Below are positions 1 to 35,220 of a DNA stretch of 35,220 nucleotides, piece after piece (the stretch's first letter is position 1; every line of letters starts with the position of its first letter). Origin of the DNA: Acidimicrobiia bacterium (GTDB taxonomy: Bacteria > Actinomycetota > Acidimicrobiia > IMCC26256 > JAMXLJ01); the NCBI GenBank assembly GCA_035651955.1, contig DASRES010000078.1, positions 1-35,220 of the forward strand. Direction: 5' to 3'. The notes under the pieces are model-generated. The model saw only the letters and a list, made by a program, of their open reading frames with translations. It did not search any database and was not told where the DNA came from. Both the position numbers and the translations under genes were made by a program.

Positions 1-1000
1 CCGGCGGCGACGTCTCGCTCTCGTGGACGGCGACGACGGAACCGTCGTCCCGCCACTGCGGCCGGGCCCACGTTCCACCGGGCGCGACGACGTCGACCCA
101 ACCGGTGTCGGCGTCGACGGCGACGACGTCCGTCGTACCGGCGCGACCACGTGTCGCGACGATGCGCGGGTTGCGTGCGCTCCAGCACGGGTGCGCGAAG
201 TCGGCGCCGTCGGCGGTGAGATGCCGTTGCGAGGTCCCGATCGCGTCCAGCAGCTTGCCCGCCTCGACGTCGGCACGATCGAGCTCTAGCAGATGGAGCT
301 CGCGCCATCCCGAGCGGTCGGACACGAACACGAGCGCGGTTCCGTCGGGTGACCACGCGGGTTGCGCGTCGGCGACGTCGGGCGCGCCCGTGACCGCGCG
401 GACGTCGCCGTTCGTCGTGTCGACGAGATGGAGCTCGACCCGGTTCGGGTCGTCGAGGGGGCGGAACGTCGCCGCGAGCAAGCGTCCACCGGGCCGGACC
501 GCGACGTCCGCGTAGTCGCCGTCACGGCGCGCGAGCGGCCGTGGCCACGGGTCGTCGAGCGCGACGGCTGCGACACGCACGGCACCGTCGCGCAACATCG
601 TGACGACGAGCGTGTCGCCGTCGAGCCACGTCGCGGCTTCGCCGTCGGTGATCCGTCCCGGGGGACCGCCCGCGACGGGCACGACGTAGATCGCGCCGCG
701 CTGCGTGTACGCGAGCCGTGTCCCGTCCGGCGACCAGCACGGTGGCCCGTCCAGAGCGACGTGACCCGTGGTCAGCCGGTCGGACCCTCCGCCGGCAAGG
801 TCGAGGAGCCAGACGCCGGCCGCGTCGCCGTCGAGGACGAACGCCGCCTGCGTCCCGTCGGGCGAGAGCGCGAGCGAGGAGGGACGCGCGGTGTGCGCAA
901 TCGCGTCGAGACGCCAGGTCGCGGGGAGTGTGCGGTCGGGCCGGGCGTGCGACGGCGTGCCGTTGCACTCGTCGCGCGAGACAGACGTCGGTGCGTGCAC
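1..1000 (-). CDS. S9-family peptidase, N-terminal beta-propeller part (partial)
   Basis: The reading frame is open from a GTG at 1000 to the left edge, so only about the first 333 residues are present and the C-terminus is missing. The protein shows repeated PD40/TolB-like propeller blades: LSPDGTQAAFVLDG, WSPDGTRLAYTQRG and WSPDGTALVFVSDRSG. This is the usual N-terminal half of acylaminoacyl-peptidase-like S9 serine peptidases, in which the propeller gates access to a C-terminal alpha/beta hydrolase domain. The catalytic domain would lie outside the window, so enzyme activity is inferred. A pure TolB-type propeller protein is the alternative. There is no obvious signal peptide, suggesting a cytoplasmic location. 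The GTG was chosen because homologous sequence begins just after it. A -10-like TACGTT ends 8 bases upstream, so the mRNA may be nearly leaderless. It follows the thiamine operon in the same direction, separated by a hairpin. Confidence 0.7.
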   Translation of the reverse strand, partial: MHAPTSVSRDECNGTPSHARPDRTLPATWRLDAIAHTARPSSLALSPDGTQAAFVLDGDAAGVWLLDLAGGGSDRLTTGHVALDGPPCWSPDGTRLAYTQRGAIYVVPVAGGPPGRITDGEAATWLDGDTLVVTMLRDGAVRVAAVALDDPWPRPLARRDGDYADVAVRPGGRLLAATFRPLDDPNRVELHLVDTTNGDVRAVTGAPDVADAQPAWSPDGTALVFVSDRSGWRELHLLELDRADVEAGKLLDAIGTSQRHLTADGADFAHPCWSARNPRIVATRGRAGTTDVVAVDADTGWVDVVAPGGTWARPQWRDDGSVVAVHESETSPP

Positions 1001-1001
1001 G

Positions 1002-1033
1002 GCCGGGCAACGTACCCAGCACAATTGTGATTC
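1002..1033 (-). promoter_or_regulatory. Putative promoter and palindromic site for the S9 peptidase gene
   Basis: Read on the minus strand, the 10-bp palindrome CACAATTGTG (1020-1029) is followed by TACGTT (1014-1009), which fits the actinobacterial TANNNT -10 consensus, and then by the GTG start at 1000. No clear -35 is visible. The AT-rich palindrome stands out in this GC-rich DNA and could be an operator. The assignment is weak. Confidence 0.3.
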
Positions 1034-1061
1034 AGCGCGTTATTGGCGCGCGGAATCACAA
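1025..1061 (-). terminator. Hairpin after the thiamine operon
   Basis: TTGTGATTC (1025-1033) pairs perfectly with GAATCACAA (1053-1061). Inside it GCGCG pairs with CGCGC after one mismatch, leaving a 7-base loop. It begins 3 bases after the stop codon of the ATPase gene, which suits a rho-independent terminator, although only short T-runs follow. Part of it overlaps the palindrome proposed as an operator for the next gene. Confidence 0.5.
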
Positions 1062-1064
1062 AAG

Positions 1065-2117
1065 TCAGCGACGGCCGTTGGGGCTCGGCCCCGGGAGGAC
1101 GACCACGCCGTCCGGGTCGACCGCGAGGCGAACCGCGTCGCCCAGGTCGGGCAGGTCGTCGGGGGCGACGGTGACCTCGACGGACGTGCCCGTCGACAGC
1201 GCGACGCGTACGAGGAAGTGGTCGCGCCGGAACGTGCGCGTCTCGACGACGCCGCACATCGTCCCGGTGTCGTCGAGCCGCAGCGCGTCGGGCCGCAGCG
1301 CGAGACGGACGGGACCGGCCGGCGTCCCGACCGGCACGGGCAGCAGCCCCCACTCGCTGCGCGCGACGGGCTCGCCGAAGTGCGCCACCGCCACCTGCGC
1401 GTCGACGACGTTCTCGAAGCCGAGGAACCGCGCCGTGAACTCGCTGGTCGGGCGGCGCCAGACGTCCTGCGGCTCGCCCTCCTGCTCGACCCGACCATCG
1501 CGCATCACGACCACGCGATCAGCGAGCGCGAACGCCTCGTCGTGATCGTGCGTGACGAACAGCGCGGTGATCCCGCTCGCGGTGAACAGGTCGTGCAGCT
1601 CGACCATCAGGCGTTCACGCAGCGCGCGGTCGAGGGAGCCGAGCGGCTCGTCGAGCATGAGCAGCCGCGGCGCGGGTGCCAGCGCGCGCGCGAGCGCGAC
1701 CCGCTGCTGCTCGCCGCCCGAGAGCTCGTTGACGCGCCGCCGCTCGAACCCGGGAAGGTTCACCAGCGCGAGGGTCTCCGCCACCCGCGACCGGATCGCC
1801 TTGTCGCCCATGTGGTGCATCCGCAACCCGAACGCGACGTTGCCGAACACGTCGAGATGGGGGAACAGCGCATGGTCCTGGAACATGAGCCCGAGCTGGC
1901 GCTTGTGCGGCGGCAGGTCCGTGATGTCGGCGTGGTCCCACGTGATGCGACCCCGGACCGGCCGCTCCAGGCCCGCGATCGCGCGCAGCAGCGTGCTCTT
2001 GCCGCTACCGCTCGGCCCCAGCACGCACACCACCTCGCCCTGGCGGACGTCGAGGTAGACGTCGTCGACCGCGCACGTCTCGCCGTACATGACCGTGAGC
2101 CCGTCGACACCCAGCAT
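1065..2117 (-). CDS. thiQ: Thiamine ABC transporter, ATP-binding protein
   Basis: This 350-residue ABC ATPase hydrolyses ATP to drive import through the adjacent permease. Visible motifs are Walker A GPSGSGKST (34-42), Q-loop Q80, signature LSGGEQ (132-137), Walker B LLMLDE (152-157) and an H-loop in THDHDEA. The C-terminal third looks like a TOBE domain, making it longer than the compact E. coli ThiQ (about 230 residues) and closer in build to FbpC/PotA. By sequence alone an iron or polyamine substrate could be argued. The thiamine assignment rests on the operon: TPP riboswitch, thiamine kinase and thiamine-binding protein. Its ATG shares one base with the permease stop (TGATG), so translation is probably coupled. 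Confidence 0.85.
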   Translation of the reverse strand: MLGVDGLTVMYGETCAVDDVYLDVRQGEVVCVLGPSGSGKSTLLRAIAGLERPVRGRITWDHADITDLPPHKRQLGLMFQDHALFPHLDVFGNVAFGLRMHHMGDKAIRSRVAETLALVNLPGFERRRVNELSGGEQQRVALARALAPAPRLLMLDEPLGSLDRALRERLMVELHDLFTASGITALFVTHDHDEAFALADRVVVMRDGRVEQEGEPQDVWRRPTSEFTARFLGFENVVDAQVAVAHFGEPVARSEWGLLPVPVGTPAGPVRLALRPDALRLDDTGTMCGVVETRTFRRDHFLVRVALSTGTSVEVTVAPDDLPDLGDAVRLAVDPDGVVVLPGPSPNGRR

Positions 2118-3841
2118 CAGAACTCGCCCGCCGAGCCGGCGCGGAAGCGCTCGATGAGCAGCACCGCCGCCCCGGTCACCACCATGAGGATCACGCTCGC
2201 CGCCATGGCCTGACCGAAGTTCAGCACGCCCGGGCGCGAGAGCAGGCGATAGATGACGACCGGGAGCGTCGGGTAGTCGGGCCGGACGATGAAGATCGTC
2301 GCGCCGAACTCGCCGAGCGACACCGCGAACGCGAACCCCGCCGCGACGAGCAGCGCGCGGGCGACGATCGCGAGGTCGATCTCCCGCCAGACGCGCGACG
2401 GCGGCGCACCGAGCACCGCGGCGGCCTCACGCAGGCGTGGGTCGATCGAGCGCAGCATCGGGACCATGACGCGCACGACGAAGGGCGCAGCGACGAGCGC
2501 GTGCGCGATCGGGATCAACACGGGTGACGTGCGCAGGTCGATCGGCGGGTGGTCGAGCGTGATGAGGAACCCGAACCCGATCGTCACGGCCGACGTGCCC
2601 AGCGGCAGCATGATGAGCGTGTCGAGCGCGCGCGAGCCCGTCGGGCGCGCGCTGCGTCGCGCGATCGTGAACGCCGCGCAGCCGCCGACCACGAGCGCGA
2701 TCACCGTCGCGATGACCGCGAACACGAGCGAGTTGCGGACGGCTTCGAGCGGCGACACGAACAGCGTGCTGTCGCCGGGCGGGTTCGCGAGCGCGCGGTA
2801 GAAGCCGAAGCCGTACCCGTTGCCCGTCGCGAACGACCGTTCGATCAGCACCGCGATCGGCACGCCGAGCAGCGCGGCCATGACGAGCAGGTTGAGGCCC
2901 AGCGTCAGCCGCGCACCCGGTGTCGAGACGGGCGTCGCCGTCTCCCGCTCGGCCCGGAGCCGCAGCGCGGTCGTCCGCCGCTGCTGCAGGTGACCGGCGA
3001 CGACGAGGACCGCGACGACGGCGACGAGCTGCACGATCGAGAGCGCGGCCGCGACGGGCAGGTTCAGCAGCTCGGCCGTCTGTCGGTAGATCTCGACCTC
3101 GAGCGTCGAGTAGTGCGGCCCGCCCAGGATCAGCACGACGCCGAAGCTGCAGAACGTGAACAGGAAGACGATCGACGCCGCGGCCGCGATCGCGGGTCGC
3201 AGCGCCGGCAACGTGACCTCCCGGAACGCGCGCCACCGGTTCGCGCCGAGCACACGCGCGCTCTCCTCCGCGCGCGGGTCGAGGTGCGACCACAGCCCGC
3301 CGACGGTACGCACGACGACCGCGTAGTTGAAGAAGACGTGCGCGAGCAGGATCGGCCACACCGTGCCGGTCAGGCCGAGCGACCCGAACGGACCACGCGG
3401 GCCGAACAACGACAGGAACGCGGAGCCGACGACGACGGTCGGCAGCACGAACGGGATCGTCACCGCGGCCCACACGAGACGGCGGCCGCGGAACCGGTAG
3501 CGCGACAGCACGTACGCGCCCGGCACGCCGGCGACGACCGTCAGCAGGGTCGAGACGGTCGCCTGCCACAACGTGAACCACGCGACGTGCTGCAGCGAGC
3601 CGTCCGTGAAGACGCTGCGCAGCGGCGCGAGCTGCCACCGTCCGTTCGGGCGCAGGCCGCGGGCGATGATCGTCCCGACCGGATACGCGAAGAACAGCGC
3701 GAGGAACCCGATCGGGACGAGGACGACGAGCGCGCGCCACGCGCGTCGTCCGACGCTCGATGGCACGCGCGCGAGCTGGGGCGCGCGCGCCTGCTCGATC
3801 TCGAACTCCGGCTCGCTCAGGCCAACACCGTGTCCGTCCAT
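2117..3841 (-). CDS. thiP: Thiamine ABC transporter, fused two-domain permease
   Basis: This 574-residue inner-membrane protein carries two copies of the binding-protein-dependent permease domain in one chain, as in ThiP and FbpB. Many hydrophobic helices are evident, the first near residues 36-56. Each half has an EAA-type loop that contacts the ATPase: ESARVLGANRWRAFREVTLP in the first and EAAAVLGAPPSRVWREIDL in the second. It would form the thiamine channel. The ATG at 3841 overlaps the end of the binding-protein gene by 25 bases. It has only a weak AAGG upstream, so translation probably depends on the preceding gene. A non-standard or later start is possible because the first 30 residues are poorly conserved in such proteins. 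Confidence 0.87.
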   Translation of the reverse strand: MDGHGVGLSEPEFEIEQARAPQLARVPSSVGRRAWRALVVLVPIGFLALFFAYPVGTIIARGLRPNGRWQLAPLRSVFTDGSLQHVAWFTLWQATVSTLLTVVAGVPGAYVLSRYRFRGRRLVWAAVTIPFVLPTVVVGSAFLSLFGPRGPFGSLGLTGTVWPILLAHVFFNYAVVVRTVGGLWSHLDPRAEESARVLGANRWRAFREVTLPALRPAIAAAASIVFLFTFCSFGVVLILGGPHYSTLEVEIYRQTAELLNLPVAAALSIVQLVAVVAVLVVAGHLQQRRTTALRLRAERETATPVSTPGARLTLGLNLLVMAALLGVPIAVLIERSFATGNGYGFGFYRALANPPGDSTLFVSPLEAVRNSLVFAVIATVIALVVGGCAAFTIARRSARPTGSRALDTLIMLPLGTSAVTIGFGFLITLDHPPIDLRTSPVLIPIAHALVAAPFVVRVMVPMLRSIDPRLREAAAVLGAPPSRVWREIDLAIVARALLVAAGFAFAVSLGEFGATIFIVRPDYPTLPVVIYRLLSRPGVLNFGQAMAASVILMVVTGAAVLLIERFRAGSAGEF

Positions 3842-4899
3842 GCCTTGATCCAGGCGTCACGGTTGCGGCCGATCTCGGCCGGCGGCAGCCGGTATGGGTT
3901 CGGGGCGAGCTGCGCGAACTTCGTGAAGACGGCGGGCAGCGGCGTGCCGGTGCGGACGGGGAACACGAACATGTTGAGCGGCACGTCCTCCTGGAAGCGG
4001 GCCGAGATCATGAAGTCGATCAGCTTCTCGGCGGCAGCCTGCTTGTGCGTGCCCTTCAGCACCCCGGCGAACTCCACCTGCCGGAAGCACGTGCCGAGGA
4101 GCGTCCCGATCGGCGACGTCGCCGGTTGGGGGCTCGCGTAGTACACCTCGGCCGGCGGGCTCGACGCGTACGACACCACGAGCGGGCGGTCGCCACCGGC
4201 CTTCCGACCCGCCCCACTCCCGCTGAACGACCCGTCGTAGGCATCGTCCCAAGTGCTGACCACCTTGACACCGTTGTCCTTCAGGCGCTTCCAGTAGTCG
4301 AGCCAGTGGCTCGTGCCGTAGCGGGCGATCGTCGCGAGCACGAAGGCGAGACCGGGCGACGAGTCGGCCGGGTTCTCGACGACGAGCAGGTTCTTGTAGC
4401 GGGGGTCGGCGAGATCGTCGAGCGTCTGCGGGACGGCGAGGTGGTGGTCGGCGAAGTACGCCTTGTCGTCGTTGATGCAGACGTCGCCGTAGTCGATCGG
4501 CGTCACCCGGTGCTGCGGGTCGAGCTGGAACTCGGCCGGCACGTTGGCGAGGCCCGCCGCCTTGTACGGCACGAAGATCCCCGCGTCGAGCGCGCGCGAA
4601 AGGAACGTGTTGTCGACGCCGAAGAAGGCGTCGGCGAGCGGCTTGCTCTTCGTGAGGATCGCCTGGTTGACCGCGCGGCCGGCGTCACCGGCCTTGAGCA
4701 CCTTCACCTTGATGCCCGTCTGGCGTGTCCACGACGGCAGCAGGTCCTTGGACGTCGCGAAGTCGTCGTGCGTCATCAGCGTGATCGTCGTCGTGTGCTG
4801 CCCCGACGCCGCGGCGTTCGTGCCGCCCGACGAGCCGCACGAGGCGACGAGTGCCGTCACCGTCGCGAGGACGGCGATGGCCGCGGTCGAGCGCTTCAT
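3817..4899 (-). CDS. thiB: Thiamine-binding lipoprotein of ABC transporter
   Basis: This 360-residue extracytoplasmic solute-binding protein has a lipoprotein signal peptide: basic start MKRS, hydrophobic core and lipobox VASC with the lipidated cysteine at 21. The mature part resembles ThiB/TbpA (class D solute-binding proteins), including the stretches DYGDVCIND, STWDDAYDGSFSGSGAG and LPLNMFVFP-like PLNMFVFPVR near the C-terminus. It would capture thiamine or its phosphates and deliver them to the permease. The start at 4899 was chosen because it begins the signal peptide, has GGAGG five bases upstream and overlaps the kinase stop as ATGA. The longer reading frame upstream is only overlap with the kinase gene. 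Confidence 0.9.
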   Translation of the reverse strand: MKRSTAAIAVLATVTALVASCGSSGGTNAAASGQHTTTITLMTHDDFATSKDLLPSWTRQTGIKVKVLKAGDAGRAVNQAILTKSKPLADAFFGVDNTFLSRALDAGIFVPYKAAGLANVPAEFQLDPQHRVTPIDYGDVCINDDKAYFADHHLAVPQTLDDLADPRYKNLLVVENPADSSPGLAFVLATIARYGTSHWLDYWKRLKDNGVKVVSTWDDAYDGSFSGSGAGRKAGGDRPLVVSYASSPPAEVYYASPQPATSPIGTLLGTCFRQVEFAGVLKGTHKQAAAEKLIDFMISARFQEDVPLNMFVFPVRTGTPLPAVFTKFAQLAPNPYRLPPAEIGRNRDAWIKAWTDTVLA

Positions 4900-5576
4900 G
4901 GTTCCTCCAGTGCATGTGGTCGGATGACGAGGAGCACGCCGGCGTCGAGCTCGACCGCCGCGTGGACGTCGAGCAGCGCGTTGCTGACGCCGCGACCCGA
5001 GCCGGGGTGCAGGTCCTCGTGGTGGAGCGGGTACTGCAGGCCTTCCGTGCAGACGCCGTGCGCGGTGCCGCCGAGCGCGAGCAGCGAGACGAGCTCGCCC
5101 GGGCGGCCGTCCAGCTCGACGCGTCCACGGCCGCGCGCGATCGCCGACCACGCGCGGTCGGTCCACGCCTCGACGCGGAGGTGCGCGTACTGCTCGTGCG
5201 CGAGGACGAGCGCGTTGGCGAGGAGCATGTCCATGCGGCCGCCCGCGCCCGTCACGACGACGACACGGGTCGCGCCGCGCGCGCTCGCGGTCTGGATCGC
5301 GAGCTCGAGGTCGATCTCGTTCTTCGCGACGGGATGGCGTTCGACGGCCGTACCCGTCGCGCGCGCGGCGGCGAGCATGGCCGGGTCGACCGAGTCGAGA
5401 TCGCCGACGACCGCGTCGACGTGCAGCCCGAGGGGCGCGGCCTGTGCGAGCCCGCTGTCCGCGGCGACGACGAGGTCGGCCGGCGGCAGCAGCGGCGCGA
5501 CGCGGGGATCGACCGGCCCGCCCGCGCCGAGCACGATCGCGACACCGCGCGCGTCCGCGGCTGACGGTCCGTCCAC
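4896..5576 (-). CDS. thiN: Thiamine pyrophosphokinase
   Basis: This protein of about 226 residues converts thiamine plus ATP to thiamine diphosphate plus AMP. Family motifs are clear: VVAADSGLAQA, GDLDSVD, KNEIDLELAI and GAGGRMDMLLANAL, plus a C-terminal GVSNALL substrate-site segment. The start is the GTG at 5576, directly after GGAGGGAGGAG. The longer ATG-initiated frame from 5654 would run through the riboswitch and encodes non-conserved sequence. It is first in the operon, so imported thiamine is phosphorylated by a co-expressed enzyme. Expression is expected to fall when thiamine diphosphate binds the leader. Length and motifs are normal for the family. Confidence 0.92.
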   Translation of the reverse strand: MDGPSAADARGVAIVLGAGGPVDPRVAPLLPPADLVVAADSGLAQAAPLGLHVDAVVGDLDSVDPAMLAAARATGTAVERHPVAKNEIDLELAIQTASARGATRVVVVTGAGGRMDMLLANALVLAHEQYAHLRVEAWTDRAWSAIARGRGRVELDGRPGELVSLLALGGTAHGVCTEGLQYPLHHEDLHPGSGRGVSNALLDVHAAVELDAGVLLVIRPHALEEP

Positions 5577-5577
5577 G

Positions 5578-5668
5578 CTCCTCCCTCCGCCGGCATGACC
5601 CGGTTCAGGTTCGAACGGTCGGAGGCTCCGTGCCTCCCTCTCAGCCCGGCGCACCGGACTCCCGTGTT
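5578..5668 (-). promoter_or_regulatory. TPP riboswitch (THI element)
   Basis: On the minus strand the leader contains the conserved THI-box blocks in order: GGGAGTCC, GGGCTGAGAGGG (CTGAGA at 5644-5639), a variable GAGGC/GCCTC P3 stem, then GAACCTGA, CCGGGTCATGCCGGCG and GAGGGA. These match the thiamine diphosphate aptamer. The 3' end of the aptamer includes the GGAGGGAGGAG ribosome-binding site of the kinase gene, and no separate terminator hairpin follows. Control is therefore probably by hiding the ribosome-binding site rather than by transcription attenuation. Confidence 0.95.
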
Positions 5669-5725
5669 GGCTCGGAGCGTACCCGGCCGCTTCCGGCCGT
5701 CACCTGCACGTTTGTGGACGGTGAC

Positions 5726-5752
5726 TCAAGGCGCGGGCAGGAACGCCCGAGA
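5726..5752 (+). promoter_or_regulatory. Sigma-28-like promoter of the HDOD gene
   Basis: TCAAG (5726-5730), a 14-base spacer, then GCCCGAGA (5745-5752) resembles FliA/WhiG-type promoters. Predicted transcription would begin close to the GTG at 5761, giving a leaderless mRNA, in line with the absence of a Shine-Dalgarno sequence. Confidence 0.4.
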
Positions 5753-5760
5753 ATCTGAGG

Positions 5761-6597
5761 GTGATCGACCTCGACGCGCTGGCTCAGGCCGCCGCGTGCC
5801 TCGACCCGCTCCCCGCGAGCGTCGTCCGCCTCGCGGCGGTCGTCGCGTCCGGCGACCCCGACCTCGGCGCGATCAGCGAGATCGTGTCGTTCGACCAGGC
5901 GCTGACCGCGGGGATGCTGCGGGCCGCCAACTCGTCGTGGAGCGCGTCCCGCACACCGGTGACGACGGTCCGCGACGCGATCGTCCGGCTCGGTGCCGCG
6001 GCGGTGCTGTCGATGGCGCTCGACGTGAACGTGCGCGGACGGATGGAGCGGGCCGTTCCCGAGTACGGGCTCGCCGAGGGTGATCTCTGGCGGCACTCGG
6101 TCGCGGCGTCCCTGGCGGGGGAGTTGCTGCAGCGCAGGGCGCGGGCCGAGGTGCCGCCGGAGGCCGTCGCCGCGTCACTGCTGCACGACGTCGGCAAGCT
6201 CCTGATGGCGCGCTTCCTGGACGACGAGCTGCTCGTCTCCATGCACCGCGCGCACGACGAGGGTGGGCTGAGCCGCATGGCGGCGGAGGCCGAGATCCTC
6301 GGCGTGCACCACGGCGAGCTCGGGGCGCTCGTCGCGCAGGACTGGGGACTGCCCGAGGGGATCGTCGTCGGCATCGCGTACCACCACGACCCCGACAGCT
6401 GTGACGCGACCGTCGCGTACGCCGTCCACCTCGCCGACTGCGTCGCGAAGGTCGTCGTGCCCGGCGAGGCCGACCACGACGACGTCGAGGGCTTCGCCCA
6501 CTCGATGGAGCATCTCGGCCTGTCGGCGGACGACTACGACGCCATCTGCATCGCCGTCGGCGACCGCTTCAGCGACGTCACCCGCCGGTTCGAATAA
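5761..6597 (+). CDS. HDOD domain signalling protein
   Basis: This 278-residue cytoplasmic protein is almost entirely an HDOD domain. The typical opening is present (ISEIVSFDQALTAGMLRAANSS), as is a helix with LLHDVGKLL, so the HD pair is retained, and a later AYHHDPD segment. HDOD proteins are related to HD phosphohydrolases and usually act in signalling, including control of motility and second messengers, but most lack proven catalysis. No output domain is attached. The GTG at 5761 was chosen because homology starts about ten residues in. The gene is divergent from the thiamine operon and ends 5 bases before a convergent small gene. Its promoter resembles sigma-28 sites. Confidence 0.85.
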   Translation: MIDLDALAQAAACLDPLPASVVRLAAVVASGDPDLGAISEIVSFDQALTAGMLRAANSSWSASRTPVTTVRDAIVRLGAAAVLSMALDVNVRGRMERAVPEYGLAEGDLWRHSVAASLAGELLQRRARAEVPPEAVAASLLHDVGKLLMARFLDDELLVSMHRAHDEGGLSRMAAEAEILGVHHGELGALVAQDWGLPEGIVVGIAYHHDPDSCDATVAYAVHLADCVAKVVVPGEADHDDVEGFAHSMEHLGLSADDYDAICIAVGDRFSDVTRRFE

Positions 6598-6602
6598 GCG
6601 CG

Positions 6603-6845
6603 TCAGCGCTCGGGGAACGGCTCGGGACGCGAGTCGAGGATCTCCCGGGCGCGCGCGAGGTCGTGCTCGAGCACGAACACCGGGCAGTCCATCTGGTGGA
6701 AGTAGCCGTAACCCTGCCCGCCCGGCGTGGTCGCCTCGATCCCGTTGCTGCGCAGCAGCGCGACGAGCACGTCGGCCTCGAAGAAGCTCGCGGTCGACGT
6801 GAGCTGCACGACAGGTTCGTCGTCGGCGGCGCGTCTCGTGGTCAT
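6603..6845 (-). CDS. DUF2007-like small protein
   Basis: This 80-residue soluble protein matches the DUF2007 putative signal-transducing fold. It has a ferredoxin-like pattern with STASFFEADVLVALLRSNGIEA near the start, a conserved VFVLEHDLARAREIL helix near the end and a short Pro/Glu tail. No enzymatic residues are evident and the role is unknown. The ATG lies inside the end of a 53-bp repeat element. The gene follows the E2 acyltransferase gene in the same direction, 45 bases downstream, so the two may be co-transcribed. Confidence 0.75.
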   Translation of the reverse strand: MTTRRAADDEPVVQLTSTASFFEADVLVALLRSNGIEATTPGGQGYGYFHQMDCPVFVLEHDLARAREILDSRPEPFPER

Positions 6846-6893
6846 TGACGCTTCATTGAAGCACCGGTCGGTCCTCGACCGACTCTTGCTTCA
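6841..6893 (-). repeat. 53-bp structured repeat, copy A
   Basis: Read on the minus strand, this segment aligns without gaps to 17617-17669, with about 40 of 53 positions identical. It contains a perfect hairpin, GTCGGTC/GACCGAC with loop CTC on the plus strand (6867-6883), and the palindrome GCTTCATTGAAGC (6850-6862). It includes the E2 stop codon at one end and the DUF2007 start codon at the other. Confidence 0.6.
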
Positions 6894-7772
6894 TCGAGAG
6901 GACACCGATCGCGGGAGCGACGCCTCGACGAACCAGTCGCGCGTCTCGAGCACGTCGCGGACGTCGCGCAGGAACGCAGCTGCGTACGCGACGTCGACGA
7001 CGCGGTGGTCGAAGCTCAGCCCGAGGACGCCAGTCGCGCGCGTGTCGATCGTGTCGCGACCGCTCGCCGTCTGCACGACGACGGGGCGGCGCGCGACGCC
7101 GTCCGTCGAGAGGATCGCGACCTGCGGCTGGTTGATGATCGGCACCGAGACGGCGGTGCCGGCGGGGCCGGGGTTCGTGATCGTGAACGTCCCGCCCGTG
7201 ACGTCGTCCGGCGACAGCTGCTTGGCGCGGGCACGCCGGGCGATGTCCGCGACGTCGTGTGCGAGCGCGACGAGGCGCCGATCCTGCGCGTCACGCACGA
7301 CCGGCACCACGAGTCCCTCGTGGGACAGGTCGACCGCGATGCCGAGATGCACTCGATCCGACGCGGTCGCGTACCCGTCGTCGTCGACGGTCGCGTTGAC
7401 CCACGGGTGGCGGGTGATCGCGTCGACCACGGCGCGCGCGACGAACGGGAGGAACGTCAGACGGGTCACGCGGCGCACGACGTCGACGTCCTCGAAGTCC
7501 ACCTCGATCGCCACGAACGCCTGTGCCGCGATCCGGCTCGACCGCAGCAGGTGCGCGCCGGCCCGCCGTTGCACGTTGTTGAGCGGGACGACCTCGTCGC
7601 GCATCCGCGCGACGTCGTCGCGGGTGACACGGCCGTCGAGGCCGCTCCCCTGCAGCGAGGTGACGTCGACACCGCGGGCGGCGGCCGCGGCGCGCACCGC
7701 CGGGGAGAGGAACGTGCGCGTGGCGACGCGCCGGGGTGGCCGTCTGCGCCAGGGCAGCACGTCGTCGGGCAC
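6891..7772 (-). CDS. 2-oxoacid dehydrogenase E2 acyltransferase lacking a lipoyl domain
   Basis: This 293-residue protein begins almost directly with a peripheral subunit-binding domain (FLSPAVRAAAAARGVDVTSL followed by GSGLDGRVTRDDV, about residues 21-54). The acyltransferase catalytic domain follows (about 65-290). The usual N-terminal lipoyl domain is absent: the only in-frame upstream codons before a stop contain no start, so the GTG at 7772 is the first possible one. The catalytic motif is FDHRVVDV; His and Asp of HxxxDG are kept but the Gly is Val. It would transfer acyl groups to CoA, with a lipoyl domain supplied by another protein. It diverges from the E1 gene, and a branched-chain substrate is inferred from the neighbouring Leu/Val dehydrogenase. 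Confidence 0.85.
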   Translation of the reverse strand: MPDDVLPWRRRPPRRVATRTFLSPAVRAAAAARGVDVTSLQGSGLDGRVTRDDVARMRDEVVPLNNVQRRAGAHLLRSSRIAAQAFVAIEVDFEDVDVVRRVTRLTFLPFVARAVVDAITRHPWVNATVDDDGYATASDRVHLGIAVDLSHEGLVVPVVRDAQDRRLVALAHDVADIARRARAKQLSPDDVTGGTFTITNPGPAGTAVSVPIINQPQVAILSTDGVARRPVVVQTASGRDTIDTRATGVLGLSFDHRVVDVAYAAAFLRDVRDVLETRDWFVEASLPRSVSSR

Positions 7773-7831
7773 GTGAACGTTGTAGTGGCTCCCGCTGGCT
7801 ACCGTGAGCGCACGCTCGCCGTGGAGGGACC

Positions 7832-9946
7832 ATGAGCGTCAGGGAACGCCGGCACCATGGTGTCGACCTCGACGAGGCCGTCGCCGACCTCCGCCTCGCC
7901 TGCATCTCCCGCGCGCTCGACGACCGCGAGATCGCGCTGCGCCAGCAGAGCCGCGTGTACTTCCAGATCTCGGGCGCGGGCCACGAGGCGTTGCTGCTCG
8001 CGCTCGCGCGGTCCCTGCGGCCCGGCCACGACTGGTTCTTCCCGTACTACCGCGACCGCGCGCTCGTGCTCGGGCTCGGCGTGACGCCGCGCGAGATCCT
8101 GCTGCAGGCAGTCGGGTCGGCCGACGACCCGGCTTCGGGCGGGCGGCAGATGCCGTGCCACTGGGGCGACGCGTCGCGCAACATCGTCACCCAGAGCAGC
8201 CCGACGGGCAGCCAGTGCCTGCCCGCGGTCGGGTGCGCGGAGGCGAGCCGGTACATCGTGCGACGGGATCTCCCTGGTTGCACCGCGCAGGGCGACGAGG
8301 TGACGTACGTGTCGCTCGGCGAGGGCGCGACCTCCGAGGGCGAGTTCTGGGAGAGCCTCAACACCGCGTGCCGGTTGCACCTCCCGCTGCTGTACGTCGT
8401 CGCCGACAACGGATACGCGATCTCGGTGCGCGCGGCCGATCAGGCGCCGGCACCGATCTCCGAGCTCGTGCGCGGTGTGCGCGGCCTGCACGTGGTGAAG
8501 ATCGACGGGCGCGACTGGTTCCAGAGCCGGCGCAAGGGCGCCGACGCGATCGCGCACGTGCGCGCGGGAGCAGGGCCGACGCTGATCCACGCGAAGGTCA
8601 CCCGCCCGTACGCGCACTCGCTGTCCGACGACCAGAAGAAGTATCGCCACCCGGACGAGCTCGCCGACGAGCTCAGCCACGACCCGATCCACAACCTCGA
8701 GGTCGCGCTCCTGAAGGCGCGCGTCCTGGGAGAGGACGACGTCGCCGCGATCCACGAGGAGGCGAAGGAGATCGTCGCCGAAGCGGCGCGCGAAGCCCTG
8801 AGCGCGCCGCGTCCCGACCCGCGCACGGTCGTCGACCACGTGTACGGGCCGGCGACGGCGTGCGTGCTCGGCGAAGCGCCGTCGGAGCCGCCCGTGGCCG
8901 ACACCGACGGCGACCCCGGCGACGGCGACACGGTCACGTTCGGCGACGCGATCCACCGCGCGCTGCGCGACGAGATGGCGCGCGACGAGCGCATCCGCGT
9001 GTTCGGCGAGGACGTGGCCGACGCGGACCCGCGCGTCCTCGACGCCGTGCCGGGCAAGGGCGGGGTGTTCGGCATCACGTTCGGGCTGCAGCGCGAGTTC
9101 GGGATCGCGCGCTGCTACAACACGCCGCTCGCCGAGGCGAACATCGTCGGGCGCGGGGTCGGGCAGGCGATCCGCGGCCTGCGCCCGTCTCCGGAGATCC
9201 AGTTCTTCGACTACGTGTGGCCCGCGATGCAGCAGATCCGCTCCGAGGCCGCGACCGTTCGTTGGCGGTCGAACGGCGCGTTCGCGTGCCCGATGGTGCT
9301 GCGCGTCGCGATCGGCGGATACCTGACGGGCGGCGCCATCTGGCACTCGCAGTGCGGCGAGTCGATCTTCGCCCATGTGCCCGGGCTGCTGATCGCGTTC
9401 CCGTCGCGGGCGCGTGACGCCGTGGGGCTGCTACGCAGCGCGTTCCGTTGTGACGACCCGGTGCTGTTCCTCGAGCACAAGCACCTGTACCGGCAGGGCT
9501 ACAACCGCGACCCGTACCCGCCCGCGGGCTGGTGCGTCCCGTTCGGCCGGGGCACCTACGTGACGCGGGGCGACGCCGTGACGGTCGTGACCTGGGGTGC
9601 GACCGTGCACCGGTCGGTGCTCGCGGCGCGTGAGGTCGATCCCGACGGGACGCGCGTCGAGATCGTCGACCTGCGGACGATCACGCCGTGGGACCACGAG
9701 ATCGTCGCGGACTCGATCACGCGCACCGGCCGCGTGCTCGTCGTCCACGAGGACACGCTGACGGCCGGGTTCGGCGCCGAGGTCGCGGCGTGGATCGCGG
9801 ACGAGTGCTTCGAGCTGCTCGACGCGCCGGTGTGGCGGCTCGCGGCGACGGACACCTGCGTCGCGTACGAGCCGACGCTCGAAGAGGCGATCCTCCCGCA
9901 GGTCCCCGACATCGCGCGCGACCTCCGCGCGCTGCTCGCGTACTGA
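7832..9946 (+). CDS. 2-oxoacid dehydrogenase E1, fused alpha and beta subunits
   Basis: This 704-residue thiamine-diphosphate enzyme decarboxylates a 2-oxoacid and hands the acyl group to lipoyl-E2. The alpha part (about 1-330) has the ThDP/Mg motif starting GEGATSEGEFWESLN near residue 163 and ending in VVADNGYAIS. An acidic linker (DTDGDPGDGD) leads to the beta part (about 368-704), with FGEDVADAD, TPLAEANIVG and DLRTITPWD. The fusion is typical of branched-chain 2-oxoacid dehydrogenases in some bacteria. A GGAGGG ribosome-binding site precedes the ATG. The downstream amino-acid dehydrogenase lies 9 bases away, so they are probably one operon. Pyruvate cannot be excluded as substrate. Its cofactor is what the nearby thiamine operon supplies. 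Confidence 0.9.
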   Translation: MSVRERRHHGVDLDEAVADLRLACISRALDDREIALRQQSRVYFQISGAGHEALLLALARSLRPGHDWFFPYYRDRALVLGLGVTPREILLQAVGSADDPASGGRQMPCHWGDASRNIVTQSSPTGSQCLPAVGCAEASRYIVRRDLPGCTAQGDEVTYVSLGEGATSEGEFWESLNTACRLHLPLLYVVADNGYAISVRAADQAPAPISELVRGVRGLHVVKIDGRDWFQSRRKGADAIAHVRAGAGPTLIHAKVTRPYAHSLSDDQKKYRHPDELADELSHDPIHNLEVALLKARVLGEDDVAAIHEEAKEIVAEAAREALSAPRPDPRTVVDHVYGPATACVLGEAPSEPPVADTDGDPGDGDTVTFGDAIHRALRDEMARDERIRVFGEDVADADPRVLDAVPGKGGVFGITFGLQREFGIARCYNTPLAEANIVGRGVGQAIRGLRPSPEIQFFDYVWPAMQQIRSEAATVRWRSNGAFACPMVLRVAIGGYLTGGAIWHSQCGESIFAHVPGLLIAFPSRARDAVGLLRSAFRCDDPVLFLEHKHLYRQGYNRDPYPPAGWCVPFGRGTYVTRGDAVTVVTWGATVHRSVLAAREVDPDGTRVEIVDLRTITPWDHEIVADSITRTGRVLVVHEDTLTAGFGAEVAAWIADECFELLDAPVWRLAATDTCVAYEPTLEEAILPQVPDIARDLRALLAY

Positions 9947-9955
9947 GCCGGTCGC

Positions 9956-11095
9956 GTGGACGGCCGTTCCATCGGCGACGCGATGGCGCGTGCGGGTCAC
10001 GAGCAGGTCGTGTTCGTCGCCGACCGCGCCTCGGAGCTGCGCGCCGTCATCGCGATCCACTCGACCGCGCTCGGCCCGTCGCTCGGCGGCATCCGGTTCT
10101 GGCGCTACCCGTCCGAGGCCGATGCCGTCCGGGACGTGCTCGCGCTGTCGGAGGCGATGACGTACAAGGCGGCCGTCGCCGAGCTGCACCAGGGGGGCGG
10201 GAAGGCCGTCGTCATGGTCGACGACCCGGACGCGCCGCGCAGTGAGGCGTTGCTGCGCGCGCTCGGGCGCGCGATCGACGAGCTGGGTGGGCGCTACATC
10301 GCCGCGGAGGACGTCGGCGCGACGACGCGCGACATGGACGTCATCGCGGAGGAGACGCCGTGGGTGACGGGCGTCGCGGAGGAGCGCGGTGGCTCGGGCG
10401 ACCCGTCACCGGTCACCGCGGTCGGCGTGCTCCACGCGATGCACGCGGTGTGCGACGAGGTGTTCGGCGACCCGTCGTTGCGTCGGCGTCGTGTGGTCGT
10501 GCAGGGCGCGGGCCACGTCGGCGCGCATCTCGTCGCCTTGTTGCGTGACGCGCACGCCGACGTCGCGGTCGCGGACGTGAACACGTCGCGCGCGTCGGCC
10601 GTCGCGGACGAGCACGGCGCGGAGGTCGTCGAGCACGAGCACGTCCTGGAGCAGGAGTGCGACGTGCTCGCGCCGTGCGCGCTCGGCGGCGTGACGTCGC
10701 TCGAGACGGTGCCCCGCCTTCGGTGCCGTGCGATCGTCGGTGCGGCGAACAACCAGCTGACCGACCCGTCCGTCGCGGGCGCCCTCGCGGCGCGCGGGAT
10801 CGTCTACGCACCCGACTTCGTCGTCAATGCCGGCGGGATCATCAACATCGCCGAGGAGTTCACGGGGTACTCACGGGAGCGCGCGCTGAAGCGGGCGGCG
10901 GCGATCGGCGAGACGACGGCACGCGTCCTGCGGGTCGCGCGCGAGCGCGGCGTCACACCCGAGGACGCCGCGCTCGAGCTCGCCCGTGGGCGTCTGCGGA
11001 CCGAGGCCGTGCCCGGCGGGCACTGGCGCCCAGGCGACCCGGCCGCGTGGACGGACGGCCAACCGCTCCGCACGCTGCGCCCCGGCCACCCCTGA
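9956..11095 (+). CDS. Leucine/valine dehydrogenase family protein
   Basis: This 379-residue NAD(P)-dependent enzyme of the Glu/Leu/Phe/Val dehydrogenase family oxidatively deaminates amino acids to 2-oxoacids. The catalytic segment is clear: GPSLGGIRFWRY, then lysines K71 in AMTYKAA and K83 in GGGKAVV. The nucleotide-binding domain has VVVQGAGHVGAHLV, and PDFVVNAGGIIN near the C-terminus is diagnostic. Length is close to Leu dehydrogenases (about 360), with a slightly long C-terminal tail. The GTG start lies 9 bases after the E1 stop with little Shine-Dalgarno sequence. Together with E1 and E2 it forms a branched-chain amino-acid to acyl-CoA route, useful for catabolism or for priming branched fatty acids. 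Confidence 0.88.
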   Translation: MDGRSIGDAMARAGHEQVVFVADRASELRAVIAIHSTALGPSLGGIRFWRYPSEADAVRDVLALSEAMTYKAAVAELHQGGGKAVVMVDDPDAPRSEALLRALGRAIDELGGRYIAAEDVGATTRDMDVIAEETPWVTGVAEERGGSGDPSPVTAVGVLHAMHAVCDEVFGDPSLRRRRVVVQGAGHVGAHLVALLRDAHADVAVADVNTSRASAVADEHGAEVVEHEHVLEQECDVLAPCALGGVTSLETVPRLRCRAIVGAANNQLTDPSVAGALAARGIVYAPDFVVNAGGIINIAEEFTGYSRERALKRAAAIGETTARVLRVARERGVTPEDAALELARGRLRTEAVPGGHWRPGDPAAWTDGQPLRTLRPGHP

Positions 11096-11104
11096 GTCGC
11101 CGCG

Positions 11105-11146
11105 TTGGTACACAACTCGCGCCTCTGACCGCGAGTTGTGTACCAA
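11105..11146. terminator. Perfect 17-bp stem hairpin between convergent genes
   Basis: TTGGTACACAACTCGCG (11105-11121) is the exact reverse complement of 11130-11146, with an 8-base loop. It lies between the ends of the Leu dehydrogenase gene (plus) and the GGDEF-like gene (minus), so it could stop transcription from both sides. No T-run follows. A protein-binding or repeat role is possible. Confidence 0.55.
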
Positions 11147-11180
11147 CCGAGGCCGCGAGCGAGCGTGGTGGTACTTCGCG

Positions 11181-11816
11181 CTACTCGGTGCTGCGGGCGA
11201 CGCGCACCCAGCCCCGGCCGGAGCTGCGGGCCCGCTCGAGCGCGGTCGCGGCCCGCTCGAGGAGCTGCGGGGCGTCGAGCGCGTGGCTCGGGTAGCCGGC
11301 GACGCCGGCCCACAGGTGCTCCTCGTCGCCGCCCGCGCCGTTGACCGACATCCGGATCCGCTCGATCGCGAACACGGCGCCGAACTCGGTCGCCTCCTCC
11401 AGGATGAGTCCGAGACGGTTGACGCCGATCCGGCAGATGCTGTCGGCCTCGCGGAGCGTGTCGCGGATGACGGCCGCCTGCTCCGCGAAGGTGAGCACGC
11501 TGCCGTGCTCGGTGTCGACGTCGACGAGCATGACGGCGAGTGGCTGGAGCTTGCGACGGGCCGCGGCGACGCGCTGCTCGAGCGCGGCCGTGAAGTAGCG
11601 CGAGTCGAGCAGGCCGGTCTCGGGGTCGACGAGGTCGTCCGCGACACGCCGGGCGTCCGCCTCCGCCGACGCGAGCGCGCGCTCGAGCCGGTCGATCTCC
11701 CGCCGCGACGACGTGATCGCGCGTGCCACCGCGAGCGCGGACGCGGCGACCGGGGCGACGACGCCGGCGACACCGGCGAGGATGCGGGCCTGCTTGCCGT
11801 TCACGTCTGTCGCCAT
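11181..11816 (-). CDS. Membrane protein with degenerate GGDEF domain
   Basis: The protein has about 211 residues. An N-terminal hydrophobic helix (ILAGVAGVVAPVAASALAVA) is followed by a short coiled-coil (SSRREIDRLERALASAEADA) and then a domain with the GGDEF fold: DDLVDPETGLLDSRYF, VMLVDVDTEHG and CRIGVNRLGLILEEA. The GG(D/E)EF signature is replaced by GVNRL, so diguanylate cyclase activity is very unlikely. It may be a receptor, scaffold or partner protein. The start is uncertain: the ATG at 11816 gives a compact membrane protein, and an upstream ATG at 11855 would add 13 residues. It is divergent from the sugar dehydrogenase gene. Confidence 0.7.
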   Translation of the reverse strand: MATDVNGKQARILAGVAGVVAPVAASALAVARAITSSRREIDRLERALASAEADARRVADDLVDPETGLLDSRYFTAALEQRVAAARRKLQPLAVMLVDVDTEHGSVLTFAEQAAVIRDTLREADSICRIGVNRLGLILEEATEFGAVFAIERIRMSVNGAGGDEEHLWAGVAGYPSHALDAPQLLERAATALERARSSGRGWVRVARSTE

Positions 11817-11915
11817 CGGCGCGCGAACCGGGCGGGTTGAGGCGAACGTCCACATTTCCGCCCGCTCTCGTCCGCGGTGACGGGCACGGAACGTGACGAA
11901 ATTCGGTCCGGCCGC

Positions 11916-11944
11916 TACAGAAAGCGTCCGGCCGGTGCCGATGC
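11916..11944 (+). promoter_or_regulatory. Possible sigma-28-like promoter upstream of the UDP-sugar dehydrogenase gene
   Basis: TACAG (11916-11920), 16 bases, then GCCGATGC (11937-11944) is a weak match to the bipartite motif seen elsewhere in the window. It lies about 150 bases before the ATG at 12092. The rest of the 275-base divergent gap shows no other structure I can name. Confidence 0.22.
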
Positions 11945-12091
11945 ACTCCCTGTCCCCAGTGCCGGCAAGTCGCGAGGTCGGCACGCGGCGGCCACCAAGG
12001 CGGCGACGCGCCCCGGCGCTCGCTACCGGTCGCGCGCGCTCTCCTCGCCCTCGCCCGCCGGGGCCGACGGGGGTTCGTCAGAGGGGAGACC

Positions 12092-13513
12092 ATGGACCGA
12101 CCGATCACCCGCGTGTCGTCCGTCGCGGCCACGACGGACCTGTCGTTCGAGCACGTCGCCGACGCCGGTGTGGAGCGTGACGACGTCTTCGACCTCCGCA
12201 CGGGGGAGTCCACGGCGCCCGCGCCGCTGGAGCTCCTCGCCGAGCGGCTCGCGCTGCGCACCGCGACGATCGGCGTCGTCGGACTCGGGTACGTCGGCCT
12301 GCCGTTGCTCGTCGCGGCGGCGCGCGAAGGCTTCGACGTCCTGGGCGTCGAAGCCGACGCGCGGAAGATCGACGCGCTGCAGCGCGGCGAGTCGTACATC
12401 GTCGACACGACCGCGGACGACCTCGCGGCGTTGCGCGGGGCGCGCCTCACCGACAACCCGCTCGCGCTGCTCACCGCGGACGCGGTGATCATCGCGGTGC
12501 CGACACCGCTGAAGGACGGGGGACCGGACCTGTCGCTCGTGACGCGCGCCGCCGGCGACCTCGCCGAGGTGCTGCGACCGGGCCAGCTGATCGTGCTCGA
12601 GTCGACGACGTACCCGGGCACGACCGAGGAGGTCGTCGCCCCCATCCTCGAGGGGTCGGGGCTGAAGTCGGGACACGACTTCGCGCTCGGCTACTCGCCC
12701 GAGCGGATCGACCCGGGCAGCACCTGGCACCTGCAGCGCGTCCCGAAGATCGTCTCGGGCGTCGGCGGGACCGCGCAGCACCTGACCGCGTTGCTCTACC
12801 GGAAGCTCGGCTGCCAGGTGGTGCACGCGCCGTCGCCGCGTGAGGCCGAGATGGCGAAGCTCATCGAGAACACGTTCCGGCAGGTCAACATCGCGCTCGT
12901 CAACGAGCTCGCGACCGCGGCCGCGGACCTCGAGGTCGACATCTGGGCCGCGCTGGAGGCGGCCGCGACGAAGCCGTTCGGGTACATGCCGTTCTGGCCG
13001 GGGCCCGGCGTCGGCGGTCACTGCATCGCGATCGACCCCAGCTACCTCTCGTGGCGCGCGGCGCAGCGGCGCGGGTTCGGCCTCGGGTTCGTGCAGCACG
13101 CGCTCGAAGTGAACAACTCGATGCCCGCGTACGTCGCGCAGCGCGTCGGCGAGGCGCTCAACGCGGCGGGCAAGCCGATCCGCGGCTCGCGTGTCCTCGC
13201 GATCGGCGTGAGCTACAAGCCCGGCGTCAACGACACCCGGGAGTCACCGGCGATGACGGTGATCGAACGTCTCGCTCGCGCGGGTGCAGACGTCGTGTAC
13301 CACGATCCGTACGTCGCGCACGTCGACCTGTTCGGCGCCGACCTCGAGAGCGTCGAGCTCGACCCGGACGAGCTCCGGAAGGCGGACTGCGTCGTCGTCC
13401 TCGCCGCGCATCCCGGTGTCGACTTCAGCGAGGTCGCGCGCGCGTCGGAGCTCGTGTTCGACGCGCAGGGCGTGACCCGCGGGATGGACCTCCCGAGCGT
13501 CGTGCGACTGTGA
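12092..13513 (+). CDS. UDP-sugar dehydrogenase (UDP-ManNAc/UDP-GlcNAc type)
   Basis: This 473-residue enzyme of the UDP-glucose/GDP-mannose dehydrogenase superfamily carries out two NAD-dependent oxidations of a nucleotide sugar to a uronate for surface polysaccharide. It has the Rossmann motif IGVVGLGYVGLPL, VPTPLKDGGPDLS, ESTTYPGTTEEV, YSPERIDPG, the EMAKLIENTFRQVNIAL helix, and the catalytic cysteine in PGVGGHCIAID (about C311). The C-terminal domain has IGVSYKPGVNDTRESPA. The PERIDPG pattern fits the WecC/WbpA branch better than glucose 6-dehydrogenases. An N-terminal extension of about 55 residues before the Rossmann fold is unusual. GGGGAG precedes the ATG. A tail-anchored protein gene follows. 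Confidence 0.88.
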   Translation: MDRPITRVSSVAATTDLSFEHVADAGVERDDVFDLRTGESTAPAPLELLAERLALRTATIGVVGLGYVGLPLLVAAAREGFDVLGVEADARKIDALQRGESYIVDTTADDLAALRGARLTDNPLALLTADAVIIAVPTPLKDGGPDLSLVTRAAGDLAEVLRPGQLIVLESTTYPGTTEEVVAPILEGSGLKSGHDFALGYSPERIDPGSTWHLQRVPKIVSGVGGTAQHLTALLYRKLGCQVVHAPSPREAEMAKLIENTFRQVNIALVNELATAAADLEVDIWAALEAAATKPFGYMPFWPGPGVGGHCIAIDPSYLSWRAAQRRGFGLGFVQHALEVNNSMPAYVAQRVGEALNAAGKPIRGSRVLAIGVSYKPGVNDTRESPAMTVIERLARAGADVVYHDPYVAHVDLFGADLESVELDPDELRKADCVVVLAAHPGVDFSEVARASELVFDAQGVTRGMDLPSVVRL

Positions 13514-13551
13514 GCGGCTCGTCGTCGACCCGCGGCGGAAGGGAGTTGCCC

Positions 13552-14163
13552 GTGACGCGTGAGGACGTGCGTCGTCTCGTCGACACGACACGGGGGCCCG
13601 GCGACGAGCTCGAGATCGTGCGCGGGCCGGTCGTGGAACACGACGACGACCTCGAGATCGACGCCCGGGAGGGCGCGGACGCGGTCGTCCTCGAGGGGAC
13701 GGGTGAGGCCGGCGGCGAGCACCCGCTGCCGGTCTCACCCGAGATGATCGGCCTGCCGCCGCCGTCGTCGGACCTCCTGCCCCGCCGGCGGCGGTTCCTC
13801 CTGCGCACGCGACCCGCGGTGACCGAGCCGCACACGGAGCCGCACGCGGAGCCGCACAGGGAGCCGTACGTGGACGCGTCCGCAGCGGTCGAGGACGACG
13901 GGCCCCGGGCGAGCTGCGACGGGGACCGGCCCGACCTCGCCGGCTTCCGGCTGCCCGGCACCCGAGCGCCCGACCTCGCCGGGTCCGGCCGGCTGACCAC
14001 CCGCGCGGCCGAGCCGGTCGTGGTCGAGGACGCCGTCTCCCGACCCGACCGCCGCACACGCCGCCGCAGCCGCCGCGCGCGGACGCTCGCGGTGTCGAGC
14101 CTCGGCCTCGTGCTGCTGGTCGTCGTCGCGGTGCTCGCGGTGCTCGCGCTCGCCGTGCGCTGA
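13552..14163 (+). CDS. Tail-anchored hypothetical protein with EPH repeats
   Basis: I do not recognise a family. The protein has about 203 residues: an acidic N-terminal half rich in Asp and Glu, a short repeat (EPHTEPHAEPHREP, about residues 91-104), a cluster of basic residues (RRTRRRSRRAR), and a single C-terminal hydrophobic helix (LAVSSLGLVLLVVVAVLAVL) ending two or three residues from the terminus. That layout predicts a cytoplasmic domain anchored by its tail. The GTG at 13552 was chosen because GGAAGGGAG lies six bases upstream. An alternative GTG at 13510 overlaps the preceding stop and would add 14 residues. Codon use matches the neighbours. It is probably co-transcribed with the UDP-sugar dehydrogenase gene. 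Confidence 0.6.
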   Translation: MTREDVRRLVDTTRGPGDELEIVRGPVVEHDDDLEIDAREGADAVVLEGTGEAGGEHPLPVSPEMIGLPPPSSDLLPRRRRFLLRTRPAVTEPHTEPHAEPHREPYVDASAAVEDDGPRASCDGDRPDLAGFRLPGTRAPDLAGSGRLTTRAAEPVVVEDAVSRPDRRTRRRSRRARTLAVSSLGLVLLVVVAVLAVLALAVR

Positions 14164-14186
14164 CGCGGCCCGGACGCCGACGCGCG

Positions 14187-14215
14187 TTCCAGTTCCCGCG
14201 CCTCCGTGCCGATCT
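14187..14215 (+). promoter_or_regulatory. Sigma-28-like promoter of the LamG-like lipoprotein gene
   Basis: CCAGT (14189-14193), 14 bases, then GCCGATCT (14208-14215). The predicted start of transcription falls on or next to the GTG at 14223, suggesting a leaderless mRNA. This is a pattern match only. Confidence 0.33.
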
Positions 14216-14222
14216 ACAGGAC

Positions 14223-15176
14223 GTGCACATTCGCGCGGTCCGGGTCCCGCTCGTGAGGCAGCTCCGCCGCCCGCTCGCGCTCGCCCTGCCCCTCGTCGCC
14301 GCGTCGGCGTTGCTCGCGTCGTGTCTCGGGAGTGGGTACACGGCCGCGCCGCCGCCCCCACCGTCCACGACGTCGACGACCGCGCCGACCGCCACGTCGA
14401 CGTCGACATCCACGTCGCCCAGCACCACCCCCACGTCGACGTCGACGTCCTCGACCACGTCGACGACGGTCGCGTCCGCGCCGCCGTCGTTGTTCCAGGA
14501 CGCGTTCGACCGTCCCGACGGGCTCGTCACGAACGAGTACGCGTACTGGAACCCGACGCTGCCCGACGCCGTCGTGTCACCCGACTGGGAGATGACGAGC
14601 GGCTCGCTGTTCACGCGCGACGGCCACGGGTACACGGGCGTGCCCGACGACGTCGGGCCGAACGCGCAGTCGACCAACGGCACCGACTCCGCGGTGTTCC
14701 GGTTGACCACCAAGGAGAACGACTTCGGCAACGTCGCCGTGTCGTTCGATCTCGACATGCTCGGGCTGACGACGACCGCAACGACGCCCGCGGTCGCCTG
14801 GGACGGCCTGCACGTGTTCCTCCGCTACCAGAACGAGTACTCGCTCTACTACGCGTCGATCGACCGTCGTGACGGGACGACGATCATCAAGAAGAAGGTC
14901 CCGGGCGGTCCGAGCAACGGCGGCACGTACTACGACCTCGGCCAGTCCGGCTCGCACCCGATCCCGTTCGGGCAGTGGGAGCACGTGCTCGCGACGATCG
15001 ACACGAACGCGAACGGATCCGTCATCATCCAGCTCTACGCCAACGACACGCTCGTCGCGAGCGCCGTCGACGACGGGAGCATCGGCGGTCCGCCCATCCT
15101 GAGCCCGGGCAAGGTCGGGATCCGGGGCGACAACGCCGAGTTCGAGTTCGACGACTTCACGGTCAACGGCCTCTGA
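14223..15176 (+). CDS. Secreted lipoprotein with Thr/Ser linker and LamG-like domain
   Basis: This 317-residue protein has a signal peptide with several N-terminal arginines and the lipobox LLASC. A Thr/Ser/Pro-rich low-complexity linker (about residues 41-86) is encoded by GC-rich ACGTCG repeats. The rest (about 88-317) looks like a concanavalin/laminin-G beta-sandwich: SLFQDAFDRPDGL, AVFRLTTKENDFGN, GLHVFLRYQNEYSLYYAS, QWEHVLATID and GKVGIRGDNAEFEFDDFTV. Such domains bind or cleave glycans; I see no catalytic motif of glycoside hydrolase family 16. It would be displayed on the cell surface by the lipid anchor. Neighbouring UDP-sugar metabolism is compatible with a role in surface polysaccharide but does not prove it. 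Confidence 0.75.
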   Translation: MHIRAVRVPLVRQLRRPLALALPLVAASALLASCLGSGYTAAPPPPPSTTSTTAPTATSTSTSTSPSTTPTSTSTSSTTSTTVASAPPSLFQDAFDRPDGLVTNEYAYWNPTLPDAVVSPDWEMTSGSLFTRDGHGYTGVPDDVGPNAQSTNGTDSAVFRLTTKENDFGNVAVSFDLDMLGLTTTATTPAVAWDGLHVFLRYQNEYSLYYASIDRRDGTTIIKKKVPGGPSNGGTYYDLGQSGSHPIPFGQWEHVLATIDTNANGSVIIQLYANDTLVASAVDDGSIGGPPILSPGKVGIRGDNAEFEFDDFTVNGL

Positions 15177-15181
15177 CCCCG

Positions 15182-15284
15182 AAGATGCGGCACTCAGTGT
15201 CGGAATCCGTACCTGAGTGCCGCATGTCCGGCCCCCGAAGATGCGGCACTCACTGTCGAAATCCGTACATGAGTGCCGCATGTC
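15182..15284 (+). repeat. Tandem pair of hairpin repeats
   Basis: Two copies of a roughly 43-bp inverted repeat are spaced 56 bases apart. In copy 1, ATGCGGCACTCAG (15185-15197) pairs with 15213-15225. In copy 2, ATGCGGCACTCA (15241-15252) pairs with 15270-15281. The loops are also nearly identical (TGTCGGAATCCGTAC and TGTCGAAATCCGTACA). They lie just after the lipoprotein gene and could terminate its transcription. The conserved loop suggests either recent duplication or a binding role. Confidence 0.7.
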
Positions 15285-15295
15285 TGCGTCGGCGA

Positions 15296-15313
15296 ATGGG
15301 CCGATCGGCCCAT
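15296..15313. other. 18-bp perfect palindrome
   Basis: ATGGGCCGATCGGCCCAT is its own reverse complement. It ends exactly where the putative -35 TCAAG of the next promoter begins, a typical position for an operator bound by a dimeric regulator. The binding protein is unknown. Confidence 0.5.
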
Positions 15314-15341
15314 CAAGCCGGGTGGCGCCTCCTGCCGATAC
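15313..15341 (+). promoter_or_regulatory. Sigma-28-like promoter of the 161-residue protein gene
   Basis: TCAAG (15313-15317), a 16-base spacer and GCCGATAC (15334-15341) form the best match in the window to FliA/WhiG promoters. The predicted start near 15348 gives a 24-base leader with a good GGAGGAAG ribosome-binding site before the ATG at 15372. Confidence 0.5.
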
Positions 15342-15371
15342 GGCAGACAGCCGTCACGACCGGAGGAAGCA

Positions 15372-15857
15372 ATGAACCTCACCGTCGCCCGCACCACCGA
15401 GCAGCTCGTCGCCCTCTCGCTCGACTGCCTGCGCGTCGCCGACGCCCGCTGGGTCGAGGGCATGCGGGGTGACGGCAGCCGGGGCTCGGTGCCGCTCGTC
15501 GACGTGCTCGTCCCCGAGACGGGCGACCAGGGCGGGACGCTCGCGCTCCTCGCGGCCGCCGCCGAGGCCGGCGAACCGACGCCGCACCAGGGCCGCTGGA
15601 CGTTCGTCGCCGAGGAGGGCTTCGGCACCCTCGCCGCTCGCCTCCAGGTCCAGTACCTCGTCAGCGGCGAGCACATGGAGCTGCGGCTCGCGTTCCGCAT
15701 TCCTGGCCACGACGCGCTGCTCGCCGGCATCCGCGACGCCCGGCGCCTGCTGTTCCGTCACGGTGACGGCCCGACGCTCCAGGTCGACCCGCCCACCGAC
15801 GACCTCGCCGCGGTGCTCCGCATCGCGGAGCGCGCCCACGCGACCGCGACGCAGTAG
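15372..15857 (+). CDS. Hypothetical 161-residue soluble protein
   Basis: I do not recognise a family. There is no signal peptide, membrane helix or known catalytic motif. The sequence alternates short helices and strands, with a hydrophobic middle section (RLQVQYLVSGEHMELRLAFR) followed by IPGHDALLAGIRDARRLLF and an Ala-rich C-terminal helix. Coding is supported by the good ribosome-binding site, neighbour-like codon use, and a likely sigma-28-type promoter with an adjacent palindrome. If that promoter is real, the protein may belong to a motility or cell-surface regulon. Its stop is 44 bases before the next gene, which has its own -10-like sequence. Confidence 0.65.
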   Translation: MNLTVARTTEQLVALSLDCLRVADARWVEGMRGDGSRGSVPLVDVLVPETGDQGGTLALLAAAAEAGEPTPHQGRWTFVAEEGFGTLAARLQVQYLVSGEHMELRLAFRIPGHDALLAGIRDARRLLFRHGDGPTLQVDPPTDDLAAVLRIAERAHATATQ

Positions 15858-15887
15858 CCGCCGCCGTCGCCGGAGAGGCGAGCCACG

Positions 15888-15893
15888 TAGTCT
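15888..15893 (+). promoter_or_regulatory. -10-like element for a leaderless epimerase mRNA
   Basis: TAGTCT fits TANNNT and ends 8 bases before the ATG at 15902. There is no purine-rich ribosome-binding site, so transcription probably begins at or near the start codon. No clear -35 is visible. Confidence 0.4.
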
Positions 15894-15901
15894 CCGGGGC
15901 G

Positions 15902-16828
15902 ATGACGGACGCGCTCAGCGGGAAGAAGATCCTCGTCACCGGGCCGACGGGTCAGGTCGCGGAACCGATCACGCGCGCACTCGCGCGCGACAACGACGTG
16001 TGGGGCGTCGCGCGGTTCTCGGACCCGGCCGCTCGCGAGCGTCTCGACGCGCTCGGTGTGCACTGCGTCGCGCTCGACCTGGCGACGGGCGAGTTCGACG
16101 CGCTGCCGGACGACTTCGACTACGTCCTGAACCTCGCGGTCGTGCGCGGCGGTGACGGCGACTGGGACCGCGACCTCGCCGCGAACGCGGAGGCGACCGG
16201 TCTGCTGATGGCGCACTGCCGGCGCGCGACGGCGTTCCTCCAGTGCTCGTCGACCGCGGTGTACCAGCACCAGGGGCCCGAGCACCCGTTGCGGGAGACG
16301 GACCCGCTCGGCGACAACCACCGCGTGATGATGCCGACGTACAGCATCGCCAAGATCTCGGCCGAGGTCGTGGCCCGGCTGGGTGCCCGCCAGTGGAACC
16401 TGCCGACGACGATCGCCCGCCTCAACGTGCCGTACGGCGACAACGGCGGCTGGCCCGCATGGCACCTCGAGTTCATGCTCCACGGCATGCCGATCCAACT
16501 GCACCCGGAGCAGCCGAACCGGTTCAACCCGATCCACGAGGACGACATCATCCGGCAGATCCCGCGCCTGCTCGAGATCGCGTCCGTCCCTGCGACGATC
16601 GTCAACTGGGCCGGGCCGGTCTCGAGCATCGAGGAGTGGTGCACGTACCTCGGTGAGCTCACCGGCCTCGAGCCCGAGTTCGTGGTGACCGACGCGACGA
16701 TCGGCAGCGTCACGACCGACAACACCCGCATGCACGAGCTCGTCGGCGAGGCCCGCGTCGGCTGGCGTGACGGCATCCGGCGCATGGTCGAGGCACGCCA
16801 TCCCGAGCTGCTCGGCGCGCGGCGATGA
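15902..16828 (+). CDS. NAD-dependent epimerase/dehydratase family protein
   Basis: This 308-residue protein is an extended short-chain dehydrogenase. It has the nucleotide-binding glycine motif VTGPTGQVA (about 12-20), a core strand VLNLAVVRGG, the serine region QCSSTAVYQ and the catalytic YSIAK (Tyr-x3-Lys), with a substrate domain after about residue 190. Many relatives act on nucleotide sugars, others on steroids or lipids, and the sequence does not fix the substrate. The last four bases overlap the start of the enoyl-CoA hydratase homologue (ATGA), so the two are translationally coupled. This points to acyl-CoA or lipid metabolism as much as to sugars. Confidence 0.85.
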   Translation: MTDALSGKKILVTGPTGQVAEPITRALARDNDVWGVARFSDPAARERLDALGVHCVALDLATGEFDALPDDFDYVLNLAVVRGGDGDWDRDLAANAEATGLLMAHCRRATAFLQCSSTAVYQHQGPEHPLRETDPLGDNHRVMMPTYSIAKISAEVVARLGARQWNLPTTIARLNVPYGDNGGWPAWHLEFMLHGMPIQLHPEQPNRFNPIHEDDIIRQIPRLLEIASVPATIVNWAGPVSSIEEWCTYLGELTGLEPEFVVTDATIGSVTTDNTRMHELVGEARVGWRDGIRRMVEARHPELLGARR

Positions 16829-17595
16829 GCGACGACGTCGTCCTCGTCGACGTTGCCGACCGTGTCGCGGTCGTCACCCTGAACCGGCCCGACGCGCGCA
16901 ACGCGCTCAACAGCGCGGTCCGTCGCCGGCTCCCGGCCGTCATCACGGAGCTCGACGCGCGTGACGACGTCGACGTGACGATCCTGACCGGCGCCGATCC
17001 CGCGTTCTGCGCCGGGATCGATCTCAAGGAGGTCGGCGCGGGCAACCCGCCCGACGACGACGGGCGGCTCCCGTACCGCGGCCCGCTCCCGCCCCGCACG
17101 AAGCCGCTCATCGGCGCGATCAACGGTGTGGCGATCACGGGCGGGCTCGAGCTCGTGCTCGCGTGCGACTTCCTCGTCGCGTCCGAGCGCGCCCGGTTCG
17201 CCGACACGCACTCGCGCGTCGGCGTGCAACCGGGCTGGGGTCTGACCGTGATGCTGTGCCAGTCCGTCGGCGTGCGCCGCGCGCGCGAGATGAGCGCGAC
17301 CGGCAACTTCGTCGACGCGCACACGGCCCTCACGTGGGGGCTGGTGAACCACGTCGTCCCGCACGACGAGCTCCTGCCGTTCACGCGCGCGCTCGCGCTC
17401 GACATCGTCTCGAACGACCAGGCCGGCGTGCGCCGCCTGTTCAAGACATACGACGAGGTCACGCTGACGACGCTCGAGGAGGGCTGGGTCATCGAGGACC
17501 GCGTGAGCCGGGCGTGGGAGGGCGGCGGCTTCGACCCCGCGTCGATCGAGGCACGACGCGGCGCCGTCGTCGAGCGCGGCCGCCGGCAGCTCTGA
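16825..17595 (+). CDS. Enoyl-CoA hydratase/isomerase family protein
   Basis: This 256-residue crotonase-fold enzyme is expected to act on an acyl-CoA. It shows VVTLNRPDARNALN, the oxyanion-hole segment AFCAGIDLKE, NGVAITGGLELVLACD (carrying the first catalytic glutamate) and FADTHSRVGVQPGWGLT. In the last segment the position of the second glutamate of classical hydratases is a histidine. This variant is common in a subgroup of actinobacterial homologues, so the reaction may not be simple hydration. Length is normal. The start overlaps the epimerase stop. The gene is followed by the 53-bp repeat and a larger inverted repeat that probably ends the transcript. Confidence 0.85.
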   Translation: MSDDVVLVDVADRVAVVTLNRPDARNALNSAVRRRLPAVITELDARDDVDVTILTGADPAFCAGIDLKEVGAGNPPDDDGRLPYRGPLPPRTKPLIGAINGVAITGGLELVLACDFLVASERARFADTHSRVGVQPGWGLTVMLCQSVGVRRAREMSATGNFVDAHTALTWGLVNHVVPHDELLPFTRALALDIVSNDQAGVRRLFKTYDEVTLTTLEEGWVIEDRVSRAWEGGGFDPASIEARRGAVVERGRRQL

Positions 17596-17598
17596 CCC

Positions 17599-17672
17599 GT
17601 GTCACTCACGCTTCAGTGAAGCCTGAGTCGGTCGAGAGCCGACTCAGCGCTCAGTGAAGCGTCACTGACACC
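17599..17672 (+). repeat. 53-bp structured repeat, copy B, within a nested inverted repeat
   Basis: Positions 17617-17669 align without gaps with copy A (6841-6893, minus strand). The centre forms CTGAGTCGG/CCGACTCAG (17623-17631 with 17639-17647), and outer arms beginning GTGTCA and ending TGACAC pair imperfectly. GCTTCAGTGAAGC (17610-17622) is a palindrome. The element follows the enoyl-CoA hydratase homologue, so it may act as a terminator. Base changes in the central stem relative to copy A largely preserve pairing. Confidence 0.6.
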
Positions 17673-17697
17673 CGCTCGGTCGAGCCTGCCGCAGCGG

Positions 17698-17703
17698 TAG
17701 GGT
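17698..17703 (+). promoter_or_regulatory. -10-like element of the flavin reductase gene
   Basis: TAGGGT fits TANNNT and lies about 30 bases before the GTG at 17734, with a GGAGGGAG ribosome-binding site between. The -35 is not evident. Confidence 0.35.
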
Positions 17704-17733
17704 CCCTCCAGTCGTCGATCGCGGAGGGAGCCC

Positions 17734-18216
17734 GTGGACCCGCAGGCGAAGAAGGTCGCGTTGCGAGCGATCAACTACGGCTTGTTCGTCGTCACCGCGA
17801 AGGACGGCGACGAGTACTCGGCGGCCGGGATCAACTGGCTGTCGCAGGCGTCGTTCGAGCCGCCGCTCATCATGGTCGGCGTCAAGACCGACAGCGACAC
17901 GCACCGCATCGTGCTGAAGACCAACGAGCTCGCGGTGAACGTGCTCGCCGAAGACCAGCTCGACATCGGGAAGGCGTTCTTCCGCACGACGAAGGTCGAG
18001 GGCGACGAGCTGAACGGCTACAAGTTCGAGCCCGGCCCGGAGACGGGGTGCCCGCTCCTCGTCGACCTGCCGTACTGGTTCGAGGCGCGCGTGACGGACA
18101 AGGTGCAGCGCGGCGACCACAGCGTGTTCGTCGCCGAGGTCGTGAACGCGGGCGTGCGCGACGACTCCAAGACGCCGTTGCTGCTGCGGTCGACCGGCAT
18201 GAACTACGGCGGCTGA
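17734..18216 (+). CDS. Flavin reductase-like FMN-binding protein
   Basis: This 160-residue protein has the split-barrel flavin reductase fold. Characteristic parts are INYGLFVVTAKDGDEYSAAGINWLSQASFEPPLIMVGV, split here by eye into INYGLFVVTAKDGDE and QASFEPPLIMVGV, then NELAVNVLAEDQ and the C-terminal region ending in RSTGMNYGG. Relatives bind FMN and reduce it with NAD(P)H for partner monooxygenases, or act as NAD(P)H-dependent reductases. No partner oxygenase is adjacent. The GTG at 17734 follows GGAGGGAG. It stands alone between the repeat element and the carboxylesterase gene, 36 bases upstream of the latter. Confidence 0.82.
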   Translation: MDPQAKKVALRAINYGLFVVTAKDGDEYSAAGINWLSQASFEPPLIMVGVKTDSDTHRIVLKTNELAVNVLAEDQLDIGKAFFRTTKVEGDELNGYKFEPGPETGCPLLVDLPYWFEARVTDKVQRGDHSVFVAEVVNAGVRDDSKTPLLLRSTGMNYGG

Positions 18217-18252
18217 CGGCCACCGCACGGGTGGCGTGAAGGGGGACGACGG

Positions 18253-19722
18253 GTGGGCGTCGTCGACACGACGAGCGGTCCGGTGCTCGGCGCGGTCGTG
18301 CGCGAGCGTGACCGGCGCGCCGTCGACGTGTTCCGCGGCATCCCGTTCGCGCGCCCGCCCGTCGGCGCGCTGCGCTTCGCGGCGCCCGAGGCGCCCGACC
18401 CGTGGCGCGAGCCACGTGACGCGTCACGCTTCGGCCCGTCGGCACCGCAGCGCCCCACGAACGTGCTCAACGGGCTCGTGCCCGGCATGACCGTCGGCGA
18501 GACGAGCGAGGACTGCCTCACCCTCAACGTCTGGACGCCGGCGGTGAACGCGGGCGCACGGAGGCCGGTCCTGGTGTGGCTCCACGGCGGGGCGTTCCAG
18601 CTCGGCGGGTCGTCGTTGGCGACGTACGACGGCATGCGTCTCGCGGCCGACGGCGACGTCGTCGTGGTGTCGTGCAACTACCGCCTCGGCGCGCTCGGGT
18701 TCTGCGCGCTCGACGCGCCGAACTGCGGCCTGCTCGACCAGATCGCCGCGTTGCGCTGGGTGCGCGACAACATCGCCGCGTTCGGCGGCGACCCGAGCCG
18801 CGTCACGATCTTCGGCGAGTCCGCCGGCGGCGGGTGTGTGCTCCATCTCCTCGCCGCCCCCGCTGCGCGCGGGCTGTTCCAGCGCGCGATCGCGCAGAGC
18901 GGCGCGACCGACTTCACGCTCACGCCCGAGCGCGCCGCAGAGGTCGCGGCTCGGTTCGCCGAGTGTCTCGGCGCCGGGCCCGGTGACCTCGACGCGCTTC
19001 GTGCCGTCCCCGTCGAGCGGATCCTCGCCGCGCAGGACGAGGCCGCGGCGGCGCTCCTACCGAGCGTCGGCCTCATGCCGTTCCATCCCGTGGCCGACGG
19101 CGCGGTCGTCACCGCGTCACCCGACGTCGCGATCTCGGCCGACGGCGTCGACCTCGTGATCGGCATCACCGCGGACGAGATGCGCCTGTTCCTCGACCCG
19201 AGCACGTTCCCGGCCGATCGGGTGACGCTCGCGCGGCACGTCACGCGCCTGCGTGACGAGGTCGACGTCGACGCCGTCGTCGACACGTACACGCGGACGG
19301 CGCGGCCGCACCGCGCGTCGCCCGCCGATCTCTGGTCGGACATGACGACCGACGTGCAGATGTCGCTTCCCGCGCGCCGTGTCGCCGACGGGCACGCGCG
19401 CCGGGGGAACCGCACCTACGGCTACGTGTTCACGTGGCCGGCCGCCGCGCACGATGGCGCGCTGCGCGCCTGTCACGCCGTGGACCTGCCGTTCACGTTC
19501 GGCACGTTCGACCGCGAGGGCTGGCACGCGTTCGTCGGTGGCGGCACGGAGGCCGAGGCGCTGTCGACGCGCATGCGAGCCGCGTGGTGCGCGTTCGCGC
19601 GCGACGGCGAGCCGGGCTGGGCCCGCTACGAGCCACCCGTGCGGACGACGATGCTGCTCGGCCGCGAGTGCCGCACCGTCGACGACCCGGGCGGCGAGCG
19701 CCTCGACAGCTGGAGCGGCTAG
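18253..19722 (+). CDS. Type B carboxylesterase
   Basis: This 489-residue alpha/beta hydrolase of the carboxylesterase/para-nitrobenzyl esterase family cleaves carboxylic esters. It has FRGIPFARPPVGALRF, EDCLTLNVWTP, the oxyanion-hole WLHGGAF, the nucleophile serine S190 in FGESAGGG, and the histidine region CHAVDLPFTFGTF. The third triad residue (Glu or Asp) is probably in the ITADEM segment. There is no signal peptide, so it is likely cytoplasmic. The GTG at 18253 is preceded by AAGGGGGA, and the protein starts directly with family sequence (VDTTSGPVLG). Length is standard. It lies 18 bases upstream of the molybdenum hydroxylase genes, which appear to have their own promoter. Confidence 0.9.
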   Translation: MGVVDTTSGPVLGAVVRERDRRAVDVFRGIPFARPPVGALRFAAPEAPDPWREPRDASRFGPSAPQRPTNVLNGLVPGMTVGETSEDCLTLNVWTPAVNAGARRPVLVWLHGGAFQLGGSSLATYDGMRLAADGDVVVVSCNYRLGALGFCALDAPNCGLLDQIAALRWVRDNIAAFGGDPSRVTIFGESAGGGCVLHLLAAPAARGLFQRAIAQSGATDFTLTPERAAEVAARFAECLGAGPGDLDALRAVPVERILAAQDEAAAALLPSVGLMPFHPVADGAVVTASPDVAISADGVDLVIGITADEMRLFLDPSTFPADRVTLARHVTRLRDEVDVDAVVDTYTRTARPHRASPADLWSDMTTDVQMSLPARRVADGHARRGNRTYGYVFTWPAAAHDGALRACHAVDLPFTFGTFDREGWHAFVGGGTEAEALSTRMRAAWCAFARDGEPGWARYEPPVRTTMLLGRECRTVDDPGGERLDSWSG

Positions 19723-19727
19723 CCGGG

Positions 19728-19733
19728 TAGGTT
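19728..19733 (+). promoter_or_regulatory. -10-like element for a leaderless molybdenum hydroxylase operon
   Basis: TAGGTT fits TANNNT and is followed by 7 bases and then the GTG at 19741, the spacing seen in leaderless actinobacterial mRNAs. TCGACA (19703-19708), 19 bases upstream, is a possible weak -35. Confidence 0.45.
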
Positions 19734-19740
19734 GCCGGCC

Positions 19741-20622
19741 GTGAAGCCGGCACCGTTCGAGTACCACGCGCCGACCACGATCGCGGAGGCCGTCGACCTC
19801 CTGGCGCGGCACGGCGACGAGGCGAAGCCGCTCGCGGGCGGGCAGAGCCTCGTGCCGATGCTCGCGCTCCGACTCGCGCGTTTCGAGCATCTCGTCGACC
19901 TCAACCGGGTCGACGAGCTGCGCGGCGTCGCGCGCACCAACGGCACGCTGCGCGTCGGTGCGATGACGACCCAGGCGACCGTCGAGCACGACGGCGATGT
20001 CGCGCGCGACGTCCCGCTGCTCGCCATGGCGACGCCGCTGATCGGCCACTTCCAGATCCGCAACCGGGGGACGGTCGGCGGCTCGTTGGCGCACGCCGAT
20101 CCCGCGTCCGAGTACCCGGCGGTCGCACTCGCGCTCGACGCGCGCTTCGACGTCGCGTCGAGCAGCGGGACGCGCGAGGTCCCCGCGCAAGAGTTCTTCG
20201 AGGGGACCTGGCAGACCGCGCTCGGCGCCGACGACCTCCTCGTCGCCGTCCGCTTTCCCGTGTGGGAGGGCCGCTGCGGGTTCGCGTGCGACGAGGTTGC
20301 GCGCCGTCACGGCGACTTCGCGCTCGCCGGCGCGATCGCCGCGGTCGAGCTCGACGGATCGTCGAACGTGACCCGTGCCGGCATCGCGCTGTTCGGGATG
20401 GGACCGGCACCCGTCCGCGCGACCGACGCCGAGCAGGCGCTCGTCGGCACCCACCCCGCGTCGGACGACGACCTGCGCGAGCTCGGCGCGCTCGCGGTGC
20501 GCGACACCGCACCGGTCGACGACGTGCACGCGTCAGCGTCGTACCGGCGCCGAGTCGGGGAGTACCTCGCCCGCAAGACGCTCCGAGACGCGATCCGCCG
20601 GGCGGAGGAGGACATACCGTGA
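19741..20622 (+). CDS. Molybdenum hydroxylase, FAD-binding medium subunit
   Basis: This protein of about 293 residues belongs to the CoxM/CutM family. It passes electrons from the iron-sulfur subunit to FAD and an acceptor. FAD-binding motifs are seen: LAGGQSLVPML (like AGGQSL) and the second glycine-rich motif RNRGTVGGSLAHADPASEYP. The C-terminal CO_deh_flav_C region covers about residues 180-285. The GTG at 19741 gives the usual MKPAPFEYHAP start; a TTG three codons earlier is possible. The stop overlaps the next gene. The order M-S-L matches CO-dehydrogenase-like hydroxylases. No coxD/E/F/G maturation genes are present in the window. Confidence 0.9.
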   Translation: MKPAPFEYHAPTTIAEAVDLLARHGDEAKPLAGGQSLVPMLALRLARFEHLVDLNRVDELRGVARTNGTLRVGAMTTQATVEHDGDVARDVPLLAMATPLIGHFQIRNRGTVGGSLAHADPASEYPAVALALDARFDVASSSGTREVPAQEFFEGTWQTALGADDLLVAVRFPVWEGRCGFACDEVARRHGDFALAGAIAAVELDGSSNVTRAGIALFGMGPAPVRATDAEQALVGTHPASDDDLRELGALAVRDTAPVDDVHASASYRRRVGEYLARKTLRDAIRRAEEDIP

Positions 20623-21140
20623 TGATCGAGGGGACCGCGCTCGACGTGACGATGACCGTGAACGGCGAACGACGGCGCGCGCACGTCGACGCGCGCAAGA
20701 CGCTCGCCGACTTCCTGCGTGAGGACTGCGCGCTCACCGGAACACACCTCGGGTGCGAGCACGGCGTGTGCGGCGCCTGCACGGTCCTCGTCGACGGCGC
20801 GGCCGTGCGCTCGTGCCTCATGTTCGCGGTGCAGGCGGACGGTGCGGACGTGACGACGATCGAGGGCATCGCCGAACCGGACGGCGAGCTGAGCACCGTG
20901 CAGGCCGCGTTCCGCGACGCGCACGGTCTGCAGTGCGGGTTCTGCACGCCCGGCTTCGTCGTGTCCGTGACCGCGTTCCTGCGCGACAACCCGCACCCCA
21001 CCGACGCCGAGATCCGCGAGGCGCTGTCGGGCAACCTCTGCCGCTGCACCGGGTACCAGGGGATCATCAAGGCCGTCCACCTCGCGGCCGAACGCGTGGC
21101 CGAACGCAATGCGGGCGCCGGCGCGGGCGTCACCGCATGA
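20619..21140 (+). CDS. Molybdenum hydroxylase, 2Fe-2S small subunit
   Basis: This 173-residue electron-transfer subunit carries two [2Fe-2S] clusters. The N-terminal plant-ferredoxin-type cluster uses C46, C51, C54 and C66 in GCEHGVCGACTVLVDG and the following strand. The C-terminal helical cluster uses the cysteines in LQCGFCTPGF and NLCRCTGYQGI. Length is slightly above the usual 155-165. Start choice: the GTG at 20619 lies 7 bases after GGAGGAGG and overlaps the CoxM-like stop; the next codon, ATG at 20622, is an alternative. The stop overlaps the large-subunit start as ATGA. Confidence 0.92.
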   Translation: MMIEGTALDVTMTVNGERRRAHVDARKTLADFLREDCALTGTHLGCEHGVCGACTVLVDGAAVRSCLMFAVQADGADVTTIEGIAEPDGELSTVQAAFRDAHGLQCGFCTPGFVVSVTAFLRDNPHPTDAEIREALSGNLCRCTGYQGIIKAVHLAAERVAERNAGAGAGVTA

Positions 21141-23479
21141 CGACCACCACGCCGGCGCACACCGCGGGTCGGTTCGTCGGCCAGTCCGTCACGCGCAAGG
21201 AGGACCCGCGCCTCGTCACGGGTCACGGCCGCTACGTCGACGACGTCACCGTGCCCGGCATGCTGCACGCGGCGTTCGTCCGCAGCGACGTCGCCCGCGG
21301 GCGCATCACCCGTCTCGACGTCGACGCCGCACGCGCGCTCGACGGCGTGCACGCCGTCCTCACGGCCCGCGAGCTCAACGGTCGCCCCGCGGGGCCGATG
21401 GTGCCGAGCATGTTCGCCGACGGTACGAACGGGCCGTCCGCACCCGTCCGCCCGCTCGCCGCGGACGACGTCCGCTTCGTCGGCGACCCGATCGTGCTCG
21501 TCGTCGCGGAGAGCCGCTACGTCGCCGAGGACGCGTGCGAGCTCGTCGAGGTCGACTACGAGCCGCTCACCCCGGTGGTCGACTTCGAGCGCGCCGCGGC
21601 CGACACCGAGAACCTCGTCCACCCCGAGCTGGGGTCGAACGTCGCGACGACGATGGCCACGCCGCCGGATCCCGCGCTCGACGACGCGCTCGCGAACGCG
21701 GCGCACGTCGTCACCCAGACGTTCGTGCAGCACCGGCAGACGCCGACACCGATGGAGACGCGCGGCGTCGTCGCCGACTGGAACGCGCACGCGGGCGAGC
21801 TGCGCGTCTGGATGTCCAGCCAGAACCCGCACGAGGTCCGGCGTACGTGCGCCCGCATCCTGGGGATCACCGAGAACCGCGTACGCGTGATGCAACAGGA
21901 CGTCGGCGGCGGGTTCGGCCAGAAGTACTTCATGCCACGCGACGAGATGACGGTCGTCCTCACCTCGCACCTCCTCGGCCGTCCGGTCAAGTGGATCGAG
22001 GACCGCCGCGAGAACCTGCTCGCGTCGAACCACGCGCGTACTGACCGGGTGACCGCGACCATCGGTGTCGACGGCGACGGTCGCATCGTCGGTGCGCGTG
22101 TCGACCACCTCGAGGACGCCGGCGCGTACGCCAACGGCGGCACCGGCGGCACCGGGATCTTCGTCGCGATGATGTTTCCCGGGCCGTACCGCATCCCGCG
22201 CATCGGCTGGTCGACGACCGCGGTGTGGACGAACACCTGCGGGCGGGGCGCGTACCGCGGGCCGTGGATGATGGAGACGGTCGCGCGCGAGCAGATGATG
22301 GACGCCGTCGCGCGCACGATCGGGATGGACCCGCTCGAGCTGCGACGCCGCAACGTCATCGGTCGCGACGAGCTCCCGTACGCCACCGCGACCGGGATGG
22401 TGTACGACAACGTGTCGCCGGCCGAGACGCTCGAGCAGGCCGTCGCGCTCGCCGGCTACGACGATTTCCGCGCCGAGCAGGCGCGCGCCCGTGGTGAGGG
22501 CCGAAACCTGGGGATCGGCATCGGCCTCTACATCGAGCCGCAGACCGGGATGGGCGCGCTCGGCGTCGAGGCCGCGAACGTGCGCGTCGAGCCCGACGGC
22601 ACCGTGAACGTGTTCGTCGGGTCGGGCTCGCACGGGCAGAGCCTCGAGACGACGGTCGCGCAGGTCGTCGCCGAGCACCTCGGCGTGCATGTCGACGACG
22701 TCGTCGTGCACCAAGGCGACACCGAGGTCGCGCCGTTCGGGGGCGGGACGGGCGGCAGCCGCAGCGCGCCGATCCTCAGCTCGGCCGCGCGCCAGGCCGC
22801 GCTCGACGTGCGCGAGAAGGTCGTCGCGATCGCCGCGCACATGATGGAGGCCGCGCCCGAGGACCTGGACGTCGAGGACGGCCGCATCTCGGTGCGCGGC
22901 ACGCCGTCGCGCGCGATCACGCTCGCGGACGTCGCGCGGGTCGCGTACGCGACGTCCGACGCGCTCCCGCCCGATACGCAGCCCGGCCTCGAGGTCGTCG
23001 CGCGGTTCAAGGCGCCGCCCGTCATGTACTCGAACGCGTGCCACGTGTGCACGTGCAACCTCGACGTCGACACCGGTCACGTCACGTTGACCCGCTACGT
23101 CGTCAGCGAGGACTGCGGCGTGATGATCAACCCGATGGTCGTCGAGGGCCAGATCGCGGGCGGCGTGGTCCAGGGCATCGGCGGCACGCTCTACGAGCAC
23201 GTCGTCTACGACGACGAGGGCAACCCGCTCACGACGACGTTCCTCGACTACCTCCTCCCGACCGCCGTCGAGGTCCCGACGATCGAGTACGGCCACGTCG
23301 AGACGCCCGCCGCGACCCCGGGTGGGCACAAGGGGATGGGGGAGGGCGGCGCGATCGGCTCGGTGCCCGCGGTGTTCAACGCCGTGGCCGACGCGCTCGC
23401 GCCCTTCGGCGTGCAACCGACGCGCCAGCCGCTCGGGCCGTCCGAGATCGTGGCGCTGCTCGACGCGACCCGGGACTGA
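21137..23479 (+). CDS. Molybdenum hydroxylase, molybdopterin-binding large subunit
   Basis: This 780-residue xanthine-dehydrogenase-family subunit binds the molybdenum cofactor and hydroxylates the substrate. It starts with GQSVTRKEDPRLVTGHGRYVDD, split as GQSVTRKEDPRLVTG and GRYVDDV, and includes QDVGGGFGQK, GRGAYRGPW, GSGSHGQ and the catalytic glutamate in KGMGEGGAIG near the C-terminus. Form I CO dehydrogenases have AYRCSFR with a cysteine at the CuMo site. Here the loop is AYRGPW, so CO is not the expected substrate. An aldehyde, purine or N-heterocycle is more likely, but the substrate is unknown. The ATG overlaps the small-subunit stop. A sigma-28-like promoter for the next gene begins 11 bases after its stop. 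Confidence 0.92.
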   Translation: MTTTTPAHTAGRFVGQSVTRKEDPRLVTGHGRYVDDVTVPGMLHAAFVRSDVARGRITRLDVDAARALDGVHAVLTARELNGRPAGPMVPSMFADGTNGPSAPVRPLAADDVRFVGDPIVLVVAESRYVAEDACELVEVDYEPLTPVVDFERAAADTENLVHPELGSNVATTMATPPDPALDDALANAAHVVTQTFVQHRQTPTPMETRGVVADWNAHAGELRVWMSSQNPHEVRRTCARILGITENRVRVMQQDVGGGFGQKYFMPRDEMTVVLTSHLLGRPVKWIEDRRENLLASNHARTDRVTATIGVDGDGRIVGARVDHLEDAGAYANGGTGGTGIFVAMMFPGPYRIPRIGWSTTAVWTNTCGRGAYRGPWMMETVAREQMMDAVARTIGMDPLELRRRNVIGRDELPYATATGMVYDNVSPAETLEQAVALAGYDDFRAEQARARGEGRNLGIGIGLYIEPQTGMGALGVEAANVRVEPDGTVNVFVGSGSHGQSLETTVAQVVAEHLGVHVDDVVVHQGDTEVAPFGGGTGGSRSAPILSSAARQAALDVREKVVAIAAHMMEAAPEDLDVEDGRISVRGTPSRAITLADVARVAYATSDALPPDTQPGLEVVARFKAPPVMYSNACHVCTCNLDVDTGHVTLTRYVVSEDCGVMINPMVVEGQIAGGVVQGIGGTLYEHVVYDDEGNPLTTTFLDYLLPTAVEVPTIEYGHVETPAATPGGHKGMGEGGAIGSVPAVFNAVADALAPFGVQPTRQPLGPSEIVALLDATRD

Positions 23480-23489
23480 CGGCTTCCCT

Positions 23490-23516
23490 TCAAGCGCGCG
23501 GCGCGCCTGCCGATCA
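23490..23516 (+). promoter_or_regulatory. Sigma-28-like promoter of the propeller lipoprotein gene
   Basis: TCAAG (23490-23494), 14 bases, then GCCGATCA (23509-23516). The predicted leader is about 95 bases and contains a CGCCGGCG/CGCCGGCG hairpin and a CTTCG/CGAAG stem, whose roles are unknown. Confidence 0.4.
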
Positions 23517-23618
23517 GAACGGGCCGTCGCCGGCGTGACGCCGGCGGACGCGCAGGCGGGCAGGGCCTGACAGCAGTGGTCTTCGCGGCTCGGCCGCGTC
23601 GAAGTCCGGGAGCAACGC

Positions 23619-24809
23619 GTGAGGGACCTTCGCGTCCAGAGCCGTCGCGCGCGCGCGACGACGATCGCCGGCACGATCGTGCTGGCGCTCGTGCTGGGCG
23701 CGTGCGCGACCGTCGCTCCCGCGCCCGCGGCGAACGCGAACCCGGCGACGTGCGTCGCGCGGCTCACGAGCGCGGCCGACTACCAGCGCGCGTTCGACAC
23801 GCGCGGGCCCGTGTGGAGCGGCGGTGACGGCGCGGCCGCGATCCCCTTGCCCGACGGCCGGGTGCTGTGGCTCTTCGGCGACACGTTCACGGGACCGGTC
23901 GTCGCCAACCGTCGCGTCCCGCCGACGCGCCTCGTGCGCAGCTCCGCGCTGGTGCAGACGGGCCGGTGCTTCCAGCCCACCATGGGCGGGACGGCCGCGA
24001 ACGTCGCCGATCTCTTCCCTTCGCCCGAGCCGGGCGAGTGGTACTGGCCGGCGCACGGATGGGCCGACGCGTCCGGCCGCTCGGTGCACGTGTTCGTCAT
24101 GCGCATGCGCCAGACGGCCGGACTGCCGGGTTGGGACTGGACGACCGTCGACATGCGCCTCGCGACACTGAGCCTTCCCGACCTGCGCGTGCAGTCGATC
24201 AGCGCGCTCCCGTTCCCCGCGGGTGGCGACGCGCCCGCGTACGGGTCGTCCGTGGCGGTCGGTGACGACGGGTTCGCGTACGTGTACGGGGAGCTGTCCG
24301 TCCCGGGCTGGTTGCTCCCGCAGGCCGGGCAGTACGTCGCGCGCGTCCCGGCCGATCTCTCGGGCGGCTGGCAGTTCTGGGACGGGAGCGAGTGGTCCGC
24401 CGACCCGTCGGCCGCGACGCCGATGACGTTCACCGCCGCGGACCTCTCACCCGACGCCGGACCGAGCTCGTCGCTGAACGTCGTCCGCTACGGGTCCGGC
24501 TGGCTCGGCGTCGCGAAGCGCTGGGACATGCTCTCGGGGGACGTGACGGCGTGGTACGCGAGCACACCGGAGGGTCCGTGGCGCGCGGTCAACGACGACG
24601 ACGGGACGATCGCGCTGACGCCCGTGCCCGCGGGCAGCACCGAGTTCACGTACGGCGGCCACGTGGTCGACGCGCCCGGCGCCGGTCCTGTCGTCGTCTA
24701 CAGCGTCAACGGCTCCGACGCGACCGTGATGAGCGACGCCCGGGTGTACGGGCCGCGCGTCGTGGCGCCGTCCGCACTCCCGTCGCCCGACGAGCTCGCC
24801 GCCGGCTGA
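23619..24809 (+). CDS. Secreted propeller-like lipoprotein (DUF5005/DUF4185-like)
   Basis: This 396-residue protein has a twin-basic N-terminus, a hydrophobic stretch and the lipobox LGAC (cysteine 29), so it is predicted to be lipid-anchored outside the cell. The mature part has WLFGDTFTG, GDDGFAYVYGE, GSGWLGVAKRWDM and YASTPEGPWRAV, short strand-rich repeats like those of five-bladed glycosidase-like propellers (DUF5005/DUF4185). No catalytic residues can be assigned and the substrate is unknown. The GTG was chosen for the GGGAG six bases upstream and the immediate signal peptide. It is transcribed in the same direction as the hydroxylase genes but probably from its own promoter. Confidence 0.75.
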   Translation: MRDLRVQSRRARATTIAGTIVLALVLGACATVAPAPAANANPATCVARLTSAADYQRAFDTRGPVWSGGDGAAAIPLPDGRVLWLFGDTFTGPVVANRRVPPTRLVRSSALVQTGRCFQPTMGGTAANVADLFPSPEPGEWYWPAHGWADASGRSVHVFVMRMRQTAGLPGWDWTTVDMRLATLSLPDLRVQSISALPFPAGGDAPAYGSSVAVGDDGFAYVYGELSVPGWLLPQAGQYVARVPADLSGGWQFWDGSEWSADPSAATPMTFTAADLSPDAGPSSSLNVVRYGSGWLGVAKRWDMLSGDVTAWYASTPEGPWRAVNDDDGTIALTPVPAGSTEFTYGGHVVDAPGAGPVVVYSVNGSDATVMSDARVYGPRVVAPSALPSPDELAAG

Positions 24810-24838
24810 GGCGCTCTCCGTCGGACAAGATGGGTGAC

Positions 24839-25621
24839 GTGCCCACGTCGCCCGACCGCGTCGCGACCTTGCGCCGGCTGCACCAGGGTCCCGAGCCGCT
24901 CGTGCTCCCGAACTGCTGGGACGCCGCGACCGCGAAGGTCGTCGTCGACGCCGGGTTCCCGGTCGTCGCGACGTCGAGCGCCGCGGTCGCGGAGAGCCTC
25001 GGCTGGGCAGACCACGAGCAGGCACCCGCCGACGAGATGCTTGCGGCCGCGGCCCGCATCGCGCGCGCCGTCGACGTTCCCGTCACCGCGGACGTCGAGT
25101 CCGGGTACGGGCTCGCCGCGGACGACCTCGCCGCGCGTCTCGTCGAGGCCTCGGTCGCGGGCTTCAATCTCGAGGACACCGACCACACCACGCACGCGCT
25201 GACCGACGTCGACGCGCAGGTGGCGCGGCTCCGTGCCCTGCGCGCGGCGTTCGACGGTGCCGGTGTACCGCTCGTGATGAACGCGCGCGTCGACTCGTTC
25301 GTCCGCTCGCGTGATCACGCGGCCGTGCTCGACGACGGGATCGCGCGCGCCCGTGCGTACGTCGACGCCGGCGCCGACTGCGTCTACCCGATCACGCTCG
25401 CCGACGCGTCGATGATCGAGCGGTTCGTGCGTGCGCTCGACCCCGCGCCCGTCAACGTCCTGCTCACGCGCGCGGCTCCCGACGTCGCGACGCTGCGCGA
25501 GCTCGGTGTCCGGCGCGTGAGCCTCGGCGGCGGGATGTACCGCGCCGTGACGCGCTTCGTGGGCGACGTCGCGTCCGGCCTGCGCACCGGCGACACCGCG
25601 GCGCTGTTCGGCCCGGCATGA
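24839..25621 (+). CDS. PEP mutase / isocitrate lyase family protein
   Basis: This protein of about 260 residues has the isocitrate lyase/phosphoenolpyruvate mutase barrel fold: LVLPNCWDAATAKVV, VATSSAAVAESLGW, the metal-site region VTADVESGYG, GFNLEDTDH and VMNARVDSFV. Relatives include carboxyphosphonoenolpyruvate mutases, oxaloacetate decarboxylases and 2-methylisocitrate lyases. The KKCG-type catalytic loop of true lyases is absent (ATSSAAVAESLG here), so the reaction is not assignable. Start: the GTG at 24839 lies 7 bases after a -10-like CAAGAT, consistent with a leaderless mRNA. An in-frame ATG at 24830 would add three residues. Confidence 0.85.
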   Translation: MPTSPDRVATLRRLHQGPEPLVLPNCWDAATAKVVVDAGFPVVATSSAAVAESLGWADHEQAPADEMLAAAARIARAVDVPVTADVESGYGLAADDLAARLVEASVAGFNLEDTDHTTHALTDVDAQVARLRALRAAFDGAGVPLVMNARVDSFVRSRDHAAVLDDGIARARAYVDAGADCVYPITLADASMIERFVRALDPAPVNVLLTRAAPDVATLRELGVRRVSLGGGMYRAVTRFVGDVASGLRTGDTAALFGPA

Positions 25622-25658
25622 GCCCGAGCGCCCCTCGTGGCCGGAGGGTCGCTGAAAG

Positions 25659-25689
25659 TTACACCGGTGTGATTCCTGTCGGGTATGGT
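25659..25689 (+). promoter_or_regulatory. Promoter with palindromic operator-like site
   Basis: TTACAC (25659-25664) and TATGGT (25684-25689, a TANNNT -10) are 19 bases apart. The perfect palindrome ACACCGGTGT (25661-25670) overlaps the -35 and is followed by GATTCC. The CAC-N4-GTGATTC core also occurs at 1020-1033. This is probably a regulated promoter of the zinc-ribbon gene, with a leader of about 50 bases. Confidence 0.5.
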
Positions 25690-25746
25690 GACACCTGAGC
25701 CAGCCAGGCGGAGTACCCGGGCGCGCCGGACGGGCGCGTCCACGGG

Positions 25747-26637
25747 ATGGCAGGCGGGAGGTCGTTCGTGTTGCATGCCCACGCTCGTGCCGGACTCGAC
25801 CCGCACCTCCAGGCGGACCTCGATCGCGCCTACTGGGACACTGACGAGCCAGCCGAGGTGATCGCGCGCCGCTTCGAGATCGAGCTCGTCCAGCCGGGCA
25901 AGGGCACGCAGCGGATCCCGGCGAGCACCCGTCTCGCCGAGCACGTCACGCCGATCGAGGCGCCCGGCCGCTGCCCGCGCTGCAGCACGGGTCTCGTCTA
26001 CCGATCCCGCGCCGACCGGCGCGACGACCACCGTAGTTGCGTCCTGTGCGGTCACCGCGATCCCGTCGCGACGTGTCCCTGCCGCGCGTGCGTGGCGGAG
26101 CGCGACGAGCGCGCCGAGGAGCGGTACCGCTACTGGCGCCGTCATCTCTGCCGACCCGAGTTCGCCGCGTTCGCGCTCGACGACCTCGATCGCGACGCGT
26201 CGTCGCTGTACTGGGCGCTGTGCTTCCTCGCCACGCACGACGACGACCCGGTGTCGTGGGAGGACGCACGCGTGGTGTCGGGCGTGCGTGAGCTCGACGC
26301 GCCCATCGAGCGTCTCGTCCGCGCGCACCTGCTGTTCCTCCACGACGGCAGCTTCGAGCTCAACCCGCACGGGCCGAACGCCGTGCGCGGCGCGCGCAAC
26401 GAGGCGGACGCGCTGCGGCCGATCGCGGTCGCCGTGCAGCACGGCCGCGCGTCCGACGACGAGCTCACTCGGTTGCTCGCGTTCGCGGTCCCGGGGTTCA
26501 CCGATGTCGTCGCGCAGCACGACGACCGCGCGCTCGAGGCCGCGCTCGACGACGCCGCGACCCGTCACCCGGAGCTCGTGACGCACGCGGTGCGCGAGGC
26601 GACGCGTCGCTACGTCTCACAACGCCACGCCGCGTAG
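25747..26637 (+). CDS. Hypothetical protein with zinc-ribbon cysteine clusters
   Basis: I do not recognise a family. The 296-residue soluble protein has a short N-terminal region, then a cysteine-rich segment: C76-x2-C79, C98-x2-C101 and C110-x-C112-x2-C115. These suit one zinc ribbon plus a partial second site. After a charged helix (AERDERAEERYRYWRRH), the C-terminal half is mostly helical, with paired acidic and arginine residues and no catalytic motif. The zinc ribbon suggests nucleic-acid or protein binding. The ATG at 25747 was chosen as the first in frame; an internal start before LHAHARAG is possible. It has a distinctive promoter and stands alone, 75 bases upstream of the DUF2630 gene. 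Confidence 0.65.
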   Translation: MAGGRSFVLHAHARAGLDPHLQADLDRAYWDTDEPAEVIARRFEIELVQPGKGTQRIPASTRLAEHVTPIEAPGRCPRCSTGLVYRSRADRRDDHRSCVLCGHRDPVATCPCRACVAERDERAEERYRYWRRHLCRPEFAAFALDDLDRDASSLYWALCFLATHDDDPVSWEDARVVSGVRELDAPIERLVRAHLLFLHDGSFELNPHGPNAVRGARNEADALRPIAVAVQHGRASDDELTRLLAFAVPGFTDVVAQHDDRALEAALDDAATRHPELVTHAVREATRRYVSQRHAA

Positions 26638-26712
26638 CCCGACCGCGGGCACGACGGGCGGTCCGGTTCCGCGCGACGATGCCGCGTGGAACCCCCGCCT
26701 GGAGGATGCGCC

Positions 26713-26958
26713 GTGGACGACCGTGACCTCGTGAACCGGATCGACGACCTCGTCCGCCAGGAGCACGAGCTCCGGACCCGCCACGGCGAGGGCGTGGGCC
26801 TGAACGAGCGCGAGCTCGACACCCTGCGCGCGCTCGAGGTGCAGCTCGACCAGTGCTGGGACCTGCTCCGGCAGCGGCGCGCGCGGCGCGAGTTCGGCAC
26901 CGACCCCGACGCCGCGACGGCGCGCGGCCCGGAGACCGTCGAGCGCTACCAACAGTAG
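26713..26958 (+). CDS. DUF2630 family protein
   Basis: This 81-residue protein matches the actinobacterial DUF2630 family: RIDDLVRQEHELRTRH at the start, then LRALEVQLDQCWDLLRQRRA and a C-terminal VERYQQ. It is predicted to be a helical hairpin or coiled-coil. The function is unknown. The GTG at 26713 has GGAGG seven bases upstream and gives the usual family start (DDRDLVNRI). The upstream ATG at 26686 would add nine non-conserved residues. It converges on the sortase gene with a 19-base gap. Confidence 0.85.
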   Translation: MDDRDLVNRIDDLVRQEHELRTRHGEGVGLNERELDTLRALEVQLDQCWDLLRQRRARREFGTDPDAATARGPETVERYQQ

Positions 26959-26977
26959 GCGCAGCGCAGCGCGGCCG

Positions 26978-27628
26978 TCAGACGAGGCGGAACGGACCGC
27001 CCGCCGCGCTCGCGGCGGGGACGCGGTGCGCCGCCGGCGTGAGCGCGGGCGTGACCACCGGCGCGGCCGGAGCGGGGTTCGGCACCAGCACGCCGTGGAT
27101 CACGAGTCGCTCGGTCGCCGATCCCGGCGGATGACAGGTGAACAGCGTGACCTCGTACGCGTCGTGCTGGTCCACGATCCACATCGCGCTCGGCGAGACG
27201 ACCTCGCTGCCTGTGACCCGGTACGTGAACGTCCCCGAGGGCATGACGAACGTGATCGTGTCGCCGGGGTGCAGGTCGCCGAGATGCAGGAACGGCGACC
27301 CGTGGGTGGTGCGGTGCCCGGCGACGACGACGTTGCCGAGCTGGCCCGGCATCGCCGTCCCCGGCCAGTGCGACGGGCCCTTGTCGATCGACAACGCGGT
27401 GACCTGGTCGTAGAGGACCCGGTCCACACCGGCGGCCGGGATCACGATCCGCCCGATCGGGTTGCCGGGCCGGCTCGCGTCGTACGGCGCCGGCGTCGGC
27501 TCCGGGACCGGCAGCGAGACCGCGGACGCGATCCCGGGAGCGACCAGCAAGGTCCCCAGCGCGAGCACGAGGACGCCGAGGATCCGCACCGGCCGCGCGA
27601 CGAAGGCCCCCGTCTTCCTTCCACCCAT
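26978..27628 (-). CDS. Class E sortase
   Basis: This 216-residue transpeptidase has an N-terminal membrane helix (LGVLVLALGTLLVAPGIASA) and a Pro-rich linker. The sortase domain has catalytic His in VVAGHRTTHG, Cys in VTLFTCHPPG and Arg in SATERLVI. The TLxTC signature fits. Class E enzymes of high-GC actinobacteria cut LAxTG-type signals and attach proteins to peptidoglycan. A short Ala/Pro-rich tail follows the domain. No sortase substrate with a complete LAxTG plus hydrophobic tail is visible in the window. The ATG at 27628 starts 7 bases after a GCCGATAC element with no ribosome-binding site, so the mRNA may be leaderless. It is divergent from kinase A. Confidence 0.9.
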   Translation of the reverse strand: MGGRKTGAFVARPVRILGVLVLALGTLLVAPGIASAVSLPVPEPTPAPYDASRPGNPIGRIVIPAAGVDRVLYDQVTALSIDKGPSHWPGTAMPGQLGNVVVAGHRTTHGSPFLHLGDLHPGDTITFVMPSGTFTYRVTGSEVVSPSAMWIVDQHDAYEVTLFTCHPPGSATERLVIHGVLVPNPAPAAPVVTPALTPAAHRVPAASAAGGPFRLV

Positions 27629-27955
27629 GGGCGCGGTATCGGCGCGCGGCCGCCGGGACTGAATCGCCTCGTGTCCGGGCAGGTCACGGCCACCGCCATG
27701 GGCTCGCGGCCTCGCCGCGTGCGATCATGTCCCCGGTCCGTGGGCGCCAGGGCGAGGGAGGGCACCGTCCACGGTTCCGGGTCGCGTCGGCGGTGGAGGA
27801 GGGTCTCTGCGGTCGAACGTGGGGCGGGGTACGAGCGGCGGATCCGGGCCGCCACGCGATGTCGTGGGCGGTCTTTGCACGCGGGGTCGGGGGGCGATGA
27901 TGCCCCGGTCGCGGTGGACGTCAGGACGAGCGTCGAGGCGGCGAGGGCAGATCGG
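27629..27955. other. Divergent intergenic region between sortase and kinase genes
   Basis: This gap of 327 bases has no convincing gene; open frames in it are continuations or shadows. It holds the sortase promoter candidate at its left end. Near the right end there is a small inverted repeat GGGGC-GATGAT-GCCCC (about 27891-27906) upstream of the kinase start. I see no clear -10/-35 pair for the kinase gene. Confidence 0.5.
27636..27662 (-). promoter_or_regulatory. Sigma-28-like promoter of the sortase gene
   Basis: On the minus strand TCAG (27662-27659) is followed by 15 bases and GCCGATAC (27643-27636), with the ATG 7 bases further on. The order and spacing resemble the other sigma-28-like candidates in the window. 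Confidence 0.4.
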
Positions 27956-30229
27956 GTGACGGCGACGGAGGGCGGCTCGCCGACGGTGAACGAGGAAGGC
28001 GCTCGCGCCCTCGGCAGCTCCTACGTCGTCTACGAGCGCATCGGACGTGGTGCGACGGGCGTCGTGCACCGCGCGCTCGACCGGCGCACCGGTGACCCCG
28101 TCGCGGTCAAGTTCCTGCGCTCCGACTTCGCGTCCGACCCGAACGTCGTCGAGCGGTTCCTGCGCGAGCGGGCGATCCTCACCCGCCTCGCCGATCCGCA
28201 CACGGTCGGCCTGCGCGACCTCGTCGTCGAAGGGGAGACGGTCGCGCTCGTCACCGACTTCGTCGACGGCGGTGACCTGCGCGCGCTGCTGAGCCGCGAG
28301 GGTCCGCTGCCCGTCGACGTCGCGGTCGACGTCGCCGCGCAGGTGCTCGACGGGCTCGCGTCGGCCCACGAGCGCGGCGTCGTCCACTGCGATCTCAAGC
28401 CCGAGAACGTCCTCGTCACGCGCGACGGCGACCACCTGGTCGTGCGCGTGACCGACTTCGGGATCGCGACGCTGCTGCGGTCGTCACCCTCGTCGACGAC
28501 GCCGTCGTCGCTCGTGGGCTCGCCCGACTACATGGCTCCCGAGGTCGTCGAGGGACGGGACCTCACACCCGCGGCTGACCTCTACAGCGCGGGGATCCTC
28601 CTCTACGAGCTGCTCTCGGGTCGCACACCGTTCGCGGGTGGTCCCGCGGTCGCGGTGTTGCGTCGCCACGTCGAGGAGCCGCCGTTGCGGTTGCCCGACC
28701 TGCCCGGCGCGGTGTGGAACCAGCTCGTGGCGTTGCTCGCGAAGGACCCGCGCCGGCGTCCGCCGAGCGCCCGCGTCGCGGCGAGCCGCCTGCGCGCGTC
28801 GCTGGACGGCGGAGCGCACGTCGAGGAGATCGACAGCTCGGACGCGCGCGCCGCGTCGGCCGCGCGTGCCGACGCGTACGAGTCCCCGACCTACGTGCCG
28901 CACACACCGCCGCGCGGTGCGACCGCGCACCGCGACGGCACCGATCGTGAACGTCGGGTCTCGACGCGTCGACGTCGCCGCGGCGTCGTGATCGGTGTCG
29001 TCGTGGTCGCGCTCGTCCTCGCCGGCGTCGGCATCGGGGTCGCGACCGAGGTCTCCCGCAGTCGCGCGAGCGCGGCCTCCGACCATGTCCGGTTGACGGC
29101 CCCTCCGATGCTGCAGACGTCGTTCGGTTCCCAGGTCGTCATGGCGCGGAGCTGGGACCTCTCCGGCCACGACGGCAGCCGCGTCGACGTCACGCTGCAC
29201 GTCATGAACGTCGGCTCGAGCCCCGTCGACACCATCGACGAGCTGCCGTTGGAAGGCGGCACGACGCGACGGCTCACGTCGTACACGGTCAAGCTTGCGC
29301 CCGGGCAGTCGACGACGATCTCGTACCACCGCACCGTCACGGCGACCGGCCTCGACGTCCGCCGCATCGAGCAGTGGGAGCAGTCGCTCGACCTCTACGC
29401 GGCGGCGCGGCTCGCCGACGCCGAAGCACGACCCGCCGTCCTCACGCTCGACCGCGATCAGCGCGCATACCTGAACGTCTCGGGCGTCACGACCGCGGGT
29501 GAGGCGGCGAAGGCGCCGCTGCTGGCCGGCCTCTCCTGGTCGTCGTCGGACGGGCACGTCGCGCGTGTCGTGAGTGGCACGCGGGCGGACTCGCGGCCGA
29601 TCGTCCAGGCCGGCTCGCCGGGCGCCGCGGTGCTCACCGCGCGGCTGGGGACGCGCGAGTTGCGTGTCGACGTCGTCGTCGGCTCCGCGCACGCGTCGGC
29701 CGCCGCCGCACGGCTGCCGTGCGAACCGGGGATCGGCGTTCCCGCCGACCTCGTCGACGTGGCGGACGGCGCGGCGTTCACGAGCGACAATCACACGGTC
29801 ACGGTCGTCGCCGGTGGTGCGCGTGTGGCGACGGGGTCGATCGGCGACTTCGCCGCGGGCTCGCCTGTCCCCGCCGACGCCGACTGGCTCGCCACGCTGC
29901 CGGTCTCCCCGCGTGACGGGACGCTGCTGCAGGACGGCCCCGGCGGCCAGCTGTGGCTGGTGGTCGACGGTCAGCGCGTGGCCGTCGGCGCCGGGGACGC
30001 GGCGGCGCTGCACTTCGACCCCGCCCATGCGGTGACGGTCCCGAAGGGCACGATCACCGTGCCCGTGTTCGGCACCGCGCGGTTCCCCGCCGGTGCACTG
30101 GTGCAGCCGGCCGGGTCGGGCACGACGTACGTCTCGGACGGTCATGGTTGGACGACGACGTCCCGAGCGTGTAGCGCGTCAGCCGTGCCCACCGTCCCGG
30201 CGACGACGCAGCTGCTGCCCGCGAGTTGA
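27956..30229 (+). CDS. Ser/Thr protein kinase A with large extracellular region
   Basis: This protein of about 757 residues has a PknB-type kinase domain (about 22-285): glycine loop GRGATGVV, K52 in VAVKFL, catalytic loop HCDLKPEN (H144-C145-D146), DFG at 167 and YMAPE. The HRD arginine is Cys, so it is a non-RD kinase. A basic stretch and a membrane helix (GVVIGVVVVALVLAGVGIG, about 344-364) follow. Outside there is a segment with WDLSGHDG and RRIEQWEQSL that resembles kinase B, then a BIG2-like part (LSWSSSDGHVARVV) and a C-terminal module with VSDGHGWTTTS. The start is uncertain: GTG at 27956 was chosen, with GTGs at 27914 and 27986 as alternatives. The stop overlaps the FHA-LuxR gene, suggesting a signalling pair. 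Confidence 0.87.
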   Translation: MTATEGGSPTVNEEGARALGSSYVVYERIGRGATGVVHRALDRRTGDPVAVKFLRSDFASDPNVVERFLRERAILTRLADPHTVGLRDLVVEGETVALVTDFVDGGDLRALLSREGPLPVDVAVDVAAQVLDGLASAHERGVVHCDLKPENVLVTRDGDHLVVRVTDFGIATLLRSSPSSTTPSSLVGSPDYMAPEVVEGRDLTPAADLYSAGILLYELLSGRTPFAGGPAVAVLRRHVEEPPLRLPDLPGAVWNQLVALLAKDPRRRPPSARVAASRLRASLDGGAHVEEIDSSDARAASAARADAYESPTYVPHTPPRGATAHRDGTDRERRVSTRRRRRGVVIGVVVVALVLAGVGIGVATEVSRSRASAASDHVRLTAPPMLQTSFGSQVVMARSWDLSGHDGSRVDVTLHVMNVGSSPVDTIDELPLEGGTTRRLTSYTVKLAPGQSTTISYHRTVTATGLDVRRIEQWEQSLDLYAAARLADAEARPAVLTLDRDQRAYLNVSGVTTAGEAAKAPLLAGLSWSSSDGHVARVVSGTRADSRPIVQAGSPGAAVLTARLGTRELRVDVVVGSAHASAAAARLPCEPGIGVPADLVDVADGAAFTSDNHTVTVVAGGARVATGSIGDFAAGSPVPADADWLATLPVSPRDGTLLQDGPGGQLWLVVDGQRVAVGAGDAAALHFDPAHAVTVPKGTITVPVFGTARFPAGALVQPAGSGTTYVSDGHGWTTTSRACSASAVPTVPATTQLLPAS

Positions 30230-31104
30230 TGGAACCAGCCGTGCTCGAGGTCAGCGTCGGCGACTTCCACAAGTCGTTCCCGGTGGACGCGCGCGAGATC
30301 GTCATCGGACGGACCGTGAGCGCAGACGTCCAGGTCGACGATCCGCGCGTCTCGCGCGTGCACGCGATCATCCGCCACCGTGGCGAGGTCTGGCAGCTCG
30401 AGGACCAGGACAGCGCGAACGGGACGTTTCTCGACGGCGAGCCGGTGCGCGTCGTCGAGATCTACTCACCCACGATGCTCAGCCTCGCCGATCCCGACGA
30501 GGGGATCTCGATCCTGCTGACGCCCGAGGGGTCGTCCTCACCGGTCGCGGTCGCCGGCGGTGACGTCGACGTCGTGCACATCGGCCGCGCGCCGGACAAC
30601 GACGTCGTCCTCGACGACGCGACGGTCTCGCGTCATCACGCGGAGATCGCGCGCCTGCCGAACGGGCGATGGCAGTTGCGCGACATCGGGAGCGGCAACG
30701 GTGTCGTCGTCGATCGCCGTCGCGTGCGATCGGCCGTCGTGAACGGTCCGTTGCGCGTCGAGATCGGCGACCATCTGTTGCAGCTCGCACCCGACGGCCG
30801 CGGGGGCGTGCGCGTCGAGGTCGTCGCGCGAGGGCGCACCGTGCGGGTGCGCCCGGGCGTCGTGCGCGTCGACATCAGCACCGACGCGCAGGACGAGGAG
30901 GCGATCACCGGCCGCGAGCGTGAGGTGCTCGCGCTGATCGCGGGCGGCGCAACGGACAAGCAGATCGCCGACGCGCTCTACATCAGCATCCGGACGGTGC
31001 GGTCCCACCTCGACCGCATCCACGAGAAGACGGGACTGCGCCGCCGGGCCGACCTGACCCGTCTCGCGTTCCAGCTGGGCATCGCGCCCCGCCGGCCGGA
31101 GTAG
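30229..31104 (+). CDS. FHA-FHA-LuxR transcriptional regulator
   Basis: This 291-residue cytoplasmic protein has two forkhead-associated domains and a C-terminal LuxR/GerE helix-turn-helix. FHA1 (about 5-95) has G27-R28, S42-R43-x-H45 and N64-G65. FHA2 (about 112-190) has HIGRAPDNDVVLDD, VSRHHAEI and GSGNGVVV. The HTH (about 225-287) has TGREREVLALIAGGATDKQI, then SIRTVRSHLDRIHEKTGL. FHA domains read phosphothreonine, so the protein could couple kinase signals to transcription. There is no phosphorylation-receiver domain. The ATG shares one base with the kinase A stop (TGATG), which implies coupled translation. It is followed by a strong hairpin. A paralogue begins at 34687. Confidence 0.9.
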   Translation: MEPAVLEVSVGDFHKSFPVDAREIVIGRTVSADVQVDDPRVSRVHAIIRHRGEVWQLEDQDSANGTFLDGEPVRVVEIYSPTMLSLADPDEGISILLTPEGSSSPVAVAGGDVDVVHIGRAPDNDVVLDDATVSRHHAEIARLPNGRWQLRDIGSGNGVVVDRRRVRSAVVNGPLRVEIGDHLLQLAPDGRGGVRVEVVARGRTVRVRPGVVRVDISTDAQDEEAITGREREVLALIAGGATDKQIADALYISIRTVRSHLDRIHEKTGLRRRADLTRLAFQLGIAPRRPE

Positions 31105-31110
31105 CAAGAA

Positions 31111-31144
31111 GGCGGGGTACCGGCTGCATCGCCGATACCCCGCC
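31111..31144 (+). terminator. Hairpin after the FHA-FHA-LuxR gene
   Basis: GGCGGGGTA (31111-31119) pairs with TACCCCGCC (31136-31144), and CGG/CCG adds to the stem inside. It starts 6 bases after the stop codon. No T-run follows, as often in GC-rich actinobacteria. Confidence 0.6.
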
Positions 31145-31145
31145 T

Positions 31146-31180
31146 ACTCGGAACCCTGCCCCAGTTGGTTCCCTTCGAGT
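31146..31180. other. Second intergenic hairpin
   Basis: ACTC plus GGAACC (31146-31155) pairs with GGTTCC (31167-31172) and GAGT (31177-31180), with a 4-base CTTC bulge. It lies directly next to the preceding terminator-like stem, which makes a double-hairpin structure. Function unknown. Confidence 0.4.
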
Positions 31181-31257
31181 ATGCGGGCGCGGGTGGCTCC
31201 GCTCCAGAGGTAGGAGTGCCCATCTCGCGAGCCGTCGCTCACGATCCGTCGTCCGGT

Positions 31258-31292
31258 CCGGCCCGCACGACAGCGCGGTGTGACCGGGCCGG
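31258..31292 (-). terminator. Hairpin after the kinase B gene
   Basis: CCGGCCCG (31258-31265) pairs with CGGGCCGG (31285-31292). On the minus strand it starts 2 bases after the TAG stop of kinase B. Confidence 0.5.
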
Positions 31293-31294
31293 GG

Positions 31295-33202
<1,908 letters not shown>

Positions 33203-33343
33203 CCTTCCCCTCTCTTCACCCGGTGGAGACACGAGCGTACCGACCCGGCCGCCCCTGTGGGCGCTCAACTTCTCGCGGTGGTCCTGGTGGCCGATCCGTC
33301 GGCACCCCTGCAAGAATTGGGGGCCGCCCGAGGAGGACCTCGC

Positions 33344-34546
33344 ATGACCGCGACGATCGAACCGCACCCCGAGCTGTTCCTCCCGGAACCGGAGCCGCGT
33401 GAGGTGAAGTACACGGTCATCTCCGTGGACGACCACCTCGTCGAGCCGCCCGACATGTTCGAGGGGCGGCTTCCCGCCGCGCTGCAGGAGCTGGCCCCCC
33501 GCATCGTCGAGACCAAGCACGGTCACCAGGTGTGGGAGTTCGACGGCGGGCGCTACACGCAGGTCGGGATGAACGCGGTCGCCGGGCGGCGGCCCGACAC
33601 CGTTCGGGTCGAGCCGTTCCGGTTCGACCAGATGCGCCGGGGCTGCTTCGACATCCACGCGCGGGTTCACGACATGGACGTCAACGGCGTGTGGGCCTCG
33701 CTCAACTTCCCGTCGATGATCACGGGGTTCTGCGGGCGCGTGTTCTCGCAGTGCTCGGATCCCGAGCTGGGGCTCGCCGTCACGAGGGCCTGGAACGACT
33801 GGCTCCACGAGGAGTGGTGGCAGCCCTATCCGGACCGGATCATCCCGCTCGGCATCACGTTCCTCACCGATCCCGAGCTCGGCGCGCAGGAGATCCGCCG
33901 CAACGCCGAGCGCGGGTTCCGTTCCGTCACGCTGCCCGAGCGTCCGCAGAACATCGACCTGCCGTCGATCTTCGACGACTACTGGGACCCCATCATCCGG
34001 GCCTGCGCGGACACCGACACCGTGATCTCGCTGCACGTCGGCTCTTCGGGGATGTACCCGATGCCGCCCGGTGCGCCGGCGATCCAGCTGGGCTCGACGA
34101 TGTTCGGGCAGATGTCCCTGAGCGCGTGCGCGGAGTGGCTCTGGTCCGGCTACGCGGTCCGCTACCCGAACCTGAAGATCGCGATGTCCGAGGGTGGCGT
34201 CGGCTGGGTCGCGATGCTGATCGACCGCCTCGACAACATCGTCGACCGCTCGGGCTACGGGCTCGACGGCTTCGGGGGCCAGCGCCCGGCCGACGTGCTG
34301 CGCCGGAACTTCTGTTTCTGCACGATCGACGACCCGTCGACCATCTGCACCCGCCACACGATCGGCGTCGACCACATCATGGTGGAGGTCGACTACCCGC
34401 ACGGCGACGGCACCTGGCCCGACACGCAGGCCGTCATCGAGCGGTACTGGGGCGACCTCCCCAACGTCGAGCTGCGCAAGATGTGCTGCGAGAACGCGGC
34501 CGCCCTCTACCGCCACCCCTTGCCGGAGCGCGTCCTCCCCGCCTAG
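33344..34546 (+). CDS. Amidohydrolase family 2 protein
   Basis: This 400-residue metal-dependent TIM-barrel hydrolase or decarboxylase belongs to the amidohydrolase-related family. The N-terminal metal motif is VDDHLVEPPDMF, the form common in this branch in place of HxH. Other conserved stretches are GVWASLNFPSM, ARAWNDWLHEEW-like TRAWNDWLHEEW, LHVGSSGM (metal histidine) and MVEVDYPHGDGTWP near the C-terminus. Actinobacteria have many such proteins of unknown substrate. A strong AGGAGGA ribosome-binding site lies six bases before the ATG. It sits between the kinase B and second FHA genes without an obvious functional link to them. A hairpin follows. Confidence 0.88.
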   Translation: MTATIEPHPELFLPEPEPREVKYTVISVDDHLVEPPDMFEGRLPAALQELAPRIVETKHGHQVWEFDGGRYTQVGMNAVAGRRPDTVRVEPFRFDQMRRGCFDIHARVHDMDVNGVWASLNFPSMITGFCGRVFSQCSDPELGLAVTRAWNDWLHEEWWQPYPDRIIPLGITFLTDPELGAQEIRRNAERGFRSVTLPERPQNIDLPSIFDDYWDPIIRACADTDTVISLHVGSSGMYPMPPGAPAIQLGSTMFGQMSLSACAEWLWSGYAVRYPNLKIAMSEGGVGWVAMLIDRLDNIVDRSGYGLDGFGGQRPADVLRRNFCFCTIDDPSTICTRHTIGVDHIMVEVDYPHGDGTWPDTQAVIERYWGDLPNVELRKMCCENAAALYRHPLPERVLPA

Positions 34547-34556
34547 CTCGTTCCGT

Positions 34557-34591
34557 GAAGCGTGACGGCAACATGCTTGCCGTTCCGCTTC
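34557..34591 (+). terminator. Hairpin after the amidohydrolase gene
   Basis: GAAGCG and ACGGCAA (34557-34571) pair with TTGCCGT and CGCTTC (34577-34591), interrupted by a 2x2 mismatch, with a 5-base loop. It starts 10 bases after the stop codon. No T-run follows. Confidence 0.6.
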
Positions 34592-34686
34592 CCAAAAGGG
34601 TGCGGACAGCTTCCACTTTTCACGCGTCGTGGCGCGCGCCATGATGCTGCGCCGCACCGGGGCGGTGTGGCAGGGGCAGAGGGCGG

Positions 34687-35220
34687 ATGACGGCACCGCC
34701 GGTGGAGATCAAGGTTGGGGACACGCACGCGACGTTCGCGGAGGACGTCGCGACGGTCGTGATCGGGCGGTCCGCCTCGGCCGACGTGCGCGTCGACGAT
34801 CCGCGCGTGTCGCGCGTGCATGCAGTCCTCAGCCGGAACGGTGAGGGCTGGGTGATCGAGGACCGTCACAGCGCGAACGGCACGTTCGTGCTCGGCGCAA
34901 GCGTCGAGCGTCTCGTGATCGACGGCCCGACGGTCATCCGGCTCGCGGATCCGGACGACGGGATCCCGCTGCTCGTCACCCCGGGCGGGGCGGTGACCAC
35001 CGCGGTCGTCTCGCGACGCTACGGGACGAGCAGAGTGCGCATCGGGCGCGCGACGGACAACGACGTCGTCGTGGACGACCCGCACGTCTCGCGCTACCAC
35101 GCCGAGCTCCGCCGCGAGGACGGTGCCTGGCTGCTCTGCGACCTGAACACCGCGAACGGCACCATCGTCGACGGCCGTCGCGTCACCGCGGATGTCGTGA
35201 GCGATGCGATCCACGTCGAG
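34687..35220 (+). CDS. FHA-FHA protein, paralogue of the LuxR-fused regulator (partial)
   Basis: The frame is open from the ATG at 34687 to the right edge, giving 178 residues without a C-terminus. FHA1 has VVIGRSASADVRVDDPRVSR and FHA2 has RIGRATDNDVVVDDPHVSRY. The first 45 residues align without a gap with the protein at 30229, including G27-R28, S42-R43 and H45. The inter-domain segment LADPDDGIPLLVTPGG is also shared (LADPDEGISILLTPEG there). The missing part may be another LuxR HTH. An ABC-transporter module, as in Rv1747-type proteins, is the alternative. GGGGCAGAGGG lies upstream of the ATG. It would read phosphothreonine marks, possibly from kinase B. Confidence 0.88.
   Translation, partial: MTAPPVEIKVGDTHATFAEDVATVVIGRSASADVRVDDPRVSRVHAVLSRNGEGWVIEDRHSANGTFVLGASVERLVIDGPTVIRLADPDDGIPLLVTPGGAVTTAVVSRRYGTSRVRIGRATDNDVVVDDPHVSRYHAELRREDGAWLLCDLNTANGTIVDGRRVTADVVSDAIHVE

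Follow-up and report, generated by a model that had tools for sequence, protein, structure and literature searches.

The window, which is the whole stretch of DNA analyzed here, corresponds to the entire contig C78 (35,220 bp), so the second of its two FHA-FHA genes is truncated by the assembly. Kinase A (27956..30229, plus strand; alternative start GTG at 27986) is a Hanks-type Ser/Thr kinase with a juxtamembrane linker, one predicted transmembrane helix (28982..29044, plus strand), and an extracellular region. Its stop codon TGA (30227-30229) has one base in common with the ATG (30229-30231) of Reg1 (30229..31104, plus strand), a regulator with FHA-FHA-LuxR architecture and a NarL-type HTH, which bears out the one-base overlap given in the preliminary description. 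Kinase B (31295..33232, minus strand; start GTG at 33232 or 33202) has a predicted transmembrane helix (32150..32212, minus strand), an ectodomain, and a Thr-rich tail. An amidohydrolase-2 gene (33344..34546, plus strand; PF04909, 1.6e-21) lies between the two kinase/regulator pairs, with no evidence tying it to the kinase/regulator system, and is followed by the FHA-FHA part of Reg2 (34687..35220, plus strand), ended by the contig edge. Third-position GC is of coding type in all four kinase and regulator genes (0.91 to 0.93; 0.91 in kinase A). The two Ser/Thr kinases, the FHA domains, and the DNA-binding domain named in that description are real (Pkinase at 8.4e-52 for A and 3.3e-50 for B; four FHA domains; a GerE HTH in Reg1 at 50.4 bits against a cutoff of 23.5). 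Its picture of a duplicated locus stands for the kinases and FHA genes themselves, with two corrections: kinase B runs on the minus strand and converges on Reg1, and the amidohydrolase gene lies between it and the second FHA gene.

Reg1 is 291 amino acids long and stops after the HTH (structure model with a pLDDT of 87.7). FHA matches cover two stretches (5.7e-35), FHA1 (30286..30522, plus strand; GR, SRVH, and NGT present) and FHA2 (30565..30795, plus strand; GR, SRHH, and NGV present), and are followed by the LuxR/NarL-type HTH (30895..31089, plus strand; GerE, 1.7e-13). The phosphothreonine-binding motifs GR, SxxH, and NG occur in all four FHA domains of Reg1 and Reg2, with V instead of T as the last residue in Reg1 FHA2, which makes the four domains candidate phosphothreonine readers. 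We found no match to a REC domain in Reg1, and the FHA-FHA part occupies its place. FHA1 groups with FHA1 of FHA-FHA-ABC proteins (97/91), the HTH of Reg1 and Reg2 falls in a clade with REC-HTH regulators from the order and phylum (100/99), and FHA2 is placed in its tree without clear nearest relatives. Reg1 therefore looks like a chimera, with an FHA1 resembling that of Rv1747-type FHA-FHA-ABC transporters and an HTH akin to that of REC-HTH response regulators; the separate nearest relatives of FHA1 and HTH count in favor of the kinase/regulator module proposed below.

The continuation of Reg2 into a LuxR HTH was located on contig C18 (L029, 17602-17940, minus strand). Reversed, C18 opens with a 4-nt overlap (CGAG) to C78 and the reading frame is maintained. 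We infer the join from frame and paralogy, as a 4-nt overlap by itself proves nothing. The joined Reg2 would be a 291-aa paralog with 56% identity to Reg1, the HTH being 85% identical and every key motif kept in both. Thr98 (in a TP after FHA1) and one Thr of the HTH linker are also conserved in the two regulators. The next gene on C18 codes for kinase C (Pkinase, 8e-52), which converges on Reg2 and has a similar type of ectodomain, so that the original observation is confirmed and reaches beyond the window.

The three kinases are Hanks-type (PknB-like), with the Pkinase fold and the VAIK Lys, HxD, DFG, and APE elements. HRD, DFG, and APE are all intact in kinase B; the catalytic loop of kinase A reads HCD (CAC TGC GAT; 28385..28393, plus strand) instead of HRD, yet keeps the catalytic Asp. 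They form one clade (96/94) in which B and C are sisters (99/98). The PknB/Stk1 PASTA kinase model NF033483 gave 249 to 263 bits, mainly over the kinase part, against the 450 needed, and no PASTA repeats were matched. The membrane-proximal ectodomain of kinase B (31703..32122, minus strand) is modeled as a beta sandwich with a C-terminal helix (pLDDT of 91) and has family members in 9 of the 395 class genomes. Its sequence has no Pfam, NCBIfam, or PDB match, Foldseek returned nothing for the model at E <= 0.001, and the best hit of a second structural comparison (Z of 6.1) is no better than unrelated beta sandwiches can give, so the domain is assigned to no known fold. Kinase A has a short, divergent copy (29081..29434, plus strand), matched at 9.7e-27 by a profile built with the kinase A sequence among its members. 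A T-x-P-R motif is common to the juxtamembrane linkers of all three kinases; since a common pattern containing T appeared in 5% of shuffles, it is a weak hint of a docking motif. Genome-wide, there are 11 Pkinase matches and one PP2C phosphatase gene.

The preliminary description proposed that kinase and regulator are partners and that their adjacency should be conserved, and here the outcome was mixed. The exact FHA-FHA-LuxR architecture was found in no other protein of the 395 class and 396 phylum genomes sampled (ca. 790), and the same-genus genome does not have it either. Single-FHA/LuxR genes, on the other hand, occur in 50 of the 121 Conexibacter family genomes and had a Ser/Thr kinase within 1 kb at 17 of 20 loci, versus 1 of 20 control windows (Fisher, 4e-7). 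Across 40 loci (L236-L255 and L276-L295), 29 had a kinase (24 convergent, i.e., tail to tail, 3 divergent, and 2 codirectional), with a predicted transmembrane segment in 25 of the 29. One contig scan of genomes used FHA1-derived patterns only and could not detect most FHA-LuxR proteins; its useful result was the Conexibacter locus L089. The Conexibacter family regulators resemble Reg1 and Reg2 in having an adjacent membrane Ser/Thr kinase, mostly convergent, but differ in carrying one FHA domain and a GerE-like HTH of variant type that contains an insertion, and their kinases have other ectodomains, with propeller-like DUF6923/SGL matches. Identity to the Reg1/Reg2 type is 30 to 35% from FHA2 to the HTH (best E of 2e-13), compatible with a common origin as well as with a parallel fusion, and, as they carry only one FHA, these pairs may be a parallel invention. 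Recurrence of a related pairing in a distant bacterial group looks like the mark of a real, little-noticed signaling module.

Both Reg1/kinase B and Reg2/kinase C have the adjacent kinase and the convergent layout usual in the Conexibacter family, and together with the recurrence of adjacent pairs in that family this gives the partnership of kinase and regulator good genomic support. The overlap with Reg1 does not clearly make kinase A its main partner, because it is kinase B that has the position of partner kinases at other loci, and A has HCD and a shortened ectodomain. That A, B, and C form a clade with B and C as sisters, each of these convergent with a regulator, is as expected if a kinase/regulator pair was duplicated together.

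Gene order, intact domains with their key residues, paralogy, and the recurrence of kinase/FHA-LuxR pairs elsewhere are the observations behind our preferred reading: we consider it probable, with some reserve, that the locus is an expanded kinase/FHA-regulator module that uses Ser/Thr phosphorylation for the task of a two-component system. The membrane kinases (B, C, and the diverged A as a third) would detect an outside signal with their membrane-proximal beta-sandwich domain and then phosphorylate themselves on threonines. Through their paired FHA domains, Reg1 and Reg2 would dock on these phosphothreonines, and possibly also on threonines phosphorylated by the kinase on the regulator, altering regulator assembly and thus DNA binding by the NarL-type HTH. 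A signal and a set of target genes are presumed at the two ends of the chain, and the single PP2C phosphatase of the genome would reset the switch. We infer phosphotransfer and control of DNA by Reg1 and Reg2 from these features. Against the module count the lack of a second sampled genome with FHA-FHA-LuxR, the 11 Pkinase matches, each a possible source of input to the regulators, and the HCD of kinase A.

Several known systems share parts of this design. One is the two-gene operon PknF-Rv1747 of M. tuberculosis (PMC3908365), in which a kinase gene lies directly upstream of a double-FHA effector, of a protein type whose FHA1 groups with that of Reg1 and Reg2. There the effector is an FHA-FHA-ABC transporter, whereas Reg1 has the two N-terminal FHA domains, no ABC ATPase or membrane domain, and a DNA-binding HTH, and a second kinase faces the regulator. 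In PknH-EmbR, also of M. tuberculosis (PMC4601284), a membrane Ser/Thr kinase likewise acts on an FHA-containing transcription factor. EmbR, however, is a SARP-type protein with a winged helix, BTA, and one C-terminal FHA, while Reg1 has no Trans_reg_C winged helix or BTA domain in Pfam, and its match to EmbR is confined to the FHA. The mycobacterial ESX-1 regulator EspM (PMC7002343) has an N-terminal FHA and a C-terminal HTH, but a different HTH region, one FHA by description, and only partial NCBIfam similarity. By architecture alone, FHA plus LuxR_C-like HTH proteins of Nocardia farcinica, Rhodococcus opacus, and R. jostii RHA1 are similar; the passages on them in Santos et al. 2012 (PMC3466318) describe one fusion in the Rhodococcus/Nocardia ancestor and record FHA plus LuxR with no mention there of a second FHA or kinase adjacency. 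NarL-type response regulators working with histidine kinases share the HTH clade of Reg1 and Reg2, which differ in having FHA-FHA in place of REC.

What is known of the routes from bacterial Ser/Thr kinases to transcription comes mostly from promiscuous kinases whose substrates are scattered. A recurring one-to-one pair of membrane kinase and FHA-HTH regulator would be a clean system for studying insulation and specificity of phosphothreonine signaling, as tested for histidine kinases. More tentatively, and at somewhat less than even odds, kinase/FHA-LuxR pairs could be, in deep-branching Actinomycetota, a general and largely unrecognized equivalent of two-component systems built on Ser/Thr phosphorylation, with FHA in the place of REC, each regulator beside its own membrane kinase, and about a dozen FHA-LuxR copies in some genomes; we found no paper in the open-access literature that names such a pair. 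The window would then hold the double-FHA version, which has the look of a natural exchange of domains in a NarL-type regulator, with FHA-FHA taking the place of REC, and suggests how one signaling chemistry takes over the output domain of another.

The best-surviving alternative, which we regard as unlikely, is that the regulators read phosphothreonine from the general kinase network (e.g., the PASTA-type kinase on contig C69) while A, B, and C phosphorylate different targets, neighboring position reflecting shared regulation or general clustering of FHA and kinase genes. FHA genes do cluster with kinases in this genome (4 of 5 FHA loci are within 5 kb of one; expected rate, 2.9%), a finding that counts for the preferred reading too, and EmbR is phosphorylated by several kinases (PMC4601284). 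Against this alternative stand the one-to-one pairs of the Conexibacter family, most of them tail to tail, and the fact that Reg1/kinase B and Reg2/kinase C look duplicated in step. GarA/OdhI and the Rv1747 condensates are models for oligomerization or autoinhibition set by FHA domains, and it is conceivable, if rather improbable, that the double-FHA part acts mainly within or between regulators, binding regulator phosphothreonine or an unphosphorylated surface, with kinase docking secondary. The conserved Thr98 and HTH-linker Thr would suit this, as would the phosphorylation-dependent condensates of the Rv1747 FHA part (PMC9312465), but the FHA1-FHA2 linker is short, whereas that of Rv1747 is described as long and disordered. 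Very unlikely, in our view, is that the set arose by a recent rearrangement in this lineage and has hardly any function, as a chance fusion that lasted only briefly. The absence from sampled relatives and the HCD of kinase A would fit this, but against it stand regulators that are 56% identical yet keep all key motifs and an 85% identical HTH, coding-type GC3, and the retention of three kinases.

A defense system was also considered and rejected, as the PADLOC matches are generic kinase domain matches to PD-T4-6, MAD6, and the like, and no other defense gene was present among the proteins tested. In a plasmid search, no record had a single place covering 80% of Reg1; two Rhodococcus/Streptomyces plasmid loci, without annotation, were seen.

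The window takes up contig C78 (35220 bp) in full; the high-GC genome it belongs to measures 4.1 Mb in 92 contigs and is 96% complete. Kinase A (27956-30229, forward strand) consists of a Pkinase domain, a linker, one transmembrane (TM) helix, and an extracellular region, and is followed by Reg1 (30229-31104, forward strand), in which two FHA domains and a short linker precede a LuxR/NarL helix-turn-helix (HTH). Kinase B (31295-33232, reverse strand) is convergent with Reg1, and after it come an amidohydrolase gene and a second FHA-FHA gene, the start of Reg2, which is open at the contig end (35220). Third-position GC is of the coding type in all of these genes (0.91 to 0.96). The two TM kinases, the two double-FHA genes, and the one-base overlap reported in the preliminary description were confirmed, the former by their Pkinase, TM, FHA, and HTH domains and the latter by the base common to the kinase A stop (TGA) and the Reg1 start (ATG). 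A sortase gene (26978-27628) is divergent from kinase A, and a 296-amino-acid open reading frame (25747-26637) had no Pfam match at E ≤ 0.01.

Searching the same genome with Reg1, we found a match to residues 178 to 290 at the end of another contig, C18, which picks up exactly where the cut FHA-FHA gene breaks off. The reversed C18 has CGAG in common with the end of C78, with the frame preserved across the join. We infer that the two contigs adjoin and encode a full-length Reg2 of 291 amino acids, ending in a LuxR HTH and 56% identical to Reg1. The next gene on C18 codes for kinase C, which is convergent with Reg2 and has an ectodomain resembling that of kinase B; the combined order would be KinA and Reg1 (forward), KinB (reverse), amidohydrolase and Reg2 (forward), and KinC (reverse).

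The Reg1 locus is a variant on already known kinase/FHA-effector systems. PknH phosphorylates EmbR, the activator of embCAB, through the FHA domain of EmbR (PMC4601284). The FHA-FHA-ABC exporter Rv1747 shares an operon with pknF and, in yeast two-hybrid assays, requires both FHA domains to interact with the kinase (PMC3908365). A 2012 count places FHA-plus-LuxR proteins in Nocardia and Rhodococcus (PMC3466318). In the open-access literature we found no description of FHA-FHA-LuxR proteins or of a kinase/FHA-LuxR gene pair.

The preliminary description proposed checking genomes for conserved adjacency of kinase and FHA-FHA-LuxR genes; such adjacency was seen only for a related architecture. In 395 class genomes and 396 phylum genomes, profile searches revealed no further protein joining FHA-FHA to a Reg1-type HTH, the matches being FHA-FHA-ABC, solo FHA-FHA, or REC-HTH proteins; the profile was built from just two sequences and scoring went no deeper than the six top candidates of each genome, so these searches may have passed over rare, diverged members. 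Two class genomes (loci L136 and L138) code for stand-alone FHA-FHA proteins a few kilobases from FHA-FHA-ABC transporter genes. In contrast, proteins with a single FHA and a LuxR-like domain occur in 50 of 121 Conexibacter-family genomes, with up to 12 copies per genome, and their recurrent pairing with kinases is a more interesting result than the window locus. Two such proteins lie on one Conexibacter contig (L089), and the one checked against Pfam had both FHA and GerE above the cut-off. A Ser/Thr kinase was found within 1 kb in 17/20 loci (L236-L255, flanks of ~7 kb on each side) versus 1/20 control windows from the same genomes (Fisher, 4e-7, a value that overstates independence because all loci come from a single family and some genomes, such as L248 and L288, are near-duplicates). 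With 20 extra loci (L276-L295, flanks of ~4 kb), the count was 29/40, and most of the 11 loci lacking a kinase reach the contig end within ~1.7 kb downstream of the regulator. The pairs are mostly convergent, tail to tail (24, with 3 divergent and 2 co-directional), and in 25 of the 29 kinases a TM segment is predicted C-terminal to the kinase domain. One sampled regulator (L255) did not match GerE at E ≤ 0.001, and another (L237) scored just below the GerE cut-off. Gene neighborhood makes a kinase/regulator partnership rather likely, and the direct route from outside signal to transcription proposed in the preliminary description would be its putative mechanism.

Kinases B and C retain HRD, DFG, and APE. 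Kinase A alone among the kinase sequences examined from this genome has HCD instead of HRD in the catalytic loop (28385-28393), and it also reads GSP where GTP is expected (GSPDYMAPE), so its activity is uncertain; it may be regulated differently or weakly active. All four FHA domains contain GR, SxxH, and NG, and in the Reg1 AlphaFold model the FHA and HTH domains are predicted with confidence and residues 212 to 223 form a loose linker.

In the trees, the three kinases form one clade (96/94) with B and C as sisters (99/98), and the FHA1 domains of Reg1 and Reg2 cluster with those of FHA-FHA-ABC proteins (97/91), while FHA2 has no supported placement. The regulator HTH falls in a 100/99 clade, from an alignment of only 66 columns, with REC-HTH response regulators of the same order and phylum; histidine kinase-like genes lie next to several of them. 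Within the genome, every LuxR-type HTH other than that of Reg2 is at most 43% identical to that of Reg1. The simplest reading of these sequences would be a chimera in which the receiver was swapped for FHA-FHA, any order of events being one that we infer. In the genome of the same genus, an FHA protein with a multi-TM region, PrsW-like by eye (L063, 5331-6695), is followed downstream by two genes resembling sensor kinases and by the response regulator with an HTH 57% identical to the Reg1 HTH.

Across the genome of the window, Pkinase gave 11 matches and FHA gave 9, with a kinase within 5 kb of 4/5 FHA loci; the one PP2C gene found is within a cluster on contig C69. On contig C13, an FHA-cyclase faces a kinase (L033, 2044-7114), and in a relative (G020) an FHA-cyclase gene is directly upstream of a kinase with an ectodomain of the A/B/C type (L197, 10344-14926), both cyclases being named class III-like by eye from sequence. 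FHA looks like a reusable adaptor linking kinases to various outputs.

The membrane-proximal ectodomain of kinases A, B, and C has no clear match among solved structures, and its model shows, with confidence, a beta sandwich followed by a helix at the C terminus. It is present in 9 of the 395 class genomes, on other kinases in G015 and G020, and beside a kinase-like C terminus in G024; in G023, at least one TM protein that lacks a kinase domain carries it (L134, 2331-4007).
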